From positions 1 to 64,000 of the IMG/VR virus record IMGVR_UViG_3300047444_000577: 64,000 bases of DNA; one strand, written 5' to 3'. This stretch comes from a virus. The notes beneath the pieces are model-generated. The model saw only the letters and a program-made list of their open reading frames with translations. It searched no databases and was not told the origin of the DNA. How positions within the stretch are numbered: position 1 is the stretch's first letter; the number at the start of each line of letters is the position of its first letter. A program made the translations under genes and the position numbers. Shown piece by piece: positions 1 to 64,000 of the stretch.

Positions 1-275
1 CCGGGCACGTGGACGTAGTACGTGACCGCCGGGCATGCCGCAGTCGGGGACACGTGCGTCATGGGGGTGGTCTGCACCGTCTCGGTACGGTTCTGGGTGA
101 CGGTCGGATGGGGGCTGGCACTGGAATCCCCTTCCGAAGTCGGGGTCGCTGTCGAGGAAATTCCGATACGGTCTCCGGGAGAATTCCGATCCGGAATCAC
201 GGCAATTCCGACCACCGGAACGGCGAGAATTCCAATTACCGCAGCGGTGCGGGCGATGCCCTTTCCGATACTCAC
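1..275 (-). CDS. Secreted or membrane-anchored protein, partial (3' end outside window)
   Basis: The frame opens with GTG at 273-275, overlapping the TGA of the small zinc-finger gene upstream (GTGA overlap), and runs off the left edge without a stop. The visible 91 residues begin MSIGKGIARTAAVIGILAV, a short basic N-terminus followed by a hydrophobic helix, then a Ser/Thr/Pro-rich stretch. This looks like a signal peptide or a single N-terminal membrane anchor with a disordered extracytoplasmic part. No family is recognised and the C-terminal domain is not in the window. Confidence 0.6.
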   Translation of the reverse strand, partial: MSIGKGIARTAAVIGILAVPVVGIAVIPDRNSPGDRIGISSTATPTSEGDSSASPHPTVTQNRTETVQTTPMTHVSPTAACPAVTYYVHVP

Positions 276-421
276 AGAATCACCGTTCCGTAGCCGTCGC
301 AGTGGACGCAGTCTGCCCCGTCGCGGTCCTCGCCGGTCCCGTGGCAACGCTTGCACTCGATCTCGTCAGGCGCGAAGTCCTGCGGATCGTGGGAAAAGTG
401 CTCATCCCGGTAGATGGTCAT
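272..421 (-). CDS. Small DnaJ-type zinc-finger protein
   Basis: A 49-residue protein starting at ATG 419-421. It carries two Cys-x2-Cys pairs in the form CKRCHGTG and CVHCDGYG, the pattern of one DnaJ cysteine-rich zinc-finger unit (CxxCxGxG). The first half is acidic and His/Asp-rich. Such stand-alone zinc fingers are common small phage proteins of unknown role. It lies 9 bases downstream of the TGT-like gene and its stop overlaps the next start, so it is probably co-translated in that operon. The zinc binding is inferred from the motif. Confidence 0.65.
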   Translation of the reverse strand: MTIYRDEHFSHDPQDFAPDEIECKRCHGTGEDRDGADCVHCDGYGTVIL

Positions 422-430
422 GTGAAGTAC

Positions 431-1960
431 TTACTCTCCCTGCTGGACGTGGACAGTTGGGATATCGACGATCTCCGCGTCGATGAAGCCCTGTTCGATC
501 ATGTTGTCGGCGAGTACGGGACGCTCCAACGCGGAAGCCGTCTCGCCCGCCTCGCGCCCGAAGATCCGGCTGAACATGCCAGCCTGCGCGTTGCCCTTGG
601 CTTCGACCTTGATGGAGAACGAGTCCTGCTCCAGCTCGGTCTTGACCTTGATCATCTTTTGGAGCCGGTCGAGTTCACCGGACAGGTTCGGATCCGCATA
701 TCCGCCGGTCAGGTCCTCCGCCATCTTCATGAACATCACCCGCTGGCCCTGCATCTCGATGAGCGAGTTCTGCAGTGCCTGCATCTGCGGGCGGGTCTTG
801 ATCTGGATCGGGATGTCGTAGGCGCAGTTGGTAGCCGGGTCGTAGGCCGGGCACTTCGTGGACAGGAAGCAGGAGGAGCAGACGCGCTGGGAGTGGCTGC
901 GAAGGGCAACCAGTGGGATGTCACGCTCTTTGTTCATCCCGTCCAGGTCGGTGTAGGCCTCCTTCTCCTGCACCACTCCCATGACCGGCAAGTTGATACG
1001 CGGGCGCTCTTTTCGGACCATTGCAGTTGATCCGCCATTGAGGGTTTCCGTACCCTCGGTACCAACTTCACCCCCACCCATTTGCGAGAAACCCGAAAGT
1101 AGCCCGGAGGGGGAAGTAGTAACTGGATCGGCTGGGACAGGTCCGTTGCCGCTGACGCTGGCCGCCAACTGCTGCCACGACCACAAGGTGAACCGCAGGA
1201 CCTCGTCGTTGTCCCCGGCCTCGATGCGCTCCGCGTCGAATCCTGCTTCGATGAAAAGCGTGCGGTGCCTTTTCCGGGCCTGGTCCTTGTATTTCTTGGG
1301 ATACCGCTTCAATTCCCGGCCGGTCCACACAATGGTGTCCCCGTATTGCGACGGGGAAAGCCAGGACGTCGATGCCACGGAATCCCAATTCACCGCCGCC
1401 ATTTCCGTTGGCTTGGTCATCGCGACACCGTGGAGCAGCGTTCCGTACTTCCGGGTGATCTCGTTGAGCACCGGGGTGAGGTTGCGGCCGTCGAGGTCGG
1501 TCTGCGCGACACCGACGCGCTTGTAGCGCTGGGCAAGTCGGTCGAGGTCGTCGATGCCCCACTCGGCGTGCCAGATGGGCAGGAACTTGTCGTCCGGGAT
1601 GTCGTCCCAGAAGTCCTCGCGCATGGCCTGGATCCACTCGCGTCCGAGAACGATGGCGTCGAACTCGGACACCATATGAAGCGCGTCGATGTTCTGCTGG
1701 ACGAAGGACATGTAGTGCGCGGCGATGTCCTTGAGTTCCCCGACGGTGTACTTGTCCTCGTCGGCCTTGTTGACCGTATAGGCACCGGAGTCTAGGAACA
1801 CCTTCTGGTTGGGCAGGTAGTGCTCCCCGATCAGCCAGGGCCGCGCAAACTTCGTCCTTCGCCTCAGGCCCATATAGGAGAGGGAGACGTTCTCGATCCC
1901 CTCCTCGGCCAACATCTTGCGCCAGCCAGGTATTTCCGAACCCCCAAAATAAAGGTCCAT
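431..1960 (-). CDS. Two-domain protein: TGT/DpdA-like TIM barrel plus Cys-rich C-terminal domain (candidate)
   Basis: 509 residues. The first ~260 (FGGSEIPGWRKML, then FLDSGAYTV near 56, then PIWHAEWG and YKRVGVA) resemble the phage transglycosylase-like proteins related to queuine tRNA-ribosyltransferase and DpdA, in which Asp in a DSGA-type strand is catalytic. That assignment is from memory of the pattern and is tentative. The C-terminal ~170 residues hold Cys-x2-Cys-x5-Cys-x7-Cys (CSSCFLSTKCPAYDPATNC), probably a metal site, then a helical region. No preQ0 synthesis genes (folE, queC/D/E) are visible here, so if it modifies DNA or tRNA the base must come from the host or elsewhere in the genome. 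Confidence 0.45.
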   Translation of the reverse strand: MDLYFGGSEIPGWRKMLAEEGIENVSLSYMGLRRRTKFARPWLIGEHYLPNQKVFLDSGAYTVNKADEDKYTVGELKDIAAHYMSFVQQNIDALHMVSEFDAIVLGREWIQAMREDFWDDIPDDKFLPIWHAEWGIDDLDRLAQRYKRVGVAQTDLDGRNLTPVLNEITRKYGTLLHGVAMTKPTEMAAVNWDSVASTSWLSPSQYGDTIVWTGRELKRYPKKYKDQARKRHRTLFIEAGFDAERIEAGDNDEVLRFTLWSWQQLAASVSGNGPVPADPVTTSPSGLLSGFSQMGGGEVGTEGTETLNGGSTAMVRKERPRINLPVMGVVQEKEAYTDLDGMNKERDIPLVALRSHSQRVCSSCFLSTKCPAYDPATNCAYDIPIQIKTRPQMQALQNSLIEMQGQRVMFMKMAEDLTGGYADPNLSGELDRLQKMIKVKTELEQDSFSIKVEAKGNAQAGMFSRIFGREAGETASALERPVLADNMIEQGFIDAEIVDIPTVHVQQGE

Positions 1961-2049
1961 GACGAGTGGGTTCTCCAGGTTGTTGTCGCCGGATTAGCCG
2001 GGTAGAAAGACCCTATGCCATTCCGGGCCACGAATGGGAAAGCGGGAGG

Positions 2050-3366
2050 CTACTCCCCGAACTGCTGCTTGTTCTTCGGGGTCGCTGCGCTGTGGCCTTC
2101 CGTGGTCAGCGAGTGGTACTGCTGGACCCGACCGCTCGCACCCTTCCGCACCTCGGAGGTCAGCAGACCCCGCTCCTTCAGACCGTGCACCACGGCAGGG
2201 GCGGCCACCACCTTGCCCGCCAACTGGTGATGGGCGTTGTCGATGGCGTGCTGCAGGTGAATGGGAAGTGTTCCGCTCGCTGCAGGCCTGGCGGACCGGT
2301 TCGGCGCAGCCGTGGGAGCGGGCGACGGAGTGGTCCTCTTGGCTGCCTTGGGTGAGGCGGTCGGCGTCGCGGTAGGTGTGGGCGCGGGTGCGGACGGGAT
2401 GGTATGTCCGGGCTGCAGAGCGCTCTTGGGGAACAGGCCGGGCTGGGTCACCCGGGGGCCTGCCGACTGCGAGGGTGCCGGAGCAGGGGCCTGCTTGGCC
2501 GGAGCGCTTCTCTCCAGCGTGTTCGCCGAGAACAGACCCGGCTGGGACATGCGCGGCTTGGACGACGGCTGCACGGGGGCGCTGACAGGCACTGACCTCT
2601 GTGGAGCGGCCGGGTCTGCCTGTGCGCTCGGCGACTTCGGCTTGGCAGTGCGGGCCACGGGAGTCGCGGCGGCCTTGGAGGCGGGGGCCTTTGGGGTTGT
2701 CCCTCCCTGGGCGGCGAACGGCTTGTTCCCCTGTTGCAGGTCGACCGGCTTCTGGGAGGGAAATGACCCGTCCCACCCACCTGCGCTGCTGCGGGGTCGA
2801 GGGGGCTGCGGGGCAGCGGAAGCACGGCTCCCGAACTGCTCCTGGGAATGAACCGGTCCGGAGGGCGGGGTGGTCGAGGAGGCTCCCTGTCGGGGGCCGA
2901 ACGCTGCTGCGACGTCATCGTGGGCGCTGGGAATGTGTCGCTGCGCCTGGATCTCGTCCATCCGGGCGTTGAAGGTATGAAGCAGGTCGCCTGCCGCGCC
3001 GGAGTAGTTGGCCTTGTGCTCGCCGCGTAGGCGGTCGAGCGCCTCACCGGAGCGCTGCATGACGCGTTCGTGGTGGGCCTGGTCATTGGCCTCGGTCGTA
3101 GCGTCGCTGTGCCTGGAGGCGAGTTTGCCCCCCATCCTCGTGGCCCACGCGTTCTGCGCCGGGCCGGACATCTTGGTCTCGGAGCCGGGCAGGACGGACT
3201 GAGTTGTCGGTGCCTTCGGGGCAGCGGTGGCGGTGGCGGGGGCGGGGGCGGTCTGGCCAGTGCCCCGGCCGCGTCCGGCTGTCTTCTTGGCCCTGGACCC
3301 GAACTGCGGGGAGTGCAGGCGCGCGGCGAATGCGGCGGCGTACCCGTGGATCGAATCAGCGCTCAT
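2050..3366 (-). CDS. Pro/Ala/Ser-rich disordered protein with possible C-terminal winged helix
   Basis: 438 residues, starting ATG 3364-3366 and overlapping the end of the upstream membrane-protein gene. The middle 300 residues are dominated by Pro, Ala, Ser and Thr with repeated PxP and SAP-type units and look disordered. The last ~70 residues (VVHGLKERGLLTSEVRKG) are more regular and could form a small winged helix. I do not recognise a family. One CTTCATAC word lies at 2975-2982, read as Leu-His-Thr. Its place beside the lysis and endolysin region does not settle a role. Confidence 0.7.
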   Translation of the reverse strand: MSADSIHGYAAAFAARLHSPQFGSRAKKTAGRGRGTGQTAPAPATATAAPKAPTTQSVLPGSETKMSGPAQNAWATRMGGKLASRHSDATTEANDQAHHERVMQRSGEALDRLRGEHKANYSGAAGDLLHTFNARMDEIQAQRHIPSAHDDVAAAFGPRQGASSTTPPSGPVHSQEQFGSRASAAPQPPRPRSSAGGWDGSFPSQKPVDLQQGNKPFAAQGGTTPKAPASKAAATPVARTAKPKSPSAQADPAAPQRSVPVSAPVQPSSKPRMSQPGLFSANTLERSAPAKQAPAPAPSQSAGPRVTQPGLFPKSALQPGHTIPSAPAPTPTATPTASPKAAKRTTPSPAPTAAPNRSARPAASGTLPIHLQHAIDNAHHQLAGKVVAAPAVVHGLKERGLLTSEVRKGASGRVQQYHSLTTEGHSAATPKNKQQFGE

Positions 3367-3655
3367 GGCTGGAGTCCCTTCGTATGAAGTAGAGGTAGCG
3401 GTGCCCGGCAGCCAGGGAGATCAGGAAGCCGATGTTGATGAGGGACCGGCTCGACGCTGTCGAGGTCCAGAACAGGGCGCAGAAGAGGGTCACGTTGGTG
3501 CTGTAGATGAACAGCGCTACGGCCAGCCAGCGCTCGATGGCGTGGAGTACGGGCCAGACCGGCAGGGTGGCCCGTAGCAGCAGGGCGGCGAATGCTGCCC
3601 CGGTAATCGCGTTGAGGATGCGACATACGCTGATGAACGTCAGGAAGGTGTTCAT
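3356..3655 (-). CDS. Small integral membrane protein with three TM segments
   Basis: 99 residues from ATG 3653-3655, preceded by GGAG (TGGAGACCCT then ATG). Three hydrophobic stretches (about residues 3-28, 43-64 and 74-93) suggest three membrane helices with a basic C-terminal tail (FIRRDSSHER). The start overlaps the stop of the HAD-like gene (ATGA) and the end overlaps the next start by 11 bases. It could be a small holin-like or membrane-remodelling protein, but two other membrane proteins near 33.3-34.2 kb are better holin candidates. It holds the only out-of-frame CTTCATAC (3382-3389). Confidence 0.7.
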   Translation of the reverse strand: MNTFLTFISVCRILNAITGAAFAALLLRATLPVWPVLHAIERWLAVALFIYSTNVTLFCALFWTSTASSRSLINIGFLISLAAGHRYLYFIRRDSSHER

Positions 3656-4146
3656 AGGGTCTCCAGGAAGGGGCGCTGGTCTTCTTCGCGTAGTGCTCGT
3701 TGTCGCTCCACCTCGTCGACCAGTTCCGACCAGGGGGTGACGGTCTCCCGGTAGTCGGGGCGGAAGCGGGGGGAGGAGTAGTTGGGGTGCAGGTAGTTCA
3801 GGACCCCGGTGCCCCGGCTCATCACGTGGGCGGCGATCTGCGGGTTGGGTTCGATCAGCAGCTCTACGTGGCATCCGGCCTGACGTAGCCGGGACAGTTG
3901 CTGCATCCGGGCCTCGGAGGGGTCCTCGGGGTCTCTCAGGTGCGGGACGCCGAGGTAGGTGTGCTTGTCGAAGCCGTTGACGTGCAGCCAGTGCTTGACC
4001 GCGTCGGTGTCGGTGCGGTCGGTCAGGACAGCGACCTTGTATGCCTCCGCCAGGCCCAGGTACAGCCGGTGGCCCTGGGTGATGACGCCTTCGCCGACTT
4101 CTTTGGCCAGCACGCCCTCCAGGACGATGGCCACGGTGGCGCTCAT
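3652..4146 (-). CDS. HAD-like protein, degenerate (candidate)
   Basis: 164 residues starting ATG 4144-4146, overlapping the end of the nucleotidyltransferase gene by four bases. The N-terminus (VAIVLEGVL) sits where HAD phosphatases have DxDGVL but both Asp are missing, and VAVLTD could be motif II. The rest describes a Rossmann-like fold. If it is a HAD relative it lacks the catalytic nucleophile and may bind rather than hydrolyse a phosphorylated ligand. It pairs with the nucleotidyltransferase upstream. The family assignment is weak. Confidence 0.45.
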   Translation of the reverse strand: MSATVAIVLEGVLAKEVGEGVITQGHRLYLGLAEAYKVAVLTDRTDTDAVKHWLHVNGFDKHTYLGVPHLRDPEDPSEARMQQLSRLRQAGCHVELLIEPNPQIAAHVMSRGTGVLNYLHPNYSSPRFRPDYRETVTPWSELVDEVERQRALREEDQRPFLETL

Positions 4147-5138
4147 GGCTGCCGCCTGTGGGAGGTGTTCCACAGGGCGGCCTTGGCCAAGGCGGTGGCC
4201 GCGTCGTCCAGGGGCCCGCCGTACAGGGAGGTCTCGTTGGCCTTGCGGGCTTCGGAGCCCATCGTGGCGATGGAGTTGAGGGCCTGGACGGTGCCCGCTT
4301 GCTTGTGGGCCTGCCAGCGGAAGTTGGCGTAGTCGCCGTAGCCGGATCCGCCGGGGCCGAAGGCGGCGTGGCGGCCGAGGTGGATGGCGTCGAACAGGGC
4401 CTTGGCGTGGTCGACGACCACCTTCTGCGAGGCCATGGCGTTGTGCCACGCCGGAGAGTTGACCGGTGTCTGGGCTGCCTGGGAGCGCAGCAGGTTGTAC
4501 CGCCCCACCAGCATGTCCGCCTGCTTCTGCTCGTCCTGGACGGCGTTCCACCACTCGGCCGGGTAGAGGCTGCGCGGATCGGCGGGCAGCTCGGGCGGCC
4601 GGATGTCCCAGCGGTCGTGGGTGAGGTTGTAGGCCGCGTAGGGGTGGATTCCCTGGATGCTGGAAGCGGTGGTGTCGGGGTTGAGGTAGTACGTGACCTC
4701 GTATGTCTGTCCGTTGAAGTCGGTGGTGGCGGTGGTGGGCCACAGCAGTGACTTGAGGTCGGAATTGACGAGGTCGGATACCTCTATTTCGGACAGTCCC
4801 TGATAGGAGGGGTTGTCCTGGTAGAAGCGCGGGTAGTCGACGCCGAGGAGGACGTCCAGGTCACCATTTCCCCGGTCTCCCGCCCATTGGTAGGAGATTC
4901 CGGATCCGGCCAGCCACACGGTCGACCAGGCGTGGGGGTTGGTGAATCTGGGACGCCAGAACCCGTACAGGACGCCGAGGATATGGTCGCGCACGGCGGG
5001 CTTGATGTGCTGCCCGTCGAAGATGTGCGGGTCAAGGACCTTCTGGGGTGTGATGAAGTACCCGGAGGCCCCCGAGTGGATATCAGGCTGCGCTTCCGTG
5101 GTTACCGCTCGATTGAGATAGAACTCGTATCCGGCCAT
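4143..5138 (-). CDS. Putative nucleotidyltransferase (Pol-beta superfamily)
   Basis: 331 residues. The core signature is Gly-Ser-Gly at residues 78-80 followed by GDLDVL at 92-97, the GS...DxD metal-binding arrangement of the Pol-beta nucleotidyltransferase fold. A third acidic residue is expected on a later strand but I cannot place it with certainty. The C-terminal half is helical and unfamiliar. It is first in a short operon after the terminator at 5164-5200 and overlaps the HAD-like gene, so an RNA- or protein-modifying pair is possible. The substrate cannot be told from sequence. Confidence 0.55.
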   Translation of the reverse strand: MAGYEFYLNRAVTTEAQPDIHSGASGYFITPQKVLDPHIFDGQHIKPAVRDHILGVLYGFWRPRFTNPHAWSTVWLAGSGISYQWAGDRGNGDLDVLLGVDYPRFYQDNPSYQGLSEIEVSDLVNSDLKSLLWPTTATTDFNGQTYEVTYYLNPDTTASSIQGIHPYAAYNLTHDRWDIRPPELPADPRSLYPAEWWNAVQDEQKQADMLVGRYNLLRSQAAQTPVNSPAWHNAMASQKVVVDHAKALFDAIHLGRHAAFGPGGSGYGDYANFRWQAHKQAGTVQALNSIATMGSEARKANETSLYGGPLDDAATALAKAALWNTSHRRQP

Positions 5139-5163
5139 GAATATGAGTCTATCCGGAAATGGC

Positions 5164-5200
5164 TAAGCCCCCGATTCCAGTAAAGGCAATCGGGGGCTTA
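5164..5200 (-). terminator. Intrinsic terminator hairpin
   Basis: A 13-bp perfect inverted repeat (TAAGCCCCCGATT and its complement) with an 11-base loop lies after the stop of the 5253-5660 gene and before the nucleotidyltransferase gene. It would end the operon coming from the right. No long U tract follows, as is usual in GC-rich actinobacterial terminators. Confidence 0.75.
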
Positions 5201-5252
5201 GTAGTTGCTATTTAGCCGTTGGGGTATTCGGGGATCCCATAGCCCTTAGCGG

Positions 5253-5660
5253 CTAGATCCCGTTGTGCGGCAGTTGGAGCCGATGGCGGATGGCGGACTC
5301 CTCCGCCTTGGCCTGCATGGCCTGGCCCATCTGCAGCATCTGCATCTGGGTCCGCTGGGCGGTCTCCATGACCTGGATGTCCTTCTGCACCACGGCGCAG
5401 GCCCCGAACATGTCGTCGGGGGTGGCCTGTCGCTGCGGGCGGAAGTCGGCGGAGAGGTCGTGGGTGGAGACGACCGCGCCGTCGGTGCCGATGACGACCA
5501 GGAACGCGGTGGTGACCGGGATGCCGGGGTCGATCTCGTCGTCGGTGGGAGGGTTGTCCTCGGCCATGCGCGCCAGAGCCTCCTCCTGCTCGGGCGTCAG
5601 GGTATGAAGCGTCTCGGCGGGGGCGGTGGGGGTGTTCTGGCCGATGATCGGAATGCTCAT
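5253..5660 (-). CDS. Unknown protein, helical C-terminus
   Basis: 135 residues from ATG 5658-5660 (MSIPIIGQNT). An acidic N-terminal part holds Leu-His-Thr encoded by the dispersed word at 5602-5609. A short beta-rich centre (VTTAFLVVIGTDGAVVS) is followed by a Gln/Met/Ala-rich helix (MQMLQMGQAMQAKAEES). I do not recognise a family. It is the last gene before the terminator at 5164-5200. The 50 bases between its stop and the hairpin hold no credible gene. Confidence 0.65.
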   Translation of the reverse strand: MSIPIIGQNTPTAPAETLHTLTPEQEEALARMAEDNPPTDDEIDPGIPVTTAFLVVIGTDGAVVSTHDLSADFRPQRQATPDDMFGACAVVQKDIQVMETAQRTQMQMLQMGQAMQAKAEESAIRHRLQLPHNGI

Positions 5661-5701
5661 GTGTGCTCCATTTCGTGGTGCGGGTTGGGTTCCGAGTGGG
5701 G

Positions 5702-6202
5702 CTACTTGTTGTACAGCCCGGCCTTCTTGCGCGCGGCGGTGACGACGAGGCTGTGGACCGGGCAGAAGTTGCAGGTGTAGACGTCGCTGGCCGACCGGTA
5801 CTTGGGCAGCCCGGCGGCCTTGCGCTCCGCTGCGGTGCCGGGAGTGAGGCGCTTGCTGTCGGTCTTGTAGTCGCTGCAGTCGGGGTTGCGGTTGTGTGCC
5901 CGGAAGCACGCGTGGGCGTCCTCCTGGAACGTGTTCTTGGTGGCGTAGTACTCCGCGTTGAACCCCGTCTGACCGGACTTCTCCCGGATCTGCGCTTCGA
6001 TGGTCGCGCGGGTCGAGGGGACGTCCCAGTGGCTCTTGTCGACGCGGTGCAGGTGGCCGAAGTGCTCGTTGCCGTCGGGGAAGCGGTGGGCCTTGAGCAG
6101 TGCCTCAAGGAGGAAGTCCCGCTTCGGGTCGCCCTCGTAGTCGGGGAGTTCCTCCAGGGTCTTGCAGGTGTTGCACTGCAGCAGGCGGACGTGCTCAGCC
6201 AT
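5702..6202 (-). CDS. Cysteine-rich probable zinc-binding protein
   Basis: 166 residues, first in its operon, after the hairpin at 6242-6280. A Cys-x2-Cys near the N-terminus (CNTCKTL) and a second pair near the C-terminus (CNFCPVH) bracket a charged, His-rich middle with two more Cys. The pairs could form one zinc site joining the two ends. The start ATG follows GGAAGGAAGAC, a good ribosome site. I do not recognise the family and no catalytic motif is evident. Confidence 0.65.
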   Translation of the reverse strand: MAEHVRLLQCNTCKTLEELPDYEGDPKRDFLLEALLKAHRFPDGNEHFGHLHRVDKSHWDVPSTRATIEAQIREKSGQTGFNAEYYATKNTFQEDAHACFRAHNRNPDCSDYKTDSKRLTPGTAAERKAAGLPKYRSASDVYTCNFCPVHSLVVTAARKKAGLYNK

Positions 6203-6241
6203 GTCTTCCTTCCGGATTGGTTCCGTTGTCTCGAAACAATA

Positions 6242-6280
6242 GCATCCCCACTACTGTTTCGAAACCAGTAGTGGGGATGC
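6242..6280 (-). terminator. Intrinsic terminator hairpin after endolysin
   Basis: A perfect 15-bp inverted repeat (GCATCCCCACTACTG and its complement) with a 9-base loop sits between the stop of the endolysin gene and the next downstream gene. It would terminate the lysis and small-gene operon. Confidence 0.8.
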
Positions 6281-6295
6281 AGTAGTGCTTGGTGC

Positions 6296-7276
6296 CTACT
6301 TGCCGGTGGCCAGGTAGCGTCCGAGTAGGACGTAGGAGTCCCCCGCCGACGCGCCCTGGATGGCGACCTGCTTGCCGGAGACGACGACCTGGCCCGCCTT
6401 GGCGTGAGTGAAGCCGATCGCCGCGTTGGCCGCGCTGCCGACCGCGATGACGACGTCACCGGCAGCAAGAGCCGCCTTGGCCACGTCCAGACGACCGGTG
6501 GCGACTGTCCCGCTGGGCTGGAAGGCGTCGGTCGCAGCCGCAGCCGTCAGGGAGTCGAGCGCCTCGCCGAAAATGACCATGGTGTATGCCTTCGCAGGAG
6601 CCGGGATGGGCTTGGGGATCGGGGCCGGGATGGGCTTGGGGATGGGCGCAGGAACAGGAGGCCTGACGACCGGGTGCGGAATGGCCAGTGCGGCCCAGGT
6701 GTGGAGGTCACCGTTGAGCAGGTTGTTGTCCACGCCGCCGATGATCCCGTACTGGTGCACGGTCCAGGTGGACCAGCCCTCGGTGTTCGGGTGTCCCGCT
6801 GGCGCGTTGGGATCCGCGATCCACAGCGGGTACGAGCGCAACTGCGCCTGGTGCGCCGGGCTGAGGACCGCCAGGATCTCCGCCGCGTAGGAGCGGTAGG
6901 TGTAGAACATCGGGCTCGCGCCGGTCTTGGCCTTGACGTGGGCGAGCCAGTTCAGGGCGTACAGCGCGCGCTGACCGATAGTGCCCTCGGCTGCTTCCAG
7001 GTCCAGTGCGAGGACATCGCCCGGCTTGGCCTTGGCGGAGGCGAGGAAGTGGTCCGCCTCCTTGATCGGATCCTGGGCGGGGTGAGCGAAGTGGTAGTGA
7101 CCCACCGCCTTCCCCGCCTTGCGCGCAGCGGCGACGATCCCGTCGTGGGTGGGGTCGCCTGTGTGCTCACCCTCGCTGGCCTTGGCCAGGATGAAACTGT
7201 TGTTGCGGCTGGCGACGGCCGCAGCCGACGAGCCAGCGGAGTTGTTGTCGGAGAGGTCGACACCGTGGAGAGCCAT
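6296..7276 (-). CDS. Endolysin, GH25 muramidase with C-terminal wall-binding region
   Basis: 326 residues from ATG 7274-7276. The N-terminal ~205 residues are a glycoside hydrolase family 25 lysozyme: GVDLSDNN at the start, catalytic pair in LDLEAAEG (Asp92 and Glu94), and the MFYTYRSYAAE and LWIADPNAP strands. A proline linker of repeated PIPKP units follows (about residues 212-235). The last ~90 residues resemble a cell-wall-binding repeat domain. The enzyme cleaves the glycan backbone of peptidoglycan at lysis. It has no signal peptide, so release needs a holin. Its own Leu-His-Thr (NGDLHTW) uses CTC CAC ACC, not the dispersed word. Confidence 0.9.
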   Translation of the reverse strand: MALHGVDLSDNNSAGSSAAAVASRNNSFILAKASEGEHTGDPTHDGIVAAARKAGKAVGHYHFAHPAQDPIKEADHFLASAKAKPGDVLALDLEAAEGTIGQRALYALNWLAHVKAKTGASPMFYTYRSYAAEILAVLSPAHQAQLRSYPLWIADPNAPAGHPNTEGWSTWTVHQYGIIGGVDNNLLNGDLHTWAALAIPHPVVRPPVPAPIPKPIPAPIPKPIPAPAKAYTMVIFGEALDSLTAAAATDAFQPSGTVATGRLDVAKAALAAGDVVIAVGSAANAAIGFTHAKAGQVVVSGKQVAIQGASAGDSYVLLGRYLATGK

Positions 7277-7281
7277 CGAAT

Positions 7282-7530
7282 TCAGAATCCTGCCTGCGCT
7301 GGTGGGGTCGGCACGTAGTTGGGGGTGCGCACCGGCTTGCCGTCGGGGCGCATCTTGATCGCGGCCTCGTGGCGGCTGTAGTACACGTCGTTGAGGTCGG
7401 CTCGGCTGCGTACGGTCAGCGAGTGGGTGGCCCCCTCGCCGCCACGGTCGACGACGATCTTGTTGTACTTGCCGTCGGTAGCGCCTTCGTCCATTTCGGC
7501 GTTCATGCTGCGGGAGGGTGGGTACGCCAT
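7282..7530 (-). CDS. Small protein of unknown function
   Basis: 82 residues (MAYPPSRSMNAEMDEG), ending five bases before the endolysin start. Mixed charge, with a short beta-like centre (YNKIVVDRG, SLTVRSR) and a Pro-rich C-terminus. It belongs to a run of short, closely spaced genes from 9.3 to 7.3 kb that may be minor virion or head-associated proteins. No family recognised. Confidence 0.65.
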   Translation of the reverse strand: MAYPPSRSMNAEMDEGATDGKYNKIVVDRGGEGATHSLTVRSRADLNDVYYSRHEAAIKMRPDGKPVRTPNYVPTPPAQAGF

Positions 7531-7700
7531 TACTTGGCTCGCTTTCCAGTGCCGTTCTGGCCGGTTGCGGTGTGGAACTCAGTGGACAGCGAGGACTTGG
7601 CCGACCCGGTGGAGCCGACACGGGCGACGTGGACGACATTGTCGCCCTTTCCCGGTCCGCGCTTGTCGTCGGCCCGATGCGCTTTCTTGTGCTCGGCCAT
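7530..7700 (-). CDS. Very small basic protein
   Basis: 56 residues (MAEHKKAHRADDKRGPGKGD...) from ATG 7698-7700 to a TAA that shares one base with the next start. It is rich in Lys, Arg, His, Gly and Ser and probably disordered. Tight packing between two other genes in the same direction supports it as real. No function can be given. Confidence 0.55.
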   Translation of the reverse strand: MAEHKKAHRADDKRGPGKGDNVVHVARVGSTGSAKSSLSTEFHTATGQNGTGKRAK

Positions 7701-8002
7701 CAGAATCCCCCCAGGGTCGGCCTTGAGCTTCCAGAATATCCGCCACTGCCACCCGTTCCGTTAACGGGCGCACGATACACGGAGTTGATGTGGAGTACGT
7801 CCTGAATTCCCAGCGCCGTGGTGCGGTAACCGAACCTCGGAGGAAACAGCGGACGCACGACAGGGGCAGGTGGGCTTTGCAACGCAAGAACTGCCCCAGG
7901 AATGTTGGCAACGGCCAGAGAGTCCGTGACGATCCTCTCGGGGAGGGACTGCCACGGACTCATCCGGCTGTAAACGCTATCGGCGTTCTGCATATCAGCC
8001 AC
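7700..8002 (-). CDS. Small protein of unknown function
   Basis: 100 residues starting at GTG 8000-8002, or at an in-frame ATG three codons later. Its stop overlaps the next gene's start by one base. The centre is hydrophobic (VANIPGAVLALQS) and the C-terminus Gly/Ser-rich (GTGGSGGYSGSS). It may be a minor structural protein, judging only from its neighbours. Confidence 0.55.
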   Translation of the reverse strand: MADMQNADSVYSRMSPWQSLPERIVTDSLAVANIPGAVLALQSPPAPVVRPLFPPRFGYRTTALGIQDVLHINSVYRAPVNGTGGSGGYSGSSRPTLGGF

Positions 8003-8108
8003 CCGATCCCTGTGTCTTGGCCGCAGCCTTCTCGGACTGCAGCGGACCCTTCGGGGTGGCCTTCTTGATCGCGGCGACCTGGTCCTCGAATTCCTTCTTG
8101 CGGGACAC
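7995..8108 (-). CDS. Very small Lys/Ala-rich protein
   Basis: 37 residues from GTG 8106-8108, preceded by GGAGG overlapping the stop of the upstream gene. Sequence MSRKKEFEDQVAAIKKATPK then Lys, Ala and Gly. Predicted as one helix. The ribosome site and four-gene tight packing support it, but it is too short to assign. Confidence 0.5.
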   Translation of the reverse strand: MSRKKEFEDQVAAIKKATPKGPLQSEKAAAKTQGSGG

Positions 8109-8110
8109 CG

Positions 8111-8659
8111 CTACCTCCACTGGTCCGGCGAGTTGTATAGAGACGCCGACGGCAGCAGCTTCTTGAGCCGCTGCTGGCGGACTGGGTCGATCTCGGCCAT
8201 GACCTCGGAGATCCCGTACTTCTGCTGCAGCGCGGCCATCTCGGCGGGTGACAAAGCGTTGACTTTGCCACCGTGGGCCAGGCGCTCGACGGGATTGCCC
8301 TTCTGCGTCCACTTGAGGCCCTTGGCCTGGTAGACCAGACCGGCCTGCGGATTGACTCCCCCGGTGTCGGGCCACGAGTAGTCGCCGTTGTCGAGCTTGT
8401 CGCCCTTATGTACACCGCGCTGGTAGGACCGGTCGTTCAAGCGCTTCTGGACGCCCTTCAGCAGGCGGTCCTGACGACGGTCGGTGATCGTTCCCAGGTA
8501 GCCGTCGGGATACTCCGCCGACGGGGCTCGGGCACCCATGGCGGCCCGCCGGGCATCCAGCGGGTCGCGGAAGGTGAGCGCGTCGGTACCGGCTCCACCA
8601 TTGGCCCGCACAATGGATCCGGGCTGGCCGTCGGCGAGGTATTGCCAGTTACTGCTCAT
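8111..8659 (-). CDS. Unknown protein, possible minor virion component
   Basis: 182 residues, Gln-, Arg- and Asp-rich, soluble, with no clear domain. Features include DALTFRDPLDARRAAMGA near the N-terminus and a helical C-terminus (EMAALQQKYGISEVMAEI). It sits in the middle of the small-gene cluster between spoVS and the endolysin. I do not recognise a family. Confidence 0.65.
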   Translation of the reverse strand: MSSNWQYLADGQPGSIVRANGGAGTDALTFRDPLDARRAAMGARAPSAEYPDGYLGTITDRRQDRLLKGVQKRLNDRSYQRGVHKGDKLDNGDYSWPDTGGVNPQAGLVYQAKGLKWTQKGNPVERLAHGGKVNALSPAEMAALQQKYGISEVMAEIDPVRQQRLKKLLPSASLYNSPDQWR

Positions 8660-8673
8660 GGATGCGCTGCTCC

Positions 8674-9009
8674 CTACGCTCCCTGGCGGTACTGACGCCG
8701 GAGGTAGAAGTCGCGGTTGCCGATGGCCGACGGCACGGTGACGGTGTTGCGCTGGACATCGTTGGCGGCAGCCGCGTTGGCCGCGTACAGTGTCGCGGTC
8801 GGGTGCAGGGAAGCACCCATGCGCTCCTGGATGTTCGCCTTGTGCGAGGCGGTAGCGGCCTCCAGGAACCCACCCTTGGCCTCACCGGTCTTCTTGACCG
8901 ACTTGCCCTTGATGGGCTTGGCCACGTTGCCGAGGGTCGCGGCAGAGGTGCCCATGGTCGGCCGCAGCGACGGGTTGTCCGTCGACACGATGCTGTTCTT
9001 CTTGGCCAC
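8674..9009 (-). CDS. Small basic Ala/Lys-rich protein
   Basis: 111 residues from GTG 9007-9009, chosen because AAGGAG lies eight bases upstream. The N-terminal half is Lys/Ser/Thr-rich (PIKGKSVKKTGEAKGG), the second half Ala/Asn-rich (LYAANAAAANDVQRN). Such composition is seen in nucleic-acid-packaging or internal virion proteins, but this is only a guess. Next gene follows 14 bases after its stop. Confidence 0.6.
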   Translation of the reverse strand: MAKKNSIVSTDNPSLRPTMGTSAATLGNVAKPIKGKSVKKTGEAKGGFLEAATASHKANIQERMGASLHPTATLYAANAAAANDVQRNTVTVPSAIGNRDFYLRRQYRQGA

Positions 9010-9019
9010 GAGGGCTCCT

Positions 9020-9295
9020 TTATCCGCCGATGGTTCGGTAGGGGTTCTTGTCGATCCACTGCCGCTGGTCGTATGTCTGGCTCGACGCACCGTTGGGTGT
9101 CGGGGCGGTCCCTCCGCCAATGCGCCGCCGGTCGTAGTCGCCAGTGGACAGGCCGTTGCTGGAACCGCGCACCTGCGCCTGGTCGAAAACCGAGGTCGCA
9201 CCGAAGGAAACCGGCTGGACCGGTGCGGACGGATACTTTGTCTCCATTGCACCGGCTGAGAATGAGCCGACGCGACCGTCCGCTACACCATCCAT
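9020..9295 (-). CDS. Small protein of unknown function
   Basis: 91 residues from ATG 9293-9295, which has GGAGG five bases upstream; an in-frame GTG at 9305-9307 is the alternative. Gly/Ser/Thr-rich with a C-terminal QTYDQRQWIDKNPYRTIGG. First gene of the small-gene cluster after spoVS. No family recognised. Confidence 0.6.
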   Translation of the reverse strand: MDGVADGRVGSFSAGAMETKYPSAPVQPVSFGATSVFDQAQVRGSSNGLSTGDYDRRRIGGGTAPTPNGASSQTYDQRQWIDKNPYRTIGG

Positions 9296-9356
9296 TTTCG
9301 CCTCCACAGGATCACCCTCCAGTGTAAGTACGGAGGGGATAACTCTGGGAATTGCG

Positions 9357-9653
9357 TCAGTGCACGAGAATGCGCAGCGTCAGGGCGCTGATCTCTCCGT
9401 CGGGCATCTGCACGGTGGTGAAACCGGGGCGGCAGTCGAGGACGATTCCCCGAGGTGCCACGAAACTGTTGGCGATGGCGATGGCCTTCATGGACTGGTT
9501 CACCGCACCGGCTCCGATGGCGCGCAGGGTCACCCGCTTCCCGTCGTAAACGGCATGCGAGATCGCGCTGGCCAGACTGGCGGCAGAGGACGAGGACTTT
9601 ACCCGCAGGGTGGCCTCGTTACCGCCCCCCTCGTCGTCGATTTGAACAACCAT
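9357..9653 (-). CDS. spoVS: SpoVS-family protein
   Basis: 98 residues. From residue 14 the sequence follows the SpoVS (stage V sporulation protein S) family: TLRVKSSSSAASLASAI, then the hallmark AIGAGAVNQSMKAIAIA at 45-61, then FVAPRGIVLDCRPGF. In Bacillus and Streptomyces SpoVS affects septation and sporulation; the fold is Alba-like and may bind nucleic acid. The 12-residue N-terminal extension is acidic and Gly-rich. It sits alone between the terminator at 9724-9760 and the small-gene cluster. A phage copy could alter host development or simply bind RNA or DNA. The family call is firm, the phage role is unknown. Confidence 0.85.
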   Translation of the reverse strand: MVVQIDDEGGGNEATLRVKSSSSAASLASAISHAVYDGKRVTLRAIGAGAVNQSMKAIAIANSFVAPRGIVLDCRPGFTTVQMPDGEISALTLRILVH

Positions 9654-9723
9654 TGGTGTCTCCTGTTATTCCGAGTAGCATCTTTTCGAGAATACGGTCG
9701 GACAGGAAAGCCGTGATAATGAC

Positions 9724-9760
9724 AGCAGGCCCCGGGGTTGGCAATCACCCGGGGCCTGCT
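9724..9760 (-). terminator. Intrinsic terminator hairpin after endonuclease VII gene
   Basis: A 13-bp inverted repeat (AGCAGGCCCCGGG and its complement) with an 11-base loop lies just after the stop of the endonuclease VII gene. The region 9660-9723 between it and spoVS probably holds the promoter for spoVS, but I see no convincing -35/-10 pair. Confidence 0.75.
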
Positions 9761-9773
9761 GCGTATCTAGTTG

Positions 9774-10208
9774 TTACTCCGGCGCGTAGAAGGTGCCGAT
9801 GGCCAGAGCGGGAGGGTTCAGGAGGTAGTCCTTGGCCCGGTCGAAGAACTGCGGGTCGTCGCGAGCATGGCCGAGCAGGGTGTTGCACGGTCGGCAGAGC
9901 AGCCCGCGCACGATCAGGGTCTTGTGGTCATGGTCGACCGACAGTTTCCTGGTCTTCCCCGTTGCCCGCCGACAGAGGGGGCAACGGCCGTCCTGGTGGG
10001 CGTAGATCCGGTCGTAGTCCCCGTCCCCGAGCCCGTAGACCCTCTGGGATCGTTTCTCGTGAGCGGCCTTCTTGCGCCGGTCTCTCTCCTCGCGCCAGTG
10101 GGTGGCGCATCGGGGTCCGGGGTTGGGGGCGGGCCTGCGCTGCCGGGCAGGTGGTGGGAAGCCTCCCCACTCGGCAGCGCAGTCCTTGCAGACCTTTGGC
10201 TCCGTCAC
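9774..10208 (-). CDS. Recombination endonuclease VII-like (HNH/His-Me)
   Basis: 144 residues. The core matches the T4 endonuclease VII family: CPLC at 76-79, VDHDH at 91-95 with the catalytic metal ligands, and LLCRPCN at 103-109, so four Cys bind a structural zinc. A further Cys-x2-Cys (CKDC, 7-10) and an Arg/Lys-rich linker precede it. Family members resolve branched DNA during packaging or act as mobile HNH nucleases. In an operon with the gene upstream (overlap of four bases), it more likely serves DNA debranching, but a role in intron spread is possible. Confidence 0.85.
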   Translation of the reverse strand: MTEPKVCKDCAAEWGGFPPPARQRRPAPNPGPRCATHWREERDRRKKAAHEKRSQRVYGLGDGDYDRIYAHQDGRCPLCRRATGKTRKLSVDHDHKTLIVRGLLCRPCNTLLGHARDDPQFFDRAKDYLLNPPALAIGTFYAPE

Positions 10209-10534
10209 TCGTCCGGTAGGTCTTCGAACATGGGGAGCCGGACGCCCTGGGCGACCCAGCCCTTGTCAGGCCGGTTCTTGAGGATCCCGTACACCGCCCA
10301 GTAGCAGTTCGTCGGCACCTCCAGCGGCCCACGCCCGAAGGCCGCTACCGAGACCCCGTCGATGTGCTGGTAGCGGATCTCGGGGATCTTCTCCCACAGG
10401 GAGACCTCGGTGCCGTAGCGCTCCAGCATGAGAGCCAGCGCCTGCTTCTTCTCCTCCGGCGTGGGGTGTCCCCAGTAGCCCCAACCCACCTCATAGATGG
10501 GTCGTGCGGTGGTCGCATCGTGAAGGTTGCTCAT
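10205..10534 (-). CDS. Unknown protein
   Basis: 109 residues from ATG 10532-10534 (MSNLHDATTARP). The N-terminal part contains EVGWGYWGHPTPEEKKQAL followed by a helix, the rest is beta-like (VSVAAFGRGPLEVPTNCYW). It lies between the dNMP kinase and endonuclease VII genes and its stop overlaps the latter's start. No family recognised. Confidence 0.6.
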   Translation of the reverse strand: MSNLHDATTARPIYEVGWGYWGHPTPEEKKQALALMLERYGTEVSLWEKIPEIRYQHIDGVSVAAFGRGPLEVPTNCYWAVYGILKNRPDKGWVAQGVRLPMFEDLPDE

Positions 10535-10544
10535 GCCGCCCCTC

Positions 10545-11171
10545 TCAGGCCTGCGCGAGGATGTTGTGGACGGTGGTATGAAGCGTGTTGAGGTCACCGT
10601 TGTTGTTCAGGTGCACGTCGAACCACCTGTCCGGGAGGGGCTTCTCCGACCGGTGGTCGTTGACCGCGCCGTAGCCGGGCCGCTCGACCTTGATGAGCAG
10701 CGCGAGGTTCTTGTCCAGGGCCTGGTGTTCGTTCTCGAAGCGCAGGTCAGTGAAGACGTACCGCTTCTCGGGGTTCAGGTTCTTGAAGGCGGCGTTGACC
10801 CACACGTCCTGGGAGATCAGTTCTCGGCCGACCTCGGTGCCGAGGACCTGGAGCATGCGGCGGATCTCGCCGTCGAGGCTGCGCTTGGCCTCTTCCCAGC
10901 CGATCTCGTCCACGATGTCCTTGACGCGGAACTCGCGGCCGTAGGAGTCGCATCGGACGATGGGGTTGAGGATGTAGAGGGCGTTGCGCAGGACGTCGGC
11001 GAAGGCGCGGCGCTCGTAGCCGTACTCGGCCAGGATCTTGGCGATGGCGTCCTTGCCCGTGCCCGGGTAGCCGTGCAGGCCGACGAGCCTCGGCAGCCGG
11101 TCCAGGATGACGTCCTGGCGGAAGGCCTTGTTCAGGGCCGCGTCGGTGATGGTGGCGGTGTTGGTGGTCAA
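10545..11171 (-). CDS. Deoxynucleoside monophosphate kinase
   Basis: 208 residues. A P-loop GYPGTGKD at 34-41 is followed by a helix and RAFADVLRNALYILNP, the pattern of phage dNMP kinases (T4 gp1-like P-loop kinases) that phosphorylate dNMPs to dNDPs. The later FTDLRFENEHQAL strand-turn is the usual 'D-x-R' catalytic region. It acts in the cytoplasm beside ThyX and the class II ribonucleotide reductase to supply dNTPs. The C-terminus carries the dispersed word at 10576-10583. Confidence 0.85.
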   Translation of the reverse strand: MTTNTATITDAALNKAFRQDVILDRLPRLVGLHGYPGTGKDAIAKILAEYGYERRAFADVLRNALYILNPIVRCDSYGREFRVKDIVDEIGWEEAKRSLDGEIRRMLQVLGTEVGRELISQDVWVNAAFKNLNPEKRYVFTDLRFENEHQALDKNLALLIKVERPGYGAVNDHRSEKPLPDRWFDVHLNNNGDLNTLHTTVHNILAQA

Positions 11172-11611
11172 CGCAGTTCCTCAGTGGTGGTGTCGTTGGT
11201 GTCGGCAGTCGGGGGGTTCCACGGACCGACGGGGTGCTCGGCAGGCACCGGGTCGAGCCCCATGCTGCTGAGGGCGGTGTCCATGACCACGGGGATCTTC
11301 CACAGCGCCTGACGGGCCCGGACGACGTCCTCGTTGCGCGCGTTCTCCAACTGGACGAGCGTTTGGAACTGGCCATGCCAGCGGCCCGTCATCCAGTCGG
11401 TCTTGACGATGAGCGGAGTCACCGCAGTGACAAGGTTGGTCGCCTGGCTCTCGGTCTCCTTTACGCGTGCTTTCGCGGCGAGGAGTTCGATGCGGGTCAG
11501 CCGGTACTCGTCGGTCAGCGTTTCGAGTCGCTGCTGCAGCCGGTAGATGACCCATCCGCTGGCGGCGATGGCGCACAGGAAGACCCAGATGACTACGATT
11601 GCGGCGATCAC
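11168..11611 (-). CDS. Membrane-anchored coiled-coil protein
   Basis: 147 residues. Residues 1-23 form one hydrophobic helix (MIAAIVVIWVFLCAIAASGW), then a coiled coil of about 45 residues (LQQRLETLTDEYRLTRIEL) and a polar C-terminus. The start overlaps the ThyX stop by four bases and the stop overlaps the dNMP kinase start. Topology suggests a type II membrane protein with a cytoplasmic or periplasmic-facing coil; spanin-like function is unlikely in a Gram-positive host. Function unknown. Confidence 0.65.
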   Translation of the reverse strand: MIAAIVVIWVFLCAIAASGWVIYRLQQRLETLTDEYRLTRIELLAAKARVKETESQATNLVTAVTPLIVKTDWMTGRWHGQFQTLVQLENARNEDVVRARQALWKIPVVMDTALSSMGLDPVPAEHPVGPWNPPTADTNDTTTEELR

Positions 11612-12318
11612 GGGGCGACCCTTCCGTTGGCGTTCCAGGCGACGTAGGTGTGCGGGAAGTAGTTGGCGAACCGGTACTCCATGTGCCGCGCGACCATCTC
11701 GATCTCCCGCAGCGGGTAGGACGGGAAGTGCGCGTCCGCGTCCGTGGTGCGCAGGCTCAGGAAGTGCATGAGCGAGCGCGGGTTGCAGGTGGCGTAGAAG
11801 GAGGTGAAGAGGTTGAGCGGCAGGACGTTGCGGGCGACCTCCCTGGCGATTCCCGCGCGGAGCATCTGCTCGTAGGCTCCCCAGGCGACGTGGATTACCT
11901 CGTCGTTCACCCGGTCCAGCAACTCGTGCTGGTCAGGGGTGCCGGGAACGAAGGAGTACTCCCCCGGCTTGCCCTTCTGGCGCAGGTTTCGCTCCGGGCC
12001 GGGTACGTAGAAGACGGGCTCCAGTTCCTTGTACCGGCCGCTGGTCTCGTTGTAGGACCATCCGACGCGATGACGCATGAACTCTCGGGCCACGAAGATG
12101 GGGGCCTCGACCAGGAAGGTCATGGAGCCGTGTTCGAACGGGCTGCCGTGGCGGTTCTTCATCAGGTAGTTGATGAGTCCCTGGGCCTCCCCCGACTCCG
12201 CCGAAGCGGAGCCGAGGGTGGACACGCGGGCCGCCTTGCAGATCAGAGTGTCGCTCCCGGCCAGGGAGTCCGGTACGAGCGCCGCCGAGACGTCGGAGCG
12301 GGTCTTGAGGAGGGTCAC
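11608..12318 (-). CDS. thyX: Flavin-dependent thymidylate synthase ThyX
   Basis: 236 residues. The ThyX signature RHRxxSxNExSGRY is present as RHRVGWSYNETSGRY at 82-96 with a two-residue variant spacing, and GSPFEHGSMTF (58-68) and CNPRSLMHFLSLR near 180 complete the FAD- and dUMP-binding surfaces. The enzyme makes dTMP from dUMP with methylenetetrahydrofolate and NADPH. Length is normal for the family. It overlaps the RNA ligase gene upstream and the membrane protein downstream by four bases, so translation is coupled. Confidence 0.95.
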   Translation of the reverse strand: MTLLKTRSDVSAALVPDSLAGSDTLICKAARVSTLGSASAESGEAQGLINYLMKNRHGSPFEHGSMTFLVEAPIFVAREFMRHRVGWSYNETSGRYKELEPVFYVPGPERNLRQKGKPGEYSFVPGTPDQHELLDRVNDEVIHVAWGAYEQMLRAGIAREVARNVLPLNLFTSFYATCNPRSLMHFLSLRTTDADAHFPSYPLREIEMVARHMEYRFANYFPHTYVAWNANGRVAP

Positions 12319-12992
12319 TTGGACGCCTTCACCTGGCTCTTGGGCTTCTCATCGCCCTTGATCGTGACCTTGAAGTAGGAACCGGCCGCGACGTGGAACA
12401 GGATGATGCCCTCGGGGTCCATGAAGCCCGGTGCGATGAGGGAGCCTTCCGACTCCAAGGTATGAAGCGCGTCGTCGACAGCCGCGTTGAGGTACTGGCC
12501 GTCGAAGACCGAGATCACTGGGACCACGGTCACCTCCGGCGGCGCAGGCTTGGCCTTGGGGAAGGTCTCGGTGTACCTGTCGTCGATCTCGGGGTCGCGG
12601 ACGTCGTACCAGCGGTCGACGTTGAACAGCGCGAAGCGCTTCTCACTCAGGCCGTAGCCGGTCTGGATGCCGGAGCCGAACCACTCGCCGTAGTGCTTGC
12701 CGACGCCTAGCGCGACCAGTCCCTCAGCGTTGGCCCAGACCCAGGCCGCGAAGCCGAAGTTGTCGTTCTCGGGGCTGAGCCAGCGGTTGCGGCTACCCGC
12801 CCTGACTGCGTAGGCAGTGCCGTTCGCGAATACCAGTCGCTTCGGGATGTTGGGGTCCTGCGCCGCTCCGTCGGCCTCGACGATATCGATCAGGCCGTTG
12901 GTGCCGTTGATCTTCTCGGTCGCGATGACCCTGCGGTGGAGCCGTGGGATGGGCCGGAACTTGGGGTAGGTCTCGGTAGAGGTGTGCGTCAT
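12315..12992 (-). CDS. RNA ligase (nucleotidyltransferase superfamily, Rnl-like)
   Basis: 225 residues. Motif I is EKINGTNG with nucleotidyl Lys27; motif III is GEWFGSGIQ; FALFNVDRW, motif IV EGIILFH and motif V YFKVTIKGD follow in order. This is the adenylyltransferase core of ATP-dependent RNA ligases, without a clear extra domain. It would seal RNA nicks, possibly repairing tRNAs cut by host defence nucleases. It overlaps thyX by four bases. A DNA ligase is less likely because no OB-fold domain is present. Confidence 0.8.
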   Translation of the reverse strand: MTHTSTETYPKFRPIPRLHRRVIATEKINGTNGLIDIVEADGAAQDPNIPKRLVFANGTAYAVRAGSRNRWLSPENDNFGFAAWVWANAEGLVALGVGKHYGEWFGSGIQTGYGLSEKRFALFNVDRWYDVRDPEIDDRYTETFPKAKPAPPEVTVVPVISVFDGQYLNAAVDDALHTLESEGSLIAPGFMDPEGIILFHVAAGSYFKVTIKGDEKPKSQVKASK

Positions 12993-13000
12993 GTGGTGGG

Positions 13001-13450
13001 TCAGTCCCTCTCGTAGGCTTCGAAGGCGGTTATGGGGACTCCGAACCGGTAGTCCTCACCGTTCCTCACGGTGCGCCTGCTTAGTATTGCTTTCTTCTTA
13101 TCGGTTCGCAAGACCATTTCACGATCGGTATCTACGAACTCGATCCACTCGGCCGCACCCAGGGCTCGGTTCCACTCGTCGACGTCGTACAGGACGTAGT
13201 CCTCGTTGCGCGCGTCCTTCTGGGTCACACCGCTGTGCTGGTACAGGCGCAGCATCCAGTCCAGCTTGCCGACGGCGTAGCGGCGGTCGCCGCGCTGGAC
13301 GGTGATGGTGTCCTTGTGGTGGCTCAGCAGGGTGCGCGGGGCTCCCGTAGGGGCCTGCCCCCTCCAGGTCCACGGTGGGCGCGGCTGCTGGAAGGGGGCG
13401 ATCTCCGGGATGGGTTCGGCTTCGGTGTAGCGGCGGCGTACGGTCCTCAC
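13001..13450 (-). CDS. Unknown protein
   Basis: 149 residues from GTG 13448-13450, which overlaps the TGA of the upstream gene; an in-frame GTG at 13457-13459 is the alternative. The N-terminus is Arg-rich, followed by a Pro-rich linker and a mixed alpha/beta region ending FRFGVPITAFEAYERD-like. No family recognised. It separates the nuclease pair from the RNA ligase gene. Confidence 0.6.
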   Translation of the reverse strand: MRTVRRRYTEAEPIPEIAPFQQPRPPWTWRGQAPTGAPRTLLSHHKDTITVQRGDRRYAVGKLDWMLRLYQHSGVTQKDARNEDYVLYDVDEWNRALGAAEWIEFVDTDREMVLRTDKKKAILSRRTVRNGEDYRFGVPITAFEAYERD

Positions 13451-13956
13451 GCGGACCACCTGCTCGCGCGGGAGTCGCGGTCGGATCGGCCGACCCGGCG
13501 GGTCAGTTCACGGCTGAGCAAAGTGGCCCTCCGGTCGGCTGAGTCGTAGATGGTCTGGAGCATGCGCCGGTAGGCGAAGGCGGTCTGCTTGTCCTCCTGG
13601 GCCTTGACGTACTCGGGGTCCTCGAAGGCCCGCGCCTTGGCCGCTGTCACTGTCTTCTCGGAGGCGTTCTTGACGGCGGATAGGGCCTTATGGCGTTCGA
13701 GTGTGTCGGCGCACGACTTTTCGTCCACCTCCGCTGCCGCCAGTCGTCCCCCCGTGTACTCCACCCACGACGACATCCTCGTGAACAGCGACATCAGCGC
13801 TCCGTCGCTTAGTTCGGTGGGATCCTCCGGCAGTTCGGGGACGTCTCCCTCCGGCCTCGGCGGCAGGTACAGGTCCTCCCGCTCCAGTCGCCGGGTCGCC
13901 CTCTGGGAGGGTGTCTGCACCGCGTCCCAGCCCTTGCGCGCTACTGCTCTCGGCAT
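13447..13956 (-). CDS. Helical protein with N-terminal GWDAV motif
   Basis: 169 residues. It opens MPRAVARKGWDAVQTPS, then an acidic Pro-rich linker and about 110 residues of Lys/Glu/Ala helix (VKNASEKTVTAAKARAFED). The GWDAV segment also occurs in the HTH initiator-like protein (30824-31909) and, as GWDVV, at the N-terminus of the primase. That suggests a short binding motif for a shared partner. Its first 269 bases overlap the C-terminal frame of the Cas4-like nuclease. Function unknown. Confidence 0.65.
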   Translation of the reverse strand: MPRAVARKGWDAVQTPSQRATRRLEREDLYLPPRPEGDVPELPEDPTELSDGALMSLFTRMSSWVEYTGGRLAAAEVDEKSCADTLERHKALSAVKNASEKTVTAAKARAFEDPEYVKAQEDKQTAFAYRRMLQTIYDSADRRATLLSRELTRRVGRSDRDSRASRWSA

Positions 13957-14845
13957 CGCTCTCCCAGCATGTCGATTTGAACGGACACTCCTTGCAGACG
14001 GCCCTGTCCTGCCCGGTGTGCTCCGGTCGCGGTGGTGGTTTGCCCTTCTTCAAGGCGTACTTGATGTCGAGAGCCGACTCCAGGAGGGGGGCCGAGATCT
14101 CGGGGTTGTACTGGATGGAGAACTCTTTGTGCGCCTGGTTGGCCTTGTACTCGTAGAGGAAGATCACCTTGTCGAAGGGCAGCCCCATCTCCTTGCACAG
14201 CGCGAGGTAGATCTGGGTCTGCCGGATGTGGCTGCCGAAGGGTCGGCGAAGGTCCTTCCACAGCCCGTCGGTGTCGATGACGGTCTTGCCGTCCTCAGTC
14301 TTCACGGTGTACTTGCGCAGCAATTCGGGGTTATCGAATCGGACCGTGCCATTGCCGATGCTCTTGACCTCGACCAGTGCGTCCAGGTCCTCGACCGCAC
14401 CGTCCTCGTGCCCGGCGATGAGGTACTTCTCCTCCGCCTCCAGGGGCACCTCGCGGTACTCCAGGAAGTGGTTCTCGAATCCGGTGGTGTTGTAGCACTC
14501 ATCGCAGGTCTTCTGACCACCTGTGCCGATCTCCGAGTAGCCGCAGGTCGGGCAGACCCACTTGCCCCACAGGCGGCCCATCTGCTGCAGCCACTTCTGC
14601 CACTTGAAGTGGATCGCGTGGCCCTCTTCGAACACCGTCTCCAACTGCGCGGAGAACTTGCGGTTGCTCTCGGGGGTGGCCCCCGCCAGCCTGTAGTAGG
14701 TCGAGCGGGGGCACCAGTCGGACTTGGCCATCTCGGACGGGTGGATGATGTCCTGCCGCCGGTCGGTGGGCTTGTCGTGCTCGGCGAGCAGGTGGGCGTG
14801 GATGTCGCCGAGGAGGAGGGTCTTACTCTTCTTCGTGTCCGCCAG
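13688..14845 (-). CDS. Cas4/RecB-like PD-(D/E)XK nuclease with Fe-S-type cysteines
   Basis: The region encodes GHEDGAVEDLDALVEVKSI, the GxxD...ExK catalytic motif of RecB/Cas4 nucleases, and a C-terminal CKECPFKSTCW cluster; two internal Cys-x2-Cys pairs (CPTCGYS, CDEC) may bind zinc. Such phage enzymes act as single-strand or end-processing exonucleases in recombination. The start is unclear: no ATG or GTG is near the upstream stop, so CTG 14843-14845 is a guess. The frame stays open for about 90 residues beyond the Cys cluster into the next gene; that tail has a shadow-like composition, yet no earlier stop exists. Confidence 0.7.
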   Translation of the reverse strand: MADTKKSKTLLLGDIHAHLLAEHDKPTDRRQDIIHPSEMAKSDWCPRSTYYRLAGATPESNRKFSAQLETVFEEGHAIHFKWQKWLQQMGRLWGKWVCPTCGYSEIGTGGQKTCDECYNTTGFENHFLEYREVPLEAEEKYLIAGHEDGAVEDLDALVEVKSIGNGTVRFDNPELLRKYTVKTEDGKTVIDTDGLWKDLRRPFGSHIRQTQIYLALCKEMGLPFDKVIFLYEYKANQAHKEFSIQYNPEISAPLLESALDIKYALKKGKPPPRPEHTGQDRAVCKECPFKSTCWESDAESSSAQGLGRGADTLPEGDPATGAGGPVPAAEAGGRRPRTAGGSHRTKRRSADVAVHEDVVVGGVHGGTTGGSGGGRKVVRRHTRTP

Positions 14846-15254
14846 GGAGGCGATCCGGCCCGTCGGTTTCAGCGGCCTCCTCGTCGTCCCAGAAGTTGCT
14901 CGGGAGCCTCTCCGGCCACTCGCGTTCGAGGTCTTGCCGGGTGGGGGCACTGTCGAAACTCCAGAGTTCTCTCGGTATGAATCGCCGGATGTAGGCGCGC
15001 TCCAGTGCGTCGGTGCCGCCCCACGTGCCGTAGTGCTCGTTGTTGACCAGGGCGAAGGTCAGACACTGTTCGCGGAGCGGGCAGACGCGTTGGGTATAGG
15101 TGCCGTTGCAGATGTGCTTGGCCTGGGCCTCACTGCCCCCGCCGTCCCCGAAGAAGTCGTCGTGCTCGCGTGTCGGCGGGAACTTGAGGCAGGCAGCGGC
15201 ATTGTCGGGGTTGCCCGCGCCGTTCCATTCGGGGGCGGGGATTCGGAGCCTCAT
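14823..15254 (-). CDS. WhiB-like protein with atypical cysteine spacing
   Basis: 143 residues from ATG 15252-15254, in an ATGA overlap with the resolvase-like gene. Four Cys at 22, 49, 58 and 64 and GTWGGT at 76-81 follow the WhiB layout (Fe-S cluster Cys then G[VI]WGG turn). Canonical WhiB has Cys-x2-Cys-x5-Cys for the last three; here the first gap is eight residues. The C-terminus is acidic (DGPDRLPGGHEEE) rather than basic. Phage WhiB proteins can repress host whiB and alter sigma-factor use. The variant spacing makes cluster binding an inference. Confidence 0.75.
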   Translation of the reverse strand: MRLRIPAPEWNGAGNPDNAAACLKFPPTREHDDFFGDGGGSEAQAKHICNGTYTQRVCPLREQCLTFALVNNEHYGTWGGTDALERAYIRRFIPRELWSFDSAPTRQDLEREWPERLPSNFWDDEEAAETDGPDRLPGGHEEE

Positions 15255-15601
15255 GACCACGGCAGGACCGCGTCTTCTTCGGAGCCCGGGTAGGCGAGTG
15301 CGTGCAGGGAGAGGAAGTGCTCCTCTGACATCGTGATCCAGGTCCTTCCGCTGGCCATCTGGATTCCGAAGAGCATTTCCCTGTCGTCGATCAGGGCCTG
15401 CTTCTCTGCGGTGATCAGTTCTGCGTCTTTGAGCGGGTACTGGCTCTTGCCGGTGATCTTGTACTCGGCGCTGTACTGCGGGGTCCTCACGTCGTTCTTG
15501 CGGACCCAGCCGTTTCCGCTACCGGCGTTCACCGTTCCGCCGAGGAGTCTCGCGGCCCGACGTTCCTGCCTCTGGCTCTTCTTCAACATGCTTTCCGCCA
15601 T
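15251..15601 (-). CDS. Holliday junction resolvase-like PD-(D/E)XK nuclease
   Basis: 116 residues from ATG 15599-15601 (GGAGG seven bases upstream). RQERRAARLLGGTVNAGSGN at 11-30, then NDVR with Asp37, EYK at 46-48 and YPLKDAELITAEKQAL reproduce the small archaeal-Hjc-like or VRR-type nuclease pattern (GSGN...D...ExK...Ser/Leu helix). It would cut branched DNA. The gene sits directly downstream of recA and upstream of the Cas4-like nuclease, a recombination block. Its start overlaps the membrane-peptide gene by 83 bases. Confidence 0.7.
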   Translation of the reverse strand: MAESMLKKSQRQERRAARLLGGTVNAGSGNGWVRKNDVRTPQYSAEYKITGKSQYPLKDAELITAEKQALIDDREMLFGIQMASGRTWITMSEEHFLSLHALAYPGSEEDAVLPWS

Positions 15602-15737
15602 AAGCAGCCTCCAGGAGATCGGCGAGGACAGTGAACTTCTCGTGGGAGCGGTCCTGGCGGCGCGACTGGCGCAGGCCGAGGATGAGGATGTACAGGGCTG
15701 CGACACCCAGAAGGGCGGCGAGCACGGCCGCGATCAT
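15519..15737 (-). CDS. Small membrane protein
   Basis: 72 residues from ATG 15735-15737, overlapping the recA stop (ATGA). Residues 1-22 form one hydrophobic helix (MIAAVLAALLGVAALYILIL), followed by a basic stretch and a Glu-rich tail. Its last 83 bases overlap the resolvase-like gene in another frame. Coupled start and clear TM segment support it; function unknown. Confidence 0.5.
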   Translation of the reverse strand: MIAAVLAALLGVAALYILILGLRQSRRQDRSHEKFTVLADLLEAAYGGKHVEEEPEAGTSGRETPRRNGERR

Positions 15738-16927
15738 GCGGCCTCGGTATGAAGCGTCTCGGGGTCCGGCTCGGCTGCCTTCGATCGGCGGGTGACCTTC
15801 TTGGTGCCGGTGTTCTCGGCGGCCTCCAGGTCCTCCTCGGAGATGCTCCGCTCGTCGGCGTGGGTCGAGGCCTCAAGCACCAACTGGTAGACACGGTCCA
15901 GGAGTTCCGGGTCCTCGCGCAGCGCGGTGAGGGTGGTCTCCTTGCTGTGCCAGCGCAGTACCGGCTTGCCCTTGGCGTCGTACTCGCCGTTGTGGATCTC
16001 GTAGTACGCCCCGGCGCGCTTGAGGACGTCGAAGAGGATCCCCATGGTCATGATCTCTTTGGCGGTGTCGTACTCTCCGCGCCGGAAGTTCAGGTAGGGG
16101 GCGGACCGGAAGTAGGCGTCGATGGTCGCGATCTGCTGCGGGGCAGCGGACTTGTTCTTGATCGTCTTGACCTTGATGACCTGGCCGACGTTGACCTTGC
16201 CCTTGCCCGGCCGGGCCTCGACGATGAACATGTCGCGGCGGACCTCGACGCGGGTGTAGAAGGCGTAGTTCTTGGCGTTGCCGCCCGGCGTGGTCGTCGG
16301 GGTACCGTGCGGGCTGAACTTGCCGATGGCGTCTCGGTATTGGTTGATCACGATGCCTAGCATCGGCCGGTCGGTGGCGTCCGTCAGGGACCTCTTGGTC
16401 GCCGCGCCGCTCTTGCGGAAGAACTTGCCTGTCAGGCGTGCGCCGAGAGCCATGGTGGCCTCGTCCATGTCCTTTTCCGACTCCTCGTCCGGGATCAGTG
16501 CCGGGTAGGAGTCGAGGACGATCATGTCGACCGAGCGGGACGTGGCGAAGTCCAGCATGGTCTGGTAGGCGAACTCCATCGCCTGGGTCGGCACGACGAC
16601 TACGCGGTCGTTGTCGACGCCCAGGGCCTCGGCCTGGTCGGTGTCGTAGTGCTCGGCCGCGATCCACAGGCAGGTGAAGTCGGGGTCCTGCTTCTGGTTG
16701 GCTGCCAGGGTCTTGTAGACGACGAAGGTCTTGCCGTGGGACTCGCGTCCGATGACCTCGACCCACTGGTTGCCAGGCCAGCCACCGCCGAGGGCGATGT
16801 CGAGCGAGAGGGAGCCGGAGGTGAAACGCTTGGCCACCCTCATGTCGGAGGCGAAGCAGATGGTTCCCGCCCCCTGCTCCTTGTTGACCCTGGCGATGAG
16901 CGCGAGGGCGTCCTTGTTGATGGTCAA
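15734..16927 (-). CDS. recA: RecA-like recombinase
   Basis: 397 residues from TTG 16925-16927. Walker A is GRESHGKT at 60-67 (RecA has GPESSGKT); AAEHYDTDQAEALGVDNDR matches the RecA DAEHALD region; VDMIVLDSYPALIP is Walker B; LGIVINQYRD is the loop before L2; the catalytic Glu is in AAEH. It would promote strand exchange in phage recombination and repair. The C-terminal ~40 residues are acidic and Lys-rich and end in a Leu-His-Thr encoded by the dispersed word (15747-15754). The unusual TTG start overlaps the stop of a ten-residue leader ORF, suggesting coupled translation. Confidence 0.9.
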   Translation of the reverse strand: MTINKDALALIARVNKEQGAGTICFASDMRVAKRFTSGSLSLDIALGGGWPGNQWVEVIGRESHGKTFVVYKTLAANQKQDPDFTCLWIAAEHYDTDQAEALGVDNDRVVVVPTQAMEFAYQTMLDFATSRSVDMIVLDSYPALIPDEESEKDMDEATMALGARLTGKFFRKSGAATKRSLTDATDRPMLGIVINQYRDAIGKFSPHGTPTTTPGGNAKNYAFYTRVEVRRDMFIVEARPGKGKVNVGQVIKVKTIKNKSAAPQQIATIDAYFRSAPYLNFRRGEYDTAKEIMTMGILFDVLKRAGAYYEIHNGEYDAKGKPVLRWHSKETTLTALREDPELLDRVYQLVLEASTHADERSISEEDLEAAENTGTKKVTRRSKAAEPDPETLHTEAA

Positions 16928-16956
16928 CAGGGGCCCCCGTAGGTATGAAGCGTCAC
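16924..16956 (-). CDS. Leader mini-ORF MTLHTYGGPC overlapping recA start
   Basis: GTG 16954-16956 opens a ten-codon frame that stops at TGA 16924-16926. AGGAG lies nine bases upstream, a better ribosome site than any directly before the recA TTG. The TGA shares bases with the TTG (TTGA), the arrangement for termination-reinitiation. Codons 3-5 are the dispersed word CTT CAT AC, read as Leu-His-Thr. A second leader with the same design precedes the HTH gene at 31909. Expression as a peptide is inferred; it may act only to control recA translation. Confidence 0.5.
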   Translation of the reverse strand: MTLHTYGGPC

Positions 16957-16986
16957 GCAGCAGTACTCCTAATCCGATAAAGAAGA

Positions 16987-17027
16987 ACCGGTAGTTCCAA
17001 TACCATATCTGGCAGGGAACTACCGGT
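16987..17027 (-). terminator. Hairpin terminator after ribonucleotide reductase gene
   Basis: A 12-bp perfect inverted repeat (ACCGGTAGTTCC and its complement) with a 17-base loop lies between the reductase stop and the recA leader. It would end the operon from the right and leaves about 30 bases upstream of the leader for recA regulation. A regulatory rather than terminator role is possible. Confidence 0.6.
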
Positions 17028-17079
17028 CCACCGAAGTATCAACTAGTTGATGAAGAACTTTCAGTTAGTACGGAGCAGG

Positions 17080-19086
17080 TCAGGCCGCGACCAGGTCGAC
17101 CACGTCACAGGCCCCGGCGACACACGCGAGTTCCTGGCTGCCGGTGGTCTGGTCGGTCACCTCGTAGTAGGACAGGTCCGACCACTCCACCCGTCCGGAC
17201 GACTCCACCAGCGCCTCGTACAACTGCTGCGTGCACTCCTCGTAGGGGGCCTGCACGTAGGTGTGGTCGGAGTAGGGCAGGAAGGAGACACCGGAGATCT
17301 CATCCAGGTGCTCCCACACCCACGCCCCCACTTCCACCCACTCCTCCGGGCGCACCGAGATGGTCACCGACGGCTTGTGCTCGCACCAGAACCGCTGATA
17401 GGTCAGCCAGGTCTCCAGGTGCTCGATCGCCGAGAGGTCGTCGCGCACCACGGCGTTGTCGGAGGCGCGCTGCGGGAAGGCGAACACCCACGCGGAAGCG
17501 TTGTAGGCGTCCTCCTCGTGGGGGATCTCCGCGTCGATGAGCACGGAGGAGATCGGGTCCTTCTTGTCCACGCGCACGCGGCGGACGTAGAACCGCGCGT
17601 GCTTCGGGTGCAGGCCGGACTCACAGTCCACCAACTGGCTGACGGTGCCGGACGGCTTAACGCAGGTGATGGCGTCGCTCGCCGGGATACCGAGCCGCTT
17701 GGCCTCGACCGCATTGGCCTGGCGGGCCACCAGTCGGAGGTCGACCAGGTAGAGCGCGGTGAGGCCACCGTTCCTGCCGTTGATGCGGTGATTACCGTAC
17801 ACCCCGGTCAGACTCACCCCGAGCAGCCGCTCCTCCTCCGCGTTCTTGCGGAACTCCTCGCGCAGGTAGGGGTAGTCGGTCAGGGTCGACTGCCAGGTAC
17901 CGAGGACGGTGGCGAGCCGGACCTTGCGCTCCAGGTCAGGGATGGTGTCCTCCGGCCGGACCACAACCTCGGACAGGTTGCAGAAGGAGAACGGCTTGAG
18001 AATGATCTCCGAGCACGGGTTGGTCCCGTAGTCGACGTCCGGGCTGCGGTGCCCGTACAGGGCTGCCTGCCTCTGGGCTGCGCCACGGTGGAAGATGCCC
18101 CGCTCACCGCTGCCGGAGGCGATGATGTTGTCCCACTCCTTGTTGAAGGTGTCGGCGTGCATGCCGTCGGTGTAGACGGCGGAGTTGTTTGCCAGGGCAC
18201 GGTACGGGTGCTCCTCCCACCACTCCCCTGACTTTGCCTGCGCCATCTCCTGGTCGTCCAGGTCGGACAGGGAGATCATCGCCGACCGACGGACGCCGCC
18301 GACGACGACCACGGAGGCGATCTTGCATGCCAGGTCGTGGGCCTCGATGGGCCGGAACTTGCGACCCTTGGCGCGGTGGAACAGGTCGACGGTGAACTGG
18401 AACAGGTCGTCGAGCGGAGCGGGCCCGGAGGCACGGCCTCCGAAAGTATGAAGTCGTGCTCCGGCCGGACGCACCTTGGTCAGGTCCCATCCGGGGATGA
18501 ACCCCTCCCACAGCCAGTGGAGCAGGTCGCGGAACGCTAGGGCCCAGCCCTCCTTGCTGTCCTGAACCACGATGCGGAGCGGCCTGTCAGCCGGGATGAG
18601 CAAATCCGGCACTGCTGGCAGTTGGTCGATGTACTGCTTCTCGACGCTGTAACCGACCCCGGTGCCGTTCATGAGGATGTACAGCAGCTCGTCGAAGGCC
18701 TTGGCGTCCTGCAGGGGCAAGTACGAGCAGTTGAACCCTGCGATGTTGGAGCGCTCCAGCGCCTCGCCTGCGGTCATCAGCGCGCGCATGGAGGGCATGA
18801 TCTCGTGGTTCAGGATGGCCCGGCGGACCTCGTGCACAAGACCGGCGTCGGCGATGTAGTTGTGCTCGATGAACAACTGGTTGGCCATGAAGGCCAGGTA
18901 TCGGTCGACCGTCTCCGTCCAGGTCTCCCGCCGTCCCTTGTCCGCGTCCCAGCGGGCGTAGCGGGACTTGGCGATGAAGGAGCGGAAGGGGTCGGCGATG
19001 TCACCGGAGGCGGTCAGCAGGTCAGTCACCTGTTGTGTCCATTCACTAGCGTGGTTGTTGGGGCTCAGGTGTTCAGGAGTCGCCAC
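17080..19086 (-). CDS. nrdJ: Class II (B12-dependent) ribonucleoside-triphosphate reductase
   Basis: 668 residues from GTG 19084-19086, overlapping the zinc-ribbon gene. Diagnostic stretches are FNCSYLPLQDAKAFDE (active-site Cys), NGTGVGYSVEKQ, VVGGVRRSAMIS, NPCSEIIL, SFCNLSEVVV, ITCVKPSGTVSQLV and a C-terminal Cys pair in ELACVAGACDVV for re-reduction. No second subunit is needed, as in the monomeric adenosylcobalamin enzyme. It converts NTPs to dNTPs without oxygen dependence, drawing on host B12. Length is near the usual 700. One dispersed word lies at 18446-18453. Confidence 0.9.
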   Translation of the reverse strand: MATPEHLSPNNHASEWTQQVTDLLTASGDIADPFRSFIAKSRYARWDADKGRRETWTETVDRYLAFMANQLFIEHNYIADAGLVHEVRRAILNHEIMPSMRALMTAGEALERSNIAGFNCSYLPLQDAKAFDELLYILMNGTGVGYSVEKQYIDQLPAVPDLLIPADRPLRIVVQDSKEGWALAFRDLLHWLWEGFIPGWDLTKVRPAGARLHTFGGRASGPAPLDDLFQFTVDLFHRAKGRKFRPIEAHDLACKIASVVVVGGVRRSAMISLSDLDDQEMAQAKSGEWWEEHPYRALANNSAVYTDGMHADTFNKEWDNIIASGSGERGIFHRGAAQRQAALYGHRSPDVDYGTNPCSEIILKPFSFCNLSEVVVRPEDTIPDLERKVRLATVLGTWQSTLTDYPYLREEFRKNAEEERLLGVSLTGVYGNHRINGRNGGLTALYLVDLRLVARQANAVEAKRLGIPASDAITCVKPSGTVSQLVDCESGLHPKHARFYVRRVRVDKKDPISSVLIDAEIPHEEDAYNASAWVFAFPQRASDNAVVRDDLSAIEHLETWLTYQRFWCEHKPSVTISVRPEEWVEVGAWVWEHLDEISGVSFLPYSDHTYVQAPYEECTQQLYEALVESSGRVEWSDLSYYEVTDQTTGSQELACVAGACDVVDLVAA

Positions 19087-19561
19087 GGATGAGCATGTGC
19101 GGGTTGTAGTTGCTCCGCCCGTTCGCTCCGCCCTGCGCGGTCTGCTTGGTGGGTGTGGATGCAGCCTGTCCGGGGCCGCCGGACGGGACGCCCACGGCGC
19201 TCTGGTGGAAGCGGTCGTTGAAGCCGCACTCCTGGCAGCGTGGCGTCGACTTAGGGTGCTCCGGGGAGCGGAAGTAATCCCCGGATCCACAGTCAGGGCA
19301 CTGCCCGGACTGCTTGAGCACCTTCGCCTTCTTCGGGACGTGGTGCGGATCCCTGAGCAGGTCGCCGATGTGCTTCTGCTGCCCGTCGTCCTGGACCGGC
19401 TGGTACTGCTGCTGTGGCACTGTCTGCTGGTGCTGTGCCGGGGCGGGGTGGTAGGGCTGAGGCGTAGCCCACCACGGTCCGCTGGCCTGCTGCTGCGGGG
19501 CAGCGGGGGCCGGGGCGACCGGTGCCGCTCCGCCCAGTGCCTTAGCCCAGAAGTTGCTCAC
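19073..19561 (-). CDS. Zinc-ribbon protein with Pro/Gln-rich N-terminus
   Basis: 162 residues from GTG 19559-19561. An Ala/Pro/Gln-rich disordered half (residues 10-75) is followed by a zinc ribbon: CPDCGSGDYF then CQECGFNDRF. The tail is Gly/Ser/Thr-rich. It lies between the reductase and an unknown gene and overlaps both. Zinc ribbons of this type are found in phage replication or transcription regulators, but no specific partner is visible. Confidence 0.6.
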   Translation of the reverse strand: MSNFWAKALGGAAPVAPAPAAPQQQASGPWWATPQPYHPAPAQHQQTVPQQQYQPVQDDGQQKHIGDLLRDPHHVPKKAKVLKQSGQCPDCGSGDYFRSPEHPKSTPRCQECGFNDRFHQSAVGVPSGGPGQAASTPTKQTAQGGANGRSNYNPHMLIRGDS

Positions 19562-19988
19562 CGATTTGCACTCCGTCCGTGTACGAGATGAGACCCATGT
19601 CGAGAAGGTTCGCGAGCACCGCGTAGACAGCGCTCCGAACAACGCGGGAATGGTGATGCTGCAGCCCTAGGGCCGTTTCCTCATCCACCTGATTGCCTGA
19701 GTTAACCAGCATAGCGCTGGCAGTAATGCCGGAAACCAATGGAACGAGGATCTCCAGGAGACCGGACATCGGTTCCAGATTTTGGAGCCTTTGATGGCTT
19801 GCGACGTGCTCCATCTCGGCGACGTCCGCACTGTCCGGGATCAGCCCCATCAGGGGAAGCATCTCCGAGACCGAGGGGCAGGGAACGATGTCCCATAGCA
19901 GCCGCTTGACCAGCATCTGCGGGGAGTACAGGACGACCTGCGGCTCCGCAGTCTCCTCGTTCTTCTTCTTGCGCCTGAATATGCTCAC
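19542..19988 (-). CDS. Unknown protein between polA and the zinc-ribbon gene
   Basis: 148 residues starting in an ATGA-type overlap with the polA stop. A basic N-terminus (MSIFRRKKKNEE) precedes a helical, mildly hydrophobic region (LLEILVPLVSGITASAMLV) and a winged-helix-like C-terminus (SAVYAVLANLLDMGLISYTDG). No family recognised. The hydrophobic stretch is too interrupted to call a membrane segment with confidence. Confidence 0.6.
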   Translation of the reverse strand: MSIFRRKKKNEETAEPQVVLYSPQMLVKRLLWDIVPCPSVSEMLPLMGLIPDSADVAEMEHVASHQRLQNLEPMSGLLEILVPLVSGITASAMLVNSGNQVDEETALGLQHHHSRVVRSAVYAVLANLLDMGLISYTDGVQIGEQLLG

Positions 19989-21967
19989 TTAGCCTCACTC
20001 CAGCGGTTCACGATCTTGACGTCGGACGAAAGCGGAACCCGGAGGAGTTTCTGTATGTCCGCGCCGAGCATGGCTTCCTTGACGAGAGATGCGCATTCCT
20101 CTGCGCGGCTTTCGGGGGCGAGTACGACCAATTCGTCGTGGACCGACAGAATCAGGCGCATATCCTCCGGCAGCAGGTTGTTCAGCCGGATCATCGCCAG
20201 TTTGATGAGATCGGCTGCCGATCCCTGGATCAGACTGTTGACTGCCTGGCGCTCCGCTCCCATGCGCAGCCCGTTGCTGGACGACAGGATCATCGGCAGG
20301 CGGCGCTTGCGTCCGAGCAGCGTGCGGAGGTAAGGAGGGCGACGGGACCGGCAGACCCGGATGACGTCGTCCTTGAACCGGTAGATCTCGGGGAACTGCT
20401 TCTGGTGGATCTCCAGGAAGCGCTTGGCTTCCTTGACGGTGATCCCTGCCATGGAGGCGACCTTGTCCGGTCCCGCTCCGTAGACCACGGCGAAGTTGAT
20501 GCCCTTGGCGACCTGGCGCAGGTTGATGGCCTCGCGGTCGCCTGCCTTCACCCGGGCCATGAACTTGACCGGGTCCTCGCCGATCAGCGCTGCGGCGGTG
20601 GCCGAGTGGGGGTCGACACCCTTCATGAACCCGTCGTAGAGAGCACCACGGCCAATGAAGTGCGCGAGCACCACCAGCTCGATCTGCCCGTAGTCAGCGA
20701 CGACCAGCTTGAAGCCGGACGGTGCAACGAAGAGTCCTCGGATCCTCTTACCGAGGTCGGTGTCTGGTCGGGGGATGTTCTGGAGGTTGGGTTCCCTGCA
20801 CGAGAAACGCCCGGTGACGGTCCCGTACTGGACGAAGTCGGCGTGGATGCGTCCGTCGAAGATCCTGCGAGGCTTGTCCGGGTCTCCCTCGACGCCGAGG
20901 TAGGCCAGCGGGTATCCGAGCAGCTTGCTGACTTCCGCGTAGCCGGACATCGCCTTGACGACTGCGTTGTTGGGGTGTGCTTCCAGCGAGTCGGAGTCGG
21001 TGGAGTAGTCCGAGTAGGTCAGCTCCTTCCCGGCCTCCCGCTTCTTCTTTCCGCCGTCGGTCAACTTGAAGGGCTTGAGCCCCTGCCCGCCCTCGGACTT
21101 GGGTGCGTACAGGACCTTCGCCTTCTGGGCGGGGGCGTTGATGTTGAAGCGCTGCCCTGCCGCGCGGTAGATGTCAGCCTCGACCTCGACCAGGCGCTCG
21201 GACATGTCGTCGACCAGCTCGTGCATGGCAGCCTCGTCGACCGGGGCTCCGGTGACACCCATGTCGAGAAGGACACCGAGGACGTCCATCTCCAGTTGCC
21301 GGACATGGGTCAGGCCCTGGTCCTGGATGCGTCGCTGGAACTGCTTCCACAGCAGCCAGGTGTACTTGGAGTCCATGTAGGCGTAGTGGGCGACCTTGGA
21401 GAAGGGGAACTTCTCCACGCCCACCTTGCCGACGTGCTCGTTGTCGTAGTCGACCTTGTAGTAGCGCTTGACGAGGGACTTGAGGTCCTTCTGCTTCATG
21501 TTCTCGTCGAGGAGCCACTGCAGGACGATCGTGTCGCTGTACTCCGGCGGGGCTATCTCGCCGAAATACTTTGCCGTGGAGATCAGGTCGAAGGTCGCGT
21601 TGTGCGCGATCTTGATCTTGTCCTCGGCGAAGAACAGCGGCTTGAGGATGGAGAACACCTCGCTGGGGAGCATCTGCTCCGGCGGCGCGTCGAAGACGGC
21701 GGGGATCTGCTCGAACTTCCTGGTGACCTTGTTCAGCTTGCGTGTGGCCTTGCTGATCAGCACGTCGCCGTTGGGGTGCCCGAAGGGGATGGCGTAGGCC
21801 ATGCCGTCGGTGGCCAGGGACAGCCAGTTGGCGACGTTCTGGGTGGGCACGTTGCGGTACTCGCCCATGGTCTCGATGTCGAACGAGAAGGCCGGGCGCT
21901 CCATGAAGCGCTCGACCACGGTATGAAGTCGATCGGGGGTCAGGATGACGGAGTCGCGGATGTTCAT
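19985..21967 (-). CDS. polA: DNA polymerase I, A-family, with 3'-5' exonuclease
   Basis: 660 residues from ATG 21965-21967. Exonuclease motifs are DIET at 30-33, AHNATFD and YAYMDSKYT. Polymerase motif A is DYGQIELVVLAHF (about 424; the usual DYSQIELR has Ser-to-Gly and Arg-to-Val changes), motif B RQVAKGINFAVVYGAG, motif C SVHDEL (about 608). There is no 5'-3' exonuclease domain. This is the phage replicative polymerase. The dispersed word sits at codons 14-16. The motif A variant at the metal-proximal strand is worth noting because Arg there normally helps position the template. Confidence 0.95.
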   Translation of the reverse strand: MNIRDSVILTPDRLHTVVERFMERPAFSFDIETMGEYRNVPTQNVANWLSLATDGMAYAIPFGHPNGDVLISKATRKLNKVTRKFEQIPAVFDAPPEQMLPSEVFSILKPLFFAEDKIKIAHNATFDLISTAKYFGEIAPPEYSDTIVLQWLLDENMKQKDLKSLVKRYYKVDYDNEHVGKVGVEKFPFSKVAHYAYMDSKYTWLLWKQFQRRIQDQGLTHVRQLEMDVLGVLLDMGVTGAPVDEAAMHELVDDMSERLVEVEADIYRAAGQRFNINAPAQKAKVLYAPKSEGGQGLKPFKLTDGGKKKREAGKELTYSDYSTDSDSLEAHPNNAVVKAMSGYAEVSKLLGYPLAYLGVEGDPDKPRRIFDGRIHADFVQYGTVTGRFSCREPNLQNIPRPDTDLGKRIRGLFVAPSGFKLVVADYGQIELVVLAHFIGRGALYDGFMKGVDPHSATAAALIGEDPVKFMARVKAGDREAINLRQVAKGINFAVVYGAGPDKVASMAGITVKEAKRFLEIHQKQFPEIYRFKDDVIRVCRSRRPPYLRTLLGRKRRLPMILSSSNGLRMGAERQAVNSLIQGSAADLIKLAMIRLNNLLPEDMRLILSVHDELVVLAPESRAEECASLVKEAMLGADIQKLLRVPLSSDVKIVNRWSEAK

Positions 21968-22146
21968 CGGACGTCGTCCTCGCTCACGACGACGGAACTG
22001 CTCGTAGTCGTCCAGCCGGTGAGGTCGTCGCGGTCGCAGAAACCTCCCTCTATCCAGGACTCGGTGACGTCGAGCAGTTCGTCCGGGCTGTAGTAGTCGC
22101 CCTCGTAGGTCACTTCGAGCGTCATCGTGAGGATCTTCTTGCTCAC
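21964..22146 (-). CDS. Small unknown protein before polA
   Basis: 60 residues (MSKKILTMTLEVTYEGDYYS), start preceded by GGAGGTACTCGTGAGC-like sequence with a good ribosome site, stop overlapping the polA ATG. Acidic, predicted beta-beta-alpha with a Ser/Val-rich C-terminus. No family recognised. The coupled position points to a role with or control of the polymerase. Confidence 0.6.
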   Translation of the reverse strand: MSKKILTMTLEVTYEGDYYSPDELLDVTESWIEGGFCDRDDLTGWTTTSSSVVVSEDDVR

Positions 22147-22177
22147 GAGTACCTCCTGTGGTGGTTGGGGAAGCTGA

Positions 22178-22211
22178 GGGGGAGGCCCCGGCAGTTGCCC
22201 GGACCTCCCCC
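22178..22211 (-). terminator. Hairpin terminator after ssDNA-binding protein gene
   Basis: An 8-bp GC stem (GGGGGAGG with CCTCCCCC) extended by an inner CCGG-type stem lies ten bases after the stop of the 22222-23031 gene. It may attenuate rather than stop transcription into polA. Confidence 0.65.
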
Positions 22212-22221
22212 GAGGGGTTGA

Positions 22222-23031
22222 TCAGTCGTTCAGGATCTCGGCGGCGATGGCCTTGAGTTCCGCGCGGGTGTTGACCTGGACCGCGTTCTCGTCGTACGCC
22301 TTGGCCTCGAACTCCTCCAGGTCCTCGTCGGTCAGGGGGTCGGTGTCCCAGTCCCCCTCCAGGTCGCGCTCCTTGACCGGCCGGATGAAGTAGGTGGTCT
22401 TCTTGTTCTTGCGTTCCTTGCTGACCGAGAAGTAGAGGTCGTCCCGGTTGATCGGGGCCGTCTTCTTGTTCTTGGAGAAGTTCTTGAGGATGTCGGCGAT
22501 GGTCGGGCCGACCTTCCACATCTTCAACTCCGGTGACTCCGGGTCGGTGAAGTCGACGACGTTGAAGCACACCTGCTGGCTGGGCTTGTCCCCGGCGTCA
22601 TCGCACAGGGGGCACTTGCTCTCCAGGCAGGTCCAGGAGCGCTTGCCCTGGCGCTCGATCCAGTGCTGGAGGTAGACGAAGAACGGCTCGTCGTCGAGGA
22701 ACTTGACGATCACCTCGTCGTCGGTGACCTTGAAGTCCGTCGGGAAGGAGGAGGTGGCGGACTTGGTCTTCTCGTAGGAGCCCCAGCCCTTTCCGCCGAC
22801 CTTCGGAGCGGGTTCGTCGTCCTCGTCGTCGTCCTCGGAGGAGCGTCGCGACCGGCGGGAAGGCGCAGCGGCCTTCTCAGTATGAAGCGACTCGCGGCGC
22901 GAGCCCCGGCGGGAGCCGCGTGCCGGGCGCTCATCCTCCTCATCGTCCTCGGGGAGGTTGGTGTCCTCCGGCTCCGGACTGTAGGCCTCGGTGTCGCGGG
23001 TGGTGCGGCGGCGGGTGAGCGTGCGAGGCAT
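22222..23031 (-). CDS. ssDNA-binding protein candidate (gp32-like)
   Basis: 269 residues. The first 90 are low-complexity (Arg, Glu, Asp, Ser). The core begins GGKGWGSYEKTKSATSSFPTDF and holds a Cys cluster CLESKCPLCDDAG then VCFNVVDF, like the zinc-containing ssDNA-binding proteins of T4 gp32 type; the C-terminal ~40 residues are acidic, as in proteins that recruit partners through the tail. Position beside polA fits. The first part carries a dispersed word at 22880-22887. The assignment is by pattern and context, not by full motif match. Confidence 0.6.
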   Translation of the reverse strand: MPRTLTRRRTTRDTEAYSPEPEDTNLPEDDEEDERPARGSRRGSRRESLHTEKAAAPSRRSRRSSEDDDEDDEPAPKVGGKGWGSYEKTKSATSSFPTDFKVTDDEVIVKFLDDEPFFVYLQHWIERQGKRSWTCLESKCPLCDDAGDKPSQQVCFNVVDFTDPESPELKMWKVGPTIADILKNFSKNKKTAPINRDDLYFSVSKERKNKKTTYFIRPVKERDLEGDWDTDPLTDEDLEEFEAKAYDENAVQVNTRAELKAIAAEILND

Positions 23032-23271
23032 CTAGTTGGTCTCCTGCTGGTAGAGGTGGATGAAGGAGTTGCCCTCATCGGTGTTCACGCGGGCCTCTTC
23101 GAGGTCGGCCGCGAGGGACTGGTCCATGAACTGGTCGGCGATCCGGTCGAGGTCCTGGAGGGTCTTCGCCTTGGGGAAGTCGTCGGTGCTGATGTCAGCC
23201 TCCGCGCCGAATTCCACCCATTCGAAGTTGCCCATGCTCACGTGGAACTTGCGGGTCTTTTTGATCCTCAC
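23032..23271 (-). CDS. Small unknown protein
   Basis: 79 residues from GTG 23269-23271 in a GTGA overlap with the MerR-like gene. A short beta strand region (KFHVSMGNFEWVEFGAEADIS) precedes an acidic helix. It resembles small phage proteins of undefined role that accompany ssDNA-binding proteins. No family recognised. Confidence 0.6.
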   Translation of the reverse strand: MRIKKTRKFHVSMGNFEWVEFGAEADISTDDFPKAKTLQDLDRIADQFMDQSLAADLEEARVNTDEGNSFIHLYQQETN

Positions 23272-23723
23272 TGCTCCACCAGTCGCTTGAAGAGGTCGGT
23301 GACCCGGGCGGTGAACTGCGTGGACTTGAGGGCCTTCTGGTGGGAGACCAGTACGCCCTCCTCGTGCGCGATGCGCACCATGCCCTCGACCTGTGCGCGG
23401 GTGTACAGGCGGCGTCGACCACGGGGGTCGTCGTCCCGGCCGGGTGACTGGTAGGTGCTCTTGGGGATGATCCCCTCCCTCTCCCACTTGCGGATGGTCA
23501 CCGGCTGGCGGCCCAGTGCGCGGGCGAGGTGTCCGACGGTGAAGAACTCGGTCTCCACTCCGGCCACCACGTACTTGCGTGGCTTCGCGTCCCAGTCGGC
23601 CGCCGACTTGGCGACCTCGGTATGAAGCCGGTTCGGGTGTCGGACGATCGGCCGGGAGGATCCGGGGTAGTACTGCTCGCCGATGGCGGCGAACTCCTCG
23701 TCGATCTGCAGGGCGGTGCTCAT
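23268..23723 (-). CDS. MerR-like HTH DNA-binding protein
   Basis: 151 residues. Residues 62-115 (FTVGHLARALGRQPVTIRKWEREG, then GRRRLYTRAQVEGMVRIA) are a winged helix-turn-helix of the MerR/excisionase type. The N-terminal 60 residues and C-terminal helix are unfamiliar. It lacks an effector domain, so it is likely a small phage regulator. The dispersed word lies at 23620-23627. Confidence 0.75.
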   Translation of the reverse strand: MSTALQIDEEFAAIGEQYYPGSSRPIVRHPNRLHTEVAKSAADWDAKPRKYVVAGVETEFFTVGHLARALGRQPVTIRKWEREGIIPKSTYQSPGRDDDPRGRRRLYTRAQVEGMVRIAHEEGVLVSHQKALKSTQFTARVTDLFKRLVEQ

Positions 23724-23737
23724 GTGGTGGTGGTGTC

Positions 23738-24115
23738 CTATCCGTAGTGCGTGGCGAGAAGCCAGTGAGGCTGTGCCTGCTGGGGCTGGAGCCCTAGGAC
23801 TTCCAGGGCCTTGGCCAGGATCTTGTGGTGCTCGTCGGTGATCTTGGGCAGGTCCACTTCGGCGACCCAGTTCTTGTGCAGGTAGGGTCCGACCAGCAGC
23901 ATGTAGCCGGTGTATCCGCTGCTGCTGTTGCCGTACTGCTTGAAGGTAGTGCCGTGCACCCCGGCCTTGGCGAGTACCACGTTGGCGGACTCCGCCAGGC
24001 CCTCGTCCTCGTCGTACCAGGGGAGTTCCTCGGGGTCGTAGATGAGTTTGTACTCCCCCTCGTCCCCGCCGAGGTCATAGCCGTAGCCGAGGGTTGCGTA
24101 GGCGTGGGATCCCAT
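23738..24115 (-). CDS. Unknown protein
   Basis: 125 residues, Tyr- and Gly-rich at the N-terminus (ATLGYGYDLGGDEGEYKLIYD), then a mixed alpha/beta part and a C-terminal helix with Gln/Leu. It lies two bases after the next gene upstream. No family recognised. Confidence 0.6.
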   Translation of the reverse strand: MGSHAYATLGYGYDLGGDEGEYKLIYDPEELPWYDEDEGLAESANVVLAKAGVHGTTFKQYGNSSSGYTGYMLLVGPYLHKNWVAEVDLPKITDEHHKILAKALEVLGLQPQQAQPHWLLATHYG

Positions 24116-24116
24116 G

Positions 24117-24593
24117 TCAGCCCCGGATCGGCTTGAAGGCGAACGAGACGGACTCGGTGAACAGCGCGTCCAGTTCGTCTTCGGTGATCAGTCCCTCCTG
24201 CTGCAGGACGTACAGCTCGTCCTGGTCCAGCACGGTGGTGGTGACCTCCTTGAAGACCCGGTCCGTCAGGCCCTTCTTGTTGGCCAGGGTCTCGACGGCG
24301 TCCACGTCCAGGCCGATCGAGGTGCGCCGCTCGCGCTTGACGGAGGTGAACTTCTGCCCGTTGACCTCGACCGGCTCGGGCAGGTCCCAGAACTTGCTGC
24401 CCTTCTCGTCGGTCTCGCCGTGGGCGTCCACGAAGGTGCTGATCTCGTCGCGCAGGTGGTTCTTGCGGGTGACGACCTGGGTTTCCTGGAACTTGAGGAC
24501 CAGGAACTCGCGGACCTTGGCCAGCGGGTTGTCCCCGGCGAGGGAGATGGGCCGCTCGATGCGGCGGGTGGTGCGACGTTCGACGGTAGCCAT
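24117..24593 (-). CDS. Unknown protein, first of the operon behind the 24.65-kb promoter
   Basis: 158 residues. Basic N-terminus (MATVERRTTRRIERP) followed by a charged alpha/beta region (VLKFQETQVVTRKNHLRDEI) and an acidic helix. No family recognised. The gene follows the promoter at 24645-24673; GGAG lies 15 bases before the ATG, a rather long spacing. Confidence 0.65.
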   Translation of the reverse strand: MATVERRTTRRIERPISLAGDNPLAKVREFLVLKFQETQVVTRKNHLRDEISTFVDAHGETDEKGSKFWDLPEPVEVNGQKFTSVKRERRTSIGLDVDAVETLANKKGLTDRVFKEVTTTVLDQDELYVLQQEGLITEDELDALFTESVSFAFKPIRG

Positions 24594-24644
24594 AGAGCGG
24601 TGGGCTCTCCTTCTACAGAGTAGTTGCTGCCTTGCGTGTTATCG

Positions 24645-24673
24645 ACAGTACCGTATCGGTACGACATTGTCGA
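24645..24673 (-). promoter_or_regulatory. Promoter-like site upstream of 24117-24593
   Basis: On the minus strand TCGACA (24668-24673) and TACTGT (24645-24650) are 17 bases apart. The same -10 hexamer occurs in the 25.05-kb promoter. Overlapping and flanking it are copies of the GAATCRGTA word (24672-24690), which may be operators. Confidence 0.55.
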
Positions 24674-24688
24674 TTCAGTACTACCGAT

Positions 24689-25009
24689 TCAGTGCCGCGC
24701 ATCCCAGTGGAGCGCGTCGCTGTCCCGCTGGTCAACGCGCAGCGCGGTCTCCACCCGGTCGACATAGACGGTGACGACCTTGGCGGTGGCGGGGTCGATG
24801 ACAGCGACGATGCCGTTGCGTACGTGGCGCACTTGCCCGGCGACGCGGCCGGAGCGGTAGGTATGAAGCGGCTTGGCGGCTGCGAGCAGCACGTCCTCGA
24901 CGGTCCAGCCCTTGGCAGCGGCCTGCTGCTGGGCATGGAGGGTGAGTCGGTAGGGGCTCGGGTTCTCAGTGGTCCAGTTGATTCCCAGGGCTTCGGCGAT
25001 GGTGGTCAT
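24689..25009 (-). CDS. DUF4258-like small protein (candidate)
   Basis: 106 residues. The layout LHAQQQAAAKGWTVEDVLLAA, then RHVRNGIVAVIDPATAKVVTVYVD resembles DUF4258 proteins (a His/Gln helix and two strands ending in a TVY-type strand), a RelE-like fold found in toxin and phage genes. No catalytic residues can be named. It has GAAGGAG eight bases before ATG 25007-25009 and its own promoter at 25050-25079. Leu-His-Thr at the middle uses the dispersed word. Confidence 0.5.
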   Translation of the reverse strand: MTTIAEALGINWTTENPSPYRLTLHAQQQAAAKGWTVEDVLLAAAKPLHTYRSGRVAGQVRHVRNGIVAVIDPATAKVVTVYVDRVETALRVDQRDSDALHWDARH

Positions 25010-25049
25010 TTCTAGCTCCTTCGCAAGGGTGTTCGTCCGTCTGGTAAGG

Positions 25050-25079
25050 ACAGTAGATGTGGCTGACTCCGCTTGTCAA
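25050..25079 (-). promoter_or_regulatory. Sigma70-type promoter
   Basis: Minus strand TTGACA (25074-25079), an 18-base spacer and TACTGT (25050-25055), placed about 40 bases before the ribosome site of the 24689-25009 gene. This is the best consensus promoter in the window. The surrounding intergenic region (25010-25144) is locally AT-rich. Confidence 0.65.
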
Positions 25080-25144
25080 TCACTTAGCCGCAAGTACTTT
25101 ACAAGCGATTCACAAGCCATCCGTCGATGGTCCGCACCCTGGTG

Positions 25145-26788
25145 CTACGCGGCTTCCAGGCACTGAGTCAGGCTCACGACGTCGTTCTCGATGCGTCCCT
25201 TGTCGTCCGCGCCCCGGCCGTCAGTGATGGCCGCACCGATGCGCCGCTTGTGCGCGAGCATGGACAGCTTCCGGGGCTCGGTGGTGCCCGCCGTGATGGC
25301 GTTGAGGACGTAGATGTTCTTGAACTTGCTCGACGCCCGGTCGTGCCGCTTGTTGATCTGGTCCTGCTTGCCGGAGGACCACGCGAGGTCGTAGTTGATG
25401 AGGTAGTTGGCCATCCACAAGTCGGTGCCGAAGGCTCCGGCGTGGCTGGACAGGAACACCCGGCACTCGGGGTCGGTCTCGAAGCGGTTGGCTGCGAACG
25501 CCTTTGCGCCCGCGCTCATCCGGCCGGTGTAGGTGACAGCACTGTCCGCAGGCAACCGGTCGGCCAGCAGTTCCAACATGTCAGGGTTGACCGAGAACAC
25601 GACGACCTTGTTGCCCGGTGTGGCCAGGATCCGCTCCAGCGTGTCCAGGACCGTGTCCATCTTCGGATGGGTGGTCACGTCGTCCAGGACACCGCCCTTC
25701 CAGATCTCGTAGCAGTACTTGGAGCCGGTCCAGGACTTCTTCTGGATACCGGTCTGCCGCCACGTCTCGGCCTCCTCGAAGCGCTGGCCGGACCAGCGGA
25801 TGAGGTCGGGGTGGTTCAGCAGCATGTCCAGCGCCTGCATGCGGGCCATGATCTTGCCCTGGGCGCTGCTCTCGTTGGGGGTGTCGCCTCCGTGGTAGTG
25901 GGAGAACAGGTCGAAGCCACCCGTGACCGGTCCTGCCGCGCGCAGTTCAGCCAGCAGGTCGTCGGAGATCCGCTTGTAGGCCTTGCGGGTGCGGGCGTCG
26001 AGCACGACGGGGATGTTGCTCTCCTGCACCTCCGGCAGGAAAGGACGCACGTCGTCGTCCAGGCGCGTCTTGCGCACCATGGCTTCGGAGAGTTTGGCGT
26101 GCAGCACGGGCAGGTTCTTGTACTTCTGCACCCCTCCGAAGCGGTTGCGCACGATGTACGACTTGTCGTACAGGTCGAACCGGCCCAGCACGTCTTCGTC
26201 GACCCACTGCATGATGCTGAACAGCTCTTCCGGCCGCCCGTTCTCGACCGGGGTGCCGGTCAACGCGTAGCGGTGGGGAGCGGTGAGTCGCTTGATCTTG
26301 CGGGTGCGCTGGGCCTTGAACGTCTTGATGGCGGTGGCCTCGTCCAGGACGATGCACTCCGGCTTGATCCGGCGCACCCAGTTCCAGTCGTTGACGACGT
26401 TCTCGTAGCCCATGATCACGTAGTCGGGCTTGTACGCCTTGACCTTGGTGTACAGGCCGTTGCGCTTCTTGGTGTCGCCGTCGATGAGGATGCAGTACTC
26501 CTCCGTCGGGACGGTGATCTCCTGAGTCTGTCCGTCCTCCCGAACCTTGATGACGCGTGTGCGGACGTCGGTGAGTTTGGCTATCTGCTTGGCCCACTGG
26601 TACTTCAGCGAGGCCGGGACGACGATGACGGCGGTGTTCACCTCCCCCAGTTCGATGAGGTCCTCTATGGCCGCGAGCGCGATCGGGGTTTTCCCCAGGC
26701 CCATCTCGTAGGCGATCAGGAGGGAGCCGCGCTCGACGGCCCGGTCGACTGCTTCCTCCTGGTAGGTATGAAGGTCGATGGTCAGCAT
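25145..26788 (-). CDS. SNF2/DEAD-like helicase
   Basis: 547 residues from ATG 26786-26788. Motif I is EMGLGKT (28-34), motif II VLDEATAIK (about 148), motif III ALTGTPVENG, and helicase domain 2 carries VVVFSVNPDM, VFLSSHAGAFGTDL and QDQINKRHDR. This is the two-RecA-domain core of SNF2-family translocases, without accessory domains. In phages such enzymes serve recombination-dependent replication or displace proteins. The start overlaps the HNH gene stop. The dispersed word lies at codons 6-8. Confidence 0.9.
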   Translation of the reverse strand: MLTIDLHTYQEEAVDRAVERGSLLIAYEMGLGKTPIALAAIEDLIELGEVNTAVIVVPASLKYQWAKQIAKLTDVRTRVIKVREDGQTQEITVPTEEYCILIDGDTKKRNGLYTKVKAYKPDYVIMGYENVVNDWNWVRRIKPECIVLDEATAIKTFKAQRTRKIKRLTAPHRYALTGTPVENGRPEELFSIMQWVDEDVLGRFDLYDKSYIVRNRFGGVQKYKNLPVLHAKLSEAMVRKTRLDDDVRPFLPEVQESNIPVVLDARTRKAYKRISDDLLAELRAAGPVTGGFDLFSHYHGGDTPNESSAQGKIMARMQALDMLLNHPDLIRWSGQRFEEAETWRQTGIQKKSWTGSKYCYEIWKGGVLDDVTTHPKMDTVLDTLERILATPGNKVVVFSVNPDMLELLADRLPADSAVTYTGRMSAGAKAFAANRFETDPECRVFLSSHAGAFGTDLWMANYLINYDLAWSSGKQDQINKRHDRASSKFKNIYVLNAITAGTTEPRKLSMLAHKRRIGAAITDGRGADDKGRIENDVVSLTQCLEAA

Positions 26789-27081
26789 TGGGCGTACCAC
26801 CGGTTGAACGATCCCTGGGTCCGGGGCTTGCGGCTGCGGGGCAGGGGTGGCGTGTAGACGCTCCATACGAGGTGCTCCGGGTTGACGCACTTCGGACGTC
26901 GGCACTTTCGGTGCTTCGGTCGCATGTCCCCGGCGGTGAGGTAGGCGAGGATCTCCTTACCCGCGTAGGTGTGCTTGCTGATGGCGCATGACTGGAAGAG
27001 CAGGCAGTCGCTGTCGGGGTCGGGCTGCACGCGGTCCCAGAATCCTGGGTCCAGGTGCTCGTAGCCTTCGGGGGCTTGCAC
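26782..27081 (-). CDS. HNH endonuclease (homing-type candidate)
   Basis: 99 residues from GTG 27079-27081 with AAGGAG upstream. The N-terminal GFWDRVQPDPDSDCLLFQ and later KHRKCRRPKCVNPEHLVW match short HNH nucleases in which Cys residues bind zinc and the NPEHL loop carries active-site Asn and His. Such enzymes are often free-standing homing nucleases between phage genes. It splits the primase and helicase genes and could also act in trans on intronless alleles, but target and activity are unknown. Confidence 0.7.
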   Translation of the reverse strand: MQAPEGYEHLDPGFWDRVQPDPDSDCLLFQSCAISKHTYAGKEILAYLTAGDMRPKHRKCRRPKCVNPEHLVWSVYTPPLPRSRKPRTQGSFNRWYAQC

Positions 27082-27092
27082 GGGCTGTCTCC

Positions 27093-28055
27093 TTAGAAGC
27101 GTGCGAGGACGCTCGGGTAGGCGTTGCGGACGGCGTTCTTGATTGCGTCGGCACCCATCTCGCCGATGTCCTTCGCGGAGGTGCCGGAGTAGTCCAGGAA
27201 CTTGAGCGCCAGTCCCCGGCGGGACCAGTCCTTGCGGAGCCGTTCGCTGTCCTTGGCCCCGGCCGCGTCGTTGTCGAGGGCGATGACGACGGTGTCGAAG
27301 TGGTCCCGGATCAGGGACATCTGGGCATCGGAGACCCCGGAGCCGAAGGAGGCCAGACCTGCGGTGAAGCCGCACGCGCGCAGCCGGACCACGTCCAGTG
27401 GCGACTCGACCAGGATGGCCTGGTCACTCTCGTAGGTATGAAGCCCGAAGAGCGTCTTGGACTTGGTCATGCTGTTGGGTCGGTTGCGGAAGTAGCGGGC
27501 GTTCTTCTCCTGCCAGCCCCACAGCTTGCCGGTATCGGGGTCGCGGACGGGGATGATCCACATGCTGCGTTCGGTGTCCCACAGCACTCCGGTGGCTTCA
27601 CAGTGCTCCGGCATGATCAGGCGCTTTGAGCACTCGGCTATGGGCGGGGTGACGAACAGGGCGAGGCTGGCCTCGTTGATCTGGGTGGTCGTGTCGACCT
27701 TGTCAGGGGTTGCCTCCTTCTTCGCCAGGAATTTCTTGACTCGCTCGATTCCCCCGCGCTTTCGGACCCACAGGACCGCGTCGGCGTAGGGGATTTCGAG
27801 CATGTCCTTCACCAGGATGATGAAAGGGCCCTGATAGCCGCACGAAAAGCAGTTGAAATAGCCAGCGTCGTAGTTGATAGAGAAGGATGGGTGCTTGTCT
27901 TCCTTGCCGGTGCGCGCCAAATGCATGGGGCACGGCATGTGTATTTCGTCGCCTTGGACCTTGTAGGCCAGGCCGATCTCGTCGAGGCAGCCGGTGACGT
28001 TACCTGGAATAGGTGTGCCGACTACGTCCCATCCGGATGCCTTAGCGCGAGGCAT
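27093..28055 (-). CDS. dnaG: DNA primase, DnaG-like
   Basis: 320 residues. CHC2-type zinc finger: Cys42, His45, Cys69, Cys72 (CPMH, FNCFSCGYQG). Toprim domain: ILVESPLDVVRL with catalytic Glu near 215, ALDNDAAG with the DxD near 257. The protein lacks a DnaB-binding C-terminal domain, as in many phage primases. The N-terminus (GWDVV) matches the GWDAV motif of two neighbours. It makes RNA primers for the DnaB helicase upstream. Dispersed word at 27436-27443. Confidence 0.9.
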   Translation of the reverse strand: MPRAKASGWDVVGTPIPGNVTGCLDEIGLAYKVQGDEIHMPCPMHLARTGKEDKHPSFSINYDAGYFNCFSCGYQGPFIILVKDMLEIPYADAVLWVRKRGGIERVKKFLAKKEATPDKVDTTTQINEASLALFVTPPIAECSKRLIMPEHCEATGVLWDTERSMWIIPVRDPDTGKLWGWQEKNARYFRNRPNSMTKSKTLFGLHTYESDQAILVESPLDVVRLRACGFTAGLASFGSGVSDAQMSLIRDHFDTVVIALDNDAAGAKDSERLRKDWSRRGLALKFLDYSGTSAKDIGEMGADAIKNAVRNAYPSVLARF

Positions 28056-28058
28056 GGG

Positions 28059-28307
28059 CTACCTCCTTTCTGAATATGTCTTGGCCATCCAGAGTATTTC
28101 CTCGGCGTCCCTGCGAGCCCAGAAGGTCCCGTAGATTACGAAGTCGAAGTCGCGCATTCCGCGCAGTTTGTACGCCTCGCTGGCGTAGGTGAGCAGCCGG
28201 TCGTGAGGATTCCGGCCGTTGTCGATGCACCAGTACCGAAACTGCTGGTAGGTGCCTGCCAATACCACGGTGCGCCGGTCAGTACGAGGCTCCGACGTAT
28301 CCGTCAC
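28059..28307 (-). CDS. Small unknown protein between dnaB and primase
   Basis: 82 residues from GTG 28305-28307 with GGAG seven bases upstream; it overlaps the dnaB end by 29 bases. A strand-helix-strand pattern (TVVLAGTYQQFRYWCIDNG, then DFDFVIYGTFWARRD) suggests a small Rossmann-like fold. The AGGAGG at its stop is the primase ribosome site. No family recognised. Confidence 0.65.
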   Translation of the reverse strand: MTDTSEPRTDRRTVVLAGTYQQFRYWCIDNGRNPHDRLLTYASEAYKLRGMRDFDFVIYGTFWARRDAEEILWMAKTYSERR

Positions 28308-29550
28308 TGTTCTGCTCCTCCATTCCGGCGAACGGGTCCTCGTTGAGTTCTTCGAACTTCCCGCATGTCCAATCCCACTGGACGTAGGTCTCCAGGGGCG
28401 GGCAGTTTCGGGCCAGGACGACCTTGATCTTGTTGATGTTCTCGTCGTCGGTCTTTTCCACACCGAGAATGACGTCGGAGTCCTGGGCGAACGAAGAGGA
28501 GTACCCGATCGAGTCGGAGGTGATGCCCTTCTTCTTGTTCATCTTCCACTCCAGGACCTGGGTGGAAATCATGATGGGGAGTTGCCGGTTCTTGGCCATT
28601 CTCTTGAACCCACGGGTGAGGTTTGTGAGCGCCTGCGGAGAGCCCTGCGCCTCGCCGAGTTCGTCCTGCATCATGTAGATGCCGTCGATGATGACGATGT
28701 CCGGCCGGTGCGCGTCGATCTTCGCGTCCACCCCGGAAAGCGTGGTCGCGTTCATGGAGTCGGACGAGAGAATGAAACTCGGCATGCTCTCGATTTCCCG
28801 AATGGCCTTTTCCAGCTTGTCCCATTCGGCCTTCTTGAGCGTGCCATTCCGCAGGCGGGCATGTGCGATCCCGGCGCGGATGGAGTCGTAGCGCTCCTCC
28901 TGCTCCTCGTTGCTCATCTCGAAGCCGATGAACAGGACCTTCACGCCGTACAGGTGCGCGGCCATTGCGGCCAGCAGGAGCAGCGTCGACTTGCCAGCCT
29001 TGGGCGGGCCGACGAAGGTGATCAACTGCTCCTTCTGCGCGCCCTGGGTGGCCCGGTCGATGGTCTTGAAACCGGTGGGGATGCCGCGCAGCCCGTCGGG
29101 CAGGTCCTTGAGGGCGAGGTAGCGCGCCAGGCGTTCCGTGCCAGTCGTGGTGAGGTCCGTGTCACGGGAGTTGGGCACTGCCGAGGCGATGGCTGCCAGC
29201 GTCCGCGACAGCGCCTCCATGGCCGCCTGTGCGTTGTTCTCCTCGTGTGCGTCGACCGAAGCGGCCAGGCCCTCCTCCAGGAGGGCCAAAGTATGAAGTT
29301 CCCGGATGCGGTCGGTCAGGACCTGCATCGTGTCTTCGACCTTGGCGAACTTGTACGTGGGGAAGTCGTTGCGGATGGTGGTCAGCGAGGGGACCTCGCC
29401 GTAGGTGCCCTTGTGCCGCATGATCGCCTTGAAGACGACCTTGTTGTCGGGGTCCTGGAAGAAGGCGGGGGTCACGCCCGCGTCGGCCACCGCTGCCAGG
29501 TCTCTGTCCTGGATGATCCGGGAGACCAGCAGCCGTTCGAAGTCAGCCAA
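28279..29550 (-). CDS. dnaB: Replicative DNA helicase, DnaB-like
   Basis: 423 residues from TTG 29548-29550 overlapping the upstream stop. The N-terminal ~150 residues are the helical DnaB domain; Walker A is GPPKAGKST near 178; Walker B IVIIDGIYMM; then QVLEWKMNKKKGITSDSIG and CVW-like strands of the RecA fold. Hexameric 5'-3' helicase at the replication fork, loaded by the DnaC-like protein two genes upstream. Dispersed word at 29291-29298 in the N-terminal domain. Confidence 0.9.
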   Translation of the reverse strand: MADFERLLVSRIIQDRDLAAVADAGVTPAFFQDPDNKVVFKAIMRHKGTYGEVPSLTTIRNDFPTYKFAKVEDTMQVLTDRIRELHTLALLEEGLAASVDAHEENNAQAAMEALSRTLAAIASAVPNSRDTDLTTTGTERLARYLALKDLPDGLRGIPTGFKTIDRATQGAQKEQLITFVGPPKAGKSTLLLLAAMAAHLYGVKVLFIGFEMSNEEQEERYDSIRAGIAHARLRNGTLKKAEWDKLEKAIREIESMPSFILSSDSMNATTLSGVDAKIDAHRPDIVIIDGIYMMQDELGEAQGSPQALTNLTRGFKRMAKNRQLPIMISTQVLEWKMNKKKGITSDSIGYSSSFAQDSDVILGVEKTDDENINKIKVVLARNCPPLETYVQWDWTCGKFEELNEDPFAGMEEQNSDGYVGASY

Positions 29551-30007
29551 AGAGGGATCCGATCAGTGTGGTGGGGTGGGCTGGCAGGGTGCGCCCCTTG
29601 CTGCCGAACATGAGGTGGTTCTCGTTGTCGAAGATGGCTGCGACGTCGGGCATGTGGGCGATGCGGCGGGCCAGCTTCTTCGGGTCGTCGGCCCACACCC
29701 GCCCGATGGGCAGGCCTTCGGTGTCCAGCCGCTCGGTCAGCGCCTCGGCGAACTCCTCACCCAGGTAGGTGACGACGTCGACCGAGTACTTGTAACGCCA
29801 GGTGGTGTCCCAGATGACGTGCGCCAGTTGCTCGTTGATGGTGTAGGAGTTGATGGCCCGCTTCACCTGCGCCGACTTGCTCCCGAACTGGCGGCGCATC
29901 AGCTCGACGACTCGGGAGTCTGGCTTGTCCGGCAGGAGTCCGAGCATGCCCTCGAAGGCGATGACCAGGCGTGGGCTGACCTCGTTCGAGATGTTTCCGC
30001 GCTCCAT
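29543..30007 (-). CDS. Unknown protein between dnaC and dnaB
   Basis: 154 residues, helical, with charged N- and C-terminal parts (LMRRQFGSKSAQVKRAIN, PKKLARRIAHMPDVAAIFD). No domain recognised. The location between the loader and the helicase and the short intergenic distances suggest a replication accessory role. Confidence 0.65.
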   Translation of the reverse strand: MERGNISNEVSPRLVIAFEGMLGLLPDKPDSRVVELMRRQFGSKSAQVKRAINSYTINEQLAHVIWDTTWRYKYSVDVVTYLGEEFAEALTERLDTEGLPIGRVWADDPKKLARRIAHMPDVAAIFDNENHLMFGSKGRTLPAHPTTLIGSLFG

Positions 30008-30040
30008 CAGCCAGCCCCGAGTTTGTAGGAACCCTCCAGT

Positions 30041-30700
30041 TCACTGGCCACGACGGTCCCCTCCCACCACGGTGATGTGCGTGAAAGCGCCTTGGATGAA
30101 GGACCCCATGGAGGGGTTGTAGATGTCCCCCCACCGGCTGGGCGGGACGTTGGTGGTGACCAGGGTCGGACGGGCCTCTCGGTGCCGCAGGCGCAGCAGG
30201 TCGTCCAGCAGCCCTTCGGCGTAGCCGGTCTTGGTCTTGTGCTCTTTGCCGACGTCGTCCAGGAGGAGGACGGGTGCCTTCTCGGCCGCCACGATCTTGT
30301 CCTGGATCTCCCACCAGCGGGCGACCGCCTCCGGCTCGCGCCGGTCCTGCAGGCCCATCTTCTCGATGGACAGCTTGACGTAGTCGGCGTAGGCCAGCCA
30401 CGCGACCGGCAGGCGTCGTGTGAAGTAGATCTCCAGGAGCGTGGCGGTGGCCAGGGTGGTCTTGCCGGTGCCGGGAGGGCCGACCAGCAGCAGCCCCTTG
30501 CCGATGTCGCCCCAGTTGGCGGGGTACTCATCCAGGGGGCGCTTGTCGGTGACGTAGTGGTCCCGGAGGTTCTCGGTGAAGTGCTGGCAGACCGCCTTGC
30601 CCGGCGCGTCCGCCAACGTATGAAGCCGGAGCGCTTTGTAGTGCGCCGGGATACCGAACTCCTTGAGGCGCAGCGCATGGACCCGAGGGTCAGTCGCCAT
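30041..30700 (-). CDS. dnaC: Helicase loader, DnaC-like AAA+ ATPase
   Basis: 219 residues. Walker A is GPPGTGKT at 74-81, Walker B VLLLDDVGKE, sensor 1 LVTTNVPP. Length and a short N-terminal helical region fit DnaC/IstB-type loaders. It should bind DnaB and load it on ssDNA. It follows the putative operator region 30710-30785 and starts a replication operon of dnaC, an unknown gene, dnaB and the primase. Dispersed word at 30618-30625. Confidence 0.85.
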   Translation of the reverse strand: MATDPRVHALRLKEFGIPAHYKALRLHTLADAPGKAVCQHFTENLRDHYVTDKRPLDEYPANWGDIGKGLLLVGPPGTGKTTLATATLLEIYFTRRLPVAWLAYADYVKLSIEKMGLQDRREPEAVARWWEIQDKIVAAEKAPVLLLDDVGKEHKTKTGYAEGLLDDLLRLRHREARPTLVTTNVPPSRWGDIYNPSMGSFIQGAFTHITVVGGDRRGQ

Positions 30701-30749
30701 CGGTGGGTACCTCCTGTGGTGGTTGTTTCAACGGACAGAATGCTAACAC

Positions 30750-30775
30750 GGTTACCGATTCATTGGTACTGATTC
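30750..30775 (-). promoter_or_regulatory. Operator-like repeats upstream of dnaC
   Basis: Two direct copies of the GAATCRGTA word (on the minus strand GAATCAGTA then GAATCGGTA), 13 bases apart, precede dnaC. The same word flanks the promoter at 24.65 kb and occurs in the 33.28-kb promoter. A TAGCAT lies downstream as a weak -10 candidate, but no good -35 is seen. Confidence 0.4.
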
Positions 30776-30785
30776 AGAACGCAGA

Positions 30786-30817
30786 GAGAGACGGGCCGCC
30801 GAAGCAGCCCGCCTCTC
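30786..30817 (-). terminator. Hairpin terminator after HTH gene
   Basis: GAGAG-x-CGGGC pairs with GCCCG-x-CTCTC around a 10-base loop, six bases after the stop of the 30824-31909 gene. It separates that gene from the dnaC operon. Confidence 0.7.
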
Positions 30818-30823
30818 GGGACG

Positions 30824-31909
30824 TCAGGCCCAGTAGTCCTCGTTGAACCGGTTGGCCTCCACCTGGTCCACGGCCTGCGCCTTGCCCGTGCGCTGGGTCA
30901 GCAGTCCCCGTGCGGCCAGGAAGTCCTTCCAGGCGACCGTGCTGTCCGACCGCTGCCACGAGGGCGACCAGTAGGTGATGATCATCTGCCGGATCTCCTG
31001 CCGCTCCGTGCCCTGCGCCATCCACCGGCCGAAGTTCCCCGCGAGGGCTCCGAGGTTGGTGGAGCCGGGGACCGGGTGGCCCACGTCCTGGGCCCGGCTG
31101 TCGAAGAACTCGGCCAATTCTTCTGACGGCCGCTTAGAGCGCGGTTTACGGCCTCGCCGGACCGGAGGGGCCAGGTCGTCGTCAGAAGCCGGGAGACGGC
31201 GGCCTGGGGCCTGCGCCGCGCCCTCCTCGTCCAGGGTCTGGGCTACGACGTAGGCCGGGTCGAGTTCCCGCTCGGCCTGGGCCGCTTCCTCCGCCATCTG
31301 CTTCCGGGACTTCTTGCGGACACTGCTGCCGAGAGGTCTCACCGCATCCCAGCCCTTCCCGCCCGGCCTGGCGGGAACCTCCTCGGCATGCTTGGCACCC
31401 GACCGCGCCGACCGGCGCGGTGGAGAAGACGTAGTCTTCTCTATTTCTCTATTACTAGTTGGGTAGTTAGGTATTAGTACTACAGGCCCTGGAAACCCGT
31501 CTTCGGAAGCCCCCTCCTTAGTTGGTATATCCCAACTAGTTTCCGACGCCTGGAAATCCGTTGTTGGTACGTTCTCCGGAGACGGTTTCTCAGGCTCCGG
31601 AAAGTCCCGCACAACAGTGACGGTCTCCCATAGCCACTTGCCCGACTCCGGGTCGAGGTACTGCTCCCTCTCCTGGGTCATGTATCCCGCTTCGCGAAGT
31701 TCCCGCAGGGCCGTGCGAACGGCGTCCCGCCCCTCCCTGGGTTCGTCCCGGGCACCGGGCAGGTCCGTGGTCCGTGTCTCCCAGTCGTCCGGCTTGGCCA
31801 GCAGGAAGGCCAGCACGCCGCGAGCCCGGTAGGACAGGCGGTCGTCGCACAGTGTTGAGTTGGGGATGGTGGTGTAGCCCTTGGTGCGCTTGACACGCAG
31901 AATGCTCAC
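30824..31909 (-). CDS. Winged-helix replication initiator-like protein
   Basis: 361 residues from GTG 31907-31909 overlapping the leader ORF stop. Residues 1-90 (YTTIPNSTLCDDRLSYRARG, RDAVRTALRELREAGYM) form the winged helix found at the N-terminus of phage and plasmid replication initiators and DnaD-like proteins. A long basic/acidic linker holds KGWDAVRPL, shared with the 13447 gene. The C-terminal ~110 residues resemble a DnaD/DnaB-like helical domain (EEIRQMIITYWSPSW-type). It may bind the phage origin and recruit the loader and helicase downstream; the origin itself is not identified. Confidence 0.65.
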   Translation of the reverse strand: MSILRVKRTKGYTTIPNSTLCDDRLSYRARGVLAFLLAKPDDWETRTTDLPGARDEPREGRDAVRTALRELREAGYMTQEREQYLDPESGKWLWETVTVVRDFPEPEKPSPENVPTTDFQASETSWDIPTKEGASEDGFPGPVVLIPNYPTSNREIEKTTSSPPRRSARSGAKHAEEVPARPGGKGWDAVRPLGSSVRKKSRKQMAEEAAQAERELDPAYVVAQTLDEEGAAQAPGRRLPASDDDLAPPVRRGRKPRSKRPSEELAEFFDSRAQDVGHPVPGSTNLGALAGNFGRWMAQGTERQEIRQMIITYWSPSWQRSDSTVAWKDFLAARGLLTQRTGKAQAVDQVEANRFNEDYWA

Positions 31910-31944
31910 AGGCGGATCCGATAAGTATGAAGCGGTAGTGCCAT
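31906..31944 (-). CDS. Leader mini-ORF MALPLHTYRIRL overlapping the HTH gene start
   Basis: ATG 31942-31944 opens a 12-codon frame ending TGA 31906-31908, which shares bases with the GTG start of the HTH gene (GTGA). Codons 5-7 are the dispersed word, read as Leu-His-Thr-Tyr as in the recA leader. The ribosome site is weak. Same design as the leader at 16924-16956; expression is inferred. Confidence 0.4.
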   Translation of the reverse strand: MALPLHTYRIRL

Positions 31945-31990
31945 GGTAGTTTGGCTCACGTTCCGGGGTTTGTGGTGGGCTCCGGGGTGG

Positions 31991-32043
31991 GCGAAGGCCC
32001 CAGCACTGGCTTGAGGTTTCCTCGCCGGTACTGGGGCCTTCGC
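31991..32043 (-). terminator. Terminator hairpin after the acidic/AT-hook protein gene
   Basis: GCGAAGGCCCCAG and CTGGGGCCTTCGC form a 13-bp stem with an inner partial stem (CACTGG/CCGGTA). It lies directly after the stop of the 32048-33226 gene. The 31945-31990 stretch that follows is the upstream region of the leader ORF and shows no clear promoter. Confidence 0.8.
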
Positions 32044-32047
32044 GTTG

Positions 32048-33226
32048 CTACTCGGCGGGCAGTTCCAGACCCTGCTCCTCGATCTCCGCCCGGGTCAGTT
32101 CCACGACCTTCGATCCGGCCGGGATCCGTCCACGCCCGCGCCGCGTCAGGTTGCCCTCCGCGTCCTCCAGGTAGGCGTAGGTCTTGGACTCGTCACGCGG
32201 CCGTCCACGACGCCGCCGGGGGGACGCCTGGTCCTCCTCGACCTCCGCCTCCTGCTCGGCCTTCTCCTGGGTCGCCAGGGCCTTGTAGCCCGCCGCCTGC
32301 TTCGGGTCCTCCCCGAGGGTATGAAGCGCCTTCTGCAGCAGTTCCGTCAGCGGCCGGTAGGGCTCGGTGGCCTGGTTGATCACCGCGTTGCGCTCGTCCT
32401 CCAGCCGGAAGACCTTGTAGGCGCTCTCCAGGGCCGTGCGCACCAGCAGCAGGTCGACCTCCGTGTCCGACACCGGGGCGGTGTTCTGCTGGACCTTGTG
32501 GGCCGCGCGGGAGACCTCCTCCTCCAGGCTCTGCGGCTCCTCGGCCGCCTCCGGCTCCGCCTTGCGCCGCGAGCGGCGGGCGGGCTTCTCCGGCTCGGCT
32601 GCGGGCTTGGGTGAGCAGTCCTCCTCCGTCAGCGGCTCCTCCTCCGGCTCGGCCAACTCCGGCTCTGCCTTACGGCCACGGCGACGGCCACGTGCGGGCT
32701 TCTCCTCCTCCGGCTCCGGCTCGGGTTCCGGCTCGGGCTCCTCGTCGGGCGACTCGAAACTGATGTCGTCGAGCCCGGCGGACAGGTCCTTGGCCTTGAT
32801 GCCAGCCTGCTCGGCCGCGTCCAGCAGCAGTTCGGCTTCCTCGCTGCCGTCCCCCCACAGAAGGATGAGGTGCTTTTCGCCCTCGGCCTTTTGGAGGAGT
32901 TCCACAACCTTGGCCGTGACGTTGTCGACGACCTCGGTGTCCTCGGCGTCGCGCAAGATCTTGTCGACGGCGCGGTTCTTCACCTTGTCGGTGACCGCGA
33001 CGAAGGGGAGGTCGGCGTACTCGACCCACTCCAGCACGGTCTCGATGCCGTCGGACAGGTGTTCCTTGGTGAGCGGGAAGATCAGGGTGACCTCCCGGTC
33101 GGTCGGCTCGGGCCAACCGTCCGCGTCCTCGTCCCCGAGGCCCACGAAGTCGTTGAGCAGCGCCTTGACGTTGTCGATGTCGACGTCGCCGGAGCCTGCG
33201 AAGGCCAGGGTGATGGGAGTGCTCAA
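32048..33226 (-). CDS. Acidic-linker protein with AT-hook-like motifs
   Basis: 392 residues. The N-terminal ~140 form a Rossmann-like domain (ITLAFAGSGDVDIDNVKALL, LILLWGDGSEEAELLLDAA). A long EPEPEPE-rich acidic linker with Arg clusters (GRRRGRK) follows, then a helical region and an AT-hook-like RRRRGRPRDE near residue 340. It may be an architectural DNA-binding protein regulated by the acidic stretch. It is expressed from the promoter at 33275-33303. The dispersed word lies at 32319-32326. No family recognised with certainty. Confidence 0.6.
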   Translation of the reverse strand: MSTPITLAFAGSGDVDIDNVKALLNDFVGLGDEDADGWPEPTDREVTLIFPLTKEHLSDGIETVLEWVEYADLPFVAVTDKVKNRAVDKILRDAEDTEVVDNVTAKVVELLQKAEGEKHLILLWGDGSEEAELLLDAAEQAGIKAKDLSAGLDDISFESPDEEPEPEPEPEPEEEKPARGRRRGRKAEPELAEPEEEPLTEEDCSPKPAAEPEKPARRSRRKAEPEAAEEPQSLEEEVSRAAHKVQQNTAPVSDTEVDLLLVRTALESAYKVFRLEDERNAVINQATEPYRPLTELLQKALHTLGEDPKQAAGYKALATQEKAEQEAEVEEDQASPRRRRGRPRDESKTYAYLEDAEGNLTRRGRGRIPAGSKVVELTRAEIEEQGLELPAE

Positions 33227-33274
33227 GTCTGCTCCTGTGTGGTGTCGTTGCCGCCGGTCCCGGCGACGTGAATG

Positions 33275-33303
33275 ACATTACTAGTTACTGATTCCAAATG
33301 CAA
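33275..33303 (-). promoter_or_regulatory. Promoter-like site upstream of 32048-33226
   Basis: Minus strand TTGCAT (33298-33303), a 17-base spacer and TAATGT (33275-33280). The spacer contains GAATCAGTA, so an operator could sit between the two hexamers. It lies just after the terminator at 33304-33332. Confidence 0.55.
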
Positions 33304-33332
33304 GAAACCCCCGATTTGGAACCGGGGGTTTC
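33304..33332 (-). terminator. Hairpin terminator ending the late operon
   Basis: GAAACCCCCG and CGGGGGTTTC form a 10-bp stem with a 9-base loop, followed on the minus strand by a short T-containing stretch. It closes the tail/holin operon. Confidence 0.85.
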
Positions 33333-33347
33333 AGGCTGATTGACACG

Positions 33348-33629
33348 TCAGGGCAGGTCAGGAACCCTGCGGCCGGAGGGTCGGCGGGGAAGTCGGAACG
33401 GTGCGGGTTCAGTGACCTGGCTGCGTACCCGAAGGTGCAGCAGGGCCACCACCCCGGCCGCCGCTACGGATACCAGCCATGGTGCGGGAAGTCGCTGCGC
33501 CTCGTAGGCCAGGCCAACAACGGCCAGGGGCTGCAGACCGGCGGGCAGGCCCACGGGGAGGACTTCGAGCAGCCATTCCCACGCAGTGAAGGTGGCCAGG
33601 CACAGCAGCAGCACGTGGAGCCAGTCCAT
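33348..33629 (-). CDS. Small membrane protein (holin-like candidate)
   Basis: 93 residues with two or three hydrophobic stretches (MDWLHVLLLCLATFTAWEWLL, GLQPLAVVGLAY, WLVSVAAAGVVALLHL) and a basic Arg/Pro-rich C-terminus. It follows the larger holin-like gene by three bases. Two adjacent small membrane proteins at the end of a late operon are a usual holin/antiholin arrangement; which is which cannot be told. Confidence 0.6.
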   Translation of the reverse strand: MDWLHVLLLCLATFTAWEWLLEVLPVGLPAGLQPLAVVGLAYEAQRLPAPWLVSVAAAGVVALLHLRVRSQVTEPAPFRLPRRPSGRRVPDLP

Positions 33630-33631
33630 GG

Positions 33632-34186
33632 TCAGATACCGGGCTGCGCCGGAAGGACGGCAGTGGGGTCCGACACCTGCGGGAACAGTGCGGTCACCAC
33701 AGGGGCGGCCACGGCCTCGACGGTCTGCACCGCCTGGGCGACGACCGGGATCTGCGCGACTTCCTCGGCGGCCCCCTGCAGCAGGTCGGTGCTCAGCGGG
33801 AAGTCGTTGACAGGACTGGTGTCCTCGCCCTGGGTCAGTGCGTTGTAGTCGACCAGCACCTCGGGGTCTACGTGCAGCAGGCTCTCAGCGTCCCGGACGA
33901 GCGTGTCCTGCAGCCAGCCGAACCACCGGTACTTCTTGAGCAGCGAGTGGTAGAAGGCGGTGCCGGTGAGCCAGGCGAGGAAGGACGCCACGACGGCCGG
34001 AACCCAGTACAGGTGCTTCGGGTCGGACTGGTAGACCGCGCCGAAGCCGGTGCCGACGGCCAGGACCATGTGGGCGATGCCCTTGACGGTGCTGTTGGTC
34101 GACTTCTTGGTGAGCAGTGCCACGATCGCCGGGAGGACTAGACCGAGTGCCAGGGCGGCGACGTCGGAGTAGTTGGTGGGAGGCAT
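33632..34186 (-). CDS. Holin candidate
   Basis: 184 residues. N-terminal hydrophobic helix (VAALALGLVLPAIVALLTKK), then GIAHMVLAVGTGFGAVY and VPAVVASFLAWLTGTAFYHS give two to three membrane segments as in actinophage holins, with a soluble C-terminal tail of ~95 residues. Such holins open the membrane for the GH25 endolysin encoded at 6296-7276, which here is far away in the genome. ATG follows a GGAG-type site (TACAGGAGAAAC). Confidence 0.65.
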   Translation of the reverse strand: MPPTNYSDVAALALGLVLPAIVALLTKKSTNSTVKGIAHMVLAVGTGFGAVYQSDPKHLYWVPAVVASFLAWLTGTAFYHSLLKKYRWFGWLQDTLVRDAESLLHVDPEVLVDYNALTQGEDTSPVNDFPLSTDLLQGAAEEVAQIPVVAQAVQTVEAVAAPVVTALFPQVSDPTAVLPAQPGI

Positions 34187-34209
34187 GTTTCTCCTGTACT
34201 GGTTGGTGG

Positions 34210-35430
34210 TTACTGGGTAGGCAGTACCGCATACAGCGGAACGGCCGAAGAGATTCCCAAGGGAGTATTCTCGTTGAGAAGTGTCTGCACGAGGTAACCG
34301 CGCTCCACCCGGTTCTCGTAGTAGTAGGAGCGGGCCTGGTTAACGGTTCCTCCCGCTTCCCACAGATAGTCGGGGCCGCCGTTGCCGTCGAAGTAGGGGC
34401 GGGCGGAGGAGCCTTCCTCGATGAGGATCCCGTCCGCCCAGAAGATGCTCGGGACACCTGCCGTCATCGTGGAGCGGACCACGTTCAGCCCCACGTTGGT
34501 GGTCTGGGCCAGCGCCGTGAAGGTGACGGTGACCACGCGCCAGCGACCGTTGGTCGGATCCGCCGGGGCGTGGGTGTAGGCCGTGGTCGACAACTGGACC
34601 GAAGTGGTGTTGTCGACCCAGGGGCTGATCTCTCCGCAGGACTGCGCGACGGACACACGGGCGCTGAGGGTGTAGGTGCGTCCGGGGATCAGGCCGGTCA
34701 CCTGGAGCGAGGTGCCGCTGTCCAGTGTTCCGCTGGACGGTGCAGTCACCTTGAGGGCCTGGGTGCCCCGCCAGCAGAAGGCGTCGGCCGCCAGGGTGGC
34801 ACCGCTGACCGAGGAGTAGCCGGTGATCCCGGACTCCATGTTCGGGTTGGTCGCGTAGTTGAGCCGGGACGGCTTGATGATGACCTGGATCTGGCGGGCC
34901 ATGGAGTAGGCGCTGGGGAGGCTCGCTCCCAGGGGCGCGGTCTCCAACTGCACAGCGTCGAGCAGTTGGAGACCGTTGGCGTTCATGCTCGCGAACTTGA
35001 AGCCCACGCTCGCGTAGGCGGCCTTCTTCCACGCGTAGCCCCCGCCGGACACGGGGTAGTCCTGGGGGGCGGTGACGACCGCGTACTGGCGGTTGTAGGA
35101 GCCGGACGCGGCCGAGGTCAGGCTTCCGCTGGTGGCTCCGAGCATGGCCATGGCCGGGTCGATGCCGCCGAAGGGGTAGTGGGCGAAGTCCTTGAAGGCG
35201 GCGTAGGGGATGCGCAGGGAGGCCTTGAGGGTGCCCTGGAGGCTGATCTGCCCGGCCATCGGGACCAGTGGCTTCGGCCGGGGAACGGTCGCCGAGATGG
35301 TGCCTTCGAAAGAGATCCCGCCATCCAGCGCGGGGCTGTAGACGGTGTAGATCGCAGCGGCGATGTTGCCGCCGAAGGTGAGGGTCGGGGCGAAGTCGTC
35401 GCCGCCGACGGTGAACGAGAGGGTGGTCAT
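34210..35430 (-). CDS. Tail fibre or receptor-binding protein with carbohydrate-binding-like domain
   Basis: 406 residues. The C-terminal half (YATNPNMESGITGYSSVSG, then TYTLSARVSV, VTFTAL, IFWADGILIEEG) has the jelly-roll pattern of CBM4/9-type carbohydrate-binding modules that are widespread in phage tail fibres. The N-terminal half is beta-rich with repeats. It is the last gene of the baseplate set and should sit at the tail tip. GGAGGTGAGGTA precedes the ATG. Confidence 0.7.
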   Translation of the reverse strand: MTTLSFTVGGDDFAPTLTFGGNIAAAIYTVYSPALDGGISFEGTISATVPRPKPLVPMAGQISLQGTLKASLRIPYAAFKDFAHYPFGGIDPAMAMLGATSGSLTSAASGSYNRQYAVVTAPQDYPVSGGGYAWKKAAYASVGFKFASMNANGLQLLDAVQLETAPLGASLPSAYSMARQIQVIIKPSRLNYATNPNMESGITGYSSVSGATLAADAFCWRGTQALKVTAPSSGTLDSGTSLQVTGLIPGRTYTLSARVSVAQSCGEISPWVDNTTSVQLSTTAYTHAPADPTNGRWRVVTVTFTALAQTTNVGLNVVRSTMTAGVPSIFWADGILIEEGSSARPYFDGNGGPDYLWEAGGTVNQARSYYYENRVERGYLVQTLLNENTPLGISSAVPLYAVLPTQ

Positions 35431-37409
35431 TACCTCACCTCCATGCCCACGCCGGTTGCCGAGGACAGGGTGGAGTCCGTGATCGAGAGCACTTGGGTTC
35501 CGTTGCGTAGGACGGAAATGCTGGAGCCGTTGTACGACACCGTCATACGGTCACCGTCCTGGAAGGTCTGGGAATAGGCGGTACTGGTGGGCACTCCGGC
35601 CGAGTAGCGCTGCAGCGATGAACGTCCGGCGAACCAGTAGTTCGAGGTGTCGGACATGCGAAAGACCAGGCCCTGCTGCTGCGCTCCCGAGGGAGATGTG
35701 GCGAGTGTGACGGCCACGGTGCCGTTCGCATTACCGGTGAAATACGCCGTAGCCCGACCGCTGCCGGACGGGTATGACACTCCCCCGTCGTATCCGCCGG
35801 ACGTCCAGGCTCCTGAGCCGATGGACCATGTCGCTCCACCGACGTCTGTCGTACGACCCGACCAGGCGGCCCAGTTCTGGGTGAAGGAGTCGAGGTAGTT
35901 GAACGCTGGCAGGGCGTCGCTGTAGAGGGCGGTGATGAGGCCGCCGTGGCTGTCGTAGAACTCTACGAAGGGGTACACGGCCACCTGCTGGCTGGATGCC
36001 GTCTGGGTGTAGCCGGACAGGCACAGCCGGGTGCGTTCGTCGTAGCCGAGGGGGATCCAGTACGCGTTGGCGGTCGCGTTGCTCGGAGGGCTGGTGTTCT
36101 GACTGACTGCGAGTGCCTGGTACGAGCGGCCGTGGAACGTCACCAGGTCACCGGGCTGGTAGAAGACCCCGGGATCCCAGGCGGCAGTGGCGTAGGGAAT
36201 GGGGATGCCCCACAGGACCGGCTGCTGGGGGTCCATCGTGGACTGCCCGGCCAGCTTGGCGACCGAGCGCACGCCCATCGTGGCGATCGAGGAGCCGGAG
36301 TTGTTGTTCCGCACCACCAGTGCGTTGCCCGCCTGGCTGGTCGGGTTGGTGGCGTCCTGCACACCGACGAAGACCTGGACCGCGTTGGTGCCCGGAGCCA
36401 CTCCAGCGGTGAAGGAGACCTCCTCCCAGCCCGCGATGTTGCCGTTGGAGTTGACCAAGGTGGCATCGGTGCTGGCCGACACAACCGTCCAGTAGGCGTT
36501 GGAAGAGCCGGTGCCGGTAGGGACCTGCGCCTGCCCGTACGCCCCGCTGGAACCGGCCGCGTAGAGGTAGCTCCCGAACTGCACGCGCTCGCCGGAGGCG
36601 TAGTTCACGCCCGCATCCCAGATCGGGTAGATCGGGTGGTTGAAAGACGCCTGGTCATCGCTCAGCATCAGGTTGGGCCCGATCCGAAGGTCGGTGTCCC
36701 AGCCGGTGGTCTCCGCGATCAGGGAGCGGAGCTGCTCCAGGGTGCCCTTCTGCCGTCCCAGAGTTGCCGCGTCGCGGACGCGCTGGCGGAACAGGTAGGC
36801 GGGGGCGGAGGCCTCGTACTGGATGCCGAACTGGGCGGCCATCTGCTGGATGTTGTCGAACCGGGTGCGCCAGGCGTCGTTGGTGTACCGGGTGCTGTCG
36901 TAGTAGGTCTTGACGATGTCCAGGCCGAAGCCGAAGACCGACAGGAACGGCAGCAGGTAGGGGTTGGCGGTGTTGCTGTCGTCGGTGACTGCGTTGCCCG
37001 GAGTGACGTCGACCTTGTAGAAGTCGGGGACGAGGTCGTACAGGGCCTGTGTGTAGCCGCAGTCCTTCGGCATCAGCGCTGAGACGGTACCTGCCCGGCT
37101 CCACTGGCCGGAGACGCTGATGAAGATCGTGTAGTAGAGCCACTGCCCACCGACGGTGCCCTGGTCGACGAAGGTCGTCGTCAGGTGGTTGACATCCAGG
37201 AGGATCTCTCCGTCGTTCTCGTTGACGGCCCAGCCGTAGCGGTTGCGCAGCAGCCGCATCGTGTCCCAGGTCCCGGCGGGTGCTGTCCACGACAGCAGGA
37301 CGGTGGAGTAGTCGGCGGGTGTGGCGGTGACCGGGGACACGTCGAAGTCGGGGCGGATGTCCGTCCCGTAGGTGTCCTGCCCGTAGAAACTCTGACCGTA
37401 GGTCGCCAT
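35430..37409 (-). CDS. Baseplate/tail-fibre protein, gpI-like with chitin-binding-like modules
   Basis: 659 residues. About residues 110-210 (YTQALYDLVPDFYKVDV, DIVKTYYDS, RVRDAATLGRQKGT) resemble the tail protein I type baseplate domain. Then two modules of the CBM5/12 type: YASGERVQFGSYLYAA and FYQPGDLVTFHGRSYQA, each with a 'YWI/YWT' end. The C-terminus is a jelly-roll-like domain. The carbohydrate modules may bind host wall glycans. It follows the fibre protein at 37416-38051 by a short gap and overlaps nothing. Confidence 0.7.
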   Translation of the reverse strand: MATYGQSFYGQDTYGTDIRPDFDVSPVTATPADYSTVLLSWTAPAGTWDTMRLLRNRYGWAVNENDGEILLDVNHLTTTFVDQGTVGGQWLYYTIFISVSGQWSRAGTVSALMPKDCGYTQALYDLVPDFYKVDVTPGNAVTDDSNTANPYLLPFLSVFGFGLDIVKTYYDSTRYTNDAWRTRFDNIQQMAAQFGIQYEASAPAYLFRQRVRDAATLGRQKGTLEQLRSLIAETTGWDTDLRIGPNLMLSDDQASFNHPIYPIWDAGVNYASGERVQFGSYLYAAGSSGAYGQAQVPTGTGSSNAYWTVVSASTDATLVNSNGNIAGWEEVSFTAGVAPGTNAVQVFVGVQDATNPTSQAGNALVVRNNNSGSSIATMGVRSVAKLAGQSTMDPQQPVLWGIPIPYATAAWDPGVFYQPGDLVTFHGRSYQALAVSQNTSPPSNATANAYWIPLGYDERTRLCLSGYTQTASSQQVAVYPFVEFYDSHGGLITALYSDALPAFNYLDSFTQNWAAWSGRTTDVGGATWSIGSGAWTSGGYDGGVSYPSGSGRATAYFTGNANGTVAVTLATSPSGAQQQGLVFRMSDTSNYWFAGRSSLQRYSAGVPTSTAYSQTFQDGDRMTVSYNGSSISVLRNGTQVLSITDSTLSSATGVGMEVR

Positions 37410-37415
37410 GCCAGG

Positions 37416-38051
37416 TCACATCTCCCGGATCATCGCGGCGCTCATCGACAGGTCGGACAACCCCTGCCACACACCGACCATGGGGTGGTAGACCTGGAAG
37501 TTGATTTTGACGCCCGCAGTGACGGGGCCCATCCAGGTCAGGGACATGTGGGTGTTGCCGTCGTAGGTGGGGATCCCGTCCTGGGAGGAGATCGTCAGAC
37601 CGTTCAGTTCGATGCTGATCTGACGGTCCTTGGTCTGGTAGGCACCTGTTCCACCGGTCCAGATCGCAGCCGTGGTGACGATCCACCAACCGCTTCGGTT
37701 GGTGGTGATGGCGGAGCCGTTGAACAGGCCTTCGGGGTCGTAGTACGACCTCGGCGCGGGCCAGGCGATGTTCTTGGCGCTGCCTCCGCCCTTGTAGGAG
37801 TCGGTGGACTTGCCCAGGTAGATCGCGGGGACACCCGCGCCGCGCTGGATGGCGGACATGCGCGCACCGACGGACGCCCACGAGTTGGTACGCATCTTGA
37901 GGGAACTGTCGGCGGCCGGGTTGAGCCCGAGGGTCTGCTCGATTGCGGCGATCTCGAACTGCAGATCGTTGACGTGGCTGGCATCCACGTCGTCCAGGAG
38001 GTTCCTGTGCGTCGTGAACTGCTTGTACTGGAATGGGTATGCAGCGGCCAT
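37416..38051 (-). CDS. Tail protein with C1q/TNF-like C-terminal domain (candidate)
   Basis: 211 residues from ATG 38049-38051, one base before the J-like gene stop. A helical N-terminus (VDASHVNDLQFEIAAIEQTL) precedes a beta-sandwich (GWWIVTTAAIWTG, DRQISIELNG, HMSLTWMGPV, KINFQVYHP) similar to phage tip proteins. Probably a baseplate fibre or attachment protein. Assignment is structural-pattern only. Confidence 0.6.
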   Translation of the reverse strand: MAAAYPFQYKQFTTHRNLLDDVDASHVNDLQFEIAAIEQTLGLNPAADSSLKMRTNSWASVGARMSAIQRGAGVPAIYLGKSTDSYKGGGSAKNIAWPAPRSYYDPEGLFNGSAITTNRSGWWIVTTAAIWTGGTGAYQTKDRQISIELNGLTISSQDGIPTYDGNTHMSLTWMGPVTAGVKINFQVYHPMVGVWQGLSDLSMSAAMIREM

Positions 38052-39538
38052 CAGCCGATACCTCCGGTCATGGTGATGTTGCTGATGCTGCCGATCTTGG
38101 GGATCTCCCACGCGCGGAAGATGACGTCGGCGGTACCGGTCTGGGCTGCGTCTGCGCGCGCGACCATGGGGATGGCCACGTAGCGGACCCCGTCCACGGC
38201 GGAGATCGTCTTGTAGAAGTCGGAGAGGGTTATGCGCATGCCGAAGTCGACGTTGGCGAAGGAAAGCATGGTGCTCAGTGCCTGCTGGACGTCGTACAGC
38301 ACGGTGGCGCGGGAGTAGCGCGGCCAGCACTCGATGGTGACGGGGCTGCCGGAGGTGCCGATGTTGACCGCGACGACTGTGGGTCCGCTCACTGTGACGG
38401 TCGACCCGGCCAGCGCCTTGGACTGCAGGGTGTTCTGGACCTTGGTCAGCACGGTGGCCGAGGGGATTCCACCGTCAGGGCCGATCACGTAGGCGGAGAT
38501 CGAGGTGTAGGTGGAGGCGACCGCCTTGGCGCGCACGATTCCGGGGATGGTCAGTGCCAGGTCGGAGAAGTCGGCGAGGGTCACGCACCGGTCCTGGGTG
38601 CGGAACGTACGCGGGGCGTTCGCCCGGATCTGCTCGTTGGTCTCGGGGTCAGCTCCGCCGCTCATGGCCGTGGACAGGGCGGTTCCCGCGCCGTTCAGGG
38701 CGATGGACACGCCGGTAAGGGTTCCGGAGGCGATGGCGTTGACCGCACCGGCTCCTACGTTGCCGAGGACCCCGCCGCCGACCCGGTAGGTGGCGTACAC
38801 CGTCAGTTGGTTGGTGGGGATCGCACCGTTGAGGTCGTCGCCGAAGCGCACCCATGTGGATCCGGCCTCGTCCAGGAACGTCACGAAGACGCGGTCGGAG
38901 GGCTCGGCATCGACGATGAAGTCGATCGGTGTCCACTGCACCGGGCCGTTGACGTCGTCGACGAAGACCTGCACCGTGCCTGTGATCACGGGGACATCGG
39001 GCAGCCGGAACTCCTGCACGGGCAGGCCGGTGGACGTGCCGATGTTGACCAGGCTTCGGGTGACGCCCTGGGTGACCGTGACGGTTGCCGTTCCGCCGTT
39101 GAGGGGGACGGTCACGGCCTGGTCGGTCTCGTAGGTGACCGGGCTGTCGATGGCGTCGATGTAGTCCGTGACGACCTGGGTGCCTGCGGGGACGATCACC
39201 GCAGGGCCGGGATTGGAGGTCTGGAAGGTCACCGACCCAACGGCGGGAACACCGTTTCCGGGGTTGTATCCGAGCAGGTCGGCGATCTGCAGCAGGGACA
39301 GCCGCTGCGTGGCGGTGGGCAGGAAGGCCTCTTGGCTGATCCGGTCGCCGTAGTAGGACAGGTTGTCACCCATGTAGGAGAACAACTCGACCATGAGTAC
39401 GCCGAAGTCCCCCTCGGAGGAGGGGTTCCACTGGGGGAAGGCGCGGGCCGCGTAGTCGAGCAGGCTCGCCTTGAAGCCCTCGTAGTCCCGACTGGTGTAG
39501 TCCACGGCGGGAGTATCGGGAGGCGTGGGTGTACTCAT
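38051..39538 (-). CDS. Baseplate J-like protein
   Basis: 495 residues. The N-terminal DYTSRDYEGFKASLLDYAA, WNPSSEGDFGVLMVELFSYM and RQRLSLLQIADLLGYNP match the phage baseplate J / gp6 wedge family, with the long beta-rich core following. It forms the baseplate wedge ring around the tail tube. It overlaps the gpW-like gene by four bases and shares its stop with the start of the next gene. Confidence 0.9.
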   Translation of the reverse strand: MSTPTPPDTPAVDYTSRDYEGFKASLLDYAARAFPQWNPSSEGDFGVLMVELFSYMGDNLSYYGDRISQEAFLPTATQRLSLLQIADLLGYNPGNGVPAVGSVTFQTSNPGPAVIVPAGTQVVTDYIDAIDSPVTYETDQAVTVPLNGGTATVTVTQGVTRSLVNIGTSTGLPVQEFRLPDVPVITGTVQVFVDDVNGPVQWTPIDFIVDAEPSDRVFVTFLDEAGSTWVRFGDDLNGAIPTNQLTVYATYRVGGGVLGNVGAGAVNAIASGTLTGVSIALNGAGTALSTAMSGGADPETNEQIRANAPRTFRTQDRCVTLADFSDLALTIPGIVRAKAVASTYTSISAYVIGPDGGIPSATVLTKVQNTLQSKALAGSTVTVSGPTVVAVNIGTSGSPVTIECWPRYSRATVLYDVQQALSTMLSFANVDFGMRITLSDFYKTISAVDGVRYVAIPMVARADAAQTGTADVIFRAWEIPKIGSISNITMTGGIG

Positions 39539-39954
39539 CCGGCGATTACCTCGCTAACGGTGCCGCCCACCTGGACGACAGCGGTGTTGGTCTGCAGTGC
39601 GAGGCTGGAGGGGGACGTTCCTGCCTCGCGGCGTATGTAGTCGACCTCGATGCGTGCCAGCGAGAGCTGGGAGGCGTCGGGGATCGGGGTGGCCTGCCGA
39701 AGCACGACGCCCGGTTCGTAGGTGGAGAACGCGGCCGTGACGGCGCGGCTGATCTCCTGGGCGATGAAGGCGCTGCCGGGCTCGAACAGCAGATCGGCCA
39801 CGGCGACACCGTAGGTAGGAAGCATCACGCGCTCACCTGGCTGCGTGCCGATAAGCGCCTTCACGTGCTGGGCGATCTGCCTGTCCGGGTCCGATTCAAC
39901 GGCAATGGACCCGTCGGACGTCAGGCGAAAGGGAATCGCTATCTCGGTAGGCAT
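39535..39954 (-). CDS. Baseplate wedge protein, gp25/gpW-like
   Basis: 139 residues. IAQHVKALIGTQPGERVMLPTYG is the GPW/gp25 signature (I...L.t..GeR.m.p.yG), followed by AITQEISRAVTAAFS-like helix and a beta hairpin. It initiates sheath assembly on the baseplate. Four-base overlap with the J-like gene. Confidence 0.9.
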   Translation of the reverse strand: MPTEIAIPFRLTSDGSIAVESDPDRQIAQHVKALIGTQPGERVMLPTYGVAVADLLFEPGSAFIAQEISRAVTAAFSTYEPGVVLRQATPIPDASQLSLARIEVDYIRREAGTSPSSLALQTNTAVVQVGGTVSEVIAG

Positions 39955-40013
39955 GACTGCATTCTCCCAGGAACAGCAGATTAGCTGTTATCGCTCTCAG
40001 TCGCGGGCACGAA

Positions 40014-40048
40014 AAGGACGGCCCGGAAGAATTCACCGGACCGTCCTT
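40014..40048 (-). terminator. Hairpin between spike and gpW genes
   Basis: AAGGACGG with CCGTCCTT plus an inner CCGG stem lies between the stop of the spike gene and the gpW-like gene. It may be an internal attenuator in the tail operon. The rest of the 39955-40062 gap shows nothing else. Confidence 0.65.
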
Positions 40049-40062
40049 CGATTGCACGGGTA

Positions 40063-42495
40063 TCAGGAAAGGTTGCCCAGCGGGATCTCTGCGTCGACGC
40101 TGAAGAGGTCACCTGTAGCGATGGCTGCGGCATCGTGCGAGGTACCGACCGCGTCACTCCAGTACAAGGACACGGTGCCGTCCGTGTTCAGTGCCATGAC
40201 GACACGGGTGTTCTTAAGGACACCCGTGGATGTGCGGTTGGTGACGCTGAAGAAACGCTGTGTCTTAGTCCGGTACGCGGCTGGGACCGCAGTGGCGAAA
40301 ACAGTGAAAGCAGACGCCGAGGTGAGCGCGCTTCCGGTGTAGTGGAAATTGCCGGTCCATCGGACGCCGTCCGTGGGGGTAAGGCGGTATCTCAGGGTGT
40401 CCGAGACGAAACCGGTGGCCGTTACCGTGGGGGTCTGCCACCCGGCAGCAACCCCGGTCGAGTCGCACTTGATGACGTTGCCGGAGAGGTACAGGTCAGC
40501 CGCTGCGGACTGCAGAGTTTCGAGAAGAACCATACGCGGCGTGGTCGCCTGCCCCGTGGCAGTACCACCGACTCCGGACTGGTAGAACGCCTGGAGCCTG
40601 ACAGGCACATCCTCGCCACCGTTGGGGCTGGTGAGGATCAGTTGCCCCGGGAAGTTGGGCGGTCCGAGGTTGCTGACGGAGGAGATGGAAGCACCCGTGG
40701 GTGTGATGGTGCTGGTGCCCGCGTTGTAGTCACCCCATGTGAGTTGGGCCCCGCCCATTTTGAGGTACGAGCCGCTGCTTCCCGGGACGTAGGAGATGAT
40801 GTCGCCGTTCGCACCGCCGACCTCGTCCAGCACGTTTCCGCTGCTGTCGTAGACGTGCACTCCGGTGGAGTTCATGACGGTCCGAGCACCCGACGTACCG
40901 GTCTGCAGGGTCGCCCCGGTGATCGTCATGCCGTCGATGGCGGTGGCGACCAGGTGCGCGGTCTTGATCGAACCACCCTGGATCTGCGTTGACCCAAGCA
41001 CCGGGCGGACGATGATGTTGTCGTACCAGGCGGTCACGGCCGTGGTGTTGAAGATCTGCAGTTTCACGTAGCAACTCACCGTCCCGGCCGGGGCGGTGTA
41101 GGTGCTGCTCATCGTGTGCCAGGCACCGTCCAGCGTCGCGGGCGCTTGGAGCGCGCCGTAGGAGATGTCCGCGCCGGAGGCGTTGACCCACGCGATGTAG
41201 ATCTTCTGTACGACGCCAGTGGAGCCGGTCAGCACGGTGGCCGACCAGTCGGTCTGCAGGTAGAACTGGTCGCCGGGCGCGGCCGGGACCTTGGACAGCA
41301 GGGACAGTTCGATCGTGGTGGCCGAGCCGAAGGTAGCGTTGACCTTGATCGACTTCGCCCCGCCGTTGAACTTCGTAGTGTCGAGCGACCAGGAGGACCC
41401 GGCTGCGGCGACCTGCGCTGCACCTACCGCCCCCTCGAACCCGCCGTCCGGCAGCATGTTGGAGGCCACCCCGGAGATGACCATCTTGGTGGCGTCGATG
41501 CTGCCTGCTGCGATGGCCACGGCCGTGATGGAACCGGCGGCTATCTGGTTGGCTGTCACCGAGTTGGCCGCCAGGTCCGCCGTCCCCGCCTTCAGCGCGG
41601 TTCCCGAGGCGGTAGCGGATGCCGCGCTGGCGAAGCCGGTCTGGGAGACGGCGATCAGTCGGTAGAAGTAGGCACTGCCGTAGTTCTGCACCGAGTCGTA
41701 GACCCAGTCCGCACCGGTCAGTGTGGCCACCGTGCTGGGGCTGGTGAAGCCAGACGTGGTGTCCCGTTGGACCTGCACGTGATCGAAGAACGCGGGCATC
41801 GGGAAGCCGGAGTGATCCAGTCCGTCCCAGGTGATGCGCAGTCCGCCCAGGACGCCCAGGACCACCGGGGTCGAGGGGACGGGCGGGGGCGAACTGGAGG
41901 AGCCGGTGATGATGTCGGCTGACGTCCACAGCGAGGTGTTGCCGCTGGTGTCGATCGCCTGCACGCGGACCGTGACGTCCACGCCGGTATGAAGCCCGTC
42001 GATGATCACCAGGGTGTCCTCGGTTACCGTCCCGCCGACCCAGGTGGTGCCGTCGTAGGAGGACTGCAGGAGGTAGTGCGAGAGGTCCGTGAGCGGGGTG
42101 CCGTCCTGGTTCTCGGTCGGCGCTACCCAACTGGCCTGCACCCGGGCTTGGGTGATGCCCTCGGCGGTTGTGTAGGGCGACGTGGTGAGCGCCAGGGACG
42201 TCGGCTGCTTGGGTGGCTCATGGGTGATCAGCCCAAGGCCACCGAGTTGGTCCTGGACGTTCTTGATACCCAGCGGGCTGTACACCGGCTGGGTGATGTC
42301 GCCGCCGGAGAACTGGACCCACAGGGTCCCGCCGACGGGAGGCACGGTGTTGGTGGGTGAAGAGGGAGATGCCCAGGCGCTTTCCGCACTGCCGAGGATC
42401 TGCGGGATGAGCATGGTGACGCGGGCCTGGTTGAGCGGGTCCGCGTTATTGGCGACGCTCCCCTGGTACATACCCAGGACAGGGCTAGCCGACAT
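40063..42495 (-). CDS. Baseplate spike protein, gpV/gp5 OB-fold with FN3 and fibre regions
   Basis: 810 residues from ATG 42493-42495. The first ~90 residues (GMYQGSVANNADPLNQARV, LWVQFSGGDITQPVY) are the OB-fold of gp5/gpV spike proteins. Residues 120-240 contain two fibronectin-III-like units (TSLALTTSPY, VRVQAIDTSGNTS). A CBM-like jelly roll and a beta-helical C-terminus follow. Unlike T4 gp5 there is no lysozyme domain. It would puncture the envelope during contraction. Dispersed word at 41987-41994. Confidence 0.75.
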   Translation of the reverse strand: MSASPVLGMYQGSVANNADPLNQARVTMLIPQILGSAESAWASPSSPTNTVPPVGGTLWVQFSGGDITQPVYSPLGIKNVQDQLGGLGLITHEPPKQPTSLALTTSPYTTAEGITQARVQASWVAPTENQDGTPLTDLSHYLLQSSYDGTTWVGGTVTEDTLVIIDGLHTGVDVTVRVQAIDTSGNTSLWTSADIITGSSSSPPPVPSTPVVLGVLGGLRITWDGLDHSGFPMPAFFDHVQVQRDTTSGFTSPSTVATLTGADWVYDSVQNYGSAYFYRLIAVSQTGFASAASATASGTALKAGTADLAANSVTANQIAAGSITAVAIAAGSIDATKMVISGVASNMLPDGGFEGAVGAAQVAAAGSSWSLDTTKFNGGAKSIKVNATFGSATTIELSLLSKVPAAPGDQFYLQTDWSATVLTGSTGVVQKIYIAWVNASGADISYGALQAPATLDGAWHTMSSTYTAPAGTVSCYVKLQIFNTTAVTAWYDNIIVRPVLGSTQIQGGSIKTAHLVATAIDGMTITGATLQTGTSGARTVMNSTGVHVYDSSGNVLDEVGGANGDIISYVPGSSGSYLKMGGAQLTWGDYNAGTSTITPTGASISSVSNLGPPNFPGQLILTSPNGGEDVPVRLQAFYQSGVGGTATGQATTPRMVLLETLQSAAADLYLSGNVIKCDSTGVAAGWQTPTVTATGFVSDTLRYRLTPTDGVRWTGNFHYTGSALTSASAFTVFATAVPAAYRTKTQRFFSVTNRTSTGVLKNTRVVMALNTDGTVSLYWSDAVGTSHDAAAIATGDLFSVDAEIPLGNLS

Positions 42496-43633
42496 TGATG
42501 TCCTCCAGAATGCTGGACTCCCAGAACTGCTTGTTGCGCAGCACTGCTGGCACGGTGTCAAACTTGAAGCGCTTATTGACATCGCTCTTAAATGTTACCG
42601 AGTAGGGCTGGTCTCTTTCCGCATCAATGGTCGTGGTGAAAAGCAGCCCGCTATTGGTTTTGTCGCGGTTTATGAGGTGCTTCGTCGAGGTGACCAGCCA
42701 GCGTCCGCGCATATCCGGGGAAACAGAGGCCCCACCAATTCCCACCAGGGATCCTGGTATGACCTTGGCGGTGCCGTACACCTCCGCCCGCATCGTGATC
42801 CAGCCGCTCGACGCGCGCGTGCGCGCGTCCATCAGGGCCTGCGCGTCGGCGTAGTTGTTCACCGCGCGCGACGTCGTGATCGAATTCAGGAACGTGGCCG
42901 TACCGGCAGCGGCAGAGGACGACGCCTTGATGGCCTTGCCTGTGCGCGCGTCCACCCCGGATATCGTGCTGGTGCCTGTCGTCCCCGAGGCGCGGGGAAC
43001 CATCGTCCCTGCCAGGATCGACAGGTTCTGCAGGGTGTCGTAGATCCCCGGCTGCTGGCTCCGGGAGAACACCGGGATGTCCTGCACGGGCTGGCCCAGC
43101 AGCAGGATGCGCGGATCCAGGAAGTAGAGAGTCGCCCCCTCCACCCAGCAGTTGAACCCCACCTCGTCGGCCAGGTCCTGCAGCAGCTCGAAGTCGGACT
43201 GCCCGCCCTGCGCCCAGTACGTGAGCCGCCGGGCCGATGGAGAGATGACCGTGCGCAGCCCATTGGCCCGGCCCACCTGCCGCGCGATGGAGGTCGGGCT
43301 GACGTTCTTCCACGACCGCGTGCGCTGGGTGTTCAGCGGCAGTGTGGTGCCGATGCACACATACCGGGTCGACACCGACCGCGAGCCGTTCGAGGACAGC
43401 CCGTTGGAGTGGTGCACGTACCCGTACCAGCGCACGATGTCGTTGGGGCTGCGACCGTAGTCCAGCACCACCGGGGTCAGCTCGGCGTAGGCTCTCTTCG
43501 CGGCGGAGGTGACCACGTCCACGATGGCCATGGAGTGCACCCCGTATCCCTCGCGGACCTCCACGCGGGAGACGTAGTCGGCGATGCGGTCCGTACCGAT
43601 GGTCAGCCGGACGACGGGCGGTTGCTCAGACAC
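42485..43633 (-). CDS. Baseplate hub protein, gpD/gp27-like
   Basis: 382 residues. YVSRVEVREGYGVHSMAIVDV, the QGGQSDFELLQDLADEVGF stretch and WITMRAEVYGTAKVIPGS match late control protein D/gp27 hub proteins that form the trimeric platform for the spike. It overlaps the spike gene start by 11 bases and the LysM gene by eight. Confidence 0.85.
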   Translation of the reverse strand: MSEQPPVVRLTIGTDRIADYVSRVEVREGYGVHSMAIVDVVTSAAKRAYAELTPVVLDYGRSPNDIVRWYGYVHHSNGLSSNGSRSVSTRYVCIGTTLPLNTQRTRSWKNVSPTSIARQVGRANGLRTVISPSARRLTYWAQGGQSDFELLQDLADEVGFNCWVEGATLYFLDPRILLLGQPVQDIPVFSRSQQPGIYDTLQNLSILAGTMVPRASGTTGTSTISGVDARTGKAIKASSSAAAGTATFLNSITTSRAVNNYADAQALMDARTRASSGWITMRAEVYGTAKVIPGSLVGIGGASVSPDMRGRWLVTSTKHLINRDKTNSGLLFTTTIDAERDQPYSVTFKSDVNKRFKFDTVPAVLRNKQFWESSILEDINVG

Positions 43634-43898
43634 TGGGGATCCTGATGGTCTGTCCGGCGGTCAGGACCGTGAAGTCGAGGATCTCCGGGTTGGCGTCGGC
43701 GATCTCCCACCACAGGTGGGGGTCTCCGTAGTACTGCTGCGCGAGCAGGTCCAGCCGGTCCGATCCGGTCACCTGGTGGTAGGTGAAGGTGAACGCCCAC
43801 TCCTTGGCCTGGGAGGGCACCACCGTCAGGTTCGGTCCCCTGCTGGAGGAGACCAGAGCGAGCGTCGAATCGGCGTAGCGCGAGGAGGAAGTGATCAT
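43626..43898 (-). CDS. LysM-domain baseplate protein (gp53/gpX-like)
   Basis: 90 residues. The C-terminal 50 residues are a LysM: DRLDLLAQQYYGDPHLWWEI then ANPEILDFTVLTAGQTIRIP. In contractile tails such small LysM proteins connect the hub with the wedge or bind peptidoglycan. Order relative to hub and tape measure matches related tails. Confidence 0.85.
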   Translation of the reverse strand: MITSSSRYADSTLALVSSSRGPNLTVVPSQAKEWAFTFTYHQVTGSDRLDLLAQQYYGDPHLWWEIADANPEILDFTVLTAGQTIRIPSV

Positions 43899-44656
43899 CG
43901 TCCGGCCTTCCCCGAGTTGCCTGTGCTTCCCGTGTGCGGGGTGAACGAGGGGAAGGCGTAAGGATTGCCACTCGGAGGCGTCGGCAGGAGGTTCATCGTG
44001 ACGGACACCTGTCCGCGCTGGGGAACCATGCTCTGCGTCCAGTGGGTGTACTGCACGTCCAGCTCGGTGATGAACCCGTAGTAGGACAGGCTGGACCCGA
44101 TGACGGCGTACGCGGGAGTGTTGACCATCGGTCCGGCCGGGCCCCCCGAAAACGCGCCCTTCTGGAGACCGCTCAGCGCCGTCGCGTCGGCAGCCGTGCC
44201 CTGGGCAGGGAGCGTCATCGGTGCCGCGATGCCCGTGATCTTGTACAGCGACAGCACGTCGTAGGCGACCCCGTACAGCGGGACCTGGATCCGGGCGTCA
44301 CCGGTCAGTTTCGAGGAGTCCCACAGCTCATAGGTGCGGTCGAACAGAAGCGTGAAGTTCACGCTCTGCGAAAGCGGCATGAGGAAAACCCCGGACGTCA
44401 CGTCGTCCGGCACCTGCGAATTAGGGTCCGCGAGAACGTTGCTGTCCACCGAGTGCGCAACGTTCAGCACACTCGGGTTGTACAGGAAATTGCAGCGGTA
44501 CCGAACGTTGTTGATCGGCTTCTCCGCAATGATGAAGCCCCTCGTCAACTTCGGACCGCCGGTCCTACCGTCGTCGTAATTACTGGTGCTTTGTATGAAC
44601 GGAATCGCGGTAATTCGCGGATCGAAAGGACCGTTGTCCATTATGGAACTAGCCAT
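43895..44656 (-). CDS. Tail hub/tube initiator candidate
   Basis: 253 residues, beta-rich (GFIIAEKPINNVRYRCNFLYN, SVNFTLLFDRTYELWD, VSVTMNLLPTP). Position between tape measure and LysM protein is where contractile tails encode the tube-capping or initiator proteins (gp48/gp54- or afp7-like). The C-terminus is Gly/Ser/Pro-rich. Overlaps the LysM gene by four bases. No direct motif. Confidence 0.55.
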   Translation of the reverse strand: MASSIMDNGPFDPRITAIPFIQSTSNYDDGRTGGPKLTRGFIIAEKPINNVRYRCNFLYNPSVLNVAHSVDSNVLADPNSQVPDDVTSGVFLMPLSQSVNFTLLFDRTYELWDSSKLTGDARIQVPLYGVAYDVLSLYKITGIAAPMTLPAQGTAADATALSGLQKGAFSGGPAGPMVNTPAYAVIGSSLSYYGFITELDVQYTHWTQSMVPQRGQVSVTMNLLPTPPSGNPYAFPSFTPHTGSTGNSGKAGR

Positions 44657-47600
44657 TAACTCTTTCCTGACGCGATGAGGTTGATCCGCTTGTCCTCGGC
44701 GAGTGCCCGCATGAACTGGCTCGCCGCGTCACGGGCTGACTGCTGGTCCATCACGCCCTGCACCTGCACAGTGATCGCGCCAGGGTGGAAGTTGAGCGTC
44801 GCCGCTCCGCCCTTCGCACCCGCGCCACCGATCCCACCGACGATCGGCGAGTTGCTGGCCAGCGCCTTGCGGAACGCCTCGGCCTGGTACTGGGGCAGGA
44901 TCATCTCGCCCTTGTGGACCCGCGCCGTCTGGTCGACGTCGATGTTCGTCGAGCCCACCGCGTAACCCTTGTAGGCACCGCCGTTGGACACGGACCTCAC
45001 GCCGGGGATGTTGGCCAGCGAACCGTAGCGACTCTCCCCGTAGCGGACACCAGCGATGATGTTGTCGACCGGGTTCCAGATGTTCTTGTGACCAGCGATG
45101 GACCACTGACTGAACGTCGAGTCGATCGTCTGCATGACACCCTTGGAGGGGTGCCCCGCCTTGGCGTTGGAGTCCCAGTTGTTCTGAGCCCTCGGGTTTC
45201 CACCGGACTCGCCCATGGCGATCGTGTTGACGAACGCCTCATTCTGCGGGGTGTCCTGGTGCAGGATCCCCAGGGCGGTGGAGATCCAGTTCTTCAGCGA
45301 CCCGGACGGCATCGCACCGGCCGCCTGGCTACCGTTGCTGGTGGTCTTGGTCGTGCCCTGATGCGCACCGACACCGGAGCCGACGCTGGCCGAGCCGATG
45401 GAGGAGATACCGGCCGCAATCGCGTTGACCTCCTCCGTGGACCCGTAAGAACCCGTGTCACCGCCAAAGCCCATGGAGGACAGCCGGTTGGACTTCGACC
45501 CCGCCGTGTCGCTGTTGCTGTTGGTCTGGTCGCCCATGCTTCCGACCGACCCCAGGATCCGCCGAGCGTTGGTGAACTCGCCCGGGGAGAAGGAGCGGAT
45601 GCGCACGGTAGCACCCGTGTGCGGAGCCTCCAGGCACTTCCCGTTGCCCACGCACATGACGACGTGGTGGGCCGGATTGCCCACGAACATCAGGTCTCCC
45701 GCGCGCACAGCGTTGAGAGGCACCTCAGTGCCAACGCCCTGCTGCTGCGCGGCCGTACGGGGCAGAGAGACACCGATCTGCTTGAAGATGTACTGAGTCA
45801 GGCCAGAGCAGTCGAAGGACGACTGAGGAGAGTTGCCACCCCACTTGTAGGGCATCCCGAGGAACCTCTTGCCGATCGAGATGACCGCCGACGCGGTCTT
45901 ACCCGCGCCCTGCGTTCCCGTAGCCACAGAAGCCCCTCCAGCACCCGTGGCGGTACCGCCAGAGGCACCACCGGGGTTACCGTCACCGGAGGCGTTCGAA
46001 GGGTGCGACCGGTCCCACTGCAGACCGAGCGCCTTGAGTTCGGCAGCCTTCTGCGCCTTCGTCGCATGGGTGTGGTCCTTCTGCCCGTGAAGACCGAAGA
46101 GCCAGTCCGCCATACTCGCGTCCAGGAAGGACTTCTTGCTCTTGGTCAGGTCCCCGCTGTGCGACTTATCCAGGGTGCGCGCGGTGGTGCCACCCGCAGC
46201 CGAAGCCGCCAGCGCGGCCCACCCCACCGGACCCGCCGCAATGGCAGCGCTCTCCCCCGCGACCGCCGTGCCGGTGACGGCAACACCCTCACTCGCAGCA
46301 GTGGCCGCCGACGCTGCCGACCGGGCGGTACGCAACCTGCCCAGTGCCCCGATGCCCCGCACCGCACCGTACGCACCCAGGCCCGAGGACAGGCTGGACC
46401 CAACGAGCGAACCCGCCCCACCGGAGAACCCCAGCGCACTGTTCGCACCCGTGGCATTGAGCACGCCCTGCAGCGCGGTGGAGAAGTCATCCAGGTACTT
46501 CGTCGCCGTCTGCAGACCAGACGTGAAGGAGTCGTTGATGTTGACGTCCTGGTTGCGCAACGTCCCGGCACGAGTCTGCAGGGTGTTGGCGGTCGAACCA
46601 CCGATCTGCCACTTGTTCAACTGGTTCAACGCGCTCTTGGAACCTGCGTCAGCCTTGTTGGCCACACTGGTGTACGCCGTCGCCGAGGAGCCGTGAGTCT
46701 GCGCCAGCAGCATCCCGCGCAGCTCGCCCTTGACCAGTTGGACGGTATTGGGATCCAGGCCCCACGAATTGATCGACTGGTTCAGGCCCGACGCGGGGTC
46801 ATCCAGCGTCGACGACAACTGCTGCGCGTTCTTGACGTTCTTCAACTGCGGGAACTGCCGGTAGATCTGCTGGGCAACCTGCCGGGGCGTCTGCTTCTGG
46901 CCGCCGACGATGGTGCTGATACCCATCCCGCGCAGCATGTTGTACGAACCGGCCTGCCACAGGGACGCACTGCCCGCAGCCCGCTGCGCCTGCGACATAC
47001 CCGGGTTCATGTACCCCGAGGTACCGGTGACGTAGTTCCACTGGGTGTTGAACCCCGGGGTGTTGCCCGACAGGCCCTGCCCGGCCAGCGTCCCATAGGC
47101 CGACGCGGCGTCCGTGGTGGACTGGGCTGTGTAGTTGTTACGAAACGCCTGATTGCGCAGCGCCTGCCACGACGAAGCGGAACCCTGGGCAGCCTGGTAG
47201 GCGGTGGTCTGCATGACCACCTGGTCCGGCAGCTTCTGCTGCCCCCAACTCACCAGGGTCGAGGCAGCGCCTCCCAGGCCGTACGACCTTCCCTGGTTGG
47301 CGCGACCACGACCGCCCCAACCACCGTTGTTGGCCCCGCCACCACCCTGCGAGCCCCCTGTGAAGGAGGACCCACCACCGTTGGGCGTACCGGAATTACG
47401 CGAGCCCCGGGAACGAGTCGGCGCGGTCGACGGAGCATCCGCACCACCATTCGACCGACCGTGCCCGTAGTTGCTGCTCCCATTCCACACGTCGTTGGCC
47501 AGCAGCCCGAAACCACGAGCCCTCGACATCTGCCCGACGCCAGAAGAGACGCCCTGCAGACCCCTGGTCAGGTCATTGATGGTACGGGTAAGGGACGAGA

Positions 47601-47667
47601 TCGCATCCTGGGCCTTGTTAACCCCGAGGATCGGTCCCGCCCCTGCCGTCGTGCTTTCATCCGCCAT
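44656..47667 (-). CDS. Tape measure protein with NlpC/P60 and SLT hydrolase domains
   Basis: 1003 residues. The N-terminal ~600 are Ala/Gly/Gln-rich helical repeats that set tail length. At ~605-715 an NlpC/P60 endopeptidase: ISIGKRFLGMPYKWGG, SFDCSGLTQYIF (catalytic Cys), HHVVMCVGNGK (His). At ~810-910 a lytic-transglycosylase-like domain: IAMGESGGNP (Glu), GVMQTIDSTFSQW, NIIAGVRYGESRYG. Both are peptidoglycan hydrolases that clear the wall at infection. The start overlaps the tail chaperone extension. Confidence 0.9.
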   Translation of the reverse strand: MADESTTAGAGPILGVNKAQDAISSLTRTINDLTRGLQGVSSGVGQMSRARGFGLLANDVWNGSSNYGHGRSNGGADAPSTAPTRSRGSRNSGTPNGGGSSFTGGSQGGGGANNGGWGGRGRANQGRSYGLGGAASTLVSWGQQKLPDQVVMQTTAYQAAQGSASSWQALRNQAFRNNYTAQSTTDAASAYGTLAGQGLSGNTPGFNTQWNYVTGTSGYMNPGMSQAQRAAGSASLWQAGSYNMLRGMGISTIVGGQKQTPRQVAQQIYRQFPQLKNVKNAQQLSSTLDDPASGLNQSINSWGLDPNTVQLVKGELRGMLLAQTHGSSATAYTSVANKADAGSKSALNQLNKWQIGGSTANTLQTRAGTLRNQDVNINDSFTSGLQTATKYLDDFSTALQGVLNATGANSALGFSGGAGSLVGSSLSSGLGAYGAVRGIGALGRLRTARSAASAATAASEGVAVTGTAVAGESAAIAAGPVGWAALAASAAGGTTARTLDKSHSGDLTKSKKSFLDASMADWLFGLHGQKDHTHATKAQKAAELKALGLQWDRSHPSNASGDGNPGGASGGTATGAGGASVATGTQGAGKTASAVISIGKRFLGMPYKWGGNSPQSSFDCSGLTQYIFKQIGVSLPRTAAQQQGVGTEVPLNAVRAGDLMFVGNPAHHVVMCVGNGKCLEAPHTGATVRIRSFSPGEFTNARRILGSVGSMGDQTNSNSDTAGSKSNRLSSMGFGGDTGSYGSTEEVNAIAAGISSIGSASVGSGVGAHQGTTKTTSNGSQAAGAMPSGSLKNWISTALGILHQDTPQNEAFVNTIAMGESGGNPRAQNNWDSNAKAGHPSKGVMQTIDSTFSQWSIAGHKNIWNPVDNIIAGVRYGESRYGSLANIPGVRSVSNGGAYKGYAVGSTNIDVDQTARVHKGEMILPQYQAEAFRKALASNSPIVGGIGGAGAKGGAATLNFHPGAITVQVQGVMDQQSARDAASQFMRALAEDKRINLIASGKS

Positions 47668-47844
47668 TTTCAGCCTCAGCCACTCGCCTATTTCGCTGCG
47701 CCCTGAACCATTCCACCCAGTGCAGACGCTCGCGCACGGACAACCGGCGTATTTCGCTGAGGCTCCATGCCGGGCTCAGTTCCACTAGTTGCTCGTATTC
47801 GAAATACGTGTCGTGGTAGTTACAGGCCCTGAAACAGATCCCCC
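47657..47844 (-). other. Tail assembly chaperone GT extension reached by probable -2 frameshift
   Basis: The frame downstream of the chaperone stop has no start for its first half yet is clearly protein-like: CNYHDTYFEYEQLVELSPAW and EIRRLSVRERLHWVEWF, ending at 47657, ten bases inside the tape measure. Continuity with the chaperone needs a -2 (or +1) shift at the five-G run (minus-strand GGGGG at 47840-47844, sequence GCGGGGGATC). Phage Mu uses a -2 shift at GGGGGCGA in the same pair of genes. An alternative is a separate start at GTG in QLVELSPAW. Confidence 0.55.
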
Positions 47845-48686
47845 GCACTGATGTACAAGGGGACCTCCTTACCGCACGCTTCATGCGTGAACTTGATGTC
47901 ATTGTACTGAGGGCCGGGTTGCTTTTGCTCAATGGCATCCAGGATCGACCGGCGGTCGACGATCCCCAGAGAGCGCGCGAATTCAGCATTGCTGCTGACT
48001 GCCGTCTCGGTGCCATTTGCCGTGACGACGGATATCAGACACCGGGAAAGCAGAAGGGTGTCCTGCTCGGACGCGGTGGTGCGCTCGGCGACAGCCAGTA
48101 CAGCGTCCTGGTCCGAGCCGACGGGGAGCCGGACGAACGCCTTTCTTCCGTTGCGCAGGGGCACCTCGAAGATGCGCTGGGAGGGGTCGTCCATGCGGCG
48201 CACGGGGATCTCGTCGAGCGTGACCGACAGCCGGAACTCCTCGCCGCAGTGCATGCAGGAGAACTTGTCCCAGACGATCTCGTCGCCGAAGGTGGCGCGC
48301 CGGATCTCCAAGAGCAGGTTGTCCCGGTCGCCGAGCAAGAGGTTGCTGAGCACGGACTGGCTGGCCTGCTGATCGCCGATCGAGACAGTCCCGCAGGCCA
48401 GGAGCGTGGAGACGAACTTACCCAAACCGGCCTGCCTGGCCTTGGCGATGGCTTCCTCGTCTGCGCCGGTCAGTTCGCGAACCTCGGCGTCGTACCGAAC
48501 TGAGGCGAAGTCCCCACCCGAGACGTAGCCTCCCGGCAGGCGGAAACTGCCACCTGCCGGGAGGGGGATCTCGGGCTTGACGACCTGTCCCTCCCCGTTC
48601 TGCATCGCCGCCGAAATAGCGGCATTGGCGAGACCGGGGTTCATGAGGGGGTTGGTGTACCCCCCGGTATGAAGGTCGTTAGCCAC
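47820..48686 (-). CDS. Tail assembly chaperone (G component) with zinc-like Cys pair
   Basis: 288 residues from GTG 48684-48686 with TTAGGAG upstream. N-terminal ~70 residues Gly/Pro-rich, middle helical (LTGADEEAIAKARQAGLGKFV), then CMHCGEEFRLSV, a single Cys-x2-Cys, and a late Cys/His (THEACGK). Location between tube and tape measure is that of tail chaperones G/GT. The GT form comes from the frameshift region at 47657-47844. A T4 gp26/gp51-like hub role is the alternative. Dispersed word at codons 5-7. Confidence 0.65.
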   Translation of the reverse strand: MANDLHTGGYTNPLMNPGLANAAISAAMQNGEGQVVKPEIPLPAGGSFRLPGGYVSGGDFASVRYDAEVRELTGADEEAIAKARQAGLGKFVSTLLACGTVSIGDQQASQSVLSNLLLGDRDNLLLEIRRATFGDEIVWDKFSCMHCGEEFRLSVTLDEIPVRRMDDPSQRIFEVPLRNGRKAFVRLPVGSDQDAVLAVAERTTASEQDTLLLSRCLISVVTANGTETAVSSNAEFARSLGIVDRRSILDAIEQKQPGPQYNDIKFTHEACGKEVPLYISAGDLFQGL

Positions 48687-48723
48687 GGATAGTGCTCCTA
48701 ATCGTGTCGTGTTTCGGCGCTAG

Positions 48724-49566
48724 TTAGAAACTAACGTCTTGCGTTCCCGTACTGGTAGCCAGGGCGAACTCGAACCCTTCGTGGGCCAGGGTCATCTGCT
48801 GGACGATGATCGCGTTGGCTCCGGCGTCGAGGTCGGACCAGGCTATTGCGGTCGGCCACGCGTTCCAGACGCGGAACGAGGCCTTGACCGGCGGGTTCGG
48901 AACGGTGACCGGGAAATCCAGGACGTTGATGGTGACCATCTGCCGGAACTCCGCACCGGGCTTGCCAGTTCCCGTTCCCTGGATGACGGTGAACAACTGC
49001 CGCATCCAGTCCATCATCTGCGTGTCGCCGATCGCCATGCCCTTGGACAGGGTGATCGGAGCGAAGTCGGACTGACCCATTCTGTTACCCCTCCGATTCC
49101 TCGGAGTGGGCCGATCATTTCTGTCGGCCTCTTACGCTCTCGCGCAAGATCGGAACTATATCTTGATCCCGGAGGGATCTCCCGTACATAGTCTCTGAAC
49201 CTTCCCCATTTGACAGGGGCTCGGCTGCTGATTTTCCCTACCCTGATCTTTTCGAACCATCACGCCTAGGCTTTCGCCTTACGTTGTGGTGACCAGGTCT
49301 AACAGGACGTTCCAGCAATTCTCGGGATTATCCTGCGCAACTTACGCTGCGAGGGCCCAATCGCTCATAGGCATCTTCTGCGTGGTCGTATTCATACCGC
49401 CTTCGCGGTATGGAATGACCTCGGTCGTGACGTTGAGGCCGGACACGGACATGAAGCCCATGCGGGCGAAGCCCTTGATGTCCGGGTGCTGGATCTGCAC
49501 CTGGAACTTGAAGTTGCGGAGGGGGTCCGTGGCGATGTGCCCCACGGACGGCGTGACCTTGGCCAT
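48724..49566 (-). CDS. Tail tube protein, interrupted by a group I intron
   Basis: Exon 1 is 49566 to 49369 (66 codons, MAKVTPSVGHIATDPLRNFK... to QKMP), exon 2 is 49077 to 48724 (117 codons and TAA, from GQSDFAPITLSKGMA). Joined, they give 183 residues with QKMPGQSDFAPITLSKG, the conserved segment of T4 gp19-like tube proteins (p-G-xxx-FxPIxLxkG). Without splicing, exon 1 reads into the intron and stops after nine residues. It lies downstream of the sheath gene by 12 bases, the usual sheath-tube order. The tube forms the inner conduit for DNA. Confidence 0.9.
49078..49368 (-). ncRNA. Group I intron A in the tail tube gene
   Basis: 291 bases with no ORF of note. On the minus strand it has P (AATTGCTGG), R (TTCAGAGACTATGTACGGG), S (AAGATATAGTTCC), ends in G, and follows a U in exon 1 (CCT). 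P1 pairs exon GCCU with intron GGGC, giving the U-G wobble at the splice site. The same core, with compensatory changes, recurs in introns B and C in the capsid gene. Splicing is inferred from the exact in-frame rejoining of a conserved protein. Confidence 0.9.
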
Positions 49567-49578
49567 GGTTTCTTCTCC

Positions 49579-51117
49579 TTACGAGGTGGACGTGGCGGTG
49601 CTGGACGCGCCGCTGTACTGGCCGACCTCGATGACGATGTACTCGGCGGGGTTGAGCAGGGCGACGCCGACCTGGACGTTGACCTGGCCGTTCTGCACGG
49701 AGGTCGGCGTGTTGTTGGTCGCGTCGCAGATCACGAAGAAGGCCTGGCTCGGGGTCGACCCGGACAGCACGCCTATCTGCAGGAGCGTCATCAGGTACTG
49801 GGTGACGACTGCCGAGACCTGGGACCAGAGGATCTCGTCGTTGGGCTCGAACACCGCGAAAGCCGTGGTGTCGACCAGCCCCTTCTCGATCATCATCAGA
49901 GAGCGCCGGATGGACACGTAGCGGTCCGGCATGCCAGCCGACAGGGTCCGTGCGCCGTAGATGACGAACCCCACCCCCGGGAGGCTCTTGATGACGTTGA
50001 CGCCCGCCACGTTCAGGGAGTCCTGGTCGGTGGAGGAGAACCGGAACTGCAGGTCGAGAACACCCCGCAAGGCCGTGTCGGGACCGGCCGGAGGCTTCTG
50101 CACACCACGCGAGGCGTCGGTGCGCGCGTACTGGCCCAGCACCGCTCCGCCTGGGGGCAGCAGCCTGGCGCTGCCGTTGGCCAGCGTGGCGGGGTCGTTG
50201 ACGATCAGCCACGGCCCGTAGATGGCCACGTGCGAGGAAGACGTCAGTGAACCCGCGCCGGTCGCCTGACCTAGCAGGGTGACAGTGTAGGAGGCCTCGG
50301 TGTCCGACGAGGAAGCCTTCGCCCCGTCCACGACCACGAACACGTTGCCCTGGGCCTCAGCCCAGGCGATGACAGCGTTCAGGTTGGTCGAGTCGGTGAC
50401 GCCGGGGAGGTTGAGAACCAGGTTGTCCGTCAGCACACTCAGGCGCTCGGTCGCGGCAACCAGGTCCACCGAAGCGGTTCCCTCGGTGCCACCGATCAGC
50501 GGCGTACCGGTCTGCACGGCCGGGGCGTGGGTGGCGTCCCACGCTGTGGTCAGGAGCGACTGGATCTGGATGTACGCCGAGCCCGTCACCGGACTGTTGA
50601 TCAGCGCGGTCGCGTTGCGGGAGTCGGCCGGGTCCAGGGAGACGTCGGTGAAGCGCTCCTTTGCGAACGCGCTGGAGGTACCGCCGACGTAGACGACCAG
50701 GTCGAAGCGACCGGCCCCCGCAGCACTGGCGACGACGTCGAGGAAGATCTCGTTGCCCCACGTCCCCGGGGAGATCGCGGAGACCTTGAGGGTGCCCTCT
50801 GGGGTGGTCTCGGTGTCCATCAGGGTGACGGTGGCCGTGGCTGCGTCCGAGGCAGCCGCGCGCACCACGTAGCAGCCGCTGCCACCATTGTTGAAGTACT
50901 GGTAGACCGCGAACGGCAACAGGTCAGACGTGTCTCCGAAGCCGCCGTAGATGGACACGTACTGGGAGAAGGAGGACACCAGGGTCGGTGCCAGTGGCCC
51001 GCCCTGCTTGCAGGTGCCGACGAACGCGGCGCTGGACGCACCGGGAGTCGTCGCGGCCTGCGCGAGAGGGGTCAGCGTCTCGTTCAGGTAGACGCCTGGC
51101 CGCTTGTAAACGGTCAT
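49579..51117 (-). CDS. Tail sheath protein
   Basis: 512 residues. VYKRPGVYLNETLTPLAQ at the start, SFSQYVSIYGGFGDT, AVYQYFNNGGSGCYVVRAA, NVIKSLPGVGFVIYGARTL and RRSLMMIEKGLVDTTAFAVFEPN near the end are hallmarks of contractile tail sheath proteins (gpFI/gp18-like). It makes the contractile outer tail and defines the phage as a myovirus. Followed directly by the tube gene. Confidence 0.95.
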   Translation of the reverse strand: MTVYKRPGVYLNETLTPLAQAATTPGASSAAFVGTCKQGGPLAPTLVSSFSQYVSIYGGFGDTSDLLPFAVYQYFNNGGSGCYVVRAAASDAATATVTLMDTETTPEGTLKVSAISPGTWGNEIFLDVVASAAGAGRFDLVVYVGGTSSAFAKERFTDVSLDPADSRNATALINSPVTGSAYIQIQSLLTTAWDATHAPAVQTGTPLIGGTEGTASVDLVAATERLSVLTDNLVLNLPGVTDSTNLNAVIAWAEAQGNVFVVVDGAKASSSDTEASYTVTLLGQATGAGSLTSSSHVAIYGPWLIVNDPATLANGSARLLPPGGAVLGQYARTDASRGVQKPPAGPDTALRGVLDLQFRFSSTDQDSLNVAGVNVIKSLPGVGFVIYGARTLSAGMPDRYVSIRRSLMMIEKGLVDTTAFAVFEPNDEILWSQVSAVVTQYLMTLLQIGVLSGSTPSQAFFVICDATNNTPTSVQNGQVNVQVGVALLNPAEYIVIEVGQYSGASSTATSTS

Positions 51118-51151
51118 GGATGCTCTTTCCTACTGTGAGAAATTCCTGGGG

Positions 51152-51808
51152 TTACGAATTCGATTCCAGGTAGGCAGTACCAGATACGTTGTCCGTGTAG
51201 TACTCGTGGGTCAGATGGACGGTCTGGACCGCCCCATAGGCGACAGCCGTTTCGGGGAGCATTTCGCTGGCCACGGAGATCAGGTATTCCCGACGGAACA
51301 ACCGCTTGCCGTCGCTGTCCCGGGTACTAACCACCTCGGGGCCGCCGAGAAGGTCGAGCGTGCGGACCGTCCCGTCCTCCGGAATTTCCAGGAAACCGAA
51401 TCGCGCAGGAATGTAGATTCGCTGCGCGAGCGTGGCTGCCAGGGAAATGTCGTGCCAGGATTCGCGGGTGTACACGAGGATCCGATAGCGGAGGTTGTAC
51501 GGGACGGGGTAGTCCATCTGGTACGGCGACTTCGTCACGTCCCACCCGCTGGCGGCGGGATCCCACCAGGTCGTAGCCCCCTCGGGGGCGTACGGGAGGT
51601 ACGTCTGGCCACGGTGCTCGCGGTCGTCGGCCTTCTCGATCCCAGCGTGCTCGATGACGATCAGCGGAAATGTCTGCTGAGCCAATTCCGATTCGGGCAC
51701 GCGATAGCGCACCGCGACGGGACGTCCCTCGGGTGCGTTTGCGTCGGTGACTGTGAGACCGGTGAGTTTCACCTTGACGGCGCGGTCCTCATTGATGAGC
51801 CACGGCAT
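51152..51808 (-). CDS. Neck or tail-terminator candidate
   Basis: 218 residues, beta-rich with YRILVYTRESWHDISLAATL and QTFPLIVIEHAG. Upstream of the sheath gene is the place for tail completion, neck or tail-terminator proteins in contractile phages. The 35-base gap to the sheath ATG contains AGGAAAG. No family recognised. Confidence 0.55.
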   Translation of the reverse strand: MPWLINEDRAVKVKLTGLTVTDANAPEGRPVAVRYRVPESELAQQTFPLIVIEHAGIEKADDREHRGQTYLPYAPEGATTWWDPAASGWDVTKSPYQMDYPVPYNLRYRILVYTRESWHDISLAATLAQRIYIPARFGFLEIPEDGTVRTLDLLGGPEVVSTRDSDGKRLFRREYLISVASEMLPETAVAYGAVQTVHLTHEYYTDNVSGTAYLESNS

Positions 51809-51900
51809 ACTTGTCGGCCTCGCTCGGGAAACTGATCGGCTGGTTTGTCCAGCTCAATTAGGATCTCAAGAAGGCCGACCAAGTTTGTAAGCCGCTTGTG

Positions 51901-53841
51901 CTAGACGGGGTACCAGACACCGCCGATGGACGACAGCGTCACATGCTGCCCGGGGGTATTCAGCACATACGTGCCCACCGTTCCCCCGATGGTTTCGCCG
52001 GACGCCGCATTGAGGGTGACCGTATTGGCGGTCGCGTCCTTCTTGACCACCCGGTATTCCATCGGAGCCGACACGGCCGTAGGAACACTGACAGTCAGGT
52101 TCCCTCCGGAGGCGTCCACCCCCAGCGTCCGGTCGATCGCGTTGAGCGTGGCAGCGGCGTTGGTGGTGCGGGTGCTGTTGGGCAGCTTCCCGTTGGTCTG
52201 CAGCATCCCGCAGGCCGGGTAGGTCAGGTTGAACAGACTCGGATCGAACATACCGAACCAAGTGACATGCCCCAGTGCGGCAGCCATCGTCCCGGCGGAG
52301 TCGGCGTCGATCGTGGGGTTGGCTGACTCCGTGTCCAGGACGCCGACGGTGAGGAAGGGGCCATAACCCTCGGATCCCTGTCCGCGCAGGTAGATCTGAC
52401 GAGAACACGCCTCAATGCTGGCGTGGTTGACGACGATGCCGTGGGTGGCCCCCACACTCCCCCAGTAGGTGCCCTCCGCCACCAGCCCCGCCCAGTGGTA
52501 CAGCAGCCTGATGGAGGTGACGTACGTGTGCTCGGTGGCCCACAGTCCATAGGTGAAGCCACTGATCGTGACGTCGTCGACCATGCAGCGGTCGTTGTTG
52601 CCCGAAGCGGGCATCAGCACACCCGCGCACAGCCCCGTGCCCAGCAGGCTGGAGTTGGCGAAGTCGTTACCTGCCACCGTGCCGGTGGTGCCGATACCGA
52701 CACGCCGCAGGCCCAGGTTGGCGATACCCCGGCCGTCGATGCCGGAAGGGTGCAGACCATACGTGGTGTGCGGGACCAGGATCGTGATGTCCTCGAAGTC
52801 CACCGCGAGGTTGGAGAACACGCCAGGTGCCTGCCCGTACCCGTTCGTCGGGGTGGGACCACCGATCACGGATATGTATCCGTTGGCGTTGATCGCAGTG
52901 CTCTGCGCACCGGGGCCGGAGAACGGGGGGAGGAACGACACCAGGGTGGAGCCGCTGAACTGCGGGACGGTCGCGTTCCAGTGGGGGACGGCGCAGCCAA
53001 TGCCGAAGCCCTTCCAGCGCAGAGCGTTCTTGTCGAGCGTGTCCAGGTTGTTCGGCAGCGTGATCTGCGCGTTGCCCTTGGTGGTGCCTCCCGTCACCGG
53101 CTGGCCGTCGATGCCGTAGAACTGGCCTCCTGTGGGGGGCGGTACCAGGATCGTGGCAGTCTTGGAGTTGGCCACGGCCCAGGCGTAAGCGGCGTCAGCG
53201 CAATTCTGGAAGGCCGCGCGGTCGCCCGTTGCGATCAGCACCCGAGCACCGGTCACGGTCACCGCCGCGCTGAGGGAAAGCGTGACGGATGAGGGACTGA
53301 TGTACTGGGTGATCTGCGCGACGTGGGAGACGACACCCACCCCGGCAGCACCGTGGACGATGACCCACTGGTTGACCGACTGCGGCGTGAAGGGGGCGCT
53401 ACTGGGGAGGTTGAGTACGTTGGTCAGAGAGTTGATGCCCGCGTCCATGTAGATGCGGCCATCACCCTTGGCCCCGTAGTCCAGGACGCTGAACTCCCAG
53501 GGCCGGATCTTGGAGTACCTGGTCGCCGCGTCCGCCTTGGCCGCAGCGATGTCGGCCAGTTCCTGGGTGCCATCGACCTTGCTGCTAGCCAAGCCTGAGA
53601 CAGTGGTGTGAAGCCCCGCCAGGTCAGCAGCCGTGGTGTTGTGACTGCTCTGCAGAGCAGCGACGTCAGCGGCTTCCTGCGTTGTGTCTATCTTGCTGGT
53701 GGCCAGGCCGGTCACCGTCGTATGAAGCCCGGCGAGGTCGGCGGCCGTGGCGATCTCGTTGTTGTCCAGGGTGGTCAGGTCGGCGTTCAGCGCGACGTCC
53801 CAGCCGGTGGAGCCCTTCGCGGGCAGCGACACATTGCTCAT
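51901..53841 (-). CDS. Tailspike with pectate-lyase-like beta-helix
   Basis: 646 residues from ATG 53839-53841. After ~75 residues comes FSVLDYGAKGDG, the entry of pectate-lyase/tailspike beta-helices, then parallel-helix rungs (ILVPHTTYGLHPSG, GIANLGLRRVGI) to ~570 and a distal jelly-roll-like end. N-terminal residues 30-95 hold two imperfect ~36-residue repeats (AADLAGLHTTVTGLATSK and AADLAGLHTTVSGLASSK). A depolymerase or receptor-binding role is likely; catalytic residues cannot be set. Dispersed word in the first repeat only. Confidence 0.75.
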   Translation of the reverse strand: MSNVSLPAKGSTGWDVALNADLTTLDNNEIATAADLAGLHTTVTGLATSKIDTTQEAADVAALQSSHNTTAADLAGLHTTVSGLASSKVDGTQELADIAAAKADAATRYSKIRPWEFSVLDYGAKGDGRIYMDAGINSLTNVLNLPSSAPFTPQSVNQWVIVHGAAGVGVVSHVAQITQYISPSSVTLSLSAAVTVTGARVLIATGDRAAFQNCADAAYAWAVANSKTATILVPPPTGGQFYGIDGQPVTGGTTKGNAQITLPNNLDTLDKNALRWKGFGIGCAVPHWNATVPQFSGSTLVSFLPPFSGPGAQSTAINANGYISVIGGPTPTNGYGQAPGVFSNLAVDFEDITILVPHTTYGLHPSGIDGRGIANLGLRRVGIGTTGTVAGNDFANSSLLGTGLCAGVLMPASGNNDRCMVDDVTISGFTYGLWATEHTYVTSIRLLYHWAGLVAEGTYWGSVGATHGIVVNHASIEACSRQIYLRGQGSEGYGPFLTVGVLDTESANPTIDADSAGTMAAALGHVTWFGMFDPSLFNLTYPACGMLQTNGKLPNSTRTTNAAATLNAIDRTLGVDASGGNLTVSVPTAVSAPMEYRVVKKDATANTVTLNAASGETIGGTVGTYVLNTPGQHVTLSSIGGVWYPV

Positions 53842-53843
53842 GC

Positions 53844-54413
53844 TCAAACTCCGTAGGGGGTGACGCCGTAGCCGCCGTTGCCGTAACCGCTGGGGGGTAC
53901 CGGCTGCGACCAGTGTGCGAACTGTGTGTCGTTGACCAGCTCGTCCGCCTTCAACTGGACGCACTCCAGGCCGACGATGATGTCCCGGTTCTTGATCTGT
54001 CCGAGGATGGCGGCCGACTCCACCCGGAAGACCTTGGTGTCGTAGACGATGCGGTCCGTCAGGTACCTCTGGTTGTCGATGTCCAGGTCGGTGAACCCCA
54101 TCCGGCGAAGAGCGTCGAAACTGCACGTGACGTGCAGGTTGTTCACCGTGTACAGGCCCTGTGTCGTGTCGTCCGCCGGACTCTGACTGTGGGCCACGTG
54201 CAGGGCCGGAACGCGGAACGGTCCGTGGAAGACCTTCCCGGCCCCAGTGCCTTCGTCGTACAGGTCATCGCCCAGCGCGTCGGCGTAGGCGAAGCGGTAG
54301 TAGTCGATGCGCTCTCCGACCTCGGTCTGACGACCGCGAAGCGCACCCATGATGTGGGTGGTCTCGAAGTCGACGTTGAACCGGCCGTGCGTCTTCCAAT
54401 CCATGCGGCCCAC
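53844..54413 (-). CDS. Head-tail or neck protein (unknown family)
   Basis: 189 residues, beta-rich, with a Gly/Tyr-rich C-terminus (SGYGNGGYGVTPYGV). An ATG three codons in (MDWKTHG) is an alternative start. It lies between a connector-like gene and the tailspike and shares three bases with the spike start. No family recognised; a completion protein is plausible. Confidence 0.55.
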   Translation of the reverse strand: MGRMDWKTHGRFNVDFETTHIMGALRGRQTEVGERIDYYRFAYADALGDDLYDEGTGAGKVFHGPFRVPALHVAHSQSPADDTTQGLYTVNNLHVTCSFDALRRMGFTDLDIDNQRYLTDRIVYDTKVFRVESAAILGQIKNRDIIVGLECVQLKADELVNDTQFAHWSQPVPPSGYGNGGYGVTPYGV

Positions 54414-54418
54414 TCAGA

Positions 54419-55237
54419 TCACCAGTACCCGTTGATGGTCTGGGTGGGGATCCCGGACTCGTCGTCGTTCTGGTGGCCTGGGCCGATTGGAGGCAGGATC
54501 CGCTGGGGCAGCGAGTAGTCGTCGAACTCGCGCTCTCGGTACAGCGGCACCAGACGGTTGGTGGTGCGTGAGACCCGGCGCAGGTTCGTGACCTCGATCG
54601 TGAATAGGCCCACGCCCAGCTTCTGGCAGAGCATGGCGTAGCGGTCCGTCGTCGCAGCGATCTGAGTCTGCAACTGCGCGAACCGCTGACCCCGGTCGAC
54701 GGTCGTACCGTCCGAGGTCTGCACGTTGATGTCGGTGGCCGCGTCCGTCGACAGCGTCCACATCGCCTCGATCGAGGCGAGCAGCGCGACGAGCAGCTCT
54801 TCCTCCGCAGGGAGGTTCGCGACCGTCACCTGGCGCTCGTCGTAGCGGATGAATCCGTTGGCGTCCTGGTAGCGCGTCGAGACGGTACGCCCCTTGGTGT
54901 GCTGCGCGAGGGCGTCCGTGACCTTCTGGGTCAACTCCTCGTCCGAGAAGAGTCCATAGGAGTTCCCGGCGACCAGCAGGAGCACATCGACAGGCAGGGG
55001 TACCGTCAGGTCGATGATGCCGTTGAGGTCGTCCAGCGTGTAGTCGGCCGGGGTGGCGAGGGTGGTCTGCGTGGTGCCTGTGAGGGAGACCACGGACAGT
55101 CCGGTGGTGGAGATGTTCTGGGCGCTCAGCTCGTACTGGAGAACATCCCCCGTGCCCCGAAGGGTGTCGCGGAACGGCTGCAGGCGGTCGCCTATCTCCC
55201 CGCGTACGCGCGTGACCAGGTCGGTCATAGTAGCCAT
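54419..55237 (-). CDS. Head-tail connector-like protein
   Basis: 272 residues. Helical N-terminus (LVTRVRGEIGDRLQPF), then ITTLATPADYTLDD-type beta part, a long helical middle (EEELLVALLASIEAMWTL) and a polar C-terminus. The position after head completion genes and the N-terminal pattern of gp6-like connectors support this. Function by context only. Confidence 0.6.
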   Translation of the reverse strand: MATMTDLVTRVRGEIGDRLQPFRDTLRGTGDVLQYELSAQNISTTGLSVVSLTGTTQTTLATPADYTLDDLNGIIDLTVPLPVDVLLLVAGNSYGLFSDEELTQKVTDALAQHTKGRTVSTRYQDANGFIRYDERQVTVANLPAEEELLVALLASIEAMWTLSTDAATDINVQTSDGTTVDRGQRFAQLQTQIAATTDRYAMLCQKLGVGLFTIEVTNLRRVSRTTNRLVPLYREREFDDYSLPQRILPPIGPGHQNDDESGIPTQTINGYW

Positions 55238-55250
55238 TCCGCGACCCCTC

Positions 55251-55670
55251 TCAGGATCCGTTGAGCGTCAGAAGGCCAGCGGCGATCTGGAGGGACTCGG
55301 CGGTGACGGCGAGCATCGGCGAAGCGATAGGCCAGACGTACATCACGTCCACGCCGGTCGTGCCGGTGGCCGCAGAGACCAGTGCGGCGTAGGAGGCCGC
55401 GTCGGTCATGTCCGCCGTGAATGGGCCGTAGAACAGCAGCGCGCTGTTCTGGGTGGTCATCGGGGTGCCGGACGGAGCCGTCCACACCACCTGCTGGCGC
55501 GCGTACCCGGGGGTCGTGATCTCGGCCAGCGTGGAGGCGTCGGTCAGCGGTGAGCCCGGGTCCGCAGTGAGCAGAGCCAGGTAGGTGTTGCGCGTGGTGG
55601 TCCGCGCGATTGCCCGGCCCGTGAGAAGGTCCAGGGCATTGGCCGCCCACACAGCGTTGGTACCGGACAT
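55251..55670 (-). CDS. Virion protein, head decoration or completion candidate
   Basis: 139 residues. NTYLALLTADPGSPLTD, EITTPGYARQQVVWTAPSG and NSALLFYGPFTAD follow a pattern common in phage structural genes near the capsid. No enzymatic motif. Overlaps the next gene start by one base. Confidence 0.6.
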   Translation of the reverse strand: MSGTNAVWAANALDLLTGRAIARTTTRNTYLALLTADPGSPLTDASTLAEITTPGYARQQVVWTAPSGTPMTTQNSALLFYGPFTADMTDAASYAALVSAATGTTGVDVMYVWPIASPMLAVTAESLQIAAGLLTLNGS

Positions 55671-55966
55671 CAGGCGTCCACCTTCTTGAACATCCGCAGG
55701 AAGTCGGACACGTGCAGGGAGAACAGACGCCGGGCGGTACCGGGGGCGTGCGTGCCCTCGTCGGTGATGACGTGGGTGGCGTGCTCATGCGACAGCACGA
55801 CCGAAGCCTCACCCGCGTGTCCGACGCCAGCGGTACCCGCCTCGTGGACGGCCTCGAACTGCACGACCGAGCCGTTGGGGATGTGGCCCATGCCAGAGCC
55901 GAGGCCCTCGGGGCTGTCGAGCACGAAGGAGTCACCGGCCACCGGGGCCGGAACAGGGGTAGTCAT
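55670..55966 (-). CDS. Unknown virion-region protein
   Basis: 98 residues, Gly/Ala/His-rich, with VVLSHEHATHVITDEGTHA and a helical C-terminus (SDFLRMFKKVDA). Two closely spaced His-containing motifs might bind metal. Sits in the capsid gene block; family unknown. Confidence 0.55.
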   Translation of the reverse strand: MTTPVPAPVAGDSFVLDSPEGLGSGMGHIPNGSVVQFEAVHEAGTAGVGHAGEASVVLSHEHATHVITDEGTHAPGTARRLFSLHVSDFLRMFKKVDA

Positions 55967-55986
55967 GAAGGAGGTCTCCTACTGGC

Positions 55987-56367
55987 TCAGTGCCAGATGT
56001 ATCCGAGGTCGTCCAGGTGGTCGTACAGCGGCTTCGGGGCGCGGTAGCGGATGCCCTCCTCGAAGTCGTAGTGCTGGCCGTGGCCGAAGGTCATTTGCTC
56101 GATGGTGGAGTTGACGCGGAACTCGCGCAGCGGCACCTCGACGTCGACCGTGTCGGAGACCTCGATCGCGGATGGGGCCGGAGGCGGGGTCATGTCGCGG
56201 GGAAGGACGTCGTGGACGGTGTCGTCACGCTCAGCCGCAGCCGCCTCGTTCATGAGGGAGATCTCGTTCTCGCGCCGCTTCAGTTCCTCGGCGTTCTCCT
56301 TGGCCAGCATGGCCTTGTTGCGGCCGGTGAGGTCACCAGGGCGAGCGACATTTCGTGCAGTAGGCAT
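55987..56367 (-). CDS. Unknown virion-region protein
   Basis: 126 residues; charged N-terminal helix (KAMLAKENAEELKRRENEIS), then Pro-rich linker and a beta part (REFRVNSTIEQMTFGHGQ). First gene downstream of the capsid gene after its terminator. No family recognised. Confidence 0.55.
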   Translation of the reverse strand: MPTARNVARPGDLTGRNKAMLAKENAEELKRRENEISLMNEAAAAERDDTVHDVLPRDMTPPPAPSAIEVSDTVDVEVPLREFRVNSTIEQMTFGHGQHYDFEEGIRYRAPKPLYDHLDDLGYIWH

Positions 56368-56423
56368 TCAGTTCTCCGGATTCGGAACTCGTAGCAGTGA
56401 ATCAGTACAAGGCTAACGAGAAA

Positions 56424-56453
56424 GGGGAGCCGCACGTTAAAGTGCGGCTCCCC
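56424..56453 (-). terminator. Hairpin terminator after the capsid gene
   Basis: GGGGAGCCGCAC pairs with GTGCGGCTCCCC over 12 bp with a 6-base loop, 57 bases after the capsid stop. The rest of 56368-56510 is noncoding with one GAATCAGTA word at 56399-56408 in the reverse orientation. It may set capsid expression above the downstream genes. Confidence 0.85.
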
Positions 56454-56510
56454 TATCGGGTCTTGATGCTGTCACCAACTCAGCAGGCGGGGCCTTGCGG
56501 CGGCGCTAAC

Positions 56511-58343
56511 TCAGTTGGTCTCGGCGATCAGGACGGCCTGGTCGGTGATGAGGCCAAGGCCCCAGATCGCGTACCAGGCGAGTGCGTGCTCTCGCATTCT
56601 GTTACCCCTCCGGTCTCCCGGAGTGGGCTGGTCATTTCTGCCAGCCTCTGCATGTCTCCATGCAGATCCGAACTATATCTTCACCCGCGTGGGGTGACCC
56701 GTACATAGTCTGTGAACCTTCCCCAGCTAAAGGGCTCGGCTGCTGATTATCCCTACCCTCAGATTTTCAAGCGTTCACGCTCAGACTTTCGTCTCACGTT
56801 GTAGCTCTGAGGTCTAGCAGGACGTCCCAGCAATTCTCGGGTTGTTCACTGACAGATTGCTCTGTCAGGCGGCCAAAGTGAAACCGAAGTCGAGGATGCC
56901 GCCGTCGCGCAGTTCCACCGGGAGGGAGATCGCGTGCCCGAAGGCGTTGTCGCCCAGGAAGATGCTCTGGTAGACCGTCTTCCCCAGTGCGTTGGTGAAC
57001 TGCTTCACCTGCGTGGTCTCGATGAACACCACGTCGTTGAGGCGGCCGATCTCGCCGATCATGAACGAGCCCGGGGCCGCGTACTTGGTGACCTCGATCC
57101 ACTCGGGGTCATCGCGCAACTGCCGCGACTGGTGCGGGTGGACGAACGCCACGTACGTGTCCCCCAAGCGGGGGACGTTCTTGGTGCTCAGTGTCTCGGT
57201 GGCGTCCTTGGTGAGGGCCGCCGTGAAACTGAAGGTGCCGTCCAGCAGGTCAGTGCCGGTGGCGGCGGTGCCGTGCGAGTACTGCGCCATGACGCCGAAC
57301 GCGCTGGTCTGGGCGTACTTGTTGTAGCCCCAGATCTTGCTCGACGCCTGCAGGAGGGTGTCCCGCGCGGACTGGTCGAGGTAGAGCGCCATGTTTCGCG
57401 TTCTGTTACCCCTCCGGATTTCTCCGAAGTGGGCTGGTCATTTCTGCCAGCCTCTACAGGTTTCCCTGTAGACCCGAACATCTCTTGACCCTCTCGGGTC
57501 TCCCGTGCATGTTCTGTGAACCTTCCCCAGTTAAGGGGCTCGGCTGCTGATTGTCCCTACCCTCTTCTTCTCAAACCATCGCGCTCGGGCTTTCGCCCCA
57601 CGCTGTGGTGAAGAGGTCTAGCAGGATGTTCCAGCAATTCTCGGGATTTTCACTGAGAGGTTTCCCTCTCAGGCGGCCAAAGTGAGACCGAGCAGACGCG
57701 AGGCCGAGGCCATCACGTCGTCGAAGGACGCGTTGAGCAGGAGTTCGGAGACGGCGACCGCGTAGCCGTGCTCAGCCACCGTGATGGAGAACTGAGAGGC
57801 CGACAGGGCGTTGGTCTGCATCCGAACGCCTTCGACCAACTGGGAAGCGGCTCCCAAATTGTTGTACCTCATGAAGTTGATTTGGAGACCGGGCTGAACA
57901 CCCAACTCCGTCTTCTTCACGGCGAACTGCTCGACAATTCGCGATTGTTACCCGCTGGCTGCGGGGCCAAAGCATTTCTGTCTGGCTCTTGCACTTTTCC
58001 ATCGTGCAAGTTCGGACTATATTTTCATCTCCAGTACCGACCTACTGCCCATCTAAAGGCTGGAACTGTTGGAGATGCCTCGCGTGTAGTCTCTACGGAG
58101 TCCCAGATGTTGGGTTCCCTCGGTATTCCCCATTCGCCCATTTGGAGGGGTTCACCGATACAGCGTGGTTCTCACTGACCCATCACTGGATCAGGCGGCC
58201 CGAGACCGGAGGATCGGCATGCTCTGGAACAGGATCTCCTTGGACCAGATGGTCTGGATCGCCGCACCGAGCGTGCTGTTGGCACCCGAGTAGTTCGTCG
58301 GCGAGGCCGACAGGTTCGGGGTACCGGTGATTGCACTGGGCAT
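56511..58343 (-). CDS. Major capsid protein, N4-gp56 family, four exons split by three group I introns
   Basis: Exon 1: 58343-58205 (139 bases); exon 2: 57934-57687 (248); exon 3: 57398-56883 (516); exon 4: 56594-56511 (84). Joined they give 328 residues without a break. Junctions read ILRFEQFAVKKTELG, RLLGRNMALYLD and DFGREHALAWYA, all typical N4-gp56 capsid segments; SMPILR, GEIGRLNDVVFIET and IAETN are also present. Read unspliced, exons 1-3 each run into a stop after RSRAA, GLTLAA or GFTLAA. AAAAGGA precedes ATG 58341-58343. It builds the icosahedral shell with the scaffold upstream. Confidence 0.92.
56595..56882 (-). ncRNA. Group I intron B (capsid exons 3-4)
   Basis: 288 bases. R is TTCACAGACTATGTACGGG, S is AAGATATAGTTCGG, with a P/Q region (AATTGCTGG...) and a terminal G. 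The 5' exon ends GGU and pairs with GCCG in the intron start (TTTGGCCGCC). Almost identical in layout to introns A and C. No ORF inside. Confidence 0.9.
57399..57686 (-). ncRNA. Group I intron C (capsid exons 2-3)
   Basis: 288 bases. R is TTCACAGAACATGCACGGG and S is AAGAGATGTTCGGG. Compared with intron B, ACTAT in R became AACAT and TAGTT in S became TGTT, so P7 pairing is kept by matching changes. 5' exon ends GGU; the first intron bases (CTCACTTTGGCCGCC) match intron B. Confidence 0.9.
57935..58204 (-). ncRNA. Group I intron D (capsid exons 1-2), different subgroup
   Basis: 270 bases. R-like GTAGAGACTACACGCG and S-like AAAATATAGTCCG are present, with exon end CGGU pairing GCCG near the start and a terminal G. 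Internal sequence differs from introns A-C, so it was probably gained separately. Internal subclass (IA-type or other) cannot be fixed by eye. Confidence 0.85.
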
Positions 58344-58375
58344 GTGTCAGTCCTTTTGTTGCGGGTACTCGTGGA

Positions 58376-59221
58376 TTACGAGTACAGTCCACGCTGGTTA
58401 CCGGCCGACTGGCCGATCCCCAACTGGCCCCGAATCTTGGCGTATTCCGACATCGGCATGTCCTTCAGGTCGCTGACGGAGTACGACTTGTGTCCCGGTT
58501 CAGAGTCCATTGGTCCAGTCGTGGCATATCCCGTAGGGCTGACTCCACGCATCTGCGAGCGCTGCTGAATCGCAGCCTGCTGAACAGACTCAAGAATAGC
58601 CTGAGTCTTTCCCTTGAGGGTATTCAGGCTTTCCTCGACCTGCTCCGGCGAATTGCCGGTCACGAGGTCGAGAAGTTCTGGGGCGATGTTGTCCTGCTCC
58701 TCGCCGACGCGGCGCTGGATGTAGGACTGCAGGGCGTTGAACTCCTGCTCCTTCGCGAAGAGGGCGCGCTCGTTCTCGCGATCCGCCTCGAACTGGGCGA
58801 AGCGGCTGTTCCACTCCGCCTCCTTGGCCGCCAGGAGGTCCTTGGCGGACATCTCCTGCTCGGCCTGAGTGCGGGCGGCCTCCTGGGCCTGGCGCTGCCG
58901 CTCTGCCTCGGCCTCCTGGGCCTCCTCCCGCGCCTTGCGCTGGGCCTCGATCTCGTCCAGGAACTTCTTGTTCTGGGTCTCGACCGTGTCCAGGCGCTTG
59001 TACAACTTGTCCTTCTCCTCCTGCCGCGCCCGCTCGATGTCCGCAGCAGTGAAGCGCGGCTCAGCGGGGGCCGGAGTCGGCGGGGGGACGACCGGGATGG
59101 TGATGACCGGCTCGCCGGGCTCAGGTGCGCCGCCAGCGATGTTGTAGATCGGCGAGCCGTTCTTGCGGTGGCCCAGCACGGTCATGGCGGGCAGGGAAAT
59201 GCCCGAGGTATGAAGCGGCAT
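58376..59221 (-). CDS. Capsid scaffolding protein
   Basis: 281 residues from ATG 59219-59221 (AGGAG ten bases upstream). A Pro-rich start, then ~150 residues of Glu/Gln/Arg/Ala coiled coil (RKAREEAQEAEAERQRQAQE) and a polar C-terminal part: the usual scaffold layout between portal and major capsid. It should guide procapsid assembly and then leave. The dispersed word encodes residues 3-5. Confidence 0.8.
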   Translation of the reverse strand: MPLHTSGISLPAMTVLGHRKNGSPIYNIAGGAPEPGEPVITIPVVPPPTPAPAEPRFTAADIERARQEEKDKLYKRLDTVETQNKKFLDEIEAQRKAREEAQEAEAERQRQAQEAARTQAEQEMSAKDLLAAKEAEWNSRFAQFEADRENERALFAKEQEFNALQSYIQRRVGEEQDNIAPELLDLVTGNSPEQVEESLNTLKGKTQAILESVQQAAIQQRSQMRGVSPTGYATTGPMDSEPGHKSYSVSDLKDMPMSEYAKIRGQLGIGQSAGNQRGLYS

Positions 59222-59234
59222 TCGCTTTCGACTC

Positions 59235-60953
59235 CTAGTCGGTATCTGTGTCCGGATTTCGGCGGAGTCCCGCTCTGGGGCCATACGCCTGTGTCACGAT
59301 CTCGTTGATCATTTTCTGAACCTCGGGTGCTGTAATGGACCCGAGATCGAGTCCACCGGGGAGCGACACCGGATTCGGACCCCCAGGCGCATTGATCGGG
59401 TTACCGGCCGCATCCGTCTGAGGTGCAGGCGCATCCACCCCATCCGGTGGCATTCCCGTCAACGAGAGAATAGCCGAGTCGAACTGCGCCTTTAGCATGC
59501 GCAATGCGGCCTGCTGCTTGGCGTCCTCGATCTGCTCCTCGAATATCTCCCTGACCTTCTCGTCGGGGAACTCCTCGCCCAGTGTGTGCAGCGCCCCGCG
59601 CATCGACTCCAGACCCAGGGACATCTTCACCTGGATCTCGTTCAGCGCGATGAGAACGTCGACAGGGAGAGGTGCTGGCCATTCGCACTCGGTGAAGTAG
59701 GCCATGGGATCCCGGACGTCCACCATCGTTGGCTGGTCGCTCTTCATGATTCCCTCGGTGGAGGGATCGTAGAGGCGCGTCTCAGGCTCGAAGGTGAACA
59801 GGGTCTTGAGGATCAAGTTGTTGATCTTCTGCAAGCCGACGGAATACTGCAGACGCTTCTGGTCGTATTTGGCCATCATGGGCCGGAACTGGATTGCCAG
59901 GGCGACACCCGACGTGTTGCTCACGGCCTGCATCTGACCAAGTGCGGTCTCTGGAACACCCGTGATCTCGTGCATGGAACGCTTGAGGAGTTCCAGGTAC
60001 GCGAGAGGACCATTCAGGTCCATCCCGGACTCCAGATTGAACACCTGGGCGTCCTTCGGGAGTCCTCCCCACACCTTGCGTGGGCCGCGCTCCAGGTTGC
60101 TCGCCTTCGCGCCCGTGATGATCGTTACGGGGGCCGCACCGTAGTTGATGATGTCGCTGATATCGGTGGCCTTCTCGTTGTACTCACGATTCAGGCTGAT
60201 GATGTCGGCGATGTCGGAAAGGCCCCAAGGAGATCCGGAGACCTGGGTGTTCGCGATGTGGACGACGGGGATGACACCGAGCGGGTTGGGCCGGGAGTCG
60301 ATCAGCTCGTCATCCAGGTACTCCTCGATGACGTCGTCGGTCAGCACCTCGACGTAGGTGCGCACACTTCGCGTCCCGTCCTCGCCGGTCGACCAGAAGC
60401 GGTATTTCAGTTTGAAGCGGATCAGCCGGTCCCGCGAATGGGGGTGCCACTCGGGGAAGCAAAAGGCTGAGTTGAGCGGAAGGATCTTGACCTGCCCCGG
60501 CTGCTTCTGTCCCAGACTGTCTACGTATTCGGGGGCGTAGGCGACCTTCACAAAGGAATCGCCACTGACACCTCCCTGCTGGCCCATCTCCCACAGGAGC
60601 TGGTGCTTGGAGTTGTCGACCTCCCAGGCCCGCTTGAGCAGGGCTGGGATGATGTGCTCGTACTCCTTGACGCTCTTGAAGTGAACGCCTCGGCCGAAAG
60701 TGAAGTTGAGGATGTAGTCGGCGAACGCCTTCACGTAGTTGAACGTGAGTTGCGGCTCGCCAGCCTCGCGCCGGAACGCCCAGTGGTGACCCAAGTAATA
60801 TGCGAAGTTCTGGGCATAGCGGTTAAGGCGTGGGCCGTGTACCTCAAACTCTTCGTCCGCCAACTCAACCAGCCCGAGGGGCGAGATCTGGACCGTGAGG
60901 TCCGACTGCCCGGCCCGCTGGCTAGGGCTGGCGAAGGAGATGGCTTGACTCAT
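59235..60953 (-). CDS. Portal protein
   Basis: 572 residues. Features include WEVDNSKHQLLWEMGQQGGV with VKVAYAPEYV, NREYNEKATDISDIINYG and LLKRSMHEITGVPETALGQ, the wing-stem-clip pattern of phage portals, and a Gln/Ala-rich C-terminus. It forms the dodecameric gate for packaging with the terminase. Family assignment is confident by pattern and place. Confidence 0.85.
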   Translation of the reverse strand: MSQAISFASPSQRAGQSDLTVQISPLGLVELADEEFEVHGPRLNRYAQNFAYYLGHHWAFRREAGEPQLTFNYVKAFADYILNFTFGRGVHFKSVKEYEHIIPALLKRAWEVDNSKHQLLWEMGQQGGVSGDSFVKVAYAPEYVDSLGQKQPGQVKILPLNSAFCFPEWHPHSRDRLIRFKLKYRFWSTGEDGTRSVRTYVEVLTDDVIEEYLDDELIDSRPNPLGVIPVVHIANTQVSGSPWGLSDIADIISLNREYNEKATDISDIINYGAAPVTIITGAKASNLERGPRKVWGGLPKDAQVFNLESGMDLNGPLAYLELLKRSMHEITGVPETALGQMQAVSNTSGVALAIQFRPMMAKYDQKRLQYSVGLQKINNLILKTLFTFEPETRLYDPSTEGIMKSDQPTMVDVRDPMAYFTECEWPAPLPVDVLIALNEIQVKMSLGLESMRGALHTLGEEFPDEKVREIFEEQIEDAKQQAALRMLKAQFDSAILSLTGMPPDGVDAPAPQTDAAGNPINAPGGPNPVSLPGGLDLGSITAPEVQKMINEIVTQAYGPRAGLRRNPDTDTD

Positions 60954-60969
60954 CGCGTGGGACTCCGAC

Positions 60970-61260
60970 TCAGATTTCGATCAGGCGCGTGGGGGTGAGG
61001 TTCCGCGTCGCGCGCTTGGCCTCGCGGCGGCTCCCGAAGGGGTCACCGCGCTGAATGACGTCTCCGCTGGGCAGGACCTCGTGCACGGCGTACTGGCGCG
61101 TGCGGCTGCCGTCCTCTGCCTCGACGGGAGTGCCACGTACGAGGTATCGGTCGTCGATGAGGCGTTTACCTACGGTCTCGCCCTGGTGCAGGCCGAGTCG
61201 TGGGACTACCTCATCGACGGTCGCCTTGGGGGTCCTGCGGCGGTCGTGGAAGGCGACCAT
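60970..61260 (-). CDS. Small basic virion-region protein
   Basis: 96 residues, strongly Arg/Asp/Gly (RQYAVHEVLPSGDVIQRG, GSRREAKRATRNL). No family recognised. It lies between portal and two other small genes, and its start ends just before the 61263 gene stop. Confidence 0.55.
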   Translation of the reverse strand: MVAFHDRRRTPKATVDEVVPRLGLHQGETVGKRLIDDRYLVRGTPVEAEDGSRTRQYAVHEVLPSGDVIQRGDPFGSRREAKRATRNLTPTRLIEI

Positions 61261-61262
61261 GC

Positions 61263-61664
61263 TCAGTCGTCAACCACGGCGGGGTTGATCCGCTGGTACC
61301 GGCCGCCGGAGCGGTCGACCTGCTCGTAGGAGACGCTGGCGTAGTCGGTGAAGGAGCCCTCCGCGAAGCCGCTCAGGTAGGTCGGTGCCTCGACCCAGGC
61401 TGCGGAGCCGACGTGCGCGCGCTCGGCCATGGTCTCCTGCGGAGACTTCTCGTAGACGTTCGCGTTGTGGTTGGGCCTGCCGGGCGCGGTGAGGTAGCCC
61501 TGCATGACCCCCTTGGCGAACTCCGATGGCACGTCGGTGTCGGTGGCCACGCCCTCTTCGAACCTGAGGGGACCGCGCCTGACCGAGTTCGACGCCATCT
61601 TGCGCTCGTAGACAGCGCCTGCCCGCTCCTGGACCTGGGGGTCGGGCGCGATATTTCCAGCCAT
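61263..61664 (-). CDS. Unknown virion-region protein
   Basis: 133 residues, soluble, mixed composition (AKGVMQGYLTAPGRPNHN, GFAEGSFTDYASVSY). No family recognised. A Met start with GGA upstream supports it. The gap to 61728 has no promoter I can name. Confidence 0.6.
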   Translation of the reverse strand: MAGNIAPDPQVQERAGAVYERKMASNSVRRGPLRFEEGVATDTDVPSEFAKGVMQGYLTAPGRPNHNANVYEKSPQETMAERAHVGSAAWVEAPTYLSGFAEGSFTDYASVSYEQVDRSGGRYQRINPAVVDD

Positions 61665-61727
61665 TCCGTAATCCTCTTTCGATAGCGAGGTAACGGAATA
61701 AGCGTATGAGTAATGCAGAACCGGTTG

Positions 61728-62156
61728 TTAACTAGTGGTAGCCGCCGGAAGCGTGAAAAGGCTGGCCGGAGAGGTGGTCGCCGAGGGTACCTGGATGTCG
61801 TATTCCGTGCCCCCGGGGAAGCACTCCTTGACGTGCCAGGAGAAAGCCGGGGAAACACCGACGACATCAGTGGCCAGCAACGAGATCGTCAACAGTCCCT
61901 TCTCGATCCGCGAGTTAACCTCGTGGAGCCACACAACGGTGTCGCCGTCGGTCACCCGCTGCACGGACGGGGTGAACCGGACCATGGAGCCGTTCAGCGC
62001 GTTGCCCTGGTCGTCCACGTACTTCGCGGTCACCTGTACGACAGTGAAGTTGGTGGGGAGAGACGTGGGTGGCGTCTCCGGTCCCGCAACGGTGGAGGCC
62101 TGCTGCGCCGTCCAGCCCGGGGAGCCCCATTCGTCGCCGTACCAGTCGTTTGCCAT
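61728..62156 (-). CDS. Beta-rich virion protein (Ig-like candidate)
   Basis: 142 residues from ATG 62154-62156. Beta pattern TNFTVVQVTAKYVDDQGN, VWLHEVNSRIEKGLLTISLL and EYDIQVPSATTSP resembles bacterial Ig/FN-like domains on capsids. Located beside the terminase. Function unknown, decoration possible. Confidence 0.5.
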   Translation of the reverse strand: MANDWYGDEWGSPGWTAQQASTVAGPETPPTSLPTNFTVVQVTAKYVDDQGNALNGSMVRFTPSVQRVTDGDTVVWLHEVNSRIEKGLLTISLLATDVVGVSPAFSWHVKECFPGGTEYDIQVPSATTSPASLFTLPAATTS

Positions 62157-62170
62157 CGGGGGTCCTGTCG

Positions 62171-63736
62171 TTAGCGGAAGGGAGATCGAGAGACCTCGAC
62201 CTCGGGCAGGGTGAAGTCCTTGGTGAGCACGCATGCCAGCGCGAGGGAGTCGGCGTAGTCGTCGTGGGCGTCGGCCGCCTTAGGTGCTTCGGCCAGGACG
62301 TAGGGGCCCTCGAATTTCTTCTCCAGGTCTTCCATCTGCTGCCTGAACCTTTTGTACGTTTTGAGGCGTCGCGTGTAGGCGTGGGCGGGCCAGGAGAGCA
62401 GCCCTCGGTCCATCAGTTCCATCAGGTGCTTCCAGCGCTTGGACTGCTCGGGTCGCTGGGAGGACAGGGGCACGATGTGTATGTCCGGCATCAGAACCTG
62501 CAGGCGCGAAAGGACGACGTCGCCCACACCGCCCTCGTCGACTCCGACGGCGTAGACGGAGTAGGAGCGCACGAACTCCACGATTCGGAAGTACTGCTCC
62601 TCCCAGGCCATGCCGCCCAGGTCCATCCAGTTCAGCACCCGGTGCTCGTAGTACCCGTACTCGTCGGGCCGGTCCCACCTCACCCACACCGCCGTGACGA
62701 TGGTGGAGTCCTGCTTGCGGGCGGGGTCGATGCCGATGACGACGTGGCTCTTGTGGTAACTCTTCACCGCCTGCATGGACGTGTCGCCGAGTTCGTCCAG
62801 GCGCTCCGAGGTGGTGAACATGCCCTTGTCCAGGAGCCACATGAGCCTGTAGGACAGTTTGAACTCGTCGCTGTCCTCGCCGATGCGCAGAAGTTCCTTG
62901 TTGACGAACTTCTTGTAGTTGGCGTTCCACTTGGAGACCTCGCGCCAGTCGGCGTCGAAGTGGTTCTGGCGGGCCCCGCGCCGGGTGGCAGTGCGCTTGT
63001 TGATCTGGATCTGGTTGTAGAACACGCCCTTCTCGTAAGTGGGCGTGCCGGTGAAGCACATCGTGGCGTTGGTCGAGGCACCCATCGGGCCGATCGACTT
63101 GTTCACCATCTTCTCGTCCGCGCCCTGGCACTCGTCGATCAAGATCAAGTGGTAGGTGCGTCCTTCGATGGTGGCGCGGGGGTGGCACGTCTGCTTGCGC
63201 ACCAGCGAGCCGGAGCGCTTGAGGGACAGCGAGCGGCCCTTGCCCTGGATCGAGTCGTCGATCTCGGGGTCGGCCAGGACTGCCAGGGCGTGCTCACTGG
63301 TCAGTCGGGCCACGATTCGCCCGTAGAGGTTGTCGGCCTGCTCCTCGACCGGCGCGAAGGCTCCGACCCAGAGGCCCTCCTTGTACTTGCCCAGGAGGTC
63401 AGGGAACAGCTTCGCGAGCCGAGGGAACATGATCATGCAGGCGGCGACAACGTTGGCCACCGTCTCGGACTTACCGGACTGGCGGGAGAACAGGGCAGTG
63501 AGAGTGGCCCCGTCGTTGATGATCAGGGACTCGATCAGGCGGGCTGCAAAGGGGCGCTGGTAGCCGTACAGCGGGTGGCCAGAGACCTCATCGACCACGA
63601 GGAGCATCTTGGCCACGAGTTGGTCGACAAAGGCCTGGCTTGTCTCATCGAGGATGACCTCGGTGTCCAGGCGCGCTTGGTGCTCTTCGTCGGTCTCATC
63701 GCTGATGACGTCGTAGTCGTAGTCTTCTGCCTCCAT
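62171..63736 (-). CDS. Terminase large subunit
   Basis: 521 residues. ATPase: Walker A SRQSGKSE at 84-91, Walker B LILIDECQ, coupling motif in CFTGTPTYEKG. Nuclease: GIDPARKQDSTIV, GVDEGGVGD and HDDYADSLALA supply the acidic metal ligands. It packages and cuts concatemeric DNA through the portal. Length is normal. The partial gene upstream may be its small subunit. Confidence 0.95.
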   Translation of the reverse strand: MEAEDYDYDVISDETDEEHQARLDTEVILDETSQAFVDQLVAKMLLVVDEVSGHPLYGYQRPFAARLIESLIINDGATLTALFSRQSGKSETVANVVAACMIMFPRLAKLFPDLLGKYKEGLWVGAFAPVEEQADNLYGRIVARLTSEHALAVLADPEIDDSIQGKGRSLSLKRSGSLVRKQTCHPRATIEGRTYHLILIDECQGADEKMVNKSIGPMGASTNATMCFTGTPTYEKGVFYNQIQINKRTATRRGARQNHFDADWREVSKWNANYKKFVNKELLRIGEDSDEFKLSYRLMWLLDKGMFTTSERLDELGDTSMQAVKSYHKSHVVIGIDPARKQDSTIVTAVWVRWDRPDEYGYYEHRVLNWMDLGGMAWEEQYFRIVEFVRSYSVYAVGVDEGGVGDVVLSRLQVLMPDIHIVPLSSQRPEQSKRWKHLMELMDRGLLSWPAHAYTRRLKTYKRFRQQMEDLEKKFEGPYVLAEAPKAADAHDDYADSLALACVLTKDFTLPEVEVSRSPFR

Positions 63737-63813
63737 AACGGAACACGCCCAATCCCAAACCCGGTTTTGCTATCCGGATTCGAGATTAGGCGTATTCAGC
63801 TACCGCTTTGTAA

Positions 63814-64000
63814 TTATCGGTTCTCGGGTCGAACGTCCCGCTCTTTCGCGATCTGTGCGGCGCGCTGCCGGGTGAACCCGAACATCTCCCCCAGGGACGC
63901 GAAGGAGTACTTCCGCGTCAGGTACACCGCGTACATCAACGCATCCCGTGCCTCGGAAGCGCTGGCCGGATAATCGGTGGCGCAGCGGATATCGCAGTAG
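63814..64000 (-). CDS. HTH protein, partial at the right edge (small terminase candidate)
   Basis: Stop TAA at 63814-63816; the frame is open to the window edge (61 residues). TRKYSFASLGEMFGFTRQRAAQIAKER is a helix-turn-helix, also like a sigma-factor region 4. Next to terL this could be TerS or a regulator; the N-terminal part and start are outside. Confidence 0.6.
   Translation of the reverse strand, partial: YCDIRCATDYPASASEARDALMYAVYLTRKYSFASLGEMFGFTRQRAAQIAKERDVRPENR

Follow-up and report, generated by a model that had tools for sequence, protein, structure and literature searches.

A phage SpoVS subfamily encoded beside exchangeable Holliday-junction resolvases

We describe a spoVS-family gene of a contractile-tailed phage that adds a member to an already known phage subfamily, which is set apart by an acidic N-terminal tail and by linkage to exchangeable Holliday-junction resolvases. 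Phage SpoVS probably has a part in how the phage handles DNA or RNA rather than in sporulation of the host, because it is a standard gene of its phage group, appears to be missing from most of the hosts, and almost always lies beside a junction-cutting enzyme.

The gene and the phage that carries it

We analyzed a window of 64,000 nucleotides, which is part of a viral record of 98,440 bp (IMGVR_UViG_3300047444_000577, positions 1 to 64,000). The window has a G+C content of ~65%, and all genes predicted by a simple gene call are on its minus strand. Among the gene products called in the window are terminase large subunit, tail sheath, DNA polymerase and a RecA/UvsX-like recombinase, as well as ribonucleotide reductase, ThyX, deoxynucleotide monophosphate (dNMP) kinase and a GH25 lysozyme. 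Based on the terminase, tail sheath, DNA polymerase, UvsX-like recombinase and related genes, the virus is a contractile-tailed phage. An earlier note on this DNA had proposed a SpoVS homologue carried by a phage at 9357-9653; the phage location is borne out by the viral record with these genes, and the span is exact, the strand being minus (Table 1). Named relatives of the window phage (BRock type) infect Streptomyces. The downstream genes at 8674 and 8111 are referred to below by these coordinates.

Table 1. Features of the spoVS region in the window
Feature	Position	Strand	Remarks
spoVS-family gene, 98 aa	9357..9653	minus	ATG 9653, stop 9357; SpoVS domain residues 15-95
Acidic N-terminal extension, MVVQIDDEGGGNEA, residues ~1-14	9612..9653	minus	precedes the domain; disorder predicted for residues 1-10
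Shine-Dalgarno AGGAG of spoVS	9660..9664	minus	read from sequence
Leader inverted repeat	9661..9707	minus	arms 9695-9707 and 9661-9673; 3' arm over most of the Shine-Dalgarno
Strong GC hairpin, resolvase/spoVS intergenic	9723..9761	minus	probable terminator of the upstream unit; window copy without T-run
Endonuclease VII-type Holliday-junction resolvase, upstream neighbour	9774..10208	minus	PF02945 E 5.3e-26; phrog_307 E 1.3e-62
Deoxynucleotide monophosphate kinase	10545..11171	minus	profile matches
ThyX thymidylate synthase	11608..12318	minus	profile matches
Downstream co-directional gene, no function assigned	9020..9307	minus	start possibly 9295; conserved in window-type relatives
Downstream conserved gene, no function assigned	8674..9009	minus	PTMGTSAA motif
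Downstream conserved gene, no function assigned	8111..8659	minus	served as independent anchor

SpoVS membership and predicted fold

The matches of the window protein to the SpoVS family are far beyond chance, and the Pfam, PHROG and structure searches place it there, as had been claimed. The Pfam SpoVS profile (PF04232) was matched with E 1.9e-22 and 79.2 bits (cut-off 24) over positions 2-82 of 83, phrog_35646 ('sporulation protein') with E 9.8e-36 over positions 8-92 of 93, and the T. thermophilus SpoVS 2eh1 with E 1.7e-11. NCBIfam, which may contain no SpoVS model, gave 0 matches at E <= 1. Residues G47, A48, N52, Q53, K56, G69 and F78 are invariant across 61 SpoVS sequences, and the window protein conforms to this pattern.

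The AlphaFold2 model, built for the monomer only, has a mean pLDDT of 89.9 and a pTM of 0.79. The top Foldseek matches of this model are the SpoVS structures 2ek0, 2eh1 and 9a7h (E ~1e-9, TM 0.81-0.93, rmsd 1.1-1.3; TM 0.81-0.90 for 2ek0 and 2eh1), followed by archaeal Alba/Ssh10b structures (TM 0.57-0.61, ~15% identity). The fold of phage SpoVS as modelled is Alba-type. Alba proteins bind both DNA and RNA. The earlier note had offered, besides a sporulation role, that of a nucleic-acid-binding protein reused by the phage, and the predicted Alba-type fold makes this the better of the two readings, the binding itself being what we infer from the fold. SpoVS was also assigned to the Alba superfamily in a published survey (PMC11621453).

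The phylogeny of host and phage SpoVS suggested by the earlier note separated the actinophage type from the cellular set. A branch with an SH-aLRT support of 100% divides this tree: 29 cellular sequences lie on one side along with five others, and the actinophage type lies on the opposite side together with two Bacteroides-type phages on long branches. The alignment behind the tree has only 93 columns, and Firmicutes are over-represented in its cellular set.

Acidic tail, basic core and known relatives

The acidic N-terminal extension noticed earlier proved real and is absent in the cellular SpoVS compared. It has a median of 15 residues and a net charge of -4 in phage SpoVS (n=38 sequences, many of them near-copies) versus a median of 3 residues and a charge of -1 in cellular SpoVS (n=28). 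In the AlphaFold2 model residues 1-10 have pLDDT < 50, hence the predicted disorder. The core has a pI of ~10 in the four phage SpoVS checked versus ~8.1 in two Bacillaceae SpoVS. Judging from the sequences compared, the acidic extension is a trait of the phage SpoVS subfamily.

Homologues from Streptomyces phage BRock (gp51, annotated as 'sporulation protein') and from LuckySocke, Alone3, GiJojo and pSt2308 belong to the same subfamily (phrog_35646) with 71-76% identity. BRock-type phages share the cassette order of the window, a resolvase, SpoVS and then the 8674 and 8111 homologues, but their upstream resolvase is RuvC-like whereas that of the window is an Endonuclease VII, and the acidic tail is longer in the window protein (~15 versus 10 residues). 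Cellular SpoVS (Bacillus, Thermus; PF04232; 2EH1, 2EK0) has the domain, the fold and the core AIGAGAVNQ..KAIAIA in common with the window protein at ~40% identity; however, it lacks the acidic extension, has a less basic core in the two proteins checked, is encoded beside rny and ymdB, and falls on a separate side of the tree.

Conservation of SpoVS in the phage group

SpoVS is near-core in this phage group. Using gene 8111 as an anchor independent of SpoVS, we found SpoVS upstream of it in 79/79 loci among the best 80 listed in IMG/VR, and the dNMP kinase and ThyX genes, within limited flanks, in 48 and 26 of these 79 loci, respectively. In a second anchor set, which partly overlaps the first, SpoVS was present in 70 of the 73 testable loci among the matches listed. 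Each scan covered the best 80 loci, so that distant relatives are under-sampled. A RuvC-like gene is kept and SpoVS is lacking in two loci (L327 and L349), and in one locus (L324) neither gene was recognisable.

SpoVS is also found in phages of Stenotrophomonas and, as a related copy, in phages of Bacteroides, which does not sporulate. Several plasmids of Priestia megaterium and P. aryabhattai (H24-H32) carry a spoVS gene as well. The sequence MT835471.1 (L152; 89,123 bp, 'Bacteriophage sp.') was dropped as phage evidence: it carries purA-ymdB-spoVS, and because of these neighbours is probably a bacterial fragment.

Linkage to exchangeable resolvases

A Holliday-junction resolvase was found close upstream of SpoVS, that is within 1.5 kb, in 83/83 non-identical loci of the group, a descriptive result; other sequence intervenes in a few loci (L003, L184, L200). 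The resolvases belong to four unrelated types, namely RuvC-like in 63 loci (most of them assigned with a profile built in-house from six members), Endonuclease VII in 10, PDDEXK in 9 and RusA in 1. The upstream gene is RuvC-like in BRock-type phages and in the Herbidospora locus and the prophages described below; a PDDEXK enzyme, labelled in PHROGs as RusA-like Holliday-junction resolvase, in L004, L006 and L019-L023; and a true RusA in L212. By parsimony, ~10 replacements of the resolvase type took place on a tree of SpoVS, 8111 and 8674, a quick tree with several long branches. The open-licence literature that we searched yielded no paper linking SpoVS to resolvases.

Beyond these types, the gene upstream of SpoVS in a gut phage of the Bacteroides type (L153) matches another resolvase profile, phrog_2002, and an HNH-containing homologue occupies the slot before SpoVS in Bacteroides phage BS162P1 (L147). 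In a viral contig of the Firmicutes type (L034), SpoVS comes right after a Gam-like end-protection gene.

Two side observations concern the Bacteroides-type loci. In BS162P1 (L147 4832-5836) the HNH region is seemingly inserted in a resolvase-like gene, the L153 counterpart of which (3405-3815) is uninterrupted; both genes directly precede SpoVS, and queuosine genes then follow in BS162P1. A queuine tRNA-ribosyltransferase-like ORF of L153 (5180-7378) is far longer than its BS162P1 counterpart and appears to be interrupted by an intein-like segment.

Among the functions considered for phage SpoVS, we favour nucleic-acid handling near DNA resolution, on account of the predicted Alba fold, the basic core, the acidic tail and the position by a resolvase gene. 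During late processing of the phage DNA, the protein would bind nucleic acid, DNA intermediates being its likeliest targets. It would act when the junction resolvase of the adjoining gene cuts the branched products of replication and these pass on to packaging. The acidic tail may tune this binding or recruit partners, by analogy with the acidic tails of single-strand-binding proteins. We consider the chances that an Alba-fold SpoVS with a basic core and an acidic tail acts in this way to be evenly balanced; here we infer the nucleic-acid binding, the formation of a dimer, the link to resolution and packaging, and the timing. Against this reading, two genes can stay neighbours without being functionally coupled, and in the window a probable terminator lies between spoVS and the resolvase gene. 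Moreover, resolution is not strictly SpoVS-dependent, since L327 and L349 retain only the RuvC-like gene.

A more general and somewhat doubtful proposal is that phage SpoVS is a common partner of junction resolvases, which binds or organises branched DNA for several unrelated enzymes. Such a role would explain why SpoVS stays while the adjoining resolvase is exchanged.

The place of cellular spoVS after rny and ymdB, genes of RNA turnover, points equally to RNA, and for this reason RNA regulation is ranked next after DNA resolution. Phage SpoVS would then be a post-transcriptional regulator that binds host or phage mRNA and adjusts its stability or translation. This reading fits the gene orders rny-ymdB-spoVS, seen in a Bacillus genome, and ymdB-spoVS, seen in a Chloroflexota MAG, as well as the presence of an Alba-RNA complex and of RNase P/MRP Alba-fold subunits in the Foldseek list. 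However, phage SpoVS lies beside resolvases and a nucleotide/recombination block, not beside RNases, and we regard the RNA reading as doubtful.

Leader, hairpin and transcription unit

In the window phage, the GC hairpin that follows the resolvase gene (z -4.6; 0/200 shuffles were as stable) is a probable terminator, downstream of which spoVS would begin another transcription unit. Hairpins of diverged sequence occupy the same position in window-type and BRock-type phages and in some other relatives. In many more distant relatives the hairpin is weak or absent, and in three loci (L226, L228 and L231) no gap is left between the RuvC gene and the SpoVS gene, which abut or overlap; thus, spoVS begins its own unit in some members of the phage group but not in others. 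The isolated transcription unit proposed earlier holds on one side, where the strong hairpin cuts off the upstream gene, but is less well defined on the other, where co-directional genes begin 50-60 nt downstream.

The leader of spoVS contains an inverted repeat, and an invariant TATTCTC (9688-9694) is located between its arms in the window and the relatives. In an alignment of 14-15 relatives, 88.3% of cells were paired and the covariation score was 0.122 versus 0.054 for shuffled alignments (0/500 shuffles), and slid controls scored lower than the true register. On its own, the repeat is only a little more stable than its shuffled versions (z -1.8). It is possibly a helix that sequesters the ribosome-binding site or, equally, an operator. 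In read-through RNA from upstream the repeat would pair and close the ribosome-binding site of spoVS; if TATTCTC is a -10 element, RNA initiated at this point would be missing the upstream arm and would be translated. Some late genes of phage T4 are built in this manner, with a leader that closes the ribosome-binding site in read-through RNA. The sole sigma-70-like match of the spoVS upstream region falls in the hairpin region. The sequence CGTATTCTCGAA was considered as a shared late promoter and rejected: it is exact only at spoVS, and its near matches in the window are weak and few in number (5 found versus 1.97 expected).

Being the first gene ahead of a conserved downstream cluster, spoVS might also encode a component of the virion or a DNA-compaction protein. 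Produced along with the downstream unit, this protein would cover or condense the phage DNA, for packaging or while packaging proceeds, in the manner of archaeal Alba. The Alba fold and the basic core agree with this, but no profile match of known function ties the downstream proteins to the virion, and we consider a virion or compaction role an improbable alternative to nucleic-acid handling near DNA resolution.

SpoVS in host genomes and the sporulation reading

Pfam SpoVS was found above cut-off in only one of 395 Actinomycetes genomes, that of Herbidospora galbida. Its contig of 110 kb has ThyX-like, dNMP kinase and RuvC-like genes and the 8674 and 8111 homologues next to this copy, and these neighbours identify the copy as belonging to a phage or prophage. 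The contig (L037; NZ_SZQA01000033.1, 110,447 bp) carries the SpoVS cassette, roughly matches these phages in length, and is probably a whole phage or an extrachromosomal prophage. In a chaplin-rich genus, taken to be Streptomyces from its chaplin content, two of 296 genomes have SpoVS above cut-off, both in a RuvC-SpoVS-8674/8111 cassette. Because all three above-cut-off copies sit in phage-like cassettes, the sampled Actinomycetes and Streptomyces-type hosts appear to be without a SpoVS of their own. Weak SpoVS-like matches below cut-off, covering profile positions 10-58, were seen in ORFs of 332-783 codons in six Actinomycetes genomes (L120-L125).

Phage spoVS as such is already known; it has been reported as an AMG and has its own PHROG. 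Copies on viral contigs were called sporulation AMGs by Trubl 2018 (PMC6172770) and in the ETNP survey (PMC8940887), and the passages of these two sources that we consulted infer a sporulation role and make no mention of resolvase linkage. A sporulation AMG supposes a homologous cellular gene in the host lineage, and no such gene was found outside phage-like loci in the sampled Actinomycetes, to which our argument from host absence is confined.

The earlier note had suggested that the phage copy could alter host septation or sporulation, which would require the protein to mimic or disturb a host SpoVS and so delay these processes. The family name and the published AMG calls speak for such a modulator of host development, and so does the fact that the cultured relatives infect sporulating Streptomyces, some of them with a WhiB-family gene nearby. 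However, in the sampled genomes host-side copies occur only in phage-like loci, nearly all sampled loci of the phage group have the gene, and SpoVS is also carried by phages of Stenotrophomonas and of the non-sporulating Bacteroides. For this phage subfamily the genomic context argues against a sporulation role; we therefore rejected it and judge modulation of host development to be very unlikely.

Implications

We know of no molecular function established for SpoVS despite its conservation across many bacteria, and viral copies are classed among the sporulation genes because of the name. If phage SpoVS were a general partner of junction resolvases, the still unexplained cellular SpoVS would be worth testing for a role on DNA as well. 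The presence of spoVS on viral contigs should not be read as manipulation of host sporulation. A phage lineage in which SpoVS is kept beside changing resolvases offers a specific function, unrelated to sporulation, that is open to testing in culturable phages.

Follow-up and report, generated by a model that had tools for sequence, protein, structure and literature searches.

Can a capsid gene that is broken three times by stop codons still yield a capsid, and if so, are the interrupting sequences of use to the virus or do they merely spread in its genes? In the window analysed here (the whole stretch of 64,000 nt of viral DNA), four exons and three group I introns make up the gene of the N4-gp56-type major capsid protein (MCP), on the minus strand at 58343-56511 (Table 1). 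The virus is BRock-like: its TerL (61% identity), portal (60%), sheath (46-57%) and tube (64-76%) proteins are similar to those of BRock (Borockvirus; host, Streptomyces), and the order of the homologous genes, TerL-portal-scaffold-MCP-sheath-tube, is kept. Judging from sequence comparison, it is very probable that the three introns are removed by splicing, giving the mRNA of a 328-residue capsid protein.

The exons (139+248+516+84 nt) together provide 328 codons and a stop. In a profile search the spliced MCP matched the major head protein phrog_1357 (E=5e-58, residues 19-330), and the Pfam capsid families PF25209 and PF13252 matched it above the cut-off; these searches used a first splice model, three residues longer at junction 1. 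The closest reference, with 94% protein identity, is an intronless MCP (L006). As the intronless relatives read uninterrupted through all three positions (MPILR-FEQFAVKK, RLLG-RNMALYLD and DFG-REHALAW), the intron boundaries in the window are fixed, and at each of the three sites a single best in-frame junction with U ending the exon and G ending the intron was found. Intron 1 interrupts a codon (CGG U/UC GAG, Leu-Arg-Phe-Glu, the slash marking the junction). Two other junctions were considered for this intron: CGGUCU/...G/CGA is in frame, but adds Ser-Arg-Ile-Val (SRIV), which is absent from the intronless relatives, and would also leave a one-base P1 loop; CGGU/...G/CGA shifts the frame and was rejected. 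Three further metagenome assemblies contain the three MCP introns at 99.97-100% DNA identity, and the tail-tube intron is present, at 99.2%, in a fourth. Thus, the interrupted gene is not an assembly artefact.

Table 1. Exons, introns and early stop codons of the MCP and tail-tube genes in the window
Feature	Position	Strand	Description
MCP exon 1	58205-58343	-	139 nt; ATG at 58343; homology to intronless MCPs
MCP intron 1	57935-58204	-	270 nt; clade B; site c, after ...CGGU
MCP exon 2	57687-57934	-	248 nt; homology to intronless MCPs
MCP intron 2	57399-57686	-	288 nt; clade A; site g, after ...CUCGGU
MCP exon 3	56883-57398	-	516 nt; homology to intronless MCPs
MCP intron 3	56595-56882	-	288 nt; clade A; site l, after ...UUCGGU
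MCP exon 4	56511-56594	-	84 nt, 27 codons and stop; dN/dS vs intronless relatives
UGA in the exon's frame, intron 1	58191-58193	-	14 nt into the intron
UGA in the exon's frame, intron 2	57669-57671	-	18 nt into the intron
UGA in the exon's frame, intron 3	56865-56867	-	18 nt into the intron
Tail-tube exon 1	49369-49566	-	198 nt; homology to BRock tail protein gp137
Tail-tube intron	49078-49368	-	291 nt; clade A; RF00028 match 49131-49417, 54.3 bits
Tail-tube exon 2	48724-49077	-	homology to BRock tail protein gp137; spliced reading frame

A covariance search (cmscan, Rfam) matched the group I model RF00028 to intron 3 (56648-56890, 70.8 bits), intron 2 (57454-57694, 53.0 bits) and intron 1 (57988-58219, 38.5 bits, E=4.7e-7), the last falling under the gathering score of 50 bits, as do most introns of its family, clade B. 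The core was matched over the whole model, and the whole virus record (98,440 bases) contains exactly four matches, three in the MCP gene and one in the tail-tube gene. Introns 2 and 3 are 81-82% identical to each other; clade B introns at the site of intron 1 (site c) are also present in relatives such as L062, L063, L137 and L242. In all three window introns the internal guide GCCG pairs with CGGU and the last base is G; P1 comprises just 4 bp by simple count, and the P10 pairs were read from the sequence by eye. Thus, the earlier note, made from the sequence alone, correctly read an N4-gp56 capsid once three sequences are removed, the presence of three group I introns, junctions that restore the frame and obey the exon-U/intron-G rule, and a last exon of only 27 residues.

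Structure alignments were built for 19 clade A introns (including introns 2 and 3 of the window and the tail-tube intron) and 20 clade B introns (including intron 1), with the P7 pseudoknot added by hand to both. Helices P3, P4-P6, P7 and P8 are present with covariation: 98.5% (clade A) and 99.3% (clade B) of the paired cells are complementary, and 43 of 76 and 25 of 54 pairs, respectively, are changed on both sides. None of 500 shuffles matched the observed values of pairing and two-sided change, and the pairing dropped to 29-43% when the partners were slid by 1-3 columns. In intron 2 of the window the P7 strands deviate from the usual GACUA/UAGUC by compensatory double changes (columns 214/258 and 215/257 of the clade A alignment). 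Given this covariation, we may conclude that the intron cores are maintained as RNA structures. The guide region of introns 2 and 3 (first 36 nt) has an identity of 0.69-0.83 to that of intron 1, versus 0.58-0.64 for the cores; this is suggestive of introns 2 and 3 combining a clade A core with a 5' domain derived from clade B, but such an origin was set aside, P1-P2 being short and constrained. A clade A intron at site c in another locus (L148:2416-2722) begins with bases like those of the clade B site-c intron, so that intron types may have exchanged their 5' domains.

On sequence comparison with six close intronless relatives, all exons, including the 27-codon exon 4, are under purifying selection. 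The dN/dS ratio is 0.06-0.12 for exon 1, 0.04-0.06 for exon 2, 0.16-0.25 for exon 3 and 0-0.02 for exon 4, and does not exceed 0.26 for any single exon. Such selection would not persist downstream of one to three stop codons if the introns stayed in; the exons, therefore, must be joined.

The MCP gene of the window is one case of an intron hotspot, and this is a stronger finding than the single gene. By MCP-anchored scans, intron-anchored scans and gene mapping we mapped 47 MCP introns in 29 loci of BRock-like (Borockvirus) actinobacterial myophages. They occupy 13 positions, which are, as codon/phase of the window gene, 33/1, 37/2, 46/1 (intron 1), 51/2, 69/1, 98/2, 129/0 (intron 2), about 137/0, about 231/2, about 236/0, 252/2, 301/0 (intron 3) and 307/1; in what follows sites are lettered in this order, so that the last is site m. 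The junctions are unique, in frame and of the U/G type, being established by enumeration for 46 introns and placed by hand for the remaining one. All 47 introns are 264-311 nt long, and hence have no room for a homing endonuclease ORF. Five introns each are carried by L103 and L134/L219, four by L126 and three by L117. Thus, while the three introns of the window gene stand, their earlier description as unusual needs amending, since relatives exceed this number and multi-intron phage genes, including a crAss-like capsid gene, have already been published. In L103 the introns total 1435 nt, more than the coding sequence, and L219 has an exon of 39 nt; spliced in silico, L103 gives a protein with 97% identity to that of the intronless L143 (DNA, 85%), and L219 one with 89% identity to intronless relatives. 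Five RF00028 matches cover the MCP gene of L134. In L103 the model finds four of the five introns, the site-k intron having no match at E<=0.01, and this fifth intron is placed by the clade B alignment and its junctions.

The introns are far from universal. In the MCP-anchored scans, a non-random sample, an intron-size gap was seen in 15 of 126 distinct full-length MCP genes, about 88% being without one, and in the named isolates found (BRock, LuckySocke, Alone3, pSt2308 and GiJojo) the MCP was matched full-length in one piece, without introns. Thus, the life cycle does not depend on any one of the introns. Interrupted copies are also present in bacterial genomes, namely Saccharothrix sp. ST-888 (L117/L140, three introns), Streptomyces diastatochromogenes ATCC 21481 (L139/L242, introns at site c and in the tail-tube gene) and one more genome from the same genus group (G079).

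The insertion sites tend to share a short sequence: 11 of the 13 end in GGU, whereas in intronless genes 9% of all T follow GG (nominal p=3e-10). At site c, CGGU is found in 12 of 12 intron-bearing alleles versus 20 of 103 intronless ones, and at site m, GCCU in 8 of 8 versus 36 of 96; the alleles in these two comparisons are partly related, so that p-values overstate the difference. Intron-bearing alleles may also have adapted to GGU after insertion. In the tree of 46 introns there are two clades (support 100/100). Introns 2 and 3 of the window cluster with the L126 site-j intron and a portal-gene intron (96/96), and the site-d intron of L117 and the site-i intron of L103, 94% identical, are sisters (100/92), the L121 site-d intron falling outside; the same intron was found at different sites of near-identical MCP genes. 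At sites c, d and k some phages have a clade A intron and others a clade B intron. At the same time, clade B site-c introns, and likewise most clade B site-m introns, cluster across phages. Thus, introns are inherited or transferred as alleles and also move from site to site, the counts of sites and clades not being fully independent events. In the L143 lineage a check for co-conversion revealed no clear excess of differences beside the insertion sites.

Read on from the exon, the host frame reaches a stop codon in all 47 introns, at 4-38 nt from the 5' splice site (median 14) and in every phase. Of the three frames, the host frame is the first to stop in 14 of the 16 site-by-clade groups (5.3 expected; p=1e-5), and a stop within 38 nt is present in the host frame of all 16 groups, versus 15 of the 32 other frames. 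In introns of the GGCCGCCUGA type one and the same UGA mostly lies 14 nt from the splice site in phase 1, 16 nt in phase 2 and 15 or 18 nt in phase 0; hence, the length of the P1 loop follows the frame. Most group I introns have an early in-frame stop, which keeps ribosomes off the core (reviews PMC3073962, PMC3984707). A P1 loop that follows the phase across sites looks new, an earlier report being possible.

Beyond the MCP gene, the window carries an intron in the tail-tube gene (Table 1), which after splicing has a reading frame of 183 aa; the host-frame stop is at 27 nt, and the site is shared with L125 and L139 (the Streptomyces diastatochromogenes chromosome). In a genome-wide RF00028 scan of 28 virus records, introns were found in 10. 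The 26 BRock-like records (about 2.5 Mb) yielded 12 matches, 11 in MCP and one in tail-tube genes, and none outside these two genes; with the window added, there are 14 MCP and two tube matches. The scanned records were partly chosen for MCP introns, and matches elsewhere would still have shown. Several group I introns were noted in other settings. One is in a portal gene (L113:2902-3182), at a CGGU site, and belongs to the clade of introns 2 and 3 of the window. Another phage family has related introns within or close to a gene that encodes the shared peptide GLVPFDLLAPSRLI (L123:673-1790 and L122:1092-1353), with a DUF559-type endonuclease-like ORF near the former. In L091:3887-5600 a group I intron that contains an HNH-like ORF comes after a diverged N4-gp56-like capsid gene (23% identity), near the equivalent of site m. 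Related introns of other phages (L086, L092) have GIY-YIG-like ORFs inside, and in large virus contigs (L087, L093, L105) group I introns apparently reside in tRNA-like genes, their 3' flanks being GTTCGAATCTC-like.

From these features the following scheme may be proposed. The guide GGCCG, whose GCCG part pairs with CGGU, would mark the U ending the upstream exon; an external guanosine would cut after this U, and the exons would be joined past the terminal G of the intron, three such reactions producing the capsid mRNA. Splicing in vivo is presumably efficient. The UGA at 14-18 nt in each window intron would release ribosomes before they reach the ribozyme core. Two ribozyme families have repeatedly colonised the MCP gene and, more rarely, those of the tail tube and the portal, mostly at GGU/ sites. 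Their spread would proceed by ectopic insertion directed by the guide, through reverse splicing or recombination, and an abundant transcript would favour it.

If, instead, the MCP were a decaying pseudogene, or the contig an assembly chimera, the stops in each intron, which break the frame at the DNA level, would be readily explained; this is most improbable, as three other assemblies share the structure at 99.97-100% identity, dN/dS is low across every exon, and tblastn revealed no second MCP copy in the window. Alternatively, unspliced or exon-skipped forms could give useful products. Exon 3, of 516 nt, is a multiple of three, so that joining exon 2 to exon 4 stays in frame, introns 2 and 3, 81-82% identical, have the same guide and target, and Twort group I introns skip exons, according to the title of Landthaler and Shub 1999. 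However, skipping would remove 172 of the 328 capsid residues and unspliced forms terminate a few residues past the exon, which makes this very unlikely. The earlier note suggested that splicing could time virion production. In favour of its efficiency timing or limiting capsid production, the introns being regulators, are the translation stop near the 5' splice site of every intron, by which splicing and translation are plausibly coupled, and T4, where intron splicing is tied to translation and to the growth state of the host (title of Sandegren and Sjoberg 2007, as cited in PMC3073962). On the other hand, early in-frame stops are a general feature of group I introns that excludes ribosomes (PMC3073962), relatives have from zero to five introns at varied positions, and the MCP of named isolates is uninterrupted. 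A regulatory role is thus unlikely, and the suggested timing has no support, as the introns come and go at 13 sites. We infer that the MCP introns are more likely near-neutral or selfish ribozymes hopping within an abundant transcript.

As for the route of spread, reverse splicing fits the shared guide, the short GGU targets, the lack of an endonuclease and the concentration in a gene for which high transcription is expected; the finding of closely related introns at different sites with guide-complementary targets is circumstantial evidence for it, and we regard it as tentative. A fuller version, in which endonuclease-free introns hop between MCP sites by guide-directed reverse splicing into the mRNA of this gene (GGU/ targets), the P1 loop is retuned at each new site to provide a stop in the new frame, and the MCP gene, as the most abundant target, acts as a sink, is likewise conceivable but doubtful. 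Recombination between related introns is another possible route. Ordinary homing, by an endonuclease since lost or supplied in trans, has a real, if minority, chance of being the explanation: endonuclease-like ORFs are found in or beside related introns (GIY-YIG-like in L086 and L092, DUF559-type in L123, HNH-like in L091), and introns at sites c and m largely cluster by site across phages, as allelic transfer predicts. Against it, all 47 MCP introns, at 264-311 nt, are too small for such an ORF, the HNH, HNH_3, GIY-YIG, LAGLIDADG_3 and DUF559 families are all absent from the 98-kb record of the window, and a site-specific endonuclease alone does not account for 13 sites. A homing endonuclease could possibly be of a family other than these five, or be encoded elsewhere, in another phage or a missing part of the incomplete record.

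Whichever route applies, a 1-kb MCP gene with 13 occupied sites is a natural testbed for intron spread without a DNA-cutting enzyme, since closely related alleles differ in whether they have introns, one intron is found at more than one site, and some bacterial strains harbour genes of this kind. It is also a warning for annotation: if the introns are not modelled, capsid genes of BRock-like phages will be missed or called as fragments.

Several introns in a single phage gene are known from other systems. Twort orf142 has three (Landthaler and Shub 1999, as cited in PMC11878797 and PMC3073962), and DNA polymerase and terminase genes of Bastillevirinae have up to three group I introns per gene (PMC11878797). 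These resemble the window gene in number; however, they are other genes in other phages, whereas the gene family considered here is structural, with up to five introns and 13 sites, and its introns are short, compared to a mean of 802 nt in Bastillevirinae (PMC11878797). For whole genomes, Jug phages have a mean of 18.5 introns (PMC12363816). In the crAss-like Zeta group cMAG OLRF01000054 the MCP is in five fragments, three of the four gaps encoding group I intron domains (PMC7886860). It is, like ours, a capsid gene split by several group I introns, but it is one example from unrelated phages, the introns being recognised by the encoded domains (endonucleases) (PMC7886860). The actinobacterial cluster J mycobacteriophages also have group I-type introns in capsid (LittleE) and tail (BAKA) genes, with splicing demonstrated by RT-PCR; the BAKA intron is short (265 nt) and lacks an endonuclease, as do the window introns, but there is one intron per gene, and the LittleE capsid intron is 820 nt long with a LAGLIDADG-like frame (PMC3706429). 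The Streptomyces phages BRock and LuckySocke have the same capsid family, with about 72% identity and a similar gene order, and, unlike the window, no MCP intron. In the literature covered, which is partial, no paper on introns in Borockvirus or in Streptomyces phage capsids was found. Thus, this kind of element is already known, and what appears to be new is the density of introns, the number of sites and the lack of endonucleases in one 1-kb gene.
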